Positions 1-36,464 of a DNA stretch of 36,464 nucleotides are shown piece by piece. The DNA is from a virus. The notes under the pieces were generated by a model. The model was not told the DNA's origin. It searched no databases and was given only the letters and a program-made list of their open reading frames with translations. The first letter of the stretch is position 1; the number at the start of each line of letters is the position of its first letter. A program made the position numbers and the translations under genes. Location of the stretch: IMG/VR virus record IMGVR_UViG_3300037189_017663, positions 1 to 36,464 of that record; one strand, given 5' to 3'.

Positions 1-87
1 GCGATAGCTCCTGCAATAGAGCCTATTGCTCTTTTTCGCATCGTTGTTTCATCCACTGTCTTAGCCTCTTCTTTAGCTTTATCGACA
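1..87. repeat. Terminal direct repeat, left copy (circularisation overlap)
   Basis: These 87 bases are identical to the last 87 bases of the window (36378-36464). An exact overlap of this kind is what an assembler leaves at the ends of a circular molecule, and 87 is a plausible k-mer length. A reading frame crosses the joint without interruption, which supports circularity (or circular permutation) rather than a true short terminal repeat. One copy should be removed, giving 36,377 bp. Confidence 0.93.
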
Positions 88-551
88 GGCTCGGTTGGCT
101 TTTGTTCCACTTTCGGCGTTTCTTCATTTTTTTTTGGCTGCTCAGGAATGGGCTTGGTCTCTGGTAATTTTGGCTTAGTCTTTTTTAGTGCTGCATAGGT
201 GTCTAGCCTTGTGCTTGCTTGAGTCCAAATCAGAGACATAATAACTAATTCATCTTCTGTTAGAGGTAAAAGCCTAATGTCTCCTAATCTTGCAAACTCC
301 GCTGCTAAAACTTCACACCACTTTGCCTGACCTCTTACATCCGTTGGAGCATTTGAAAACCACGCGCTTTTTGTGGCCGCATATGACCAAAGGGCTAAAA
401 GGTTTTTTACTTGGTATTTCTGGCAAGCGTCCCAAACCCTACCGCCTAGTAATTGATTGTGTGGCGCTCTATTTGCTCCATACTCACTACTCCAGCGGTT
501 TAGTTCTGTAATGTCTAGATTTTCAAAGACTTGATCTTTTAAAAAAAGCAT
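1..551 (-). CDS. Junction-spanning protein, N-terminal part (charged Pro/Lys/Glu linker, hydrophobic C-terminus)
   Basis: This is the 5' part of a leftward gene whose end lies at 36377-36290 once the genome is closed. The start at 551 has the ribosome site GGAGGGG 7 bases upstream. The whole protein is about 212 residues. Residues 1 to about 120 look like a compact mixed domain beginning MLFLKDQVFENLDITELN. A segment rich in Pro, Lys and Glu follows (about 125-165), then a hydrophobic tail (about 175-212) with IALFLEWIPLPLPIKMVL near its centre. The arrangement suggests a membrane-anchored protein with an extended spacer, but I do not recognise a family. It follows the HNH-AP2 gene by 23 bases and precedes the 88-residue gene at 35985-36251. 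A virion-associated or envelope role is possible but not shown. Confidence 0.8.
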   Translation of the reverse strand, partial: MLFLKDQVFENLDITELNRWSSEYGANRAPHNQLLGGRVWDACQKYQVKNLLALWSYAATKSAWFSNAPTDVRGQAKWCEVLAAEFARLGDIRLLPLTEDELVIMSLIWTQASTRLDTYAALKKTKPKLPETKPIPEQPKKNEETPKVEQKPTEPVDKAKEEAKTVDETTMRKRAIGSIAGAI

Positions 552-574
552 GGCTACCCCTCCATAGGAATATT

Positions 575-1321
575 TTACACCATGTTTTCGTATTCTTCAG
601 GGAAATTTAGCTTAGATATGTTTTTGTAGTGTTTCCAACACTCTTCGTCGTAAGCCTTTGCCGCTTCTTCTTGTGTTGCAAAAGTTCCCAATTTTATGTC
701 TTTTTTATTTACACGAATGCATGCGCTCCATGGGCGCTCTTTTGATCCTTGTCCTAGACCGACTCCTTTATACTTACTAGAAAAATTCCTAACAACCTGT
801 ATGTATGTTTTGAATTTAGTTTCTTCTTCTTCTCGCTCCGGCTCTGGAAAATTTAAGTTCGCGAACTCCCCAAAAAATTCTTTAGCTGCTCTGTCATAGG
901 CTTTGGCAGCGCCGTATTCACAGTAGTAACATCCGAGGGAGACCTTTTTTCCTCCGTGGCGTATCCTTGCCACCCATGGTTTTAACACACCGCATTTTCT
1001 TAAATAGACTCCTTTGTGTTGAGATTTTGTATTAGATGGCTTTTTCGAGTTTCTGATGTTTTCTAGGGTTGTACATATTCTTAAATTTTGAATCCTATTA
1101 TCTAATTTATTGCCATTTATATGGTCTACAATTTCCCCGCTTTTTGCGCCAAGAATAGCTCTATGAAGAAGACAGTTTTCCATCTTACCATCTTCTCGCC
1201 GCTCCATAGATTTTACATACAGCGTAGGCATTACATACCACTTCTTATTTAGCATAAGCGGCAAAAACTCTTCATCAATTAAAACGCGATGCTCGCCTAT
1301 CATATAAGCAATCGTAGACAT
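575..1321 (-). CDS. HNH homing endonuclease with two AP2 domains
   Basis: 248 residues. The HNH core is at residues 50-90, with H53, the D66-H67 pair in VDHINGNKLDN, N75 and N79. Two AP2-type DNA-binding domains follow: residues 100-160 (HKGVYLRK ... LNFPE) and 181-242 (YKGVGLG ... LNFPEE), joined by an acidic linker. This is the usual build of phage free-standing homing endonucleases, which nick or cut a target and promote their own copying. Two AP2 domains are less usual than one and suggest a longer recognition site. The start at 1321 follows GGAGG by only 4 bases. The gene lies just behind a terminator and has its own promoter-like sequence, so it looks like an inserted selfish unit between the synthase cassette and the junction gene. 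It is not expected to be needed for growth. Confidence 0.88.
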   Translation of the reverse strand: MSTIAYMIGEHRVLIDEEFLPLMLNKKWYVMPTLYVKSMERREDGKMENCLLHRAILGAKSGEIVDHINGNKLDNRIQNLRICTTLENIRNSKKPSNTKSQHKGVYLRKCGVLKPWVARIRHGGKKVSLGCYYCEYGAAKAYDRAAKEFFGEFANLNFPEPEREEEETKFKTYIQVVRNFSSKYKGVGLGQGSKERPWSACIRVNKKDIKLGTFATQEEAAKAYDEECWKHYKNISKLNFPEEYENMV

Positions 1322-1338
1322 AAGACCTCCGTTGCGGC

Positions 1339-1367
1339 TTAATATCGCGGAGATTGAATAAAATCAA
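1339..1367 (-). promoter_or_regulatory. Candidate sigma70-type promoter for the HNH-AP2 gene
   Basis: Read on the minus strand, TTGATT (1367-1362) and TATTAA (1344-1339) are separated by 17 bases, each matching 4 of 6 consensus positions. It starts just past the terminator at 1370-1397 and leads into the GGAGG of the gene starting at 1321. The position between a terminator and a gene makes it credible. Confidence 0.5.
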
Positions 1368-1369
1368 TG

Positions 1370-1397
1370 AAAAAATCCCGAGGTAATGAGCCTCGGG
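1370..1397 (-). terminator. Rho-independent terminator ending the glycosyltransferase cassette
   Basis: On the minus strand CCCGAGG (1397-1391) pairs perfectly with CCTCGGG (1383-1377) across a 7-base loop. One A and then six T (1375-1370) follow. It lies about 50 bases past the stop of the glycosyltransferase gene and in front of the HNH-AP2 gene. Confidence 0.85.
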
Positions 1398-1447
1398 TAC
1401 CAACGCGCTGAGAGTAATTCCGCATAGTCCGAAGGTAGTTGTTTACC

Positions 1448-2896
1448 TTATTTTACCGGATTGCTATTAAGAATGCTAGAAGCTGACAGCCAGAAATTAA
1501 AGAATGAAAACAATACTGGCATGATTAAGTTGACGGAGTTAATTTTGCCGTAAGCTTGCCAAGCGCCAAAAAGAATCGAAAGCAAACAAATAGTAGACCA
1601 TACAGAACAAAGCCAAAGAAACGACGCATACCTAGAGCCTCCTGATTTACTCGCTCCAGTGGGCACCCAGAGCATAGTGCTATTAAAAAGTTTATCTTTT
1701 AGTGCAAAAAAATGTGCATAGTAAGATACATGTCTAAGCTTAAGAAAGTCAAAATCTTTATTGGAATAATTAGACCAATGCCAAACGCCAATCGAGCCAA
1801 ATAGGAACGATGGGACATAGAAGACCATGTTAAACCAATGAAGATTTTCAGGGTAAAAATTGACTATTATCATCGAAGGCAAGTTTAAAAGAAAGATGCC
1901 TATCGCCGATGAAAAGTAGTAGATCATTCCTGAAAAGTAGCAAAGTTTTTGCATCTTGGTTAATGAAGATCCCCAAAACTCTTTGCTAAATAAAAGACTC
2001 ATACTGCCAGAACACCAACGGTATTGTTGATTAAAAAATGCTTTTAGATTGTCAGGGCACCTACCAACTGAAAGGTTTTCTGGAATGTATTTTATCTTTC
2101 CGCCAGCATTGACAAGGGTAAATCCCGTCCATACGTCTTCGGAGTGCTGCACTTGACGGAATCCCCCGACATTTTCAAGGCTAGATCGGCGATAAACAGC
2201 GCAAGAGCCCACGCAAATACTGCCACCATGACGATCACGAGAAGTTTGCACCAAACGGTAGAACAGCTCTTGGACATATCCTGATCCCCTTTCAATCCAA
2301 TTCATGTTATCTTTGACTTCAAAGTATTGCGGTGTCTGAACAATAGCTATTTTTTTATCAAACATCATAAACGGAACGGTTTCCTTAAGAAACTCTTTCT
2401 TTGGTGCAAAATCCGCATCGAGTACCAAAATAAACTCGCCGCTTGTTTGCTTGAAAGCATTTAAAAGATTGCCTGCCTTCTTAAACTCATTTGTTTTTCT
2501 TCTGATGTACTTGAATCCAAAACTCAGCGCCAAGGGAAGCATCGAATCATTTTTTCCGTCGTCTAGCACATAAACATTCAATTTATCTTTCGGCCAATCA
2601 AGCTTTTCTGTGTGTCGCCAGGCATCTAAGATAATAGCGACATTCTCGCCACAGATAGGAAGGAAAACATCGACAGTTGGAAATTCTTTTAAAGGCTTCC
2701 AATTTGTCTTTATGTACTTTTTGCCACTTAAAAGTATGCCATATGAAACAATTAAATAGATGCATATCACGCCAAAGAATGGCACAAAGACATACATTTC
2801 AGGCCTGGAAAGCGCAAACGAAAACGCTCCTATCGAAAGGAGCGCAAACGAAAGTATCCCAGGAATGAGATAGGAATACTTAGATTTTTCTACCAT
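1448..2896 (-). CDS. Processive family-2 glycosyltransferase (BcsA/cellulose synthase-like membrane protein)
   Basis: 482 residues. Two hydrophobic segments near the N-terminus (about 9-29 and 34-56) are followed by a GT-A catalytic domain (about 72-300), then several membrane segments (about 318-345, 355-372, 424-446, 455-476). The motifs of processive GT2 enzymes are all present in order: D112-D113-G, KAGN 140-143, DAD 160-162, QTPQ 187-190, the acceptor-site acid in HSED 251-254, and QQYRW 290-294. Known members use UDP-sugars to build and extrude beta-linked polysaccharides such as cellulose or hyaluronan. The sugar made here cannot be read from sequence. There is no PilZ domain, so no c-di-GMP control is expected. 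The start overlaps the previous stop by 7 bases, implying coupled translation with the secreted protein upstream. The core looks intact, and such an enzyme is unusual in a phage. Confidence 0.9.
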   Translation of the reverse strand: MVEKSKYSYLIPGILSFALLSIGAFSFALSRPEMYVFVPFFGVICIYLIVSYGILLSGKKYIKTNWKPLKEFPTVDVFLPICGENVAIILDAWRHTEKLDWPKDKLNVYVLDDGKNDSMLPLALSFGFKYIRRKTNEFKKAGNLLNAFKQTSGEFILVLDADFAPKKEFLKETVPFMMFDKKIAIVQTPQYFEVKDNMNWIERGSGYVQELFYRLVQTSRDRHGGSICVGSCAVYRRSSLENVGGFRQVQHSEDVWTGFTLVNAGGKIKYIPENLSVGRCPDNLKAFFNQQYRWCSGSMSLLFSKEFWGSSLTKMQKLCYFSGMIYYFSSAIGIFLLNLPSMIIVNFYPENLHWFNMVFYVPSFLFGSIGVWHWSNYSNKDFDFLKLRHVSYYAHFFALKDKLFNSTMLWVPTGASKSGGSRYASFLWLCSVWSTICLLSILFGAWQAYGKINSVNLIMPVLFSFFNFWLSASSILNSNPVK

Positions 2897-3222
2897 AGCT
2901 TGACTTTTATCCCTAAAGAGTATTCGTGGCTGAATTCTTCAGATGCAATTTCTTCTTGTAGCTTAGCGGCTAAGGTGATCTTTGCGTCCATGGGAAGGCT
3001 AAAATCTAAAGCATGGCTATTTTCTGCCCATTTGATCTCATTGTTTAGAGTGCCCATACCTATCCAAGTAGAATATCCGATTCCCCAAAAGAGCGGCTGA
3101 GCAACTGAAAGCCCAACGACTGTGTCTTGGTTAGGGTTGTTTTCAATAAGCTTTAGGCCGAAAGAAGCGGTAGAGCCGAATGCGGGCATAGATACTAGAA
3201 ATGCTAGTAGTAACTTTTTCAT
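2890..3222 (-). CDS. Small secreted protein, possible outer-membrane beta-barrel
   Basis: 110 residues from the ATG at 3222. A TTG five codons upstream is possible, but the ATG gives a normal signal peptide, MKKLLLAFLVSMPAFGSTA, with likely cleavage after an AxA-like site near residues 15-19. The mature part has alternating polar and non-polar stretches (FGLKLIE, TVVGLSVAQPLF, ALDFSLPM, AKITLAAKL) and ends in KVKLW. An aromatic last residue is typical of outer-membrane barrels. About 90 mature residues would allow a four- to six-stranded barrel or a unit of an oligomer. It is translationally coupled to the polysaccharide synthase that follows. Possible roles are an export channel for the polymer or a surface protein blocking other phages. 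Neither is shown. Confidence 0.72.
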   Translation of the reverse strand: MKKLLLAFLVSMPAFGSTASFGLKLIENNPNQDTVVGLSVAQPLFWGIGYSTWIGMGTLNNEIKWAENSHALDFSLPMDAKITLAAKLQEEIASEEFSHEYSLGIKVKLW

Positions 3223-3223
3223 G

Positions 3224-3254
3224 AAAAAAATCCCCAAAATGATTAGTTTTGAGG
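3224..3254 (-). terminator. Terminator-like hairpin overlapping the start region of the secreted protein
   Basis: On the minus strand CCTCAAAA... more exactly GGAG-free arm 3254-3247 pairs with TTTTGGGG (3239-3232; one G-T pair) across a 7-base loop, followed by A and seven T (3230-3224). It lies about 27 bases past the lipoprotein stop and should end the early leftward operon. The GGGGA that serves as ribosome site for the gene at 3222 is inside the second arm. Transcripts starting at the promoter at 3255-3283 would lack most of the first arm and so escape termination. Confidence 0.6.
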
Positions 3255-3283
3255 ATTATATTTCTATTTTTGGAAAAAGTCTA
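3255..3283 (-). promoter_or_regulatory. Candidate promoter of the secreted-protein/glycosyltransferase cassette
   Basis: On the minus strand TAGACT (3283-3278; 4 of 6) and a perfect TATAAT (3260-3255) are separated by 17 bases. The expected start of transcription is near 3248, about 25 bases before the ATG at 3222. The -35 box overlaps the stop codon of the lipoprotein gene. With the terminator at 1370-1397, it makes the two genes an independent transcription unit. Confidence 0.62.
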
Positions 3284-3454
3284 TTTTTCGTTTTCAGCTT
3301 CCAACAGAGACATTAGAGCGCAGTCTTTTTCTTCTTTCTGATCTTCTAACGGCTCTTTATCTTTCGCGCATTCTTGTAAAGTAATAGTTGTCGGTCGGCT
3401 TCTTTCATCATATCCGCAAGCAGTCATTGCTAAAACTAAAAATAAAATTTTCAT
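3281..3454 (-). CDS. Small lipoprotein (possible outer-membrane spanin)
   Basis: 57 residues. The protein begins MKILFLVLAMTACGYDERSR: a short charged start, a hydrophobic stretch, and a lipobox-like M-T-A-C with C13 as the likely lipidated residue. The rest is hydrophilic, acidic and has two more cysteines (C29, C45). The ribosome site GGGAGG precedes the ATG at 3454. It is the first gene after the amidase (gap 97 bases), which is where Rz1-like outer-membrane spanins often sit. It lacks the proline-rich body of Rz1, and no inner-membrane partner overlaps it. A superinfection-exclusion lipoprotein is the main alternative. Lipoprotein character is fairly sure; the role is inference. Confidence 0.75.
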   Translation of the reverse strand: MKILFLVLAMTACGYDERSRPTTITLQECAKDKEPLEDQKEEKDCALMSLLEAENEK

Positions 3455-3551
3455 TTCAACCTCCCATTTATAAAACCACTTTCGGCAACCGCGGCTTAAT
3501 CTTGAGAGGTTTATTTTTAGGCTTAAAAGTTAGGTAAAGACGGCTACTTAA

Positions 3552-4478
3552 TCAAACGATGACAGTCTTTAGATACTCTCTAAACTCAGGCATCCCTAGC
3601 GATAAAGATCCGCCTGGATCATCCTTCCAATCTGGGAGTATGCAGTCGTGGCCGACTACATTATCTATGCTAAATTTAGGACAATGATCTTTCAAATACT
3701 GCACTAGTCCAACTAAAGCCTTTTCCTGAGCTTCTGTGTATTTGGCATAGTAGCCAGGGGTTTGCAGCCTGTTGCCTAGAAATTGTCTTATTTGATCCTC
3801 AGGCCAAGCTGGACCTTTAGGGTTTCCTGTACGGTCAAGATTAAACCAAGGGTAAAATTTATTTTCAAATCTAGTTAACTTCCCTGGACACATGATTTCA
3901 ATGCCTAAATGTGTTCTATGGTGACTTGTGGCACAATGGTATCCCCACCGATTCAGCTCATGCGTTTTGTAAATTGTTCCATCGCTAGCAAGTACCCAAT
4001 AGGCATAGGGAGGGTGATCAGGATCGTTAGCCATGTCAATAGCTCCGCTTGGATCTGTACTTTGTTGCCCTGCAGTGTAATGGACGACTAAGCCTTCCAG
4101 CTCCATTGGTCCCTGTGTCTTATGTCTAACCACGCTTTCAACTATTTTTGCCTCGATTTTTCCAGGCACAGGTTTAGCCATTGGTTCAACCTTAATCTCT
4201 TGAGCTCTCTTACAGACATAAGAAGCCGAGCCTTTCAAATCATTTGCTAAAACCTGAAGAGATCTAGCGCTGCCTGCGCCTTTGAAAGTGTATGACAGCG
4301 TCCAGGTACGATAGCCTAGTTTAAGGCTGTCTTCCTCAAATGTAGCCTTCCCAATCTCAAAGCCGTCAACGGTTAGGGTGATTCCAGCGATTCCTAAGCC
4401 ACATTCTCCCCAAAATACAAATTTTTCTCCGGCTTTAATATCTTTCGGGTCTTCCATTCTTACAAAGTAGCTATCCAT
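3552..4478 (-). CDS. N-acetylmuramoyl-L-alanine amidase (endolysin)
   Basis: 308 residues. Residues 1 to about 100 form a beta-rich, Ig-like N-terminal domain (KAGEKFVFWGECGLGIAGIT ...). Residues 125-300 form an Amidase_2 (AmpD/PGRP-type) domain. Zinc ligands are most likely H133 in VVHYTAG, H277 in VGHDC and D287 in DDPGG; the H-to-D spacing of 10 matches AmpD. It should cut the amide bond between N-acetylmuramic acid and the stem peptide. There is no signal peptide, so it would need a holin or another route out. The start at 4478 overlaps the previous stop and has AAAGGAG upstream. The N-terminal domain may bind cell wall or help in export. The assignment to lysis is strong; a virion-associated use is the alternative. 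Confidence 0.9.
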   Translation of the reverse strand: MDSYFVRMEDPKDIKAGEKFVFWGECGLGIAGITLTVDGFEIGKATFEEDSLKLGYRTWTLSYTFKGAGSARSLQVLANDLKGSASYVCKRAQEIKVEPMAKPVPGKIEAKIVESVVRHKTQGPMELEGLVVHYTAGQQSTDPSGAIDMANDPDHPPYAYWVLASDGTIYKTHELNRWGYHCATSHHRTHLGIEIMCPGKLTRFENKFYPWFNLDRTGNPKGPAWPEDQIRQFLGNRLQTPGYYAKYTEAQEKALVGLVQYLKDHCPKFSIDNVVGHDCILPDWKDDPGGSLSLGMPEFREYLKTVIV

Positions 4479-4656
4479 TTTTTTCTCCTTTGTGGGGAAC
4501 TTGTGTCAGAAGTGATCGTTTAATTTCTTCAATTGTAAACCCTTTAAACATCTTGTCCTCCTTAATGAATTGTGCCGTAAAGTTTAAAAGCTTCTCGAAG
4601 TCTTCAAACTTAACATAATAATCACCTGCTCCCCATCTCTTCGGCCACTCGCTCAT
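4471..4656 (-). CDS. Small hypothetical protein
   Basis: 61 residues, starting MSEWPKRWGAGDYYVKFEDF. It is mixed charged and aromatic, with no membrane segment and no recognised domain. It overlaps the stop of the gene before it (ATGA at 4656-4653) and the start of the amidase (8 bases), so it is a link in a tightly coupled operon. Its own 3' end carries the amidase ribosome site. Conservation of its frame is suggested mainly by this packing. Confidence 0.68.
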   Translation of the reverse strand: MSEWPKRWGAGDYYVKFEDFEKLLNFTAQFIKEDKMFKGFTIEEIKRSLLTQVPHKGEKNG

Positions 4657-4958
4657 TCCTTGCCCTCGTAGTGACTTTTTGCTATTACTGCAAAATCACT
4701 TATAATCGCCCTATCTATATTAGGTATTCGTTGATCTATATTTTTTGCTTCTCTGTAATGCTCTATAAGCTTTTCCTCCAACGTCTTCTCAACCGGAAAA
4801 TTTATTTTAGCGGCGTGAGTCACACCGCGGTTATCGTAATTATGTCCATTATTAAACCTTATACCTATATGATATTTAACTTCGTTGCCTTTGTGGCAAA
4901 CAAGATAAACATCCTCACCAGTCGGATCAAAATCTTTAAACTCAACCCACTCAATCAT
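4653..4958 (-). CDS. Hypothetical early protein (101 aa)
   Basis: The chosen start is the ATG at 4958 (MIEWVEFKDFDPTGEDVYLV), not an earlier in-frame one at 5099. The upstream part of the longer frame lies over another small gene (4951-5124) and reads as a low-quality basic sequence. With this start the two genes overlap by 8 bases, like the other genes in the operon. The opening W-V ... P-x-G-E-x-V-Y-L-V resembles the first strand pattern of DUF551-type phage proteins. The second half is helical and charged. No function is known. Confidence 0.7.
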   Translation of the reverse strand: MIEWVEFKDFDPTGEDVYLVCHKGNEVKYHIGIRFNNGHNYDNRGVTHAAKINFPVEKTLEEKLIEHYREAKNIDQRIPNIDRAIISDFAVIAKSHYEGKE

Positions 4959-5124
4959 TGCTCGCCTCGCTTGCTTTAATTGCCCATGTTTTATACCAAA
5001 GATCCATTTTTGCCTTGTTAGATGGAAAATCACTTCTAACAAATTCCTTTGCGGCTTCTTCAGATGTGGCCTCGACCTCAACCTTATAAGTGCCTTCAAT
5101 ATCTACTTCGACTAAATATTTCAT
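4951..5124 (-). CDS. Small protein with DpnD/PcfM-like fold (57 aa)
   Basis: Starts MKYLVEVDIEGTYKVEVEAT, followed by SEEAAKEFV. A short two-strand piece with V-E-V-E-A then S-x-E-E-A helix is the pattern of DpnD/PcfM-like small phage and plasmid proteins, whose biochemical role is not established. The start overlaps the previous stop as ATGA (5124-5121) and its end overlaps the next start by 8 bases. This spacing is the main reason to accept it as real and to shorten the following gene. Confidence 0.68.
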   Translation of the reverse strand: MKYLVEVDIEGTYKVEVEATSEEAAKEFVRSDFPSNKAKMDLWYKTWAIKASEASND

Positions 5125-5480
5125 TCTACCCCCGGCCTTGGAGGTAGAGGCATAAAATGACTTGGATTTAAATAATTTTCATAGTCGTTGTATTTGTAAA
5201 CTGGCTCTCCAGTCCAGCCCAAGGTCATACAGCCCTTTTCAATGCTATCGCCGTCCCAAAATAAAAATTCCGAGTCAAACTCTTTAAGCTCTTCTATCGG
5301 ATACCACATTCCAAACTTATGTTCTGTCATTTGTGGCCTCTTCTGCTTCTTGGCTATTTCTAAAATTCCCTTTATAAGCTTTCTTATTCCGTTGTAATCC
5401 ATTCTAGTAATAGATATTTCTCGGGTTAGCTTGCTTATTTCATGTTCAATTAGCGTTTCCATTTCTTCTTTACCGCTCAT
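5121..5480 (-). CDS. DUF551-domain protein
   Basis: 119 residues from the ATG at 5480 (MSGKEEMETLIEHEIS). An earlier in-frame ATG at 5537 would overlap the neighbour by 68 bases, whereas the one used follows AAGGGGA and overlaps by 11. Residues 1-55 are helical and charged. Residues 60-119 fit the DUF551 pattern found in many phages: W-Y-P-I-E-E-L near the start, a central F-W-D-G, T-G-E-P and a terminal H-F-M-P-L-P-P-R-P. The function of DUF551 is unknown. It belongs to the early leftward operon. Confidence 0.75.
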   Translation of the reverse strand: MSGKEEMETLIEHEISKLTREISITRMDYNGIRKLIKGILEIAKKQKRPQMTEHKFGMWYPIEELKEFDSEFLFWDGDSIEKGCMTLGWTGEPVYKYNDYENYLNPSHFMPLPPRPGVE

Positions 5481-5697
5481 TAGTATCCCCTTCGCAGCAT
5501 CCATAGCAATGCCATGTATTACACCTTTTGCATTCATAAACGTGGTTGCATCCTTTTTGACTTTTTAGCCTTTCCTCAAGAATGGCAATGATGTGCTCTT
5601 TGATATGAATTTTAACAAGCAACTGATCTTTGCTCTCAAAATATTTGATTCTGTGAAACTCTGAGGCCTTCAATATTTTAAAACCAAATAATTCCAT
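5470..5697 (-). CDS. Small protein with cysteine/histidine cluster, likely zinc-binding
   Basis: 75 residues from the ATG at 5697, which overlaps the previous stop as TAATG. Residues 1-50 are helical and basic (MELFGFKILKASEFHRIKYF ...). The C-terminal part has CNHVYECKRCNTWHCYGCCE, where C-x-H-x4-C-x2-C and H-C-x2-C-C could hold one or two zinc ions. Such small ribbons occur in phage regulators and nucleic-acid-binding proteins. No family is recognised. Confidence 0.68.
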   Translation of the reverse strand: MELFGFKILKASEFHRIKYFESKDQLLVKIHIKEHIIAILEERLKSQKGCNHVYECKRCNTWHCYGCCEGDTNER

Positions 5698-5897
5698 TAG
5701 TATCCCCAAATCTTTTTGCTTTTAACTTTCCACTTTGCTAAATGCTTCAAATCAGGAAAAGTCTTCTCAATCAATCTACTCACTGTGCTTGCGCAACAGT
5801 CAAGGCTCATGGCCACTGCAGCTCTAGTCTCATGCTTTTCTAATGCAGCTTTGACTTGAGCTCTAGTGTAAATCCTATCAATGCTAGCTTTACTCAT
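5697..5897 (-). CDS. Small helix-turn-helix protein, probable transcription regulator
   Basis: 66 residues from ATG 5897 (MSKASIDRIYTRAQVKAALE). An upstream GTG at 5903 is less likely because AGAGGTG fits as the ribosome site for the ATG. Residues 12-45 predict helix, turn, helix: R-A-Q-V-K-A-A-L ... E-T-R-A-A-V-A-M-S-L-D then C-C-A-S-T-V-S-R-L-I as recognition helix. It resembles Fis/resolvase-type or homeodomain-like HTHs. It sits near the start of the leftward operon, opposite the HNH-HTH gene, where phages keep control proteins. The targets are unknown; the inverted repeats near 10.55-10.76 kb are candidates. Confidence 0.7.
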   Translation of the reverse strand: MSKASIDRIYTRAQVKAALEKHETRAAVAMSLDCCASTVSRLIEKTFPDLKHLAKWKVKSKKIWGY

Positions 5898-5985
5898 AGT
5901 CACCTCTGATCACTTTGCAAGTGTACACCGCTACGCCGATCAGCAAAAGAATCAGGATTACAATACAGCCGATGAATTTAGTCAT
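5890..5985 (-). CDS. 31-residue single-span membrane peptide
   Basis: Sequence starts MTKFIGCIVILILLLIGVAV and ends in a short charged tail ending RGDYE. One membrane helix spans residues 4-22. The ribosome site GAGGT is 8 bases before the ATG at 5985. The end overlaps the next gene (TGAGTAA inside ATGAGTAA) and the start overlaps the previous stop (ATGA). It is very short, but the hydrophobicity and the coupling on both sides support translation. It could be a small inhibitor or holin-like peptide; nothing more can be said. Confidence 0.6.
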   Translation of the reverse strand: MTKFIGCIVILILLLIGVAVYTCKVIRGDYE

Positions 5986-6083
5986 TTCGTCAACCTCATT
6001 AGCAAGACAACGTCTAGAATTAGACCATCTTTTGTTAAAAGGTCAGTGGGCCAAGGCTTTAGGCAATAGAGTATTTTTTTCAT
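5982..6083 (-). CDS. 33-residue leader-type small ORF, first of the leftward operon
   Basis: Starts MKKILYCLKPWPTDLLTKDG and ends VVLLMRLTK. The ribosome site TGGAG stands 8 bases before the ATG at 6083. It overlaps the membrane peptide gene as ATGA. It is the first frame after the divergent control region and could be a real peptide or act as a translated leader for the genes behind it. No similarity is recognised. Confidence 0.5.
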   Translation of the reverse strand: MKKILYCLKPWPTDLLTKDGLILDVVLLMRLTK

Positions 6084-6156
6084 TTGATTCTCCAGTGTGA
6101 TAGTGGTAAACGATCCTTGTCTTGGTTAGCAAAATCGATAACATTTATGAGGAATC
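6084..6156. promoter_or_regulatory. Divergent control region between leftward and rightward early operons
   Basis: These 73 bases separate two head-to-head operons and must hold promoters in both directions. I could not settle convincing -35/-10 pairs. A rightward TTGTCT ... TAACAT pair with 16-base spacing exists, but it would start the message past the ribosome site of the gene at 6157. It is reported as a region, not as resolved sites. Confidence 0.5.
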
Positions 6157-6657
6157 ATGGCAAGAGACAATATAAGTAATACGCCAGAATATAGGGCGTG
6201 GTGCGGGGCAAAAAGCCGATGTGCCGATAAAAAAGGATATGCTTCGAAGTATTACCGTGACAGGGGGATTACAGTTTGCGACGAGTGGAAATGCGATTTC
6301 CATGCTTTTTTTAAGCACATTGGTCCAAAGCCAACGCCCAAACACACTTTAGACAGAATAGACAATGATCGAGGTTATGAGCCAGGAAATGTTAGGTGGG
6401 CTACAATGACTGCTCAAGCGAGAAATAGAAGGTTGCCATCTCCTAAGCCGCCTAGTGGACCAAAACAGCCGACAAAGGAGGACAAAATGATGATTTCAAA
6501 AATACGGGTTCTGTTGGCAAAAATACCTAAATCTCGGCTTGCATCAGAGCTTGGTGTCCAAAACACTAGTACCATAGACATGTGGACGAGTCGCGGCGTG
6601 GTGCCGGTTAAGTATCATCCCCAAATAGAAAGGCTTTACAATGAATTCTGTAAATGA
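6157..6657 (+). CDS. HNH-type endonuclease domain fused to Cro/YdaS-like helix-turn-helix
   Basis: 166 residues. Residues 10-92 form the phage HNH-like module with C-D-E-W, L-D-R-I-D-N (65-70) and G-Y-E-P-G-N-V-R-W-A-T (73-83), which is closely similar to the second module of the protein at 35286-35984. A proline-rich link (94-106) follows. Residues 111-166 form a short Cro/YdaS-like HTH: ISKIRVLLAKIPKSRLASEL, then the turn and recognition helix around NTSTIDMWTSRGVVP. GAGGA precedes the ATG at 6157. Inside the gene there is a near-perfect ribosome site and start for the HTH part alone (6487). The likely history is an HNH gene that landed upstream of, and fused to, a cro-like gene. It overlaps the next gene by 17 bases. 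Confidence 0.82.
   Translation: MARDNISNTPEYRAWCGAKSRCADKKGYASKYYRDRGITVCDEWKCDFHAFFKHIGPKPTPKHTLDRIDNDRGYEPGNVRWATMTAQARNRRLPSPKPPSGPKQPTKEDKMMISKIRVLLAKIPKSRLASELGVQNTSTIDMWTSRGVVPVKYHPQIERLYNEFCK
6487..6657 (+). CDS. Internal in-frame start: stand-alone Cro/YdaS-like repressor
   Basis: AAAGGAGG (6474-6481) lies 5 bases before an ATG at 6487, in frame with the HNH-HTH fusion and exactly at the domain boundary (residues M111/M112). It would give a 56-residue HTH protein, the usual size of a small Cro-like or YdaS regulator. The position at the head of the rightward operon, facing the divergent control region, is where such a regulator is expected. The ribosome site is among the strongest in the window. 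This is an inferred second product, not a separate frame. Confidence 0.55.
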   Translation: MMISKIRVLLAKIPKSRLASELGVQNTSTIDMWTSRGVVPVKYHPQIERLYNEFCK

Positions 6658-7234
6658 GCTAACGCCAGAGCAATTAAATGATCTTAAAGAGAAGTACAAT
6701 TTAATAATACCAGCGCCACAACCACAACCTGCAAGCGCTATGACATTAAAAGAGCTAGTGGAAGTCTTAGACAGATCAGAGTCCGAGGAAGTAGACTTAA
6801 ATCTAATTCAAGCAGTATTAAAAGCCCTACCTACCAAGGTCGATGGTTGCGCTCAGTATCTCGATTCTCTCGATGATGAAATCACTAGGGCAAAAGACTA
6901 CGCTAAGAAATTCTCAGACCTAGCCAAGCAGATAGAGGCCAGAAAAGAGCGTTTTGAAGGCTATTTAAAGCACTCTATCGAGTCTAATGGCTTCGAAAAG
7001 CTAACAGGCGACGCTTTCCAAATGACGATCAAAAAGAATCCTGCCTCTGTCATTGCCAGGCGAGAAGCCGATGCGGCCGACTCTCTGAATTACCCTAATT
7101 TAGTTACAACTAAAATGACCTTTGCTTGGGACAAAAAAGCCTTGAAAGAGGGCATAGAGTCGGGTGATAAAGTCGCGCTTGGGTTGGCCGATTTAGTGCA
7201 TAAAACATCTTTAAAAGTGGGAATTAAGAAATGA
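6641..7234 (+). CDS. Gp157-family phage protein
   Basis: 197 residues. It matches the siphovirus Gp157 pattern: an N-terminal helical region with T-L-K-E-L-V-E-V-L (about 32-45), a central coiled coil (about 65-115, LDSLDDEITRAKDYAKKFSD then KQIEARKERFEGYLK), and a C-terminal part with F-Q-M-T-I-K-K-N-P-A-S-V and a long V-T-T-K ... W-D-K-K-A-L-K-E. Family members sit next to ERF or RecT-like annealing genes, and their exact role is not settled. AAAGG is 7 bases before the start, and the gene overlaps both neighbours. It begins the recombination trio Gp157-ERF-SSB. Confidence 0.83.
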   Translation: MNSVNELTPEQLNDLKEKYNLIIPAPQPQPASAMTLKELVEVLDRSESEEVDLNLIQAVLKALPTKVDGCAQYLDSLDDEITRAKDYAKKFSDLAKQIEARKERFEGYLKHSIESNGFEKLTGDAFQMTIKKNPASVIARREADAADSLNYPNLVTTKMTFAWDKKALKEGIESGDKVALGLADLVHKTSLKVGIKK

Positions 7235-7893
7235 TCAAAAGTGAAAGCATCAAAGAACTACTAACAGCCCTAGCCAAAGCGCAAGGCAAGATTTCAGCGG
7301 CTAAAAAGGACTCTACTAACCCTCATTTCAAAAGCAAGTATGCTGACCTTGCTAGCTGTTGGGAAGCTATCAAAGAGCCGTTAAGCGTTAATGGGCTGTC
7401 TCTGTCTCAGTGGGTATCTAATTCAGAAAAAGGCCTAAACCTAATTACAATGTTAGGCCACTCAAGCGGCGAATATATTTACAGCGAATACTCGATGCCA
7501 AGTGGTCAGACTTCACAGGCCATTGGCTCGGCTATCACCTATGCTCGGAGATATGCTTTAAGCGCGGCTGTTGGGCTTGTAGCGGACGATGACGATGATG
7601 CTAATGCTGCAAATGAATATCAGAAAAAACAGCCTGAAAGGCAGATCACGAGGGCACCATCTACACTTTCAAAACCAGCTACAATCACCGATATGCAAAT
7701 AATCGAGCTAGTAAGTCAAGCTGCATCTCTAAATGTATCAGAGGCTCAGCTAATAGCATCAAATCAAGGCAAGCCTTTAGAAGAGTGGGACGTTCCAGCA
7801 TACGCGAAGGCGAAAGCGCAACTTCACGCCAAAGAAACAAATCAAAGAATAGCCAAAGAGCAGGCAGAATTGGCGAAAGGGAACAATGTTTAA
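7231..7893 (+). CDS. erf: ERF-family single-strand annealing protein
   Basis: 220 residues. Residues 5-130 fit the ERF family: L-A-K-A-Q-G-K-I-S ... N-P-H-F-K-S-K-Y-A-D-L-A, then G-L-S-L-S-Q-W-V, the block Q-A-I-G-S-A-I-T-Y-A-R-R-Y-A-L (about 93-107) and a run of aspartates after G-L-V-A. ERF proteins anneal complementary single strands and, in P22-like phages, help circularise or recombine the genome. The C-terminal half is variable and charged. The start overlaps the previous stop (ATGA), and SSB follows with an 8-base overlap, as expected for partners on single-stranded DNA. Confidence 0.92.
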   Translation: MIKSESIKELLTALAKAQGKISAAKKDSTNPHFKSKYADLASCWEAIKEPLSVNGLSLSQWVSNSEKGLNLITMLGHSSGEYIYSEYSMPSGQTSQAIGSAITYARRYALSAAVGLVADDDDDANAANEYQKKQPERQITRAPSTLSKPATITDMQIIELVSQAASLNVSEAQLIASNQGKPLEEWDVPAYAKAKAQLHAKETNQRIAKEQAELAKGNNV

Positions 7894-8308
7894 CATCGTA
7901 GCAGTAGGCACCATAGGCAGGATAGAAATAAAGAGCTTACAAAACGGCACTATCATAGCCGAGGGCTCTATTGCCTCTAACCGGCAAGTAAAGGGTGAGA
8001 AGATCACAGACTGGCTCAACTGGAAGTCTTTCGGCAAGACTGCAGAGGTCATTGGCGACTATGTAAAAAAAGGCGATCAGGCTATCTTTTCTGGCAGCCT
8101 ACAGACCGAGTCCTGGGAAAAAGATGGCCAGAAGCAAAGCAAGACTGTGATGATCATAGAGCGCTTTGAGTTTGGTAAGAACAAGCGGGAAGCTGAACAA
8201 GCGACAACAAGCCCACAGTTCACTCAAGGATTTTCTGAAAAAGAACAGCCTGGGACATTTCAGCCTGGCGCGTTTAACAATGTTGACTTTGATTCAATCC
8301 CTTTCTGA
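7886..8308 (+). CDS. ssb: Single-stranded DNA-binding protein
   Basis: 140 residues. Residues 1-105 form an OB-fold of the bacterial SSB type: V-A-V-G-T-I-G-R at the start, then W-L-N-W-K-S-F-G-K-T-A-E and Y-V-K-K-G-D-Q. A flexible Gln/Thr-rich linker and the acidic tail D-F-D-S-I-P-F follow; this tail is the peptide that recruits partner proteins in cellular SSBs. It would protect single-stranded DNA during replication and load annealing or repair proteins. It overlaps ERF (8 bases) and the following small gene (1 base). Confidence 0.95.
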   Translation: MFNIVAVGTIGRIEIKSLQNGTIIAEGSIASNRQVKGEKITDWLNWKSFGKTAEVIGDYVKKGDQAIFSGSLQTESWEKDGQKQSKTVMIIERFEFGKNKREAEQATTSPQFTQGFSEKEQPGTFQPGAFNNVDFDSIPF

Positions 8309-8529
8309 TGATGAAATATTATCTAGTAAGAAACCTGTATGCTCAAGACGGCGGGGAAATTTGGCATTCCTCGCCTGTTGCTGATGAGCTTGAGGTCTAT
8401 CTAAAAATCTGCCAGGAAAACTGGCATGGTAACTTTATGATCATTCCTGAAGATAAAATGCCTAGCTGCAGGGCTAGGTTTAAGAAGCTAGATTGGCAGA
8501 CTCACTTTAAACAAAACCCTAACCTTTAA
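8308..8529 (+). CDS. Hypothetical protein (73 aa), last gene of the recombination operon
   Basis: Starts MMKYYLVRNLYAQDGGEIWH. Aromatic-rich and soluble, with two cysteines far apart and no recognised domain. The start overlaps the SSB stop (TGATG), so it is translated with SSB; a second ATG one codon later is equally possible. Its end overlaps the convergent VRR-NUC gene by 11 bases on the other strand, and no terminator hairpin was seen between them. Confidence 0.68.
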   Translation: MMKYYLVRNLYAQDGGEIWHSSPVADELEVYLKICQENWHGNFMIIPEDKMPSCRARFKKLDWQTHFKQNPNL

Positions 8530-8833
8530 GATTTGTCACAAAAGCAGCAAACTCGCCTACCGATCTAATCACTCTCACCACAGCGCCACTATCAGCCAGC
8601 CTGTCAAGCCAAACAACTTGAGCAGGCCTTAACCTTCCTGAAGTAGTTTTCAATTCTACGGCCCAAAATAAGCCCGTGGTTGTGATCCCACAGAGATCAG
8701 GGAAACCAATGCAGCTTGACTTGCCTGAAGCTTTACCGTGCATTCCTGATTGTCCTAGGGGTATCCTCCAATGAACCAAGCCAGAATCATTTAAAATGCC
8801 TATGCAAGCTTTTTGCAATTCTGCCTCAGTCAT
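8519..8833 (-). CDS. VRR-NUC domain nuclease
   Basis: 104 residues from the ATG at 8833, which overlaps the previous stop (ATGACTGA) and has GAGG 8 bases upstream. The whole protein is a VRR-NUC domain: E-A-E-L-Q-K near the start, then H-W-R-I-P, G-F-P-D-L with its catalytic aspartate, E-L-K as the PD-(D/E)xK core, G-R-L-R-P-A-Q, and a final V-V-R-V-I-R-S. Stand-alone members are common in phage replication regions and are thought to act on branched DNA such as Holliday or flap structures. It lies at the end of the leftward replication operon. Confidence 0.88.
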   Translation of the reverse strand: MTEAELQKACIGILNDSGLVHWRIPLGQSGMHGKASGKSSCIGFPDLCGITTTGLFWAVELKTTSGRLRPAQVVWLDRLADSGAVVRVIRSVGEFAAFVTNLKG

Positions 8834-9065
8834 TTTTAAGCCTCGACTCAAGGCTGTCTAGTCTATTCTCTGCTCTGCTCATTCGATTAGTCAGATCATC
8901 TATGCCCTTAACAGCGGCTTTAAGCTCATAAACCATTTCCAAAAGCTTGTCGATTTTGTCACTCAGCTTCATGTCTATCTCTTTAACGCCAGCTAGCTTG
9001 TCCTTCACTAGAAACCAAAGTATCACTGCAGTTGGCACTATCAGCCAGCTAGGTAAGTTTTCCAT
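8826..9065 (-). CDS. Membrane-anchored coiled-coil protein (spanin- or holin-like)
   Basis: 79 residues. A membrane helix at about residues 6-21 (SWLIVPTAVILWFLV) is followed by a charged helix from 25 to the end with heptad-like hydrophobic spacing (LDDLTNRMSRAENRLDSLES region), a likely coiled coil. This N-terminal anchor plus coiled coil is the shape of inner-membrane spanins (Rz) and of several unassigned phage membrane proteins. The nearby genes are DNA-handling ones, not lysis ones, so a lysis role is only a suggestion. GAGGATC precedes the start at 9065. Confidence 0.7.
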   Translation of the reverse strand: MENLPSWLIVPTAVILWFLVKDKLAGVKEIDMKLSDKIDKLLEMVYELKAAVKGIDDLTNRMSRAENRLDSLESRLKND

Positions 9066-9092
9066 TTAGAGATCCTCGGGTGTTTTCATAGA

Positions 9093-9872
9093 TTATACAA
9101 CAGGCGGTAAAACTTTGCCTATTCGCTTTTGAGATAGTTCAAAATATTTAGCATCTAGCTCTATGCCTATGAAGTTTCTTTTAAGGCTAATTGCTTCCTT
9201 GCCAGTGGTTCCACTTCCCATGAAAGGATCTAGCACTGTATCACCTTCGTTAGTCCATGAGATGATATGATCATGAGCCAGCTTGTCGGGGAATATGGCC
9301 GGATGTTCAAAAGCTTCTCTGTCTTTGGTTGTTTTGTTAAAGCCGGTCACATAGCTCCAAACATTGCCCTTTGTTTTTGTTTCTTTGTGAACCCTACCAA
9401 TAGACCAAACATCTCCTAGCCTATCATCATTTTTTCTACATCTAGCCGTTATTTTGTGGCCAGCATATGTACATTTTTCCATAATCGGATTGAATGTCTT
9501 TGGCTTTCCCTTTGAAATGATAAACATGTACTCAAATTTTTGTTCATATCGCATATTGTTTTGTGGCATTTTCTGGGACATATAAATCATCGTGTCATGC
9601 AGGTTTAAGCCTATTTCTTTAAAGTAAAGGGCCTGCCTAAAGCTAGTCCCGCTCTCACTGCCTTTAATAGTAGCATCCCCTACTACCCATACACAGACGC
9701 CGCCAGGCTTTAGCAGTCTTTTAATTTGAAGGGCTACTAGCTGAAACTGTTCAAAGCTTAAACCTTGGTACTTTCTTAAACTGTCATAGGGCGGACTAGT
9801 TAAAACCATGTCAACCGATTCACTGTCTAGCTTGGCCATTTCTGTAATGCAATCGCCTAGGATTAGCTGCAT
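9093..9872 (-). CDS. DNA methyltransferase, beta-class (N4-cytosine or N6-adenine), orphan
   Basis: 259 residues. The catalytic motif T-S-P-P-Y (25-29) precedes the AdoMet-binding motif D-P-F-M-G-S-G-T-T (215-223), the beta-class order. The central part (about 95-200) is the target-recognition region. TSPPY is more usual in N4-cytosine enzymes, whereas N6-adenine ones mostly have DPPY, but the base cannot be fixed from this. No restriction enzyme gene is beside it, so it probably protects phage DNA from host restriction or marks the genome. It sits 9 bases after the initiator-like gene in the same operon; AAAGG is its ribosome site. Confidence 0.93.
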   Translation of the reverse strand: MQLILGDCITEMAKLDSESVDMVLTSPPYDSLRKYQGLSFEQFQLVALQIKRLLKPGGVCVWVVGDATIKGSESGTSFRQALYFKEIGLNLHDTMIYMSQKMPQNNMRYEQKFEYMFIISKGKPKTFNPIMEKCTYAGHKITARCRKNDDRLGDVWSIGRVHKETKTKGNVWSYVTGFNKTTKDREAFEHPAIFPDKLAHDHIISWTNEGDTVLDPFMGSGTTGKEAISLKRNFIGIELDAKYFELSQKRIGKVLPPVV

Positions 9873-9881
9873 ATGATGCCT

Positions 9882-10595
9882 TTAGTTGGTTTCCCCTAAT
9901 CTATCTGCCATGACAATGGTTGACAAGTAGTGCTTGGCCAATGAAATAATATCTTGGCGCTTCTTAGAGTAAGCCCTGATAGGCAGCTTTGTTTTGTCTT
10001 TCATAAAATCAGCCTCTAGCCATTTAAAGAATGCTGGCATCAAATCAAAACCAATTATCTTTTCAATGGAATCCTCGAGCCTCTTCCTCCGAGTCCCAGG
10101 CATTAAAATATGATCAATATTTAGTCCCCCCCTCAGGGGGGTTAGGGTGGGCGATTCTTTCGGCGAATTTTCGCCGTTATTTATATTCTTATATGTATTC
10201 TTATTAGTAGTGGATTTTCCACTAACGATTGGTGGATTTTCCACTAACGATTGGTGGATTTTCCACCTATCTATTTCAAAGTCGATAGCCTCCCACTCCA
10301 CCCATCGGCCATGTTTTCTAATCTCTTTGACTAGATTTTGAGCAGAAAGTCTTTTGATGCTAAGTTTTATTTGGTCAACTGGGTAGCCTTGATTTACTAG
10401 CGTAGCTACACGATAGTGATAGCCAGATGACACATTGTTTAGAACAGCCCAAAGGTAAGCATCAAAGCCAGTGATCTTTTTTTGCTTTACAAAATCCTGC
10501 AGCCAATTAGGTAGTTTTGCGTAACCTGATTTTATTTCGTCTGACAGAAAAACCTCCCTTGATTTCTGGGAGGTCGAATGATATAAATGAATCAT
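9882..10595 (-). CDS. Replication initiator-like protein (lambda O type arrangement)
   Basis: 237 residues. Residues 20-115 look like a winged-helix DNA-binding domain: S-G-Y-A-K-L-P-N-W-L ... D-A-Y-L-W-A-V-L, then H-Y-R-V-A-T-L-V-N-Q-G-Y and R-L-S-A-Q-N-L-V-K-E-I. A polar Asn/Thr/Ser-rich linker (about 115-155) is encoded by the iterons and AT-rich stretch described separately. Residues 160-237 form a helical C-terminal domain. In lambda-type phages the O protein binds iterons inside its own gene and recruits the helicase loader. The same layout is seen here, although the sequence itself is not clearly O. The start at 10595 has AGGA upstream. No helicase or loader gene was found, so the host supplies those. 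Confidence 0.72.
   Translation of the reverse strand: MIHLYHSTSQKSREVFLSDEIKSGYAKLPNWLQDFVKQKKITGFDAYLWAVLNNVSSGYHYRVATLVNQGYPVDQIKLSIKRLSAQNLVKEIRKHGRWVEWEAIDFEIDRWKIHQSLVENPPIVSGKSTTNKNTYKNINNGENSPKESPTLTPLRGGLNIDHILMPGTRRKRLEDSIEKIIGFDLMPAFFKWLEADFMKDKTKLPIRAYSKKRQDIISLAKHYLSTIVMADRLGETN
10126..10266. other. Probable replication origin inside the initiator-like gene
   Basis: The order is: a G/C hairpin (CCCCCC at 10127-10132 pairing GGGGGG at 10136-10141), a second hairpin (CGGCGA at 10161-10166 pairing TCGCCG at 10171-10176), an AT-rich stretch of about 33 bases (10177-10209), and 2.6 tandem 22-bp iterons (10210-10266). Iterons next to an AT-rich unwinding region, inside the initiator gene, is the lambda-type origin plan. 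The iteron unit is not a multiple of three and is read in all three frames, so it is kept for the DNA, not for the protein. Confidence 0.7.
10210..10266. repeat. 22-bp tandem iterons, 2.6 copies
   Basis: Copies at 10210-10231 and 10232-10253 are identical; a third copy is cut to its first 13 bases at 10254-10266. Each begins with the near-palindrome GTGGATTTTCCAC (arms GTGGA and TCCAC), so three identical protein-binding faces are spaced by about two turns of the helix. Confidence 0.9.
10552..10574. repeat. 7-9-7 inverted repeat at the start of the initiator-like gene
   Basis: ACCTCCC (10552-10558) and GGGAGGT (10568-10574) form a perfect 7-base inverted repeat with a 9-base spacer, just inside the initiator gene. 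The geometry and the outer ACCT/AGGT ends match the inverted repeat at 10736-10758, so both could bind one regulator. It could also be a messenger hairpin. Confidence 0.5.
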
Positions 10596-10622
10596 TGGAC
10601 TTCCTGGATCGGTTCAATCAAA

Positions 10623-10654
10623 CCCCAAAGCGGTAAACTTGTGGGGATTTTTTT
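10623..10654 (+). terminator. Possible rightward terminator upstream of the late block
   Basis: CCCCAAAG (10623-10630) can pair with CTTGTGGGG (10638-10646; one bulged base) over a 7-base loop, followed by A and seven T (10648-10654). It would stop read-through from the left before the late promoter at 10707. The stem is imperfect, so this is a moderate call. Confidence 0.42.
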
Positions 10655-10706
10655 ATTTGTTAAAGGCACCTTACAACTAAAACCAAATTTTCTCAATTGG
10701 AAAAAC

Positions 10707-10758
10707 TTGACACCTACCTACCTACCTAGTACCCTACCTAGTAGACTACCAACTAGGT
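10707..10758 (+). promoter_or_regulatory. Rightward promoter with 12-bp repeats and an inverted-repeat operator
   Basis: TTGACA (10707-10712) is a perfect -35 box; 17 bases on is TACCCT (10730-10735), a weak -10. The segment from 10712 is built of three phased 12-mers, each starting ACCTA (10712, 10724, 10736). ACCTAGT at 10736-10742 is mirrored by ACTAGGT at 10752-10758 over 9 bases, and this second arm overlaps the ribosome site of the gene at 10764. A protein bound here could block both transcription and translation. The strong -35, weak -10 and covering repeats suggest activated or repressed control. Confidence 0.62.
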
Positions 10759-10763
10759 GACAA

Positions 10764-11114
10764 ATGAAACTCGAAGATATGACCATCGAAGATTTAACGC
10801 GTATGGGCAAAACCCACTATTTGATTCTGTCTCTTTTGGAATCAGCTAAAACTAGAATTAAAAACTATCCCTTAGAAGTCTCTGAAGATGCTGCGCTGAT
10901 CAACTCACAAGCACTAGAGTCTATTGCTAAGTCGATTGAAGAGAGAAGAGGATCCCTAGATAGAGATGTTTTTCTTAAAGAAATCTCCTCCATCTTTGAA
11001 AAAAGCATTTCCGAAAAAGAAAAGAAGAGGATAGCTAAAAACAAAACTATTTCTGAAGCGGTCAAAAGAAAGATCGAAAAAAGAAAGGCTGAAAGTGGAC
11101 TTGAAAAATCTTAA
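10764..11114 (+). CDS. Hypothetical helical protein, first gene of the late block
   Basis: 116 residues, starting MKLEDMTIEDLTRMGKTHYL. Almost entirely alpha-helical and charged, with a very basic C-terminal third rich in K, R and E (about 85-116). No recognised domain. The basic tail suggests nucleic-acid or protein contact. It directly follows the operator-like inverted repeat, so it may take part in control of the late block, but that is only inference from position. It overlaps the next gene by 20 bases. Confidence 0.68.
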   Translation: MKLEDMTIEDLTRMGKTHYLILSLLESAKTRIKNYPLEVSEDAALINSQALESIAKSIEERRGSLDRDVFLKEISSIFEKSISEKEKKRIAKNKTISEAVKRKIEKRKAESGLEKS

Positions 11115-11307
11115 CTGTAAAGCAGTGACAGCCTTCAAAATCAAAGGCGATGGTATTTTATCCGTGGCCGTTGAAATTGAGATCAAAAATGGCAAAGTGG
11201 TTTCAGCAACCAGGCTAAATCCACCAAACCTACCTGCAGCATCTATGGGGATGACTACCAAGTACACCTGGAAGCACTTTAGGGAGCAAGACATTGAAGC
11301 CGATTAA
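11095..11307 (+). CDS. Small hypothetical protein with GTG start
   Basis: 70 residues, starting (GTG) MDLKNLNCKAVTAFKIKGDG. The GTG at 11095 follows AAAGG by 7 bases. Residues 12-45 are a run of beta-strands (K-I-K-G-D-G-I-L-S-V-A-V-E-I-E-I-K-N-G-K-V-V-S), a small beta-meander. It overlaps the genes on both sides, by 20 and 14 bases. No function is recognised. Confidence 0.65.
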   Translation: MDLKNLNCKAVTAFKIKGDGILSVAVEIEIKNGKVVSATRLNPPNLPAASMGMTTKYTWKHFREQDIEAD

Positions 11308-11527
11308 TTTTCTATTTGCGATGGCATTCATCCAAACTGCAGCGGTAATCAAATACCCAAGCCTTGCGGTGTCTCTTCCACTTTGTGCCACATTAGCTGC
11401 AGTAGTGGTCATTTTTTACCTAGAAAAAGACAAAGAAAGCAAATTGGAGTCTGTAGAAAAAAGAATCATTCAGATAGAATCTGATTACAAATCTCTTAAA
11501 AGTTCTATGAGTCTTAAAAACCTTTAA
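11294..11527 (+). CDS. Two-span membrane protein with coiled-coil tail (holin candidate), TTG start
   Basis: 77 residues from a TTG at 11294, which has AGGGAG upstream and overlaps the previous stop by 14 bases. Two hydrophobic segments (about 5-20, INFLFAMAFIQTAAVI, and 23-43, SLAVSLPLCATLAAVVVIFY) are followed by a charged heptad-like helix (44-77). Two membrane spans with a charged tail is the class II holin plan. In T7-like phages the holin lies next to the small terminase gene, as here. The amidase needs a holin and no better candidate was seen, but the coiled-coil tail is long for a holin, so the role stays open. Confidence 0.68.
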   Translation: MKPINFLFAMAFIQTAAVIKYPSLAVSLPLCATLAAVVVIFYLEKDKESKLESVEKRIIQIESDYKSLKSSMSLKNL

Positions 11528-11557
11528 CATATTTAAGGTAAATATTAAGAGGTTACT

Positions 11558-11911
11558 ATGGGAGCTCCAAAGGGCAGACCAAAACCAGTAGGCGCTGGCA
11601 GAAAAGCCGGCACTCCAAATAAAATCACATTTTCTCTAAGGGAAGATCTCAAGGCTAAAAACTTCGATGTAGCTCAAAAGCTTGTTGAGCTCTTTAACGA
11701 CGCTGAGACTTCAAACCGAGACAGAGTAGACCTTTTAAAGCTAGTCTTAGAATATACTCAGTACAAGCCCATGGCTCCTAAAGAGCCTGATCAGCCAACA
11801 TTCCAGGCAAACAATATTCAAGTAGCCATGATGGGACAATCTTCCAAAGAGCTTGAGGCAGGCTTCTTAGACTCTGAATTGGAGCGGGAGCTCATGGAAG
11901 ATGAAGACTGA
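11558..11911 (+). CDS. terS: Terminase small subunit
   Basis: 117 residues. The N-terminus is basic and Gly/Pro-rich with the typical G-R-K-A-G-T-P-N-K (14-22). A helical middle follows (R-V-D-L-L-K-L-V-L-E-Y-T-Q-Y-K-P about 57-72), then an acidic C-terminus (ELERELMEDED). Small terminases bind the packaging start on the concatemer and hand it to the large subunit. The place just before the large subunit, with an 11-base overlap, supports the call more than sequence alone. AAGAGG precedes the start. Confidence 0.82.
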   Translation: MGAPKGRPKPVGAGRKAGTPNKITFSLREDLKAKNFDVAQKLVELFNDAETSNRDRVDLLKLVLEYTQYKPMAPKEPDQPTFQANNIQVAMMGQSSKELEAGFLDSELERELMEDED

Positions 11912-13286
11912 AACACCCAAGGATTGGGGAAAGCTAAATAAGAATGACCGATTTAGAAGCCATGTCCTTTTTTCAAGAGGGGATGTAGACTTTCTACTTC
12001 ACTCCACTCAAAAGAGAATGAAAGATGGTTGGGAAAAATCGGGAAGCGATGAATATCTAGTTTTCTGCTCAAGGCAGCTTGGGAAAACACACTTTGGCTT
12101 AATAGTAGCCATTGAAACTTGCCTTAAGAAACCTGGTAGCCGAGTGCTTTACTATGGACCAAAGAAAGACAAGCTGAAAGATATCATCAATGACGGCCTT
12201 GCGCCGATCATGCTATTCGCTCCAAAAGGTCTGATTATTAGACAGAAGTCAGAGCATCGCTGGAAGATAGGACAATCAGAGTTGAGGCTATGTGCTCTAG
12301 AAAGAGCTCACATCGACAACTACCGAGGGCAGAATGCCAAAGGCCTCATAGTCATTGAAGAGGGTTGTTTCGTTGACTCAGAAGCCTTCAGCTATGCCTG
12401 GCAAAGTGTGATCCATGCTCAAAGGCTCAGACACAAGCCTAAAGTGCTGATCAATACCACTCCCTCAGTGGATGAAGATCACTATATTCATACCGTTTTG
12501 CTGCCAAAACTTGACCAAAAGAAAGCTGTCTCAAATTACACGATCTATCAAAATCCATTCCTTGATGAAGCGGAAATTTTAGAGCTTAAAACCCAAGTGA
12601 CAGAGGAAGTCTGGCGAAGGGAATACCTAGCTGAGATCTTTAGATCCACTACCTCGGTAGCAGTGCCAGAATTTAACGAAAGACACATAGTCAAAATAGA
12701 AGCTCCGCCAGCCTATGCCAACTGGCAAACCTGTGTCGACTTTGGAGGTAGCCTTGATCCTCATGGAATAGCCCTGACCTATTGGGACACCAAGAGAAGC
12801 AAGTGGGTAATTTACAAAACCCATTTGATGCCACCAAATAGCTCTATTCAAGAGATTAGAGACTTTTGCCTAGAATTTGAAAAAGACAAAACCCTTGGCA
12901 GGCATGACAGAGTTGTCGACTGCAGTGGTCAGGTTTCTATTGAGCTGTCTCGCCTGAAGTTTGAACACATGGTAGCAGTAAAAGGTCCAGGATCTTTTGA
13001 TGCAAACCTACAAGCTCTAAGAGTCGCTTTTCAAAACGATGTCATTGAAATAAACAGCACTTGCGCCGATGGCACCAATCAGCTAAAATATGGGAAACTC
13101 AACAAAAACAGAGATGACTTTTTTAGAAATGAAAAACATCACTGCGACTTAATCGCTGCACTCATGTACGGCTTTAAAGTAAAGGTAACCCATGATCCCT
13201 TTCCAGCTCATTATGGCTTTCATAAAGAGAAGTATCATAGGCCTCCAGCGCCAAAATCACACCTTGCCTTGCTTGGGGAAATCTGA
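11901..13286 (+). CDS. terL: Terminase large subunit
   Basis: 461 residues. The ATPase domain has a Walker A-like S-R-Q-L-G-K-T (57-63) and Walker B L-I-V-I-E-E (149-154), followed by a coupling segment N-T-T-P (185-188). The nuclease domain (about 275-430) has an RNase H-like set of acids: D280 in V-D-F-G, D340 in V-V-D-C, and D416 in H-H-C-D-L. It powers DNA packaging into the prohead and cuts the concatemer. Length and motifs look complete. Cleavage type (headful or fixed ends) cannot be read off; the circular assembly is in keeping with headful packaging. Confidence 0.95.
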   Translation: MKTETPKDWGKLNKNDRFRSHVLFSRGDVDFLLHSTQKRMKDGWEKSGSDEYLVFCSRQLGKTHFGLIVAIETCLKKPGSRVLYYGPKKDKLKDIINDGLAPIMLFAPKGLIIRQKSEHRWKIGQSELRLCALERAHIDNYRGQNAKGLIVIEEGCFVDSEAFSYAWQSVIHAQRLRHKPKVLINTTPSVDEDHYIHTVLLPKLDQKKAVSNYTIYQNPFLDEAEILELKTQVTEEVWRREYLAEIFRSTTSVAVPEFNERHIVKIEAPPAYANWQTCVDFGGSLDPHGIALTYWDTKRSKWVIYKTHLMPPNSSIQEIRDFCLEFEKDKTLGRHDRVVDCSGQVSIELSRLKFEHMVAVKGPGSFDANLQALRVAFQNDVIEINSTCADGTNQLKYGKLNKNRDDFFRNEKHHCDLIAALMYGFKVKVTHDPFPAHYGFHKEKYHRPPAPKSHLALLGEI

Positions 13287-13294
13287 GGCTATAA

Positions 13295-15223
13295 ATGTCT
13301 AGTACTTACTGGGGTTTAGCTCCTGAGTCTGAAATAGCAAATGAGATTAATCACAAGTGGGAAAAACATCAAAGATGGCTGTCTATCACTGGCTACGGTG
13401 AAAGAGCTCAAAGGATGTATGATGCCTTTTATGGTGACTTTGGCGTCTCTTTGGACGATGAAAAAATCAACGCGAAAATGTCAGTGAATCACTTCAAAAG
13501 CTTGATCCAAAGACTTCACTCGATCACTACTCAATCAAAGCTGCAGTACGTTCCCAAGAGCAGAAATAGCGATGCTGCAGCCATGAATGAGACAGACCTA
13601 GCTAAAGGGCTTTTGGAATACTACGCCGATGAAAAAGACATGAATTCTATCACATCGCGAATGGTCGAGCTTGGCCTTGTGATGCTAGATTCTTACGTTT
13701 ATGCGCCGTGGGATAAACACCAAGGCGAGCTAACAGTGGAAGGGGAAACCCTTAGAAATGGTGATCAGGCTTTTTACTTGATGAATCCATTCGATGTGGC
13801 AAGACACCCGACTTTAGAGCAAAGCCCTTACTACATCATAAAGCTAGCAGTGAACAAATATGACCTGGCAGCTCTTTATCCTGAAAAGGCAGATGCTATC
13901 AAGTCAGTGAACATAGAGTATCCTACATTTAACAATGGCTACCTCAATACTCCGTTTAATCAAGACACCACGGGCTATGATGATGATGACACGATCTACT
14001 GCTATCATTTTCTACACGATAGGACGCCGACTCTTCCAAAAGGGCGCTACACTTTAATAGCTGGCTCTGAAGTCTTAGAGGATAGCATCCTCCCCTACAA
14101 GACTTTGCCCGTTGTAAGATTCGCACCTGGAAGGACTGAGGGCACTGTGACGGGTGACTCGATAGCAACGTCCCTCTATGGCATCCAACAGGCTATTGAC
14201 CGGCTCTATTCGTCAAATCTGACCAACAACATGCACTTTAACAAGCAATCAATTTGGAGTCCGAGCGCTGTTGATATCTCAAGGCTGTCTGAGGGCTATA
14301 ACTTGGTAGTTTCAGCCCAAAAGCCAGAGCCTTTACAGCTCACAGGCTCTAGTCCAGAAAGTTACAAGCTACTGCAGGGCTATGAGGCCGTGATGCAAAC
14401 CATTTCAGGCGTCAACGCGACTACCAGGGGAAACCCTGAATCTAGTTTGAAGTCTGGAACAAGCTTAGCCTTGATGCTTTCTATCTCAGTGATGTCTGCA
14501 GACTCTATTCAAAAAAACTATGTAAGAGCTGCAGCCGACCTTGGGACAATAGTTATCCACAATATTCAGGCCTTTGCCACTGAGAAGCGAATTGCCTACA
14601 TCGGCGGCGTTTCTAAAAAGTCTCAGGCTAAAGAATTCAGCTCAAAAGATGTAATGAGCATTGACCGAGTGACTATTGATATTGGAAACCCACTGCTATC
14701 AAACTATGCAGGAAGACAAGAAATGATCCAACAATGGATGCAATTTGGCATTGTCAAGGATCCTAAAGCCATAGTTGAATTCCTTAGAACAGGCCAAATC
14801 GACTCCATCACTGAAGACGACTTCAAAGACGGTGTATTGATCAGATCAGAAAATGAGCAGCTTAGAAAAGGCGAGCTGCCTCCTGTTGTCAAAACAGACA
14901 ACCATCCTGAGCATATCGTTAAGCATAAAGCTTTAGCAAACGATCCTGAAATCAGACTAAACCCTGAGATCATGGCAAACCTTTTAGAACACATGCAAAT
15001 GCATATTGATGAAATGAAGTCTATAGATCCTGACCTGGCAGCCATTCTGCAGCTCATGCCCTTACCATCGCAACAGATGCCTCCACCGCCTGGACCTGAT
15101 GCTGGAATAGGAGCGCCAGAAAGTGGAATGCCTGGCCTTCCCGATGTGCCAAGCAACGCTCCGCCAGAGGCTCAGCAAGCACTTGATCAAGCAGTTCAAC
15201 CAATTGAAGGACAAATAGCATGA
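13295..15223 (+). CDS. Portal protein
   Basis: 642 residues, the size of podovirus portals such as that of P22. The N-terminal half has the usual portal pattern of a helix-rich wing (K-M-S-V-N-H-F-K-S-L-I-Q-R-L) and strands (Q-A-F-Y-L-M-N-P-F-D-V-A-R). The middle holds the long stem helices around 325-420 (G-I-Q-Q-A-I-D-R-L-Y-S-S-N-L-T). The last 60 residues are rich in Pro, Gly and Gln. The dodecameric ring at one vertex is the channel for packaging and ejection and anchors the tail. Position between terminase and scaffold agrees. It overlaps the scaffold gene by ATGA. Confidence 0.88.
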   Translation: MSSTYWGLAPESEIANEINHKWEKHQRWLSITGYGERAQRMYDAFYGDFGVSLDDEKINAKMSVNHFKSLIQRLHSITTQSKLQYVPKSRNSDAAAMNETDLAKGLLEYYADEKDMNSITSRMVELGLVMLDSYVYAPWDKHQGELTVEGETLRNGDQAFYLMNPFDVARHPTLEQSPYYIIKLAVNKYDLAALYPEKADAIKSVNIEYPTFNNGYLNTPFNQDTTGYDDDDTIYCYHFLHDRTPTLPKGRYTLIAGSEVLEDSILPYKTLPVVRFAPGRTEGTVTGDSIATSLYGIQQAIDRLYSSNLTNNMHFNKQSIWSPSAVDISRLSEGYNLVVSAQKPEPLQLTGSSPESYKLLQGYEAVMQTISGVNATTRGNPESSLKSGTSLALMLSISVMSADSIQKNYVRAAADLGTIVIHNIQAFATEKRIAYIGGVSKKSQAKEFSSKDVMSIDRVTIDIGNPLLSNYAGRQEMIQQWMQFGIVKDPKAIVEFLRTGQIDSITEDDFKDGVLIRSENEQLRKGELPPVVKTDNHPEHIVKHKALANDPEIRLNPEIMANLLEHMQMHIDEMKSIDPDLAAILQLMPLPSQQMPPPPGPDAGIGAPESGMPGLPDVPSNAPPEAQQALDQAVQPIEGQIA

Positions 15224-16101
15224 CAGAAGCAGCAACAGCCTCCACTCCATCCCAAGGGACGAGCGAGGCGCCGGCAGCAAGTGAGACAGTAGAGAATCAA
15301 GCACAGGCGAATGAAACGCCAGCCCAAGCAGAAAGGCGCAAGCTAAAAGCGAAGATCAACGGCAAAGAGACAGAAGTCTATGAGGATGACGTACTCAGGG
15401 ATTACCAAAAGTATGCCTCCGCTGATGAAAAGCTTAGAGAAGCTGCCCAAAAGAGAAAAGACATTGAACGGTTCTATGAGCAGCTCGAAAAAGATCCTGA
15501 ATCTCTTCTTAACGATCCAAGGCTGCCCATAAATAAGCAAGAGCTGGCCATGAAGTGGCTCACTGAGCAGATTGAACAGGAAGTAAAGTATTCTGATCCC
15601 AAAGATCGAGAGCTTGATGAAATTAGAAGAGAGCTTGAGCAGTTTAAGAACAGAGATAAAGAAGCTGAAGAAACCAAGCAACAACAAGAGCACAGGCAGC
15701 TTGTAGAACAGAGAAGAGAAGCTATTGCCACAACTTTATCTGAAGCTATGGCTCTTAGCCCTTTATCCAAGGATCCTGAAATAGCTGCAGCAACGCTCCG
15801 CGATATGGCTATGCACATGAGGCTTTGCAAAGAGGCCGGCTATGATATCACTCCACAAGAACTAGCTCAGCATGTGGAAAAGAAAAACCTTGGATCTATG
15901 AGAGCTCTAGCTACAAAACTTAAAGGTGAAGATCTGATCAACTTTTTCGGTGAAGAGGTAGTCACAGAAATTAGAAGAGCTGACCTTTCCAGAATTAAAA
16001 AGGCTAGAGAAATTCCTCCAGCCCAAACTGCAGAGCATTGGGAAAACAAAAAGGCGCAAGTCAGACAGCTTTATGATCCGAGTGAATTAAGATCACGCTA
16101 A
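15220..16101 (+). CDS. Scaffolding protein
   Basis: 293 residues, highly charged and mostly helical. A disordered Ala/Thr/Glu-rich start (1-40) is followed by a pattern seen in many phage scaffolds: K-I-N-G-K-E-T-E-V-Y-E-D-D-V-L ... A-D-E-K-L-R-E-A-A-Q (about 45-75). A long coiled coil (100-170) and a basic helical C-terminus follow. It would shape the prohead shell and leave before maturation. The position between portal and coat protein is the standard one. A terminator follows, so it ends the first late transcript. Confidence 0.83.
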   Translation: MTEAATASTPSQGTSEAPAASETVENQAQANETPAQAERRKLKAKINGKETEVYEDDVLRDYQKYASADEKLREAAQKRKDIERFYEQLEKDPESLLNDPRLPINKQELAMKWLTEQIEQEVKYSDPKDRELDEIRRELEQFKNRDKEAEETKQQQEHRQLVEQRREAIATTLSEAMALSPLSKDPEIAAATLRDMAMHMRLCKEAGYDITPQELAQHVEKKNLGSMRALATKLKGEDLINFFGEEVVTEIRRADLSRIKKAREIPPAQTAEHWENKKAQVRQLYDPSELRSR

Positions 16102-16136
16102 AAAGCTTGCAATTTAAAAAGACACCGCATAAAATT

Positions 16137-16165
16137 AGAGTAGATAACAAGTCTACTCTTTTTTC
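16137..16165 (+). terminator. Rho-independent terminator between scaffold and coat genes
   Basis: AGAGTAGA (16137-16144) pairs perfectly with TCTACTCT (16152-16159) over a 7-base loop, followed by a T-rich run (16160-16165 and beyond). It separates the terminase-portal-scaffold genes from the coat gene, so the coat gene must be reached by read-through or its own promoter. Confidence 0.85.
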
Positions 16166-16226
16166 TTTCTATCCTCGGACGAAAGAAAATCTAAATAAAT
16201 ATCATTCTACCAAACGGCGAATGAAA

Positions 16227-16254
16227 TTGTCACGTTCCCTGTGCAACATAAACA
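16227..16254 (+). promoter_or_regulatory. Candidate coat-gene promoter
   Basis: TTGTCA (16227-16232; 5 of 6) and TAAACA (16249-16254; 3 of 6) are 16 bases apart. The message would start near 16262, leaving AAAGGA as ribosome site before the ATG at 16282. The stretch 16102-16281 holds this and the terminator only; a reading frame through it is judged spurious. Confidence 0.38.
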
Positions 16255-16281
16255 AAACCACTATATTTAAAGGATATAACT

Positions 16282-17523
16282 ATGTCAGTGAATACACCTA
16301 CAACTTTAGCTTCGCGCTTTAAGGCGCAGTACAACAAAGAAATTTCTCAAATTGTTCCAATGACAGCCGACATTTTAAGAGCAGTAAAGTTCAAGGACGA
16401 CCTCTCTTTGGGCGAGAATGCAAACTTTGACGTTCAATTATCTATGGAGCTCGGTTTTAGCCAGGGCACAGGAAACGCTACTTTAAACGGAGCGATCTCT
16501 CAAGCAACAGCTAAAGCAACCGTTACTGGTTACAGCTTGGTTCTTCAGTCACAAGTTTCTTACGATGCAATCACTCGCGCTAAGTCAAGCCAGAAAGCAT
16601 TTGCAAGTTTTGCAGATTCTAAATTCATTCCTATGGTCGACTCTTTCAGAATGAGAGAAGAATATCACGCTCTTTTAGGCCGTGATCAAGGCCTAGGAAA
16701 AGTGACAGACAACACAGCCGGCGTTTTGACTATCTCTGTTGACACTTGGATCCCAGCTCTTGCATCTTCTTTAGTTGGCGCTGTAATCAATGCTTACGAT
16801 GCCAAGCTTACTGCTACCACAGCATCAGGATCTCAGCACAACGGAGACTTGACTGTAACTGCAGTGTCTTTAACTAACCGCACTATCACCGTCTCAGGTA
16901 CTAACGCGGCCGTTGTCGCAAACGACTATCTTTATTTCAAAGGCGACTACACTGTTACAAGTCGAATTGGTTTGCTTTCAATCGCTCAAAACACAGGGAC
17001 TCTTTTTGGAATTTCAGCGGCGACATATCCACTTTGGAAAGGAAACACCTACGATCTTGGGACTTCCAACATCACTCTAGGCAAAATTCTTAAAGCAGCT
17101 TCTTTAGCTGGCGATAAAGGATGTGCAGGAAAAACCTTGACTTGCTCTGTTCCAGTTGGAGCTTTCCAAAGCTTGGTTTCCGATGAAGCGGCTCTTGTTC
17201 AGTACGGCGCTAACAAAACCAAGACAGCCGAAAACGGATTTGAGTACATCAAATTCTACGGCGCTACTGGCCTAATCGAAGTTAAGCCTCACTTGTTTAT
17301 GCCGCAAGGAAAAGCGCTTATTTGGTGTCCAGAATACACTTATGTAATTGGATCCCAGGAAGCAACAGCTCAGATTGCTAAAGACGGCGACATGGTATTT
17401 GACCTTGAGTCTTCTATGGCTAAAGAGATGAGAATGTACTCCGACACTTGCGGCGTTTTCACAGAGCGTCCTGGGTTTATGGTTTACATGACAAGATCAG
17501 ACAGCCTTGCACTAGGCGCTTAA
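16282..17523 (+). CDS. Major capsid (coat) protein
   Basis: 413 residues. The beginning (MSVNTPTTLASRFKAQYNKE) and the stretch T-A-D-I-L-R-A-V-K-F-K-D-D follow the pattern of P22-like coat proteins of the HK97 fold. A central beta-rich insertion (about 150-230, with T-V-T-A-V-S-L-T-N-R-T-I-T-V-S-G) is probably a surface domain. The length suits the family. It is flanked by terminators on both sides, so it forms its own transcription unit, which would allow the high level needed for a shell protein. AAAGGA is 7 bases from the start. Confidence 0.88.
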   Translation: MSVNTPTTLASRFKAQYNKEISQIVPMTADILRAVKFKDDLSLGENANFDVQLSMELGFSQGTGNATLNGAISQATAKATVTGYSLVLQSQVSYDAITRAKSSQKAFASFADSKFIPMVDSFRMREEYHALLGRDQGLGKVTDNTAGVLTISVDTWIPALASSLVGAVINAYDAKLTATTASGSQHNGDLTVTAVSLTNRTITVSGTNAAVVANDYLYFKGDYTVTSRIGLLSIAQNTGTLFGISAATYPLWKGNTYDLGTSNITLGKILKAASLAGDKGCAGKTLTCSVPVGAFQSLVSDEAALVQYGANKTKTAENGFEYIKFYGATGLIEVKPHLFMPQGKALIWCPEYTYVIGSQEATAQIAKDGDMVFDLESSMAKEMRMYSDTCGVFTERPGFMVYMTRSDSLALGA

Positions 17524-17544
17524 GTTTAAAGTGAACTAAATAAT

Positions 17545-17575
17545 AGGCTAGCTGGCAAAACTGGCTAGCCTTTTT
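17545..17575 (+). terminator. Rho-independent terminator after the coat gene
   Basis: AGGCTAGC (17545-17552) pairs with GCTAGCCT (17564-17571) over an 11-base loop, followed by five T. It lies 22 bases past the coat stop and precedes the AAAGGA of the next gene. Confidence 0.88.
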
Positions 17576-17593
17576 CTAAAAAAGGATAAAATC

Positions 17594-18136
17594 ATGGCTA
17601 CTGTTAGTTTAGTAATAAAGACAGATAAAGATCCAAACGAATTTAAAAAGTCAAGTCAACCCGATGCAAACATGAACAAGCTAGAAAACCTTTTAGCTGG
17701 CCTTAGTTGTGGAGCATATCTAGGAAGCGTGGCTATCCACGGATCTAGCTCCGATCCTGCCTATGCAACTGGAACAATTACCCTAGCTTCTGCAGTAGCT
17801 ACCAACACAGTGACGATTGGTAAAACAGTTTTCACATTCACATCAACGCCGACAAGCAACACAGCGACAGCGGTGGACGTGGAAGTAGACGGAGCCTCCG
17901 ACACTGCAGATGCGGCGGCTCTCGCTGCAGCAATCAATGCCAATACTTTAGGCGCGGCTACCATCGTTTCAGCAACTTCAGCCCTTGGTGTTGTCACCTT
18001 GACAGCTCTTGTGTCTGGCGTAACTGGAAACTACATAGCTCTAGCCAAGTCAGGCGCTCCAATCACTGTATCGGGAGCCTACCTTTCCGGTGGAGCTGGC
18101 GGACCTGCAGGGACTCCAGAAATCATAGGGAGATAA
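17594..18136 (+). CDS. Virion structural protein, beta-rich (possible head decoration)
   Basis: 180 residues. The first 45 residues are mixed and basic. The remainder is Thr/Ala/Val-rich beta sequence with a pattern common in phage structural proteins: a T-N-T-V-T-I-G-K-T-V-F-T-F strand pair, D-A-A-A-L-A-A-A-I-N-A-N, then G-V-V-T-L-T-A-L-V-S-G-V-T-G-N. A Gly-rich tail ends it. Its place right after the coat protein suggests decoration or head stabilisation, but the domain also occurs in tail proteins. Confidence 0.68.
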   Translation: MATVSLVIKTDKDPNEFKKSSQPDANMNKLENLLAGLSCGAYLGSVAIHGSSSDPAYATGTITLASAVATNTVTIGKTVFTFTSTPTSNTATAVDVEVDGASDTADAAALAAAINANTLGAATIVSATSALGVVTLTALVSGVTGNYIALAKSGAPITVSGAYLSGGAGGPAGTPEIIGR

Positions 18137-18138
18137 TC

Positions 18139-18477
18139 ATGTCTAATCGTGAATTGAAAGTAACTCAAGCGGCAAATTTAACCTCCGTGGTGGCAAGTAC
18201 CACGGTAGGGTTTACTGCAGATTTCTCTATGGTAAGAGGCGCCCAAGCTGTTTGGACTTCGACAACTTTGTCGGGCTCTGTTCAACTTCAGTATTCTCTA
18301 AACAACGTAGATTGGATTGACGTAGAGGCAGCCACCTCTATCACCAACACGAACGCAACTAAGTATTGGGACATTACCAACACCGCGATTGATGCTCTCT
18401 ATTGGCGAGTGAACGTAGTTAGAAGCTCAGGCACTTACACGACTCTTAAGGTTTACTTTGCTAACATTTCAAGGTAG
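18139..18477 (+). CDS. Small beta-sandwich virion protein (paralogue of 34612-34944)
   Basis: 112 residues. Strand-rich: residues 38-60 (A-V-W-T-S-T-T-L-S-G-S-V-Q-L-Q-Y-S-L-N-N-V-D-W) and the end Y-W-R-V-N-V-V-R-S-S-G-T-Y-T-T-L-K-V-Y. The same pattern, with Y-Y-R-V and T-R-T-S-G-T, appears in the last late gene, so the two are probably duplicates with roles at two places in the particle. It is placed 2 bases behind the previous gene and is presumed structural. Confidence 0.7.
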   Translation: MSNRELKVTQAANLTSVVASTTVGFTADFSMVRGAQAVWTSTTLSGSVQLQYSLNNVDWIDVEAATSITNTNATKYWDITNTAIDALYWRVNVVRSSGTYTTLKVYFANISR

Positions 18478-18484
18478 GTGATTT

Positions 18485-21169
18485 ATGGCAACTTCAGTAA
18501 GCTTTAACGGCGCAACCTATTCCATCCCTGTTGTCGGCGAGCGACAATGGGGTACGAATGTTTCTAACTTTCTAATCGCTGTTGCTGGCAATGCTTTAAG
18601 CAAGGCTGGCGGTACTTTTACGCTGACAACTGCAGATGTAAACTTTGGTACTAGCTATGGCCTTGTAGTCCCATACATCAAAAACAGTGTGGGAAACATT
18701 GCAGCGAGTGGAATCATTCGCTTTGCCAATTTAGACACCATAGCCTGGAGGAATGCTGCTAACAATGCTGACATTGCTTTAAGGCTAAACGCTTCTGACA
18801 GACTGCAGCTTGGTGGCGTAGATATTCCTACCATCTCAAGCACTGATACACTCACAAATAAGACTTTGACCTCTCCAGTTTTAACCACTCCAGCTTTAGG
18901 CACTCCAGCAAGCGGTGTACTAACCAACGCAACAGGACTACCAGTATCAACTGGTATCTCAGGACTTGGTGCAAACGTAGCAACATTCCTAGGTACTCCC
19001 TCTAGTGCCAACCTTGCTTCAGCCCTAACAGATAAAACTGGAACTGGCGTGAATGTCTTTGGCACTGCACCTACTTTAGATAAACCAGTAATCAACCAAG
19101 CAGACGTTACACAAGCGGCTTCAGCGACTACTCCTGCTGCTGGCAAAAGTGCTATCTATGTCAATAGTGGCGACTCTAAGCTTCACGTAGTTGACTCAAG
19201 CGGAAACGATGTGGCTGTAGGATCTGGCTCTAGTGGCCGCAACTATATGGGCGATTGGTACGATGCTGCCAAAGATATTGGCACAGTTACCAACTCTTTA
19301 GGTGATACGCTATCCTCTTCAGACAGAACGGCAAATAAAACCACTTGGGGAAGCTCAAACACTTCCCTTTTGACCATTGCTAGGTCTGCTAATACCTCTC
19401 TAAGACAAGCTTACAACTATCTAATCACTGAAGCTGGTTCATCCTCTGGAGCTTTTATAGAGTCGCCACTATTCACTTTAGATGGTACTGATTTAGGCAA
19501 ACCTGTCTCTATTAGCTTTGATGTAACAGGTAACGCGGCAGACGGTGATTATCAGACATATATTTGTCGCTATAACTCTTCCAATATTTTGCAGGAGAGA
19601 ATTGTAGTTGCAGGTAATGCCTCTACTACTTCACCTTACAGCGCAAAATTGCCTACAGGTACTACAACTTTAAATGGTTTCTTTGTACCAAGTAGTACAA
19701 GTACAGATCAGTATGCCTTGAGGATTGTAAGCAATAACTCTTCAGCGGCAAGTTTAAGAATTGATACCATTTTCATTGGCCCTCAGCCGATTAGAGTGGG
19801 TGCGGCGATTACTGATCCAATCGCTTGGACGCCAACAGGGTCTTGGTCTACCAACACAACGTACACTGGTGTCTATTCCAGAATGGGTAAATTCGCTGTA
19901 ATTGAAGCCAAGCTTTCATTAGCTGGTGCACCTACAGCCGCAGCATTAACTATTAATATGCCAGCAGGCATGACTATTGACACCGCAGCTATGGTTGGAT
20001 TTGTTTCCGCCGATGACCAGTCTTTAGGGTTAGGAACAGCGGTTGACAACGGAACTAACAACTATTCTTTAAAAGTGGGCTATCAATCGACAACCTCGGT
20101 CAGAGTATTCGCAACAAACGCCGGTGGTACATATGGATTGGGTAATGTAGTTAATGCTACCGTACCGATTACGTTTGGTGCATCCGATTCAGTGAGCGTA
20201 AGATGGATGGTTCCAATTGTTGAATGGTCATCCAACGTAACCATGGCAGATCGAGCGGTGGAAGAATGGGCAAGCAACAGCAACACAGCTGATGCCTCTG
20301 ATTCCTCATCATTTGTTTACGGCCCAGGTGGATCATCCACTCCTGGAGCGTTAACTGGAACACAGTCTAAAAGAGTTAGATTTACAACACCCATACAACC
20401 TACAGACACGCTCATTCTAGAGTTTATGAATGCTTCTGTGGACACAAATCTGTGGTTGCCTGCGAGCGGCAATTATTGGGGTACACTGGCATATCAGCAG
20501 CAACTATCTAATGCCTATGGTGTCTACGTCCGGAAGGTAAACGCTACCGATGCTGATGTGTTCTTCTCTGCAAATGCACAGACTAGTTCAGGCGTTTATG
20601 GAGCGGCGGGCACTTCGTGGTCTTCCATAACCAACACTAAATGGCGAGTCCGTAAAGTCTCAGGCGGTGCACAAGTTGGCTATCCAATCTCCTCCGCTAA
20701 CATAGTCGGTAGGGTTGATGGTAATGCGCCTGCTACGGGGATGGTGGGGGAGCTAATAGAAACTGCTTCCTTTAGTGACTATACAACCACTACCTCAGAA
20801 GCTGACGTTACAGGTGCAAGCATAACCCTTACCCCAGGTAGATGGCGTGTGTTTTATGCTCTAGCGGCTAATGCTACAACAGGTAGCTCCTCTGGGAATA
20901 TAACCTATACAGAAGTTAGGGTGACAGATTCTTCTAATGCTGTCTTAACTAAGACAATCAAAAATTTGTACGCACAAAGTCCAGCTACTGGAACTAATAT
21001 GGTTATTATTGGGTCACTAAGCGCAGAAGTGGTAATCACTGTAACTACAACTACAACCTATAAATTAAGGGCGAAGCATACAAATGGATCTGGTAGTGGT
21101 AGCGGTTCTATATATGGTACAGCGGCTTCATTAGGTAACGCTAATTTCCATGCTATCAGAATCGCCTAA
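18485..21169 (+). CDS. Tail fibre or appendage protein
   Basis: 894 residues, Thr/Ser/Ala/Gly-rich throughout. Residues 120-160 carry the phage-fibre repeat [24 protein letters not shown] (in two overlapping parts), and about 215-240 has the S-A-I-Y-V-N-S-G-D motif often seen near it. The middle (about 255-435) looks like a jelly-roll or carbohydrate-binding region. The end (about 755-894) is beta-rich with [17 protein letters not shown]. It likely binds the host surface. It lies between the coat-side genes and the connector, where many podoviruses have small head genes, so its place is odd for a fibre; a head-fibre role is possible. Confidence 0.75.
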
Positions 21170-21195
21170 CCCACACTGTTACAAAACCCCAAATC

Positions 21196-21222
21196 ATCGA
21201 CACGTTAAGTTGATATGTCGAT
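21196..21222 (+). repeat. Inverted repeat ahead of the small gene at 21245
   Basis: ATCGACA (21196-21202) and TGTCGAT (21216-21222) with a 13-base spacer. It covers an alternative upstream ATG (21215) that lacks a ribosome site. It may be a messenger hairpin at the fibre/head-gene border, or chance. Confidence 0.35.
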
Positions 21223-21244
21223 CACGCAAAGAGAAAGGGACAAA

Positions 21245-21508
21245 ATGAAAATGAATCTTAAGAAAATGGTTGATGAAGCTGACAATGGAATCCTAGATGA
21301 AATTATCGGCAGATCAGAAAAGAAAATGGTTGAGCCTTTTAAGAAAAAGGAAACTGTCATAGCCATTGCCAAGCCTGAAGATGAAATGGAAGATGGCATG
21401 GAAAAGCCAGAAATGGAAGGCGAGAGCGTGGAAGCTTCTATTCCTCCAGAGGATATGGAGATGCTCTTAGAGATGTATTCTAAAATCAAAGGATCAAAAG
21501 AGGTTTAA
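21245..21508 (+). CDS. Small acidic hypothetical protein
   Basis: 87 residues from the ATG at 21245 (MKMNLKKMVDEADNGILDEI), which follows AAAGGGA. An in-frame ATG at 21215 lacks a ribosome site and lies in an inverted repeat. The protein is Met/Glu/Lys-rich and acidic in its second half (EDEMEDGMEKPEMEGESVEA) and likely disordered in the middle. It is close-packed between fibre and connector genes. No function is recognised; small acidic chaperones or head-assembly factors occur at such places. Confidence 0.65.
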   Translation: MKMNLKKMVDEADNGILDEIIGRSEKKMVEPFKKKETVIAIAKPEDEMEDGMEKPEMEGESVEASIPPEDMEMLLEMYSKIKGSKEV

Positions 21509-21510
21509 TC

Positions 21511-22377
21511 ATGGCGTTTGATACTGCCCGACTTATAAACCAGGTTAATATCAAGGCAACCTTGCCTCAAGGAAGATATGAACCATCGGAGATACTTGAC
21601 ACAGCCTATGATGTGCTTTTGTCTCAGATGGCACCTTTGATTTTAAACCTCAAGGAAGAATTTTATGTATCGAGCGCAAGTCAGGCGATTGTCGCGGGCA
21701 CTGCAGCGTATCCAATCCCAGCGGGAAGCTATGGGCTGTCTCTTAGAGAAGTAAAGCTCATTTCTTCTACAAGTGTGATTGATTTAGCGCGAATCGATCC
21801 TACAGAAGTGGACAGCACAAGCACAGGTACGCCGGTTTCTTTCTATTTGGAAGGCCAAAACGTGGTGCTTTATCCTACGCCACAGGCTGCAGGGGATACG
21901 CTAAAGCTTTCCTTTTTTCAGACACCAAGCAAGCCAGTTCTGACCACTGAGACAGCAACCATCACTGCCATAGACACTGGAACGGGCATAGTTTCGTGTG
22001 TCCCTCCCACGGCTTGGTCAACGGCAAGCAGGTTTGATTTTGTCTCAAGAGAGAATGGCCACAAAACCCTTGGATCCTATCTAACTGCCAGCGCGGTTGC
22101 TTCAGGATCTATCACGTTTTCAGTAGCAGACCTTCCAGCAACTTTGGCTGTTGGCGATATTGTCGCGCTGACTGGCGAGGCAAGCTATATTCAAATTCCA
22201 GACTCTTGTTTCCCTTTAATGGTTCAAATGACAGCTAATGAATTTCTAGAAAATCTAGGCGATGCTGGACCTTTGGCTGTTGGTTTACAAAAAGCCGAGC
22301 AGTTAAAAGCTGGCGTGGTTTCGTTTCTAGGTGTCAGGGTGCTAGGCGCTCCTAAACGGTCAACAATTTCACCTTGA
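21511..22377 (+). CDS. Head-tail connector/adaptor protein (P22 gp4-like)
   Basis: 288 residues. The N-terminus is helical (MAFDTARLINQVNIKATLPQ ... E-I-L-D-T-A-Y-D-V-L-L-S). A strand region with A-A-Y-P-I-P and V-V-L-Y-P-T-P-Q-A follows, the pattern of podovirus adaptors that sit under the portal. A beta insertion (about 145-225, T-A-T-I-T-A-I-D-T-G-T-G ... A-V-G-D-I-V-A-L-T-G-E-A) is followed by a helical end with V-Q-M-T-A-N-E-F-L-E-N-L. It joins portal to tail hub. The place just before the large hub gene supports the call. Confidence 0.75.
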   Translation: MAFDTARLINQVNIKATLPQGRYEPSEILDTAYDVLLSQMAPLILNLKEEFYVSSASQAIVAGTAAYPIPAGSYGLSLREVKLISSTSVIDLARIDPTEVDSTSTGTPVSFYLEGQNVVLYPTPQAAGDTLKLSFFQTPSKPVLTTETATITAIDTGTGIVSCVPPTAWSTASRFDFVSRENGHKTLGSYLTASAVASGSITFSVADLPATLAVGDIVALTGEASYIQIPDSCFPLMVQMTANEFLENLGDAGPLAVGLQKAEQLKAGVVSFLGVRVLGAPKRSTISP

Positions 22378-22384
22378 GTATGAT

Positions 22385-25126
22385 ATGCCACAAAGTATCA
22401 ATCTAAGTATTAAAGGCCTGCATACGTCAAATTCAGACATTTCTGGCGTACCTCCAGGATCTTTGTCTATTGCAAATAATTTGGATCTTACAAAACTTAA
22501 CCTTGCACAGTATCGGCGTGGTTTTGATCAGCTTGGTACTGGCTTACCATCGTCAAGCTACCGGGCTACTCGACTTTTTGATTACTCAGGCTATATTTTT
22601 GCAATTTATGACACAGTGCTTGGTTATTACTCTTCGGGCTGGGTAAGCAATGGAGCTCTAACCAAGCCCACTAACGCCACGACTGCTAGGGCAACGTCTT
22701 TAAGTCAGAATCTTTACATCACATCAAACGCTGGTATCAAAAAACTAGACTCTGCCACGGGCTCACTCTATGCGGCCGGTATTCCCAATGGCCTCATGAT
22801 GACCTTAACAGATGCGGGTGTCTCTGGAACGGCTATTGGCGCAAATAAAAGGGTAGCCTATCGCTATTTCATCGGTCGGTATGATGCAAATAACAACTTC
22901 GTCCGTGGCGGTGTCTCTGGCCGCGAGGTTTACGACAATACAGGCGGCTCGGCTGACAATGTGATTGTGAAGGGCTTCATCCCTACCACGATTGACAACA
23001 CCTACATCGTTCAGGTTTACAGGTCCGATGAGTTTGCTTCTACGGGCGGTGTCATTGACGATGAGCTGCAGCTTTGCTATGAGATGCCCATAGAAACCAA
23101 CATGTTTTCAACAGCTATTAAGACTATCTCTTCAGTTGACACAGGCACAGACACTTTAACAAGTAACGCTCATGGCTACAAAAACGGCACTATCGTACAG
23201 ATAGCGGCCACTACCACTCTGCCTGCCCCATTTGTTGCTTTAACTGATTATTTTGTCATAGGTGTTACCACTAACACCTTCCAGCTAGCAAGTACTTTCC
23301 TCGGCTCTGCCATAAACATAACCACTTCAGGAAGCGGGACGATCACGACTCGTGGTGTTAATGCTTTTTGCTTCAATGACATTACGCCAAACAGCCTGCT
23401 AGGCAGCACAATCTACACAGCTCCTAGCCAACAAGGGCTTATAAATAACAACGCTCAGCCTCCACTTGCTTCTGATATTGCTAACTTCAAAAACTTTTTG
23501 TTTTTTGCCGATACAGAATCTTTGCATCGGTTTAGCTTTACTCTGATTTCTGTCTACGATGGATCATCAAGCGGTGTTCTTAGAGTAGATGACACGATCA
23601 CCATTGGCGCCGAGGTCTACACTGCTAAGGCCACGGCTAACGTAGCGAACAAAGAATTTGCTATTGACACTGCATCGTCTTCTTTGTCAATTAGAATCGA
23701 CAACACAATTAGAAGTTTTATTTCCGTGGTGAACCAGGGAAGCTCTCTTTACTATGCCTATCTCAACACAGTTTCAGATGATGACCTACCGGGAAAGTGC
23801 AGGATAGAAGCTAGAACCCTTGGGGCATCGGCTTTTTATGTGACTTCCAACAATCAAACAGCTTTCAATCCTCAGCTTACTAGCTCGAACGTGGAGAACC
23901 AGAAATCTAAAAGCGATGCTTTCAGAAATGGCCTCATGTTTTCTAAACAGTCTGAAGGCGAGGCAGTGCCTATTAAGAATCAACTTAGAGTTGGAAACTC
24001 TGATGATCCTATTTCCAGGATCGTTCCTATTAGGGACTCTTTGCTTATTTTTAAAGCTAAGGATGGTACTTATATTCTGAGGGGCGACAATGAGACAAAT
24101 TTCTCTGTGCAACTCCTAGACGCCACGGCTAAGCTCATAGCCCCCGAGTCCATTGCGATTCTCAACTCTCAAGTCTATGGCCTGTTTGAAGCTGGCATTT
24201 GTGCGGTGTCTGACACCTCAGTGGAAGTGATCTCGGATGCTATCAAAGACAAGATTCAAACCCTTTACGGCCAAGCTCTGACACAAATTAGAAGCTATTC
24301 ATTTGGCGTAGGCTATGAGACTGAAGGAAACTACATTCTTTCCGTTCCAGAAAACTCTGCAGCTACCTATGCGACTAAGCAATACATCTACAATGTGTTT
24401 AACCGTAACTTTTGGGAGTGGGACTTGCCAGTGACTTGCGGGCTTGTCTCTTCCAGTGATGGAAAGCTTTACCTTGGAAGCGGCTCTAACAATAGAATTC
24501 TTAGAGAGTTTAAAACTTTCACGCAAGATGACCATGTGGACTATGAGGCAAGCCTAACTCTCTCTAGCTATGTGACTACCACTTTGACTATTAGCGGCAC
24601 TGCAGCCATGGCCGCGGGTGATTTACTAAGTCAAACCGGTTTAGAGCCTGCTTACATTGTCTCAGTGGACTCGGCCGCTGGTACTTGCGTGGTAGATATC
24701 AGCCTTGCTTGGGATACTGGCTCTCCAGTGCTTCATTACAAAGCAATTGATTGCACCATGCAATGGAACCCAGACTTTGCCGGCAATCCTGCAGGCCTTA
24801 AGCACTATCAAAGCTTAAACATGCTCTTTACTTCAGCTCTTATAAAGACTGGAACCCTCACTTTTTCAGGGGATACTAACCCAGGCGTTAATGAAATCAC
24901 CATTACAGGTCCGACTTCCTCGGGAGGATGGGGATATTCACCATGGGACGATGGCGTTTGGGGCGGTGAAGCCTCTCCGCTACCTATTAGGGTGGGAGTG
25001 CCAAGGCTAAACGCTCGGGCTAACAATTTAACGGTTAAGTTTGAGCATCGAATTGCAGCTTCAGACTGGAAGCTGTCAGGCGTAGCCCTAGATTTCATTC
25101 CAACTTCGACAAGGACAGCTCGCTAA
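22385..25126 (+). CDS. Large tail hub protein (stabilisation / tubular B-like)
   Basis: 913 residues. It begins with the usual podovirus hub pattern: G-V-P-P-G-S-L-S-I-A-N-N-L-D-L-T about residues 21-36, then beta-propeller-like repeats (L-F-D-Y-S-G-Y-I-F-A-I-Y-D, L-Y-I-T-S-N-A-G). A separate beta domain at about 244-322 is also found, inserted, in the protein at 32663-33826. Later repeats include I-F-K-A-K-D-G-T-Y-I-L-R-G-D-N. It should form the tube/plug under the connector, as P22 gp10 or T7 gp12 do. It overlaps the next start by 1 base (TAATG). Confidence 0.8.
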   Translation: MPQSINLSIKGLHTSNSDISGVPPGSLSIANNLDLTKLNLAQYRRGFDQLGTGLPSSSYRATRLFDYSGYIFAIYDTVLGYYSSGWVSNGALTKPTNATTARATSLSQNLYITSNAGIKKLDSATGSLYAAGIPNGLMMTLTDAGVSGTAIGANKRVAYRYFIGRYDANNNFVRGGVSGREVYDNTGGSADNVIVKGFIPTTIDNTYIVQVYRSDEFASTGGVIDDELQLCYEMPIETNMFSTAIKTISSVDTGTDTLTSNAHGYKNGTIVQIAATTTLPAPFVALTDYFVIGVTTNTFQLASTFLGSAINITTSGSGTITTRGVNAFCFNDITPNSLLGSTIYTAPSQQGLINNNAQPPLASDIANFKNFLFFADTESLHRFSFTLISVYDGSSSGVLRVDDTITIGAEVYTAKATANVANKEFAIDTASSSLSIRIDNTIRSFISVVNQGSSLYYAYLNTVSDDDLPGKCRIEARTLGASAFYVTSNNQTAFNPQLTSSNVENQKSKSDAFRNGLMFSKQSEGEAVPIKNQLRVGNSDDPISRIVPIRDSLLIFKAKDGTYILRGDNETNFSVQLLDATAKLIAPESIAILNSQVYGLFEAGICAVSDTSVEVISDAIKDKIQTLYGQALTQIRSYSFGVGYETEGNYILSVPENSAATYATKQYIYNVFNRNFWEWDLPVTCGLVSSSDGKLYLGSGSNNRILREFKTFTQDDHVDYEASLTLSSYVTTTLTISGTAAMAAGDLLSQTGLEPAYIVSVDSAAGTCVVDISLAWDTGSPVLHYKAIDCTMQWNPDFAGNPAGLKHYQSLNMLFTSALIKTGTLTFSGDTNPGVNEITITGPTSSGGWGYSPWDDGVWGGEASPLPIRVGVPRLNARANNLTVKFEHRIAASDWKLSGVALDFIPTSTRTAR

Positions 25127-25521
25127 TGGCTAAAATTTCTTCCATTAAAAGATTTTTTGCCGAGGATTTCCCAGCTCCGGTGAGAGTGTGGATCTCTGAC
25201 AAGCTTTTGGTGCCCTTAAATCAATTCATTGATCAATCTGTTTCTACTTTAAACGGTGGCATCACATATGCTGACAATTTGAAGTGTAAAAGGTATGATA
25301 TTGTCATAGCAGCGAGTCAAACGTATCCAATTAAGCTTAGATGGGATTTAAATGAGCGTCCAAATGCTGTTTATATTGCTCAATTTGTCCCACAAGACAA
25401 TTCTACGCCAAGTGCAGCGGTTTCCTTGTTTTGGCTTTACGATGCAAATCAGATATCAATCACTTTAATAGGCTTAGACGCTGCAAAGAAATATAACATT
25501 AGATTAATCGCCCAAGTTTAG
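25126..25521 (+). CDS. Small tail-associated protein
   Basis: 131 residues, starting MAKISSIKRFFAEDFPAPVR. The pattern I-S-S-I-K-R ... D-F-P ... L-N-Q-F-I-D-Q ... L-N-G-G-I-T-Y-A-D-N-L is one I associate with a small protein often found beside the podovirus hub; its exact place in the particle is not known. The second half is beta-rich, with N-A-V-Y-I-A-Q-F and Y-N-I-R-L-I-A-Q-V at the end. It overlaps the hub gene (TAATG). Confidence 0.65.
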   Translation: MAKISSIKRFFAEDFPAPVRVWISDKLLVPLNQFIDQSVSTLNGGITYADNLKCKRYDIVIAASQTYPIKLRWDLNERPNAVYIAQFVPQDNSTPSAAVSLFWLYDANQISITLIGLDAAKKYNIRLIAQV

Positions 25522-25529
25522 GAGAAAAA

Positions 25530-26669
25530 ATGGCTTACCAAAGAAACCCACTTGATGAAGATCAGTCAAATCAAGGAAAAACAACTGGCTCGGGCGTGAT
25601 AGGCGGCGGCTCTAACATGTCAGGCGGTGCTACTGCAGGCAGTGGATGGACTAACTTAAATCAATATTTAGACACTAACAAAGGTGCGGGCGAGCAGATT
25701 GCTAACGCTGCAGTTGGGGATACTGCAAATCAATTTCAAAAAGATTCTAGCGCGATTAATGACTGGTCTAAAGGTTTGCAAGACAGCATAGCAAGCCAAA
25801 AGCAAGCTGACACCGATCAAGCAAATCAGTTTGCAGGCCAAGCTGCTAGCGCTGGCTCTAACTTTGGACAAGCTGCTCAACAGCAATCTTTTGATGCGTG
25901 GAAAGCGGCTGCAGAAAATAAGCCGAAGCAATTTGAAGAGCAGGCAGGCTATCAAGATGCCTACGGAGCTCAATCGAGAATTAAGGACAGCCTTAACCTC
26001 ATAAACGATCCAACAAATCAATCAAAGATCGTAGCCGACACATTTAGAAAAGATCGTCCAACTTACTCTTCAGGGATGGGAAAGCTAGACACTTTTCTAG
26101 CAACTGCAGATGGAGGCAATAGCCTCAACCAAAAGCTACAAGGACTTTCTGGCCAATATTCAGGCGACTATTTAGGAAACTCTAAAAGTGCCTATGGTGC
26201 CGGCGTGACCGATCTTCAAAGCACAATGGGAAAAAACAGAGAAGATGTGATGGGAGCTATTTCTAACCAATACAACCAGCTTAAGAGCCAAGCTGATAGT
26301 GGCGTAGCGGATTTGAACAAAAACCAACTTACTAGATGGACCGGCGAAACAGTGGGAAGCGCAAAAAATGCAAGCTACGCGGACGTTTTAGATCAAAACA
26401 GACTTGCAGATTTAGAAGCTCTTTCGGCTCTTTCGGGACAATCTTTTGACGGTGGTCAGAAAAATAAAACCTTCAGCGCCGGTCAATATCTAGCGCCAGG
26501 AAGCGCGGTTGTTGCTCCAGTGGTTGCTAAAGAAGATAGGCCAGCAAGAAGAGATGATTTACCAAGCAACCCTAACCCGATGCGTAGATCGTCACCTAGT
26601 GAAAACTACATAGATAGCCGAGTCAACGCGACAACAAAACGCTGGGGAAAAGGCATCAAAATAAGATAG
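25530..26669 (+). CDS. Probable internal virion (ejection) protein, Gln/Gly/Ala-rich
   Basis: 379 residues. Low-complexity Gly/Ser/Gln/Asn-rich start (1-60), then long helices rich in A, Q and D (about 65-140: Q-A-D-T-D-Q-A-N-Q-F-A-G-Q), and repeated Y-N-Q-L-K-type elements near 245-260. The tail is basic (RWGKGIKIR). Composition and place, first of three such genes after the hub, match ejection proteins that leave the particle with the DNA, as P22 gp7, gp20 and gp16 do. No enzyme motif was seen. Confident as a virion protein of this class, not for the detailed role. Confidence 0.68.
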   Translation: MAYQRNPLDEDQSNQGKTTGSGVIGGGSNMSGGATAGSGWTNLNQYLDTNKGAGEQIANAAVGDTANQFQKDSSAINDWSKGLQDSIASQKQADTDQANQFAGQAASAGSNFGQAAQQQSFDAWKAAAENKPKQFEEQAGYQDAYGAQSRIKDSLNLINDPTNQSKIVADTFRKDRPTYSSGMGKLDTFLATADGGNSLNQKLQGLSGQYSGDYLGNSKSAYGAGVTDLQSTMGKNREDVMGAISNQYNQLKSQADSGVADLNKNQLTRWTGETVGSAKNASYADVLDQNRLADLEALSALSGQSFDGGQKNKTFSAGQYLAPGSAVVAPVVAKEDRPARRDDLPSNPNPMRRSSPSENYIDSRVNATTKRWGKGIKIR

Positions 26670-26680
26670 GAGTAACAAAA

Positions 26681-28891
26681 ATGAGTTTTTTAGAGAGCCT
26701 TTTTGGAAAGCCCAAAGAAAGCAACAAAGACGCCGAGAATGCTGCTAGGGCTGAAGCTCTTAGGCAGCAAAAGCTTAACACAGAGTCTTTTGTCGCGGGC
26801 GGCGCTCCAGTCTATGATCAGGGGCAACAGTATTATTTCAATGAGCTTGGGCAATTAGAACAGCTCAGGCCTTCAGAGATGCAAAACATCCAGACCGATC
26901 CTCGGCTGATACAAGCTCAATACGATGCTCTTCGTGAGCTTGAAACGAGAGGACGGGAAGGCTTTACAGCTAGGGATGAATTGGATCGTCTTAAAACCAA
27001 GCAAGATGTAGCCAAAGAGAATGCTGGAAGGCTAGGCGCCATTCAACAGAATATGGCTGCTAGAGGCATGGGCGGCTCAGGCATGGATCTAGTGGCTCAG
27101 CTTCAGGCAAGCCAAGCAGCGACAGAAAGAGAAGCCCTAGCGGGCCTTGAAAGGAATGCAGCTCAGGAAGCAAATAGAGCTAATAGCTCAGCGCAAGCGG
27201 GCGGGCTAGCAGGCAACATTAGAGGTCAGGGCTTTCAAGAGAATTCTGCTAAGGCTCAAGCTCAAGATGCTATCAATCGTTTTAACACTGCCAACTCAGT
27301 CAACCGTTCGATGTACAACAACCGAGGCTTGAATGAAGTAGGCCAACAGAATGTCGGGCGCTACAATCAGACAATGGACAAAAACACTGATGCGCGCTAT
27401 GGCTTTAGAAAAGATGCCTATGGTATTCAAAACAATCAATATAACCAGAATTACAACGCTGCTACTGAAGATTTAAATCAAAAGAGGATCCAAGACGAGC
27501 AGGCTAGGGCTAGAAAGCAAGCTCAAATCAGCGGTATTACAACCTTAGCTGGCGCTGGAATTGGAGCTGCTACGGCTGGGCCTGGCGGTGCTATGAAAGG
27601 CGCTCAAATGGGCGCTGGTATCGGCAATGCTGCAGGCGGCGCATTCTATGCTCATGGTGGGACAGTCAAAGGCAAAGATTGTTATGCCTCGGGCGGTATG
27701 ATTCCAGGGGAAGAAATTTTGCCTTGGGATGACACCGCAAATGACACTGTGCAAATTAACGCGAGCCCTGGCGAGATTGTCATTCCAAAGTCAATCGCTA
27801 ATGATCCCCTTGCTAGCGCTCAATTTGTGGATAGAGAAAATAGAAAGCAGATGCAGGCTGCTAGATCTCAGCAAGATATTGCGGGCCTTGGAAACATTCT
27901 AGGCAAAGCAGCTACTGATTATGGCAATGCGCAAAATCAAGGTGTAGTTTTAGCTAATAGGATGCAAGATCTTGGGCAAAAGCCTAGCATGTATCAGACT
28001 GAGAAGAGGCAGTTTGATAGCTCAGTATTAGACAATTTAGGCAAGCAAGGCGTGAATCGGGCCTCTGAGGATGCCATGAGAAACGAAAAGGCCCAAGCCC
28101 GAGATATGCAGCTTAAGCAGATGGCCGGTATTAATGATCCATCCAGCCCTGAAAGTGTCGCGGCGAGAGAATATCTCAAGCGAGTAGCTCCACAGTTAGC
28201 TTCTACTCCAGGCTTTGAGCGACTAACAGCCGACAAGGTGTCAAAGATTGCACCTAGCTATCAGAATCTTTATAAGATGGATCAGGACGCATTAAACAGA
28301 AAAGAAATCAGAGCCGGCCAAATGGCTCAAGACGCGGCGAGAAGAGAAGAAATGGCTCTTAGAAAGTATGAATCAGATCAAAGATTCGACCTTACCCGAG
28401 GTGATCGTCTTAGAGAGCAGGAATTGGGTAGGGCGGAAAAGGAAAAAGCGGCCAGCGAAAAGAAAATGGCTACCATGTATGAAATTGAGGATCGTAGAAA
28501 AAACATTTTAGACAATTTGAAACTTTTAAATGATCAGATTGACGAATATGGCACCTATGAAATGTTCGGGCCACAAAATGAAAACATGAATAGACGAATT
28601 GAGAATATCGCAACCGATATGGCTAAGCTTTCAGATCCTTCCTCCGTAGCCAGGCCCTCAGAGGTCGAGGGTTTCAAAAAGGGCTTAATAGAAGCGGGTA
28701 TCGGCAAGTCAAACTCTACAGCTAAGCAGATTCTTAAAGACTTCGAAAGTGAAGTACAGTCTAGGGCTAACAATGCCTACAAGATTCGCGGTGTAGAAAT
28801 GCCTAACCAATCGACTAGCAGCGAAGAGACTAAGGTCATAGACGGTAAGAAGTTTAAGAAAGTTAATGGCGGATGGGAAGAGGTGGGCTAA
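26681..28891 (+). CDS. Internal virion/ejection protein with glycine zipper and SPGEIVIP motif
   Basis: 736 residues. Helical, Ala/Gln-rich first part (20-280). A Gly/Ala-rich hydrophobic stretch at about 283-322 (ITTLAGAGIGAATAG ... GAGIGNAAGGAF) could enter a membrane. Next comes T-V-Q-I-N-A-S-P-G-E-I-V-I-P-K-S (about 356-371), a motif known from tape-measure and internal virion proteins. The remainder is a long charged coiled coil (about 530-620). The second of the three large inner proteins, it may help form the channel across the envelope. The end overlaps the next start (TAATG). Confidence 0.75.
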   Translation: MSFLESLFGKPKESNKDAENAARAEALRQQKLNTESFVAGGAPVYDQGQQYYFNELGQLEQLRPSEMQNIQTDPRLIQAQYDALRELETRGREGFTARDELDRLKTKQDVAKENAGRLGAIQQNMAARGMGGSGMDLVAQLQASQAATEREALAGLERNAAQEANRANSSAQAGGLAGNIRGQGFQENSAKAQAQDAINRFNTANSVNRSMYNNRGLNEVGQQNVGRYNQTMDKNTDARYGFRKDAYGIQNNQYNQNYNAATEDLNQKRIQDEQARARKQAQISGITTLAGAGIGAATAGPGGAMKGAQMGAGIGNAAGGAFYAHGGTVKGKDCYASGGMIPGEEILPWDDTANDTVQINASPGEIVIPKSIANDPLASAQFVDRENRKQMQAARSQQDIAGLGNILGKAATDYGNAQNQGVVLANRMQDLGQKPSMYQTEKRQFDSSVLDNLGKQGVNRASEDAMRNEKAQARDMQLKQMAGINDPSSPESVAAREYLKRVAPQLASTPGFERLTADKVSKIAPSYQNLYKMDQDALNRKEIRAGQMAQDAARREEMALRKYESDQRFDLTRGDRLREQELGRAEKEKAASEKKMATMYEIEDRRKNILDNLKLLNDQIDEYGTYEMFGPQNENMNRRIENIATDMAKLSDPSSVARPSEVEGFKKGLIEAGIGKSNSTAKQILKDFESEVQSRANNAYKIRGVEMPNQSTSSEETKVIDGKKFKKVNGGWEEVG

Positions 28892-30825
28892 TGGCTAAAA
28901 TATTAACCGATGAAGAGATGGCAGCCTTAGAGAAATCAAAGGCTAAAAGGTTTATTTCAGATGAAGAGATGGCCCAAATAGACAGTATTAGCCCCGCAAT
29001 TTCAGGTATTCGTGGCGCGGTTCAAGGTATCACGGGCGGCTATGGGGATGAGATGGCCGGCTTGATCGGTGGGGGCATCGACTACCTACAAGGTGAAGGC
29101 GACTTCAAATCTTTGTATGAAAAGAACCGAGATGAGCAGAGAAAAAAGAATGAGTTTTCAGACAAAGCTAACCCTAAAACTTACTTTGGCGGACAAATAG
29201 CTGGCGGCGTAGTCCCCACTGTCATGACTGCAGGCACTTCCTTGCCAGCTTTAGCGGCTAGTGGCGCGGCTCAAGGGCTAGGCTACTCTGAGGCAGATCT
29301 TTTAAAGGGTGAAGTAGGCAAAGCGGCTGTAGACACTGCTACGGGAGCTGGCCTTGGACTAGCTGGGGGCTTGGCTTTAAAAGGTGTCTCTAAAGCTATT
29401 GGAGGGGCAAAAACCCCAACAGGGCAAGCAGTGATATCTAAGGGCAAGGAAGTAGTAACCGATGCCCCTGGGGCGATTAAGGCATCCTATGAGGGGTTCA
29501 AAAGCCCAACAGGTATTGACGGTGCGGTGGCTGGTAACTTTGCTAGAATACCAAAAGCCTCTACTGAGTTTTTTAAATACTTCAAAGAAGCTGATATCAA
29601 TCGCAAGGATATTACAGACATTGCAGGCAAGCTAAGGCAAGAGCTTCCAAACGCTGCCAATCTTTCAGATGATCAGCTATTTCTACAGGCAATGAGCGAG
29701 CCAGGCGAAAACTCAGCTAAGCTATTCGCGGCTAACAGAGTGAAGGCCTCGGGCGGGGATGAAAAGGCTTTTCTTAAGCTTGTAAACCTATCGCCTGAAG
29801 AAACGGCTGCAGCTCGGGGCTTTGACAAGATAGAAGCATCAAACGAATTAGCCGATGGGGTTTCTAAAACCTATGACGCCGTTAAAGCTGAAGCTGGTAA
29901 GGTCTACGATGGCCTAAGAAACAAGGCTAGATCATCTTTCACAGATCAAGGCTCAAAGCCCGTCCAAGTGGTATCTGATGCTATTACTGAGGCAGGGAAA
30001 TACAAGTCTATTTCTGGCAGCGTTAGAAACTCTCTTGATGATGTGTTTTCTGATATTGCAGGGCGCGAAGGGGAATTGCCTTTTACAGCGCTTGAGCCCG
30101 CAAAGCAGTTCGATAGAATTCTTCAGGCTAGACAAAGACTAGACAAGGATATCAAGTGGGCCTCTCAAAACGAGCTTGCGCAAGGTCAAAAGATCCTAGC
30201 AGATGCCAGGATGAAGCTAGACTCATTCCTTAAGCCTCTTGATGATATGGCTGCAGGCGACAAGGCATACTCAAGGTTTAAAAACATCGAGCGACAATTG
30301 TTTGACAAGCTTGCTACAAAAGAGCGCGGGAATATTGTAGGCTTTGAGCCGACAAAAATAGAGGATCTTTTAGGGGGCACTAAGACAAGCAGAAAGCTAA
30401 CGGCTTCTTTAGAGGCCTTTAAAAAGCAAATAGCTGAAGGAAAGCTAAGCCCCGAGGCTCAGGCTAGAATAGCCCCATTTATGAAACAGCTAGACGATGC
30501 TTTGGGCAAGGCCAAGATTCAAAGAGATCTTACAGGATTTAGATATCAAGCTGGCCCTACAAGCCCTGCAGTGCAACAGCTAGGCAAGAGGATCTCAGCG
30601 CAAAGCCTAACCGATGTAGCGGGTGATTCACCTCAGCTCTTTTTAAAGCTAAGGGAAACCATTCCAGACAACGCCAAGGCCATGTTTAATGATTCTTTTG
30701 GCAATCTTTCACCGGCTCAAAAGGAAGCTGTCACTAAGTTTTCAGCTTGGCGGCTAAACAACTTGAAAGCTTCTGAAAGGCAAGTAAACGAAGTGATGCA
30801 GACATTTATGAAAGCTAAAAAATGA
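28891..30825 (+). CDS. Internal virion/ejection protein with glycine-rich hydrophobic segments
   Basis: 644 residues from the ATG at 28891 (MAKILTDEEMAALEKSKAKR). The in-frame ATG 18 bases earlier lies in the previous gene and lacks its own site, whereas AGAGGTG serves this one. Residues 4-12 and 22-30 repeat a T/S-D-E-E-M-A pattern. Gly/Ala-rich hydrophobic segments lie at about 38-63 (G-A-V-Q-G-I-T-G-G-Y-G-D-E-M-A-G-L-I), 100-132 and 148-168. The rest is helical and charged. The G-x3-G spacing suits membrane insertion after ejection. Third and last of the inner proteins; no transglycosylase motif was seen. Confidence 0.72.
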   Translation: MAKILTDEEMAALEKSKAKRFISDEEMAQIDSISPAISGIRGAVQGITGGYGDEMAGLIGGGIDYLQGEGDFKSLYEKNRDEQRKKNEFSDKANPKTYFGGQIAGGVVPTVMTAGTSLPALAASGAAQGLGYSEADLLKGEVGKAAVDTATGAGLGLAGGLALKGVSKAIGGAKTPTGQAVISKGKEVVTDAPGAIKASYEGFKSPTGIDGAVAGNFARIPKASTEFFKYFKEADINRKDITDIAGKLRQELPNAANLSDDQLFLQAMSEPGENSAKLFAANRVKASGGDEKAFLKLVNLSPEETAAARGFDKIEASNELADGVSKTYDAVKAEAGKVYDGLRNKARSSFTDQGSKPVQVVSDAITEAGKYKSISGSVRNSLDDVFSDIAGREGELPFTALEPAKQFDRILQARQRLDKDIKWASQNELAQGQKILADARMKLDSFLKPLDDMAAGDKAYSRFKNIERQLFDKLATKERGNIVGFEPTKIEDLLGGTKTSRKLTASLEAFKKQIAEGKLSPEAQARIAPFMKQLDDALGKAKIQRDLTGFRYQAGPTSPAVQQLGKRISAQSLTDVAGDSPQLFLKLRETIPDNAKAMFNDSFGNLSPAQKEAVTKFSAWRLNNLKASERQVNEVMQTFMKAKK

Positions 30826-31370
30826 GCGAATATATTTACATTGGAGGAGGATCAAGTAATGGCTACGTTTTCGCAACGTACTGGGAAGCTGTTGGATCAG
30901 CATCGGGCACTATCACGCTACCGTCAGGGAGCACTGTTAAGCTCGACGCGTTCCAAGATCTCGAGGACGCGGTGGCGTCTACAATCACGAGCGGGCTACC
31001 TGATTTCAACGCGGCGGTGGACGGTGGCGGGACTCGGGTTGTTGTTACTTTTGATTCTAGCGGTAATTACTCACTTAGCCCAGAGCCTGCAAGCTATCCC
31101 ATAGCCGTTGTTTACAGGGTTGTCATTCCAGAGGCCAATATAGACTGGAATAGCGACAATATCATTTTAGAGGATATCGAGAGGCCAGGAGGCTCGGGAA
31201 GTGGCACAATCTCAGGCGGTGCTAATACTGGCTCGGGTGAGGGAGTGTTTAAAGATGTGTCAGGTTCTAACTTACGGTTTAAAAGTTTGACCGGAAATGG
31301 TATAAATATAACAAGTTCAGCAACAGAAATAAATTTGGCAGTCAATTCATACTCACCCAGCGGCTGGTGA
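30822..31370 (+). CDS. Small tail-fibre-like protein
   Basis: 182 residues, starting MSEYIYIGGGSSNGYVFATY. Beta-rich with a Gly/Ser-rich hinge at about 122-142. It ends with S-L-T-G-N-G-I-N-I-T-S-S-A-T-E-I-N-L, a pattern common in fibre shafts. It overlaps the previous gene as ATGA. It could be an adaptor or short fibre. No enzymatic motif. Confidence 0.62.
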   Translation: MSEYIYIGGGSSNGYVFATYWEAVGSASGTITLPSGSTVKLDAFQDLEDAVASTITSGLPDFNAAVDGGGTRVVVTFDSSGNYSLSPEPASYPIAVVYRVVIPEANIDWNSDNIILEDIERPGGSGSGTISGGANTGSGEGVFKDVSGSNLRFKSLTGNGINITSSATEINLAVNSYSPSGW

Positions 31371-31382
31371 TAAGGGGTAAAT

Positions 31383-31793
31383 ATGTCTAAGGGCAATACT
31401 TTTGAAAATGATGTGGTGAAATTGGTATTCAACGGAACGGCGTTCTCTTGGAATGCCAACTCTGATGTCTATCTTAGTTTACACACCTCAGATCCGGGTG
31501 AGTCCGGCTCGCAAACTTCCAGCGAGTGCAGTTTTGGCAGCTATGCGAGACAAGCGGTGGCCAGAAACTCCGGAGGATGGACCGTCTCAGGTGATCAAGC
31601 TACTAACGCCGCTACAATTTCTTTTCCTGAGTGCACATCGGGAAGTGAAACAGTATCGCACTTTGCCATAGGCACTGCAGTATCAGGCACAGGGCAACTT
31701 ATTTACAAGGGAGCTCTAACAGCTTCTCGCTCTGTCTCTTCAGGTATTACCCTACAGTTTGCGGCCGGTGCTATTACAGTAACGGAAGGCTAA
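31383..31793 (+). CDS. Phage structural protein of the 'LHTSDPG' family
   Basis: 136 residues. It fits a widespread phage family: Y-L-S-L-H-T-S-D-P-G-E-S-G (about 29-41), then F-G-S-Y-A-R-Q-A-V-A-R, G-G-W-T-V-S-G, N-A-A-T-I-S-F-P-E-C, S-H-F-A-I-G-T-A-V-S-G-T-G and a C-terminal L-Q-F-A-A-G-A-I-T-V. Members lie among tail or head-fibre genes and are taken to be virion proteins, but their place is not known in detail. It overlaps the next start (TAATG). Confidence 0.78.
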   Translation: MSKGNTFENDVVKLVFNGTAFSWNANSDVYLSLHTSDPGESGSQTSSECSFGSYARQAVARNSGGWTVSGDQATNAATISFPECTSGSETVSHFAIGTAVSGTGQLIYKGALTASRSVSSGITLQFAAGAITVTEG

Positions 31794-32653
31794 TGTTTAA
31801 AGGCAAGTGGGAAATCATAGAGAAAGTGGCTTCTGGAAAAAGTCACTATTCTTTTTGGAGGAAGACACCAAGCCAGGCCACGGTGGCAGGTCAATGGTTT
31901 GATATGTCTATGTCTCCAGGAAATCCCTCGCCACAGTATTACGCTGCAGCTCCCTTGATTGCCCAACAGATGAAAAGGTCAACCGATGGGGGCTTTAATC
32001 ATGGCTTGCCGGTGACGCCTTCAAACAAATATCTCGAAAGATTTTTGATCCTGTCTGCAAGTGCTACGGGCCTGCCAATGCCCTACATTTTAGCCGACTA
32101 CTTACTATTCTATCCATTCGTGGACACTGGGACGACAGACACTCAAACTTTAGACAATACAAATACCCTTCCAAGGTATTCAAGTGGCGTAGGTAATGAG
32201 ATCATGTGCGTGTCGGTAGCTGGTAGCGTAGGTTTACAGCCGACTTTCCAAGTGAGCTACACAAATAGCGATGGGGTGGCTGGTAGGCTTTCAGATATCT
32301 GCACTTTAAGCACATCGACTATTAACGGCGCTATCATGAGTAATACTGCTACGGCTGCAGTGACTAACATTCCTTTCATCCCTCTACAAAGTGGTGACAA
32401 GGGAGTAAGGTCTATTGAGTCTGTCACGTTTATAAGCGGTACTGATGTGGGCCTATTGTCTTTTGTAATCGTTCAACCTTTGATCACAAGCACTCTGATA
32501 GAGCAGACTGCTCCTAGTGAGGTAGTTCCTTTAAGCCATACGGCTGGCTTGCCTCAAATCTATGACGATGCTTTTTTAAATCTAATCGTGCTACCCAACG
32601 GATCTTTGTCGGGTGTAGCATTTCACGGTGAAATAGTAACCATTTGGGACTAA
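31793..32653 (+). CDS. Virion structural protein, paralogue A
   Basis: 286 residues. Beta-rich. It shares an ordered set of motifs with the next gene: Q-W-F-D-M-S-M-S-P-G-N-P, an L-A-D-Y-L-L-F-Y-P stretch, T-L-P-R-Y-S-S-G-V-G, Q-S-G-D-K-G-V, I-Y-D-D-A and a final F-H-G-E-I-V-T-I-W-D. The two are tandem duplicates. This one lacks the about 85-residue domain that interrupts the other between Q-T-L-D-N and T-L-P-R-Y. A surface or fibre role is likely from its position. No catalytic motif. Confidence 0.7.
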   Translation: MFKGKWEIIEKVASGKSHYSFWRKTPSQATVAGQWFDMSMSPGNPSPQYYAAAPLIAQQMKRSTDGGFNHGLPVTPSNKYLERFLILSASATGLPMPYILADYLLFYPFVDTGTTDTQTLDNTNTLPRYSSGVGNEIMCVSVAGSVGLQPTFQVSYTNSDGVAGRLSDICTLSTSTINGAIMSNTATAAVTNIPFIPLQSGDKGVRSIESVTFISGTDVGLLSFVIVQPLITSTLIEQTAPSEVVPLSHTAGLPQIYDDAFLNLIVLPNGSLSGVAFHGEIVTIWD

Positions 32654-32662
32654 GGAGAATTT

Positions 32663-33826
32663 ATGCCAGGTTTCGGTAGTTGGGATTCATACATAGCGGC
32701 GGTTTCTGCAGGGCAAAAATATCGCGCCGATTGGAACAAAAACTTTAACCCGACTACTGCAGCCGTGGGCGGTGAATATCATTTCATGACAAGGGGAGCA
32801 GGCAATCCTCCTGCAGATGCTCTGTTTAACACTGGAACCAACTTAACTTGGCAGCCAGTTTATGACACGACTACCAACGCAAGTTCCATTCAACATGGTG
32901 GTAGCGTCTATCCCTATTACAAATACATTGGCAATGCCTCAGCTTTTTCGGCTGCAGCTACTACGATGCCCTCAGTTTTAACCTTAGTGGATCTCTTAGG
33001 ATTCTACCGGGTGACTTCAGTAACCACGACTACGGCTCAATCACTTACCAACTCGATCTCTTCAGTGACAAATACGATCACTTCAGTAGACGCTGGCGCC
33101 GACACCGTGACTCACACATTCTATGCTCTATTAACAGGTACTAGAGTGCAATTGACCACGACTACTACGCTACCAGCGGGTCTATCCCTTGCTACTGATT
33201 ACTATGTAGTGAAGGTGACAGACACAACTTGCAAATTCGCCACTTCTTACGCTAACGCTATCGCTGGGACGGTGGTCAACATCACCGATGCGGGCACTGG
33301 AACCCATACTATTAACACAGTGCTTCCTCGCTACACTAACGGCGCGGGTGTCCAAGCTGTGATGTGGAACACTAACGCCACGGCTTTGGGTGCTGCCACT
33401 CCAAACTTGTCATTGCCTCAATACACGAATGCGGTGCAAGCTACCGGTAGGGCAACTCCGACAGTGCTACCCATTGGAAAAACTGCGGCCAGTAATACCT
33501 TGGTGCTCTATTCAGGTACGGGATCGGGCAAATATGGCCCCTATGTCCCTCAGCAAAATGGTGATACGGGCATAGCAAAAGTGGATCAGGTCCAACTCTC
33601 TGTTTCCTACGTTTCAGGGGAGTTTTCTATCGCTTTAGTTAGGCCAATTTTGACCATGCCTATGACTACTATTGGCTTAGCCTCAGAAAGAGAGCTTTGG
33701 TCACAAGTAACTGGCGGCGCTCAAAGAATCTATGATGGCGCGGCTCTCTATTGGATGCTTTACAGCGCGGTGAATACTCCGACTAACTCACCGTTTTTTG
33801 GACACCTTGACTTTGTTTGGAACTAA
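32663..33826 (+). CDS. Virion structural protein, paralogue B with inserted domain
   Basis: 387 residues. It matches paralogue A over both ends: D-L-L-G-F-Y-R and Q-S-L-T-N before, V-L-P-R-Y-T-N-G-A-G after, then Q-N-G-D-T-G-I, I-Y-D-G-A-A-L and a final F-F-G-H-L-D-F-V-W-N. Between them residues of about 131-217 form a beta domain (T-S-V-D-A-G-A-D-T-V-T-H ... L-P-A-G-L-S-L-A-T-D-Y-Y-V-V-K-V-T ... T-D-A-G-T-G-T-H-T-I) that also occurs in the tail hub at about 244-322. The ribosome site is AAGGAG. A clean domain insertion after gene duplication. Confidence 0.75.
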   Translation: MPGFGSWDSYIAAVSAGQKYRADWNKNFNPTTAAVGGEYHFMTRGAGNPPADALFNTGTNLTWQPVYDTTTNASSIQHGGSVYPYYKYIGNASAFSAAATTMPSVLTLVDLLGFYRVTSVTTTTAQSLTNSISSVTNTITSVDAGADTVTHTFYALLTGTRVQLTTTTTLPAGLSLATDYYVVKVTDTTCKFATSYANAIAGTVVNITDAGTGTHTINTVLPRYTNGAGVQAVMWNTNATALGAATPNLSLPQYTNAVQATGRATPTVLPIGKTAASNTLVLYSGTGSGKYGPYVPQQNGDTGIAKVDQVQLSVSYVSGEFSIALVRPILTMPMTTIGLASERELWSQVTGGAQRIYDGAALYWMLYSAVNTPTNSPFFGHLDFVWN

Positions 33827-33829
33827 ATA

Positions 33830-34603
33830 ATGAGCTTAATTGGCAACTACACAGTTATAAATAAAAGCCCTGCGTTTTTTTCGTCTGGGATATCTGCCAA
33901 TACGCGTTCAAACCAAATAAACCCGGCGTACATCAAAAGCAAACAGGTAAGCATTCCCTTCAAATCCTCTTTGGGTGAGGGCTACAATCTAGGAGATGTG
34001 GACTATTCGCCTATCAAAGAGGGCGGCTTAGCTTCTATCAATCGAGTCGAGGGAGAGGCAAGCTTAACGGGCGCCGCTTTGCAGGTTAAAACTGCCACGG
34101 CTTCAATTGCGGGTGATGTAACTCTATCGGCTGCTTTGAGTGTATTAACCCAAGCGGCAGGTGCTATCACTGGAACGGCCTCTTTGGCGGGCGGCTTACT
34201 AGCAACCGCTGGCATGGCTGCTACAAGCACTGGAACGGCTTCTTTGACCGGCTCACTCAACTCAAATGTGCCACTAGCTGGGACTATTTCAGGGCTAGCA
34301 TCATTCACAGTGAATCTAACGGGGATAGCCAGTGCTGAAGGTGATATTGATATCAGTGCCCCTGCAGGCTTAACGGCAAGTGCCGTATCTGAAGCTGTAT
34401 GGGCTGAAGTGATTGAGGCAGGCTATTCCAGCTCTGAGCTATTAAAGCTTTTGGCCTCGGTGTCTTTTGGCAAAACTAACATCGTAGACAATGGCGGGGG
34501 CTCTGCTACCGTTACATTTAGAGACTTGGCCGACACTAAAGACAGAGTAGACGCTGATATGGTAGGCTCTGAGCGTCAAACAGTGACACTTGATGCAAGC
34601 TAG
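33830..34603 (+). CDS. Repetitive beta-rich virion protein with phage-type C-terminal domain
   Basis: 257 residues. Residues 1-65 are mixed. Residues 70-165 hold at least four imperfect repeats with A-S-L-T-G or A-S-L-A-G as core (for example 76-81, 117-122, 137-142), likely a beta-solenoid or stalk. The C-terminus (about 185-257) has A-V-W-A-E-V-I-E ... L-L-K-L-L-A ... G-K-T-N-I ... V-T-F-R-D-L-A-D-T-K-D-R-V, a pattern seen at the ends of many phage structural proteins. A part of a fibre or its base is likely. Confidence 0.65.
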   Translation: MSLIGNYTVINKSPAFFSSGISANTRSNQINPAYIKSKQVSIPFKSSLGEGYNLGDVDYSPIKEGGLASINRVEGEASLTGAALQVKTATASIAGDVTLSAALSVLTQAAGAITGTASLAGGLLATAGMAATSTGTASLTGSLNSNVPLAGTISGLASFTVNLTGIASAEGDIDISAPAGLTASAVSEAVWAEVIEAGYSSSELLKLLASVSFGKTNIVDNGGGSATVTFRDLADTKDRVDADMVGSERQTVTLDAS

Positions 34604-34611
34604 GGGATGAC

Positions 34612-34944
34612 ATGAGCAGATACAGGGTAGACGCCGGCGTGGTACTTGATGACTCTAACAAGTCGGCCTCTTTTAATTCAGATACGATTGATCTCAGCGA
34701 TCACACAAGAGGATCCATAGCCGTCAATGTTACCACTTCTGGCGGTGTATCGTGGACCGTGGCTATTCAGGGCTCCAATGACAATATCACTTTTGTGAAT
34801 ACTCAAAGCCCTACAGCCTTAATCAATACCAATGACCTTATTTTCTCTATCGCGGACCTTACAAGCAGATATTACCGCGTAGCTTTTACTCGGACAAGTG
34901 GGACACTGGCAACTGTTAAAGTCACTTACAACGCCAAAAGATAA
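34612..34944 (+). CDS. Small beta-sandwich virion protein, last late gene (paralogue of 18139-18477)
   Basis: 110 residues. Strands at 33-50 (G-S-I-A-V-N-V-T-T-S-G-G-V-S-W-T-V-A-I-Q-G-S-N-D) and the end Y-Y-R-V-A-F-T-R-T-S-G-T-L-A-T-V-K-V-T-Y match the pattern of the gene two places after the coat protein. GGGGA precedes the start. Its stop directly abuts the stop of the convergent FlbD-like gene; no terminator hairpin was seen. Confidence 0.7.
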   Translation: MSRYRVDAGVVLDDSNKSASFNSDTIDLSDHTRGSIAVNVTTSGGVSWTVAIQGSNDNITFVNTQSPTALINTNDLIFSIADLTSRYYRVAFTRTSGTLATVKVTYNAKR

Positions 34945-35172
34945 TCACCGAAAAATTTGGTTTAAATCACCTTGGGTAAGCATTTTGCTTTCATCTTCCA
35001 TTGGCTCATTCATGAAGTGGAGTAATTCATCGGGCGAGATAGCCAGCAAGTGAGATTCTCCGCTATCTAAGTGTAATTCTGTACATCCTGTTTTGGTTTC
35101 TTCAAACCAGAGTATCTTAGAGGCATTTATATAGACAAAACGGTCTAGCATTGGAAGTCTTAAGATCATCAT
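34945..35172 (-). CDS. Small FlbD-like protein
   Basis: 75 residues from the ATG at 35172 (MMILRLPMLDRFVYINASKI). The longer frame from 35226 begins with a hydrophobic run encoded by a T-rich leader and is less likely, since AAGGAAAAGG fits the later start. The order I-L-R-L ... V-Y-I-N-A-S-K-I-L-W-F-E-E ... T-E-L-H-L-D-S-G follows the FlbD/FlbD-like pattern of a short beta-sheet protein first known from flagellar operons. An acidic helix follows. FlbD-type proteins are unusual in phages; similarity to LytTR-type small beta domains is an alternative. Possibly a regulator. Confidence 0.6.
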   Translation of the reverse strand: MMILRLPMLDRFVYINASKILWFEETKTGCTELHLDSGESHLLAISPDELLHFMNEPMEDESKMLTQGDLNQIFR

Positions 35173-35191
35173 GCTTTGGCCTTTTCCTTTA

Positions 35192-35220
35192 ATTATAAAA
35201 TAAAAAAAGAAATGAAAAAA
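35192..35220 (-). promoter_or_regulatory. Possible promoter of the FlbD-like gene
   Basis: A perfect TATAAT on the minus strand (35197-35192) stands 19 bases before the ATG at 35172. The -35 region is only a T run (35220-35215), so the match is weak, and the leader would be very short. The stretch 35173-35285 otherwise holds only the ribosome site of the HNH gene (TTGGAGGG before 35286). Confidence 0.33.
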
Positions 35221-35285
35221 CCTCACTTAAAACAGAGTAGATTGTTTTTGGTAAATTTGCTAGATAGGCCTCAATTGGAGGGAAT

Positions 35286-35984
35286 ATGGTAATAAGAATT
35301 CACAACAGGCGAGGAACACCAGAGTACAGCGCTTGGTCGCGGGCTTTTCAAAGTTGCTACAATGAAAAAAGCCCAAACTATAAAAGTGTTGGCGGCGCTG
35401 GCATTAAGATGTGCGAAGAATGGAAGAATGATTGTGTGGCTTTTATGGACTACATATCTCCCAAGCCTGCCGGAAAATTTTATCTTCAAAGGATTGATAG
35501 ATCGAAAGATTTTGAGCCTGGCAACGTCGAGTGGTCGCCGGTTTTGTATAGGCCAGAACGAGGAGAACACAGATTGAGCATGAGCTCCGAATATAATATT
35601 TGGACCAAAATTAAAAGTCGGTGCTACAGAGTTGATGATCCGGTTTTTGAGAGATATGGCGGACGGGGCATATTAATGTGCGATGCTTGGAAAAATGATT
35701 TTATGTCGTTTTATAATTACGTTGGTCCCAGGCCTTCAAAGATTCATTCTATCGACAGGATAGACAACAACAAAGGATATGAACCTGGGAATGTTAGGTG
35801 GGCGACAGCTTTTGAACAAACAAGAAACAAAAGATCAAACATTCATGTACAGATTTGCTGCCAAACAAAAATACTGGAGGATTGGTGCAGGATTCACGGA
35901 GTTACGAGGCGGGCATTTTCTTACAGGACGGCGAAAGGCTGGGACACATTAGCCGCATTTGGCTTAAGGCCCAGCCCAAAATAA
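35286..35984 (+). CDS. HNH-type endonuclease with tandem HNH modules and C-terminal HTH
   Basis: 232 residues. Two copies of the same module stand in tandem. Residues 8-95 (T-P-E-Y-S-A-W ... M-C-E-E-W-K-N-D ... L-Q-R-I-D-R ... F-E-P-G-N-V-E-W) are a diverged copy. Residues 99-183 (S-S-E-Y-N-I-W ... Y-G-G-R-G-I-L-M-C-D-A-W ... S-I-D-R-I-D-N ... G-Y-E-P-G-N-V-R-W-A-T) look intact. A small HTH-like DNA-binding end follows (about 190-228, T-K-I-L-E-D-W-C-R-I-H-G-V-T). The second module is close to that in the gene at 6157, also in DNA sequence. It lies on the plus strand between two leftward genes, as an inserted homing gene would. The strong ribosome site TTGGAGGG supports the start. Confidence 0.85.
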   Translation: MVIRIHNRRGTPEYSAWSRAFQSCYNEKSPNYKSVGGAGIKMCEEWKNDCVAFMDYISPKPAGKFYLQRIDRSKDFEPGNVEWSPVLYRPERGEHRLSMSSEYNIWTKIKSRCYRVDDPVFERYGGRGILMCDAWKNDFMSFYNYVGPRPSKIHSIDRIDNNKGYEPGNVRWATAFEQTRNKRSNIHVQICCQTKILEDWCRIHGVTRRAFSYRTAKGWDTLAAFGLRPSPK

Positions 35985-36251
35985 CTACTTAAATTTTTTG
36001 GCAGCTTCAACCACTAGGCCAATTAGTTCTAAAGCTTCTTCCAAAGAGATGTCACCAAGCTCGGCTGGGATAGCATCTAATCCCTTAACGCCAGCTTCAA
36101 TTTTGGCTTTGAATTCTGGCTCCATTACGAATTTGGTGATTAGGGCTCCAAGATCGTCCACCCCGAGACCATCACGGCTTCTGGAAACGACAAATCCGCC
36201 GACTTCTGCCAGCGCTACTAAAGCTTCTTTTAATTCAACAATTCCAGACAT
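35985..36251 (-). CDS. Hypothetical helical protein (88 aa)
   Basis: Starts MSGIVELKEALVALAEVGGF and ends EAAKKFK. Helices with alternating Ala/Leu/Val, no membrane segment, no cysteine. GAGG stands before the start. It is the next leftward gene after the junction-spanning gene (gap 38 bases) and its stop directly abuts the stop of the HNH gene. Proteins of this kind occur near lysis or tail genes of several phages, but no function is known to me. Confidence 0.68.
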   Translation of the reverse strand: MSGIVELKEALVALAEVGGFVVSRSRDGLGVDDLGALITKFVMEPEFKAKIEAGVKGLDAIPAELGDISLEEALELIGLVVEAAKKFK

Positions 36252-36289
36252 AAAAACCTCATTAATTAATGTGTGTGCTTATTTTACTT

Positions 36290-36464
36290 CTACTTAAACA
36301 AGGAGGCAATAGTGTAAAAAATAGCCTTTAAAACCATCTTAATTGGAAGAGGTAATGGAATCCATTCGAGGAAAAGTGCGATAGCTCCTGCAATAGAGCC
36401 TATTGCTCTTTTTCGCATCGTTGTTTCATCCACTGTCTTAGCCTCTTCTTTAGCTTTATCGACA
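36290..36464 (-). CDS. Junction-spanning protein, C-terminal part
   Basis: This is the end of the gene starting at 551. In the window it is open at its 5' side; bases 36378-36464 are the repeated part and 36377-36290 are new sequence. The joined frame continues GSIAGAIALFLEWIPLPLPI, then MVLKAIFYTIASLFK and a TAG at 36292-36290. The hydrophobic end could hold one or two membrane passes or an amphipathic helix. The uninterrupted frame is the best proof that the contig closes. Confidence 0.8.
   Translation of the reverse strand, partial: VDKAKEEAKTVDETTMRKRAIGSIAGAIALFLEWIPLPLPIKMVLKAIFYTIASLFK
36378..36464. repeat. Terminal direct repeat, right copy
   Basis: Exact copy of positions 1-87; see the left copy. 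It should be counted once in the circular genome. Confidence 0.93.

Follow-up and report, generated by a model that had tools for sequence, protein, structure and literature searches.

A cellulose-synthase-like glycosyltransferase paired with a small secreted protein in diverse phages: a putative surface-polysaccharide module

Why would a phage carry a gene for a membrane polysaccharide synthase directly behind a gene for a small secreted protein? The question is raised by a stretch of viral DNA of 36,464 bases, IMG/VR virus record IMGVR_UViG_3300037189_017663 (hereafter the window, meaning the whole stretch), which is a complete phage genome with an 87-bp terminal direct repeat. Genes for a P22-like portal, terminase, major head protein, ERF and SSB were recognised, and six proteins matching at 22-27% link the genome weakly to a Silvanigrella phage. 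No integrase, repressor or other lysogeny gene was recognised among the window proteins scanned, which lends no support to a lysogenic cell, a possibility that an earlier note on this DNA had allowed for.

That note had described a unit with its own promoter and terminator. Its sequence features were all found where it had placed them, and both signals are kept in two relatives, phages L002 and L072. The unit lies on the minus strand and consists of the following elements, in order of transcription.

3255..3283, minus strand: sigma70-type promoter TAGACT-17-TATAAT, 10/12 to consensus; hexamers and spacing also in L002
3229..3257, minus strand: leader inverted repeat of 11 pairs, with compensatory changes in L002 and L072
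2890..3222, minus strand: gene for a small secreted beta-protein of 110 aa, predicted founder of a new family, with Sec-type N-terminus and C-terminal Trp (...KVKLW)
2890..2896, minus strand: overlap of the small gene and the GT2 gene, ATGGTAG, 7 bases; also in L002, L090 and L096
1448..2896, minus strand: gene for a BcsA/CslA-type processive GT2 of 482 aa, PilZ-free, with six channel helices (from motifs, profiles and AlphaFold model)
1398..1431, minus strand: conserved untranslated element, GACTATGCGG...GCGG..TGG, between GT2 stop and terminator
1370..1397, minus strand: intrinsic terminator, stem 1397-1377, T-tail to 1370

Taken singly, the promoter is no better than chance, as 9 promoter-like sites were found in the window and 10.1 are expected from shuffles. 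In L002, however, both hexamers and the 17-nt spacing recur beside homologues of both genes, though spacer and upstream sequence have largely diverged, which argues that the promoter matters beyond chance. L072 has a similar -10.

The leader repeat extends in all three phages from the -10 over the Shine-Dalgarno sequence (GGGGA in the window) to the T-run before the ATG. It forms 10-11 pairs, and its arms change in step from phage to phage. Set against other gene starts (35 in the window, 25 in L002, 27 in L072), its stem is the strongest in each phage. Comparably strong leader stems occur in three further phages (L087, L088, L089); in L073, L074, L090, L091 and L096 the stem does not stand out among the gene starts compared. 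The repeat is possibly a gate of translation or transcription or, just as possibly, an operator. A transcript from the unit's own promoter would lack most of the 5' arm if it started at the usual distance past the -10, and a read-through transcript from upstream would fold the stem. The hairpin recalls the stem-loop of T4 lysozyme gene e, which inhibits translation from early transcripts (PMC3014915).

At the opposite end, the untranslated element directly before the terminator is common to the window, L002 (~5635-5672) and L072 (~7911-7945). The terminator stem of L002 is identical to that of the window and only its loop differs, and L072 shows a compensatory change (CCCAAGG/CCTTGGG). An Rfam search over positions 1200-3400 of the window gave nothing convincing. 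The terminator region has a tRNA-like look, an idea dropped when ARAGORN found no tRNA.

We wondered what kind of synthase the larger gene encodes. Its motifs DDG, DAD, SED and QQYRW each have their aligned counterpart among the catalytic motifs of E. coli BcsA, which matches best by sequence in PDB, and these motifs (D, DxD, (T/S)ED, QxxRW) are invariant in an alignment of the enzyme from ten phages. Pfam recognises GT2 and Cellulose_synt in it, and the best NCBIfam match is CelA (215 bits). Structure prediction and comparison with BcsA, which the earlier note had proposed, gave an AlphaFold model (pLDDT 80, pTM 0.82) that superposes on BcsA residues 194-693 with a VIA-align Z of 27.9 over 458 of 482 residues, catalytic motifs aligned; the best BcsA chains fit at 3.9-4.5 A over 456-469 residues. 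In the model, the matched region comprises the catalytic domain and the six channel helices, fused in one protein. The PilZ c-di-GMP domain has no Pfam match, the enzyme ending where BcsA residue ~693 aligns, and the scores lie below the BcsA equivalog cut-offs (TIGR03030/NF008558; 215/699 bits and 190/992 bits). By motifs and fold the enzyme is a member of the processive BcsA/CslA branch of GT2; by PilZ and score it is not BcsA itself. Since cellulose synthases match it best in both sequence and fold, the proposal of a processive BcsA-type enzyme, as opposed to a GtrB-type lipid-linked transferase, is borne out.

The closest cellular sequences found are genes of Streptomyces and relatives (about 42%); that search relied on short exact peptide patterns and possibly missed nearer ones. 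Among viral proteins, the best match by fold is BFVD M1HTG7 (TM 0.92, 40% identity, 520 aa), possibly a chlorovirus protein of the A473L type, judging from its size and from the description of PBCV-1 A473L as a six-TM, CESA/CelA-like protein (PMC9614988). At 80% coverage, the enzyme is absent from all 50,697 annotated phage records. Viral contigs with a 'GT2 cellulose synthase' are mentioned in AMG surveys (PMC12285232), and no paper describing the gene pair was found among the open-access literature.

Does the pair occur in other phages? Profile searches of viral contigs, followed by searches with a profile of the small protein, revealed the small gene followed by GT2 in 16 distinct phages: the window, L002, L073, L074, L087, L088, L089, L090, L091, L096, L102, L104, L106, L107, L109 and L124 (L105 is identical to L104 and was counted once). 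The recurrence that the earlier note had asked about is thus a fact. The enzymes of these pairs are about 40-50% identical, save one at 83%. The small gene always comes first and is closely linked, usually overlapping the GT2 gene or lying within about 13 bases of it; in L104 a 61-codon ORF separates the two. A tree of the ten small-gene-linked enzymes then known did not group them in a single supported clade, and one clade is not rejected (p-AU 0.26).

A single-sequence search with the small protein of the window gave no match, and its family surfaced only via wider GT2 profiles. When each of the first five small proteins was left out of the profile in turn, it was recovered with an E value between 2e-3 and 1e-32 (L072 2e-3; L073 4e-4; L074 3e-11; window and L002 below 1e-28), and shuffled controls reached no better than 0.3. 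A small-protein profile built without them finds six more members (E 1.6e-6 to 1e-15), and a further six distinct phages were found by the small-protein profile at E 8e-12 to 2e-27.

A single metagenome (3300049489) yielded four different pair phages (L002, L089, L109, L124), a hint that the system is frequent in some habitat or host. L090 encodes an RNA polymerase sigma-factor-like protein (phrog_351; 6531-7286) a few kilobases from its pair.

It might be argued that the pair is a host-derived passenger, or stems from contamination or a chimeric contig, and does nothing for the phage; the Streptomyces chromosomal genes, being the closest cellular relatives found, would fit this. The window, however, is a complete genome with a terminal repeat, and in comparison with L002 strong purifying selection is seen on the GT2 gene (pN 0.13, pS 0.75) and on the small gene (pN 0.18, pS 0.67). 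L002 has the locus beside a different head/tail module, L106 carries the pair between terminase and head-tail adaptor/portal-type genes, and terminase was detected by phrog_2 in seven of nine other pair-carrying records searched. Recurrence and selection together already largely refute the passenger explanation, which we regard as hardly credible.

The small proteins have no relative in Pfam, PHROGs or PDB. Matches to Pfam OEP (E 0.22) and to beta-lactamase signal peptides (E 0.04) were rejected as chance, and one sequence, that of L096, was searched against plasmids and gave no match. By eye, most of the 16 sequences have a hydrophobic N-terminus followed by AxA-like sites. A W-x-G-x-G region is present in most (degenerate in L109 and L124), as are a second Trp and an end of ...LW type; the C-terminal residue is W or F in 15 of 16, and the remaining protein ends in LWD. 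Hydrophobicity alternates with period 2 (z = 8.2 against shuffles; helical moment z = -2.7). Such sequences bear the marks of a small outer-membrane beta-protein. Of the barrel-like signal-peptide protein noticed earlier, the signal peptide, the alternating beta-pattern and the C-terminal aromatic residue stand, whereas the barrel fold itself is a prediction; AlphaFold, run from a two-sequence alignment only, reached pLDDT 38. About six strands would be too few for a monomeric pore, a point against the reading favoured below.

Distribution of the small protein is informative in this respect. It occurs in 16 of 17 low- or mid-GC phages and in none of six high-GC enzyme-bearing contigs (Fisher p 7e-5, uncorrected for phylogeny; the lineages are not independent, and GC content is only a proxy for host type). 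Those six contigs (L003, L075, L092, L094, L118, L120) look actinobacterial, and absence of the small protein from them is what an outer-membrane role predicts. One mid-GC phage (L093/L095) also has the enzyme alone. In L075, the GT2 appears by eye fused to an acyltransferase-like domain in one ORF of 1284 aa (5572-9426).

We then compared the window with its two relatives. L002 shares with it only a late block (amidase, the pair, gp229, gp88, HNH, gp93) and has another terminase/portal set, so this block moves between phages. L072 belongs to the same genus or kind; its portal and terminase are 87% and 81% identical to those of the window, and it has its own 123-base repeat. Its locus, from amidase to gp221, contains the promoter and a diverged small gene, whose product ends in KLW and has no WTGxG motif, and no GT2; the enzyme is therefore dispensable. 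Past the small gene, its sequence resembles the last GT2 codons and the 3' region of the gene in the window and L002 (of 500 shuffles, 1 and 0, respectively, did as well), which makes enzyme loss the likelier direction. L072 could also be taken to mean that the small protein has nothing to do with the enzyme, which merely rides beside it, and acts in the outer membrane as a factor of exclusion or lysis. The trace of a lost enzyme weighs against this, as does the close linkage in 16 of 16 phages, L072 being the only place where a solitary small gene was found; we judge it distinctly unlikely.

The term moron, applied to the unit in the earlier note, suits the window and its close relatives, in which the unit is insulated and a sister phage lacks the enzyme. 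It does not extend to L106, with the pair embedded between terminase and portal-type genes, or to L087 and L107, where the pair runs into a lytic-enzyme gene (Phage_lysozyme, and TIGR02594/CHAP, a tail lysozyme by PHROGs, respectively). HNH and AP2-HNH genes lie around the shared late block of the window (575-1321, 6157-6657, 35286-35984); that at 575-1321 has no counterpart at this position in L002 and L072, in keeping with mobile homing endonucleases. The unit is adjoined by a gene of the gp183/229 family (window 3-551 joined to 36290-36377, minus strand; L002 5697-6368; L072 7980-8645). Its products have a conserved N-terminal part, a Pro/Glu/Lys-rich linker and a hydrophobic C-terminus and match no family; they could be candidate lysis proteins.

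Position of the pair beside lytic-enzyme genes, and between terminase and portal genes in L106, suggests that it may be expressed late. It may even be an accessory of lysis or envelope stress. Chains building up in the periplasm, or drainage of UDP-sugars from wall and lipopolysaccharide, would then aid the endolysin while the small protein perturbs the outer membrane. Lytic-enzyme genes near or against the pair in the window and L002 (amidase in both), L087 and L107 are in agreement with this, and L072 retains its small gene beside the amidase in the same place. By eye, however, no recognised lytic enzyme lies directly beside the pair in L088, L089, L090, L091, L096, L102, L104 and L124, and the dehydrogenase and epimerase genes described below speak for a defined polymer more than for a drain. 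A lysis accessory is an alternative, albeit an improbable one.

Genes for UDP-sugar dehydrogenases or epimerases are found near the pair in four phages. L073 has a partial gene of the UDP-Glc/GDP-Man dehydrogenase family 36 bases upstream of the small gene, L089 an epimerase gene and an intein-bearing member of the same family, and L096 an epimerase gene about 2 kb upstream of the pair. In L104, a TviC-like epimerase gene overlaps the GT2 end and a TviB-like UDP-GlcNAc dehydrogenase gene is also near. Enzymes of these kinds produce the acidic sugars of Vi and similar capsules, and in those phages the polymer is therefore probably anionic; for the window and L002 this idea is indirect, since no sugar-nucleotide genes are adjacent to their pairs. 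The L089 dehydrogenase intein (gene at 8226-10007) carries a LAGLIDADG endonuclease.

L074 and L089 have further sugar genes nearby (methyltransferase, DAHP-synthase-like, GT2), as would be expected if the glycan ended up decorating virions or host lipopolysaccharide and did not form a free coat; PBCV-1 A473L is likewise among the enzymes considered for capsid glycosylation (PMC9614988). A channel-type synthase, on the other hand, would release its chain beyond the inner membrane and so at a distance from virion assembly, and its partner here is a secreted beta-protein. The chances of decoration are accordingly rated as slim.

The reading we favour, with confidence slightly on the positive side, is that the unit is a phage-encoded module for polysaccharide synthesis and surface delivery in a two-membrane cell, by which the infected cell is coated. 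In the window, host polymerase would transcribe it, starting at the unit's own promoter. To judge from fold and motifs, the GT2 would sit in the inner membrane, polymerise a UDP-sugar and thread the chain outward through its own six-helix channel. The small protein would be Sec-exported and, by means of its C-terminal aromatic signal, would enter the outer membrane, probably in oligomeric form, there to pass or anchor the chain at the cell surface. The activated acidic sugar may in some phages be supplied through the UDP-sugar dehydrogenase and epimerase genes nearby. Synthesis and export by the pair would give the infected cell a polymer coat. Most likely, further phages would then adsorb less, or progeny would re-adsorb less to cells and debris; the benefit perhaps lies in keeping out other phages, in reduced re-adsorption or in assistance to lysis. 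Since no fewer than 15 other viruses, most of them very different, have the pair, some phages probably make infected cells produce a sugar coat.

Exporters of polysaccharides known in diderms (BcsC, PgaA, AlgE) are large outer-membrane proteins of 16-18 strands. If our reading is true, a channel synthase with a regular partner of about 90 residues would provide the simplest export route of this kind, and a tractable one. A bolder version is more doubtful: that the compact PilZ-free enzyme and a six-strand outer-membrane protein make up the smallest polysaccharide route known from inner to outer membrane, widespread and undescribed, with which lytic phages coat the dying host and shut out competitors. 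The pair offers a clear test case for late-infection coats as a means of exclusion, and the window and L072, natural sisters with and without the pair, make the question directly testable once the host is known.

Virus-borne synthases are already known; the two-gene arrangement is new. BcsA, which works with BcsB and BcsC, shares with the phage enzyme the GT2 domain, the D/DxD/TED/QxxRW motifs and six channel helices that superpose over 458 of 482 residues. In contrast to BcsA, the phage enzyme is PilZ-free and has 482 instead of 872 aa (structural identity 21-24%), and its partner is a single beta-protein of ~110 aa, no BcsB or BcsC gene being recognised beside the pair. The closest cellular sequences found (~42%) are Streptomyces synthases, perhaps orthologues of CslA. 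CslA-GlxA of S. lividans makes cellulose in vitro (PMC11022532), but it belongs to a monoderm host, and its partner GlxA is a radical copper oxidase (PMC11022532), with no small beta-protein. Synechococcus phage S-CBWM1 has a putative cellulose-synthase-type GT2 with a membrane partner gene directly upstream (gp157-gp158); its similarity amounts to about 40% identity over half the protein, and the partner is annotated as an efflux-pump membrane protein, not a small beta-protein. The hyaluronan and chitin synthases of chloroviruses (PBCV-1 A098R and others) are likewise virus-encoded processive GT2s, though of viruses with eukaryotic algal hosts and of another GT2 branch (Z ~22, 11-13% identity), and they have no outer-membrane partner. 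Chlorovirus hyaluronan synthase coats the infected algal cell, and UDP-glucose dehydrogenase is also virus-borne there (PMC7019647). If the function proposed here is true, phages would join chloroviruses in giving the cells they infect a coat of sugar.

Follow-up and report, generated by a model that had tools for sequence, protein, structure and literature searches.

The 36,464-base stretch of DNA analyzed here, referred to below as the window, very probably carries the phage's theta-type replication origin inside its own initiator gene, in the part that codes for the linker of the protein. The gene for this initiator (Rep, 237 aa) lies at 9882-10595 on the minus strand. In our best reading, the putative origin is of the lambda/P22 type in layout, with homology to lambda O not detectable by sequence for the window Rep. 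This upholds the original prediction that a lambda-like origin lies within the initiator gene: in anatomy the locus agrees with P22 gene 18 and lambda O, and two related phages display the same architecture with other iterons.

The first 87 bases of the window are identical to its last 87, a terminal repeat from which we inferred a circular phage genome; terminase, portal and head protein genes are among its genes. A terminase search of IMG/VR yielded two relatives, L003 and L004 (88% and 81% terminase identity to the window, respectively), giving a comparison set of three phages. The L004 record (G002) is circular too, with a 123-bp terminal repeat, and is largely syntenic with the window. 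In both relatives, rep occupies the same map position as in the window but points the other way, and the next gene encodes a DnaB-type helicase. Among named phages in the collection, the nearest kin was the record of a Silvanigrella phage (26-28% identity), leaving the group without a close isolate, and a search of GTDB genomes for a host with the terminase profile returned 136 candidates, of which none was confirmed.

Several genes outside the replication locus were recorded as well. The window encodes a 482-aa family-2 glycosyltransferase with cellulose-synthase-like similarity (1448-2896, minus strand; PF00535 5.9e-23, PF03552 1.9e-12) and an HNH endonuclease with an AP2 domain, possibly a homing endonuclease (575-1321, minus strand), both unmatched in the relative G002. 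L003 carries a 369-aa TnpB/Cas12f-like protein (1644-2753, minus strand; PF07282 2e-16, PF01385 1.4e-10) and, in the region 1505-2753, a CRISPR-like mini-array that follows this gene and overlaps its end. The mini-array has an exact period of 66 nt and is made up of two 36-nt repeats, a third repeat that is truncated, and two spacers of 30 nt. Neither spacer is closely matched in the window, the rest of L003 or G002 (best 20/30).

Iterons, AT-rich tract and palindromes inside rep

TRF recovered the predicted 22-bp iterons, each with its palindrome, as an array at 10210-10266 (period 22, 2.6 copies, 100% matches). Exact copies of the dyad GTGGATTTTCCAC are confined, within the window, to 10210, 10232 and 10254; a variant with 2 mismatches is present at 20328. 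The 13-bp dyad is complete three times, whereas the 22-bp unit amounts to only 2.6 copies. Along the minus strand, where the dyad reads GTGGAAAATCCAC, dyad 1 lies at 10254-10266 (aa 110-114), dyad 2 at 10232-10244 (aa 118-122) and dyad 3 at 10210-10222 (aa 125-129). In none of 300 dinucleotide shuffles of the window did a 13-mer, or so much as an 8-mer, recur three times with equal spacing below 60.

Since 22 is not divisible by three, the dyads are read in different codon phases (2, 0 and 1) and give rise to the peptides RWKIH, VENPP and SGKST, just as had been noticed from the sequence. A repeat kept for its linker peptide would fit the position of the array inside a coding region whose frame stays open. 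We nevertheless give this explanation next to no chance, because the 22-bp unit shifts the frame every time, so that one repeat yields three different peptides, and because in the relatives both the sequences and the peptides differ while the spacing is equal. The earlier claim that DNA rather than protein is conserved here is borne out by the same two observations.

The relatives' arrays also lie in the linker-coding part of rep and have a 22-23-bp period. L004 has five copies of the GGTTCAAAATGAACC type (three perfect, two with 3 mismatches), and L003 has three copies of TATGGCGGAAACGTACATA and a weaker inverted copy (6 mismatches of 19). TRF arrays of period 20-24 were confined to rep in each of the three phages (in L004, within the 17,380 of 31,956 bases covered). 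A search of IMG/VR for the doubled-iteron pattern returned none. Some of the other relatives, related through the methyltransferase and VRR-nuclease genes, have arrays of period 14-30, in other genes, and reading L011 and L012 by eye beside the methyltransferase revealed no Rep-like gene. The DnaA box TTATCCACA was found neither near the window array nor in L003 rep; L004 rep contains one consensus box, at 4271 on the minus strand, just past the iterons, a single case.

On the coding (minus) strand, the iterons are followed by an AT-rich tract and then by palindromes. The tract, predicted as a 33-base stretch beside the iterons, lies directly 3' of the last iteron at 10177-10209 (minus strand; 29/33 A/T), contains a 12-nt tandem repeat and is the presumed DNA-unwinding element. 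By nearest-neighbour energy, the weakest 30-bp duplex of all 36,464 bases begins at 10177. The rep genes of L003 and L004 do not have their weakest duplex beside the iterons, which counts against a general rule. The two strong hairpins that had been noted are also present: a GC-rich palindrome, CGGCGAAAATTCGCCG (CGGCGAATTTTCGCCG), adjoins the AT-rich tract at 10161-10176, and a GC palindrome, CCCCCCTGAGGGGGG (of the CCCCCCTCAGGGGGG type), lies at 10127-10141, both on the minus strand. Co-folded as DNA, the two gave z = -3.45, which none of 200 shuffles equaled; the palindrome at 10127-10141 may be under protein constraint, since it encodes TPLRGG. GC skew, which had been suggested as a check on the position of the origin, gave no origin signal, with no turn or mark at 10.2 kb. 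The TA skew turns at 10,661, where gene orientation switches too.

Likeness to the origins of lambda and P22

As controls, annotated lambda O and P22 gene 18 were run through the same script as the window. P22 gene 18 has dyad iterons of about 20 bp mid-gene, an AT-rich repeat tract directly 3' and then a C5/G5 palindrome, CCCCCTAAAGGGGG, in the position that CCCCCCTGAGGGGGG takes in the window; the P22 record annotates a rep_origin at 32840-32984 within this gene. This shared order of array, tract and palindrome is what points to an intragenic origin of the lambda/P22 type. In lambda O, too, the iterons lie mid-gene and in several codon phases, each with a central A-tract; the record places them at 39034, 39054, 39078 and 39101, a spacing of 20, 24 and 23. 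The weakest 30 bp of the gene fall at nt 446 in lambda O and nt 445 in P22 gene 18, both just 3' of the iterons. The window thus has, like an intragenic origin, at least three dyad iterons of about 20 bp between the DNA-binding and C-terminal domains, and an easily melted AT-rich tract directly 3' of them, in agreement with both controls.

The comparison also brought out differences. Sequence similarity between the initiators of P22 or lambda and the window Rep was not detected, and the iterons and their strict 22-bp spacing are peculiar to the window. The lambda/P22 module includes a gene for a partner helicase (P22 gp12) or a loader (lambda P), which the window lacks: the DnaB-type gene downstream in P22 (gene 12) has a counterpart in L003 and L004 and none in the window, and the loader gene P, which adjoins O in lambda, is likewise without equivalent there. 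Helicase-less replisome organizers with internal repeats, reliant on the host's helicase or loader, occur in phages of Gram-positive bacteria; the window Rep would resemble them in both respects. Iterons and an AT-rich tract in the middle of lambda O are described in one report (PMC7466680). According to another, the initiators of lambda, P22 and L, which are distant relatives of one another, hold differing iterons, and phage L is reported to follow a plan like that of P22 with other repeats (PMC8022706).

Rep domains, helicase genes and exchange at the locus

Rep is predicted to comprise an N-terminal winged-helix DNA-binding domain (about aa 24-105), a low-complexity linker, whose coding part contains the putative origin, and a distinct C-terminal domain of roughly 80 aa (about aa 155-237). 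AF2 modelled the N-terminal 111 aa as a winged helix (mean pLDDT 70.7, core blocks 71-91); the model of the whole protein is poor (mean pLDDT 47.7), and the fold of the C-terminus cannot be read from it. The DNA-binding domains of the window, L003 and L004 Rep are homologous (hhalign probability 98%, E 2.6e-13), and homology of the window C-terminal domain to the C-termini of L003 and L004 was not detectable. Against Pfam and NCBIfam, the window Rep matched no family at E up to 1, and its one PHROG match was a family of unknown function at 0.12. L003 Rep weakly matched PHROG replication-initiation families (phrog_270 at 4e-4, the 'O-like' phrog_678 at 4.7e-3), as did L004 Rep (phrog_270 at 1.8e-3). 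Searches for homologues of the window Rep gave none in the phage collection, 10 candidates in IMG/VR and 55 in GTDB genomes, with 0 confirmed in either, and the Rep proteins of L003 and L004 likewise found none in the phage collection. Matches to replication initiators in BFVD had E above 0.001 and were not taken as proof. In the PDB, a sequence search with the profile of the domain gave matches at chance level only; on re-alignment, 4pt7 ('Structure of initiator', Z 7.5) and 4pql (Z 7.4), both presumably plasmid RepA proteins, tie with many unrelated winged helices.

The fold of this domain bears on whether the dyads are merely operators, at which Rep or another winged-helix protein represses transcription while the origin lies elsewhere. 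Its nearest PDB folds are mostly winged-helix regulators, repressors of the PerR, Fur and MarR families (none at E <= 0.001), though the fold is common, and dyads are typical of dimeric repressors. We hold this to be quite improbable in view of the placement of the array, which is mid-gene, more than 300 bp inside rep and away from its promoter, and adjoins the weakest duplex of the genome. Moreover, arrays of 22-23 bp with new sequences recur at this site in the relatives, as they do in lambda and P22.

The reading of the array as part of an origin also accords with how rep varies between L003 and L004. Their rep leaders are 88-97% identical and their flanks agree mostly at 0.88-0.98 in DNA (about 90%). 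Over the N part of Rep (DNA-binding domain plus iterons), only 34/146 aa are identical (23%) and DNA identity falls to about 0.27-0.45. The C part, in turn, matches at 109/116 aa, and together with the helicase gene is mostly about 85-98% identical in DNA. Because the binding domain and its sites diverged as one block inside conserved flanks, they appear to behave as a single specificity cassette. Such divergence is expected if an origin within the gene keeps both together.

The helicase half of the locus differs between the phages. Downstream of rep, L003 and L004 encode a DnaB-type helicase (PF03796, E about 2e-63). Six-frame searches for PF03796 (DnaB_C) succeeded in 2/2 relatives and in 0/1 for the window, and phrog_239, present in both relatives, was likewise not found in the window; recovery of both families in the relatives served as the positive control. 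PF01695 (IstB/DnaC), PF06992 (lambda P) and PF07261 (DnaB_2/DnaD) were found in 0/3 records. The prediction that the genome lacks a helicase or loader gene thus holds for the five families tested (PF03796, PF01695, PF06992, PF07261 and phrog_239), an absence that is unusual for an origin of the lambda/P22 kind. Directly downstream of rep, where the relatives have DnaB, the window has a DNA N6/N4 methyltransferase gene (9093-9872, minus strand). L004 retains the last 23 codons of this gene (100% aa identity), beside the VRR-nuclease gene cluster, and L003 retains about 31 matching bases at the remnant site. The remnant in L004 indicates that replication modules have been exchanged at this locus, in a second exchange that sets the window apart from both relatives, and we infer that the rep-dnaB lineages descend from ancestors with the methyltransferase at the site.

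These results also speak to whether the origin is vestigial, the module having lost its helicase and the phage replicating by recombination or from another site. Consistent with this, the helicase and tested loader families are absent and Erf, SSB and Gam-like genes are present in the window (6641-8308). However, G002, which bears DnaB, has Erf, SSB and Gam as well; the three dyads are identical and rep is intact; and, to judge from the methyltransferase remnant, the helicase-bearing phages had ancestors with the window-type arrangement, rather than that arrangement being a decayed form of theirs. A vestigial origin is accordingly very hard to credit, and we retain a functional origin within rep as the preferred reading.

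The rep leader and a proposed mode of initiation

The rep leader is conserved in 3/3 phages and is predicted to form two hairpins, each kept in both relatives, where a single base pair differs from the window in a compensatory manner. P1 (CCCCACAAG...CTTTGGGG; 10623-10646, minus strand) has an A-T/T-A pair, and P2 (ACCTCCC...GGGAGGT; 10552-10574, minus strand), which is followed by a T-run, has a C-G/T-A pair. P2 pairs a Shine-Dalgarno-like GGAGG that precedes the TTG start of rep in L003 and L004, and the counterpart of this codon in the window is an in-frame CTG. In all three phages, a short upstream frame begins at the conserved AGTCCAATGAT; it is out of frame with rep in L003 (MIGLYHRPPK...) and L004 (MIGLYPRPPK...) and in frame with rep in the window (MIHLYHSTSQK...). 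This in-frame leader, together with the CTG at the relatives' start, makes the start of the window Rep ambiguous, with the ATG at 10595 and the CTG at 10547-10545 as the two candidates. Searching IMG/VR for the leader pattern returned only L003 and L004, both already known, and Rfam gave a single chance-level match at the locus (E 0.96). Translational control of the initiator by this two-hairpin leader is possible; the comparison comprises two effectively independent sequences, which do not suffice for a firm claim about RNA.

Taken together, these features suggest how initiation might proceed. The hairpin over the ribosome-binding site would probably hold rep expression down. Rep dimers would bind the three dyads through the N-terminal winged-helix domain, and because the 22-bp spacing corresponds to two helical turns, the dyads would lie on one face of the DNA. 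Bound Rep would then wrap the DNA and open the neighbouring AT-rich tract of 33 bp, after which its C-terminal domain would bring in the replicative helicase. As the window has neither a helicase nor a recognised loader gene, the recruited helicase would most likely be the host's DnaB; that the Rep C-terminus recruits it, directly or with the assistance of a loader, we regard as an even proposition. More tentatively, and with the balance somewhat against it, the C-terminal domain may be a new, self-sufficient helicase-recruiting domain, and the group may have switched between phage-encoded and host helicase by trading a C-terminus together with a DnaB gene for this domain, while keeping the iteron-in-linker design and the rep leader. 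If true, this would constitute a natural experiment in how initiators change their source of helicase.

The origin is of a known kind, and its unusual point is the absence of the partner helicase gene. The group, which is without a close isolate, offers what appears to be a clear case of an initiator's DNA-binding domain and origin traveling together by virtue of the origin's location within the gene, with a helicase half of the replication module that would be exchangeable separately. A pair of circular, syntenic genomes, one with and one without DnaB, makes the recruitment of a helicase by a phage that does not encode one testable.
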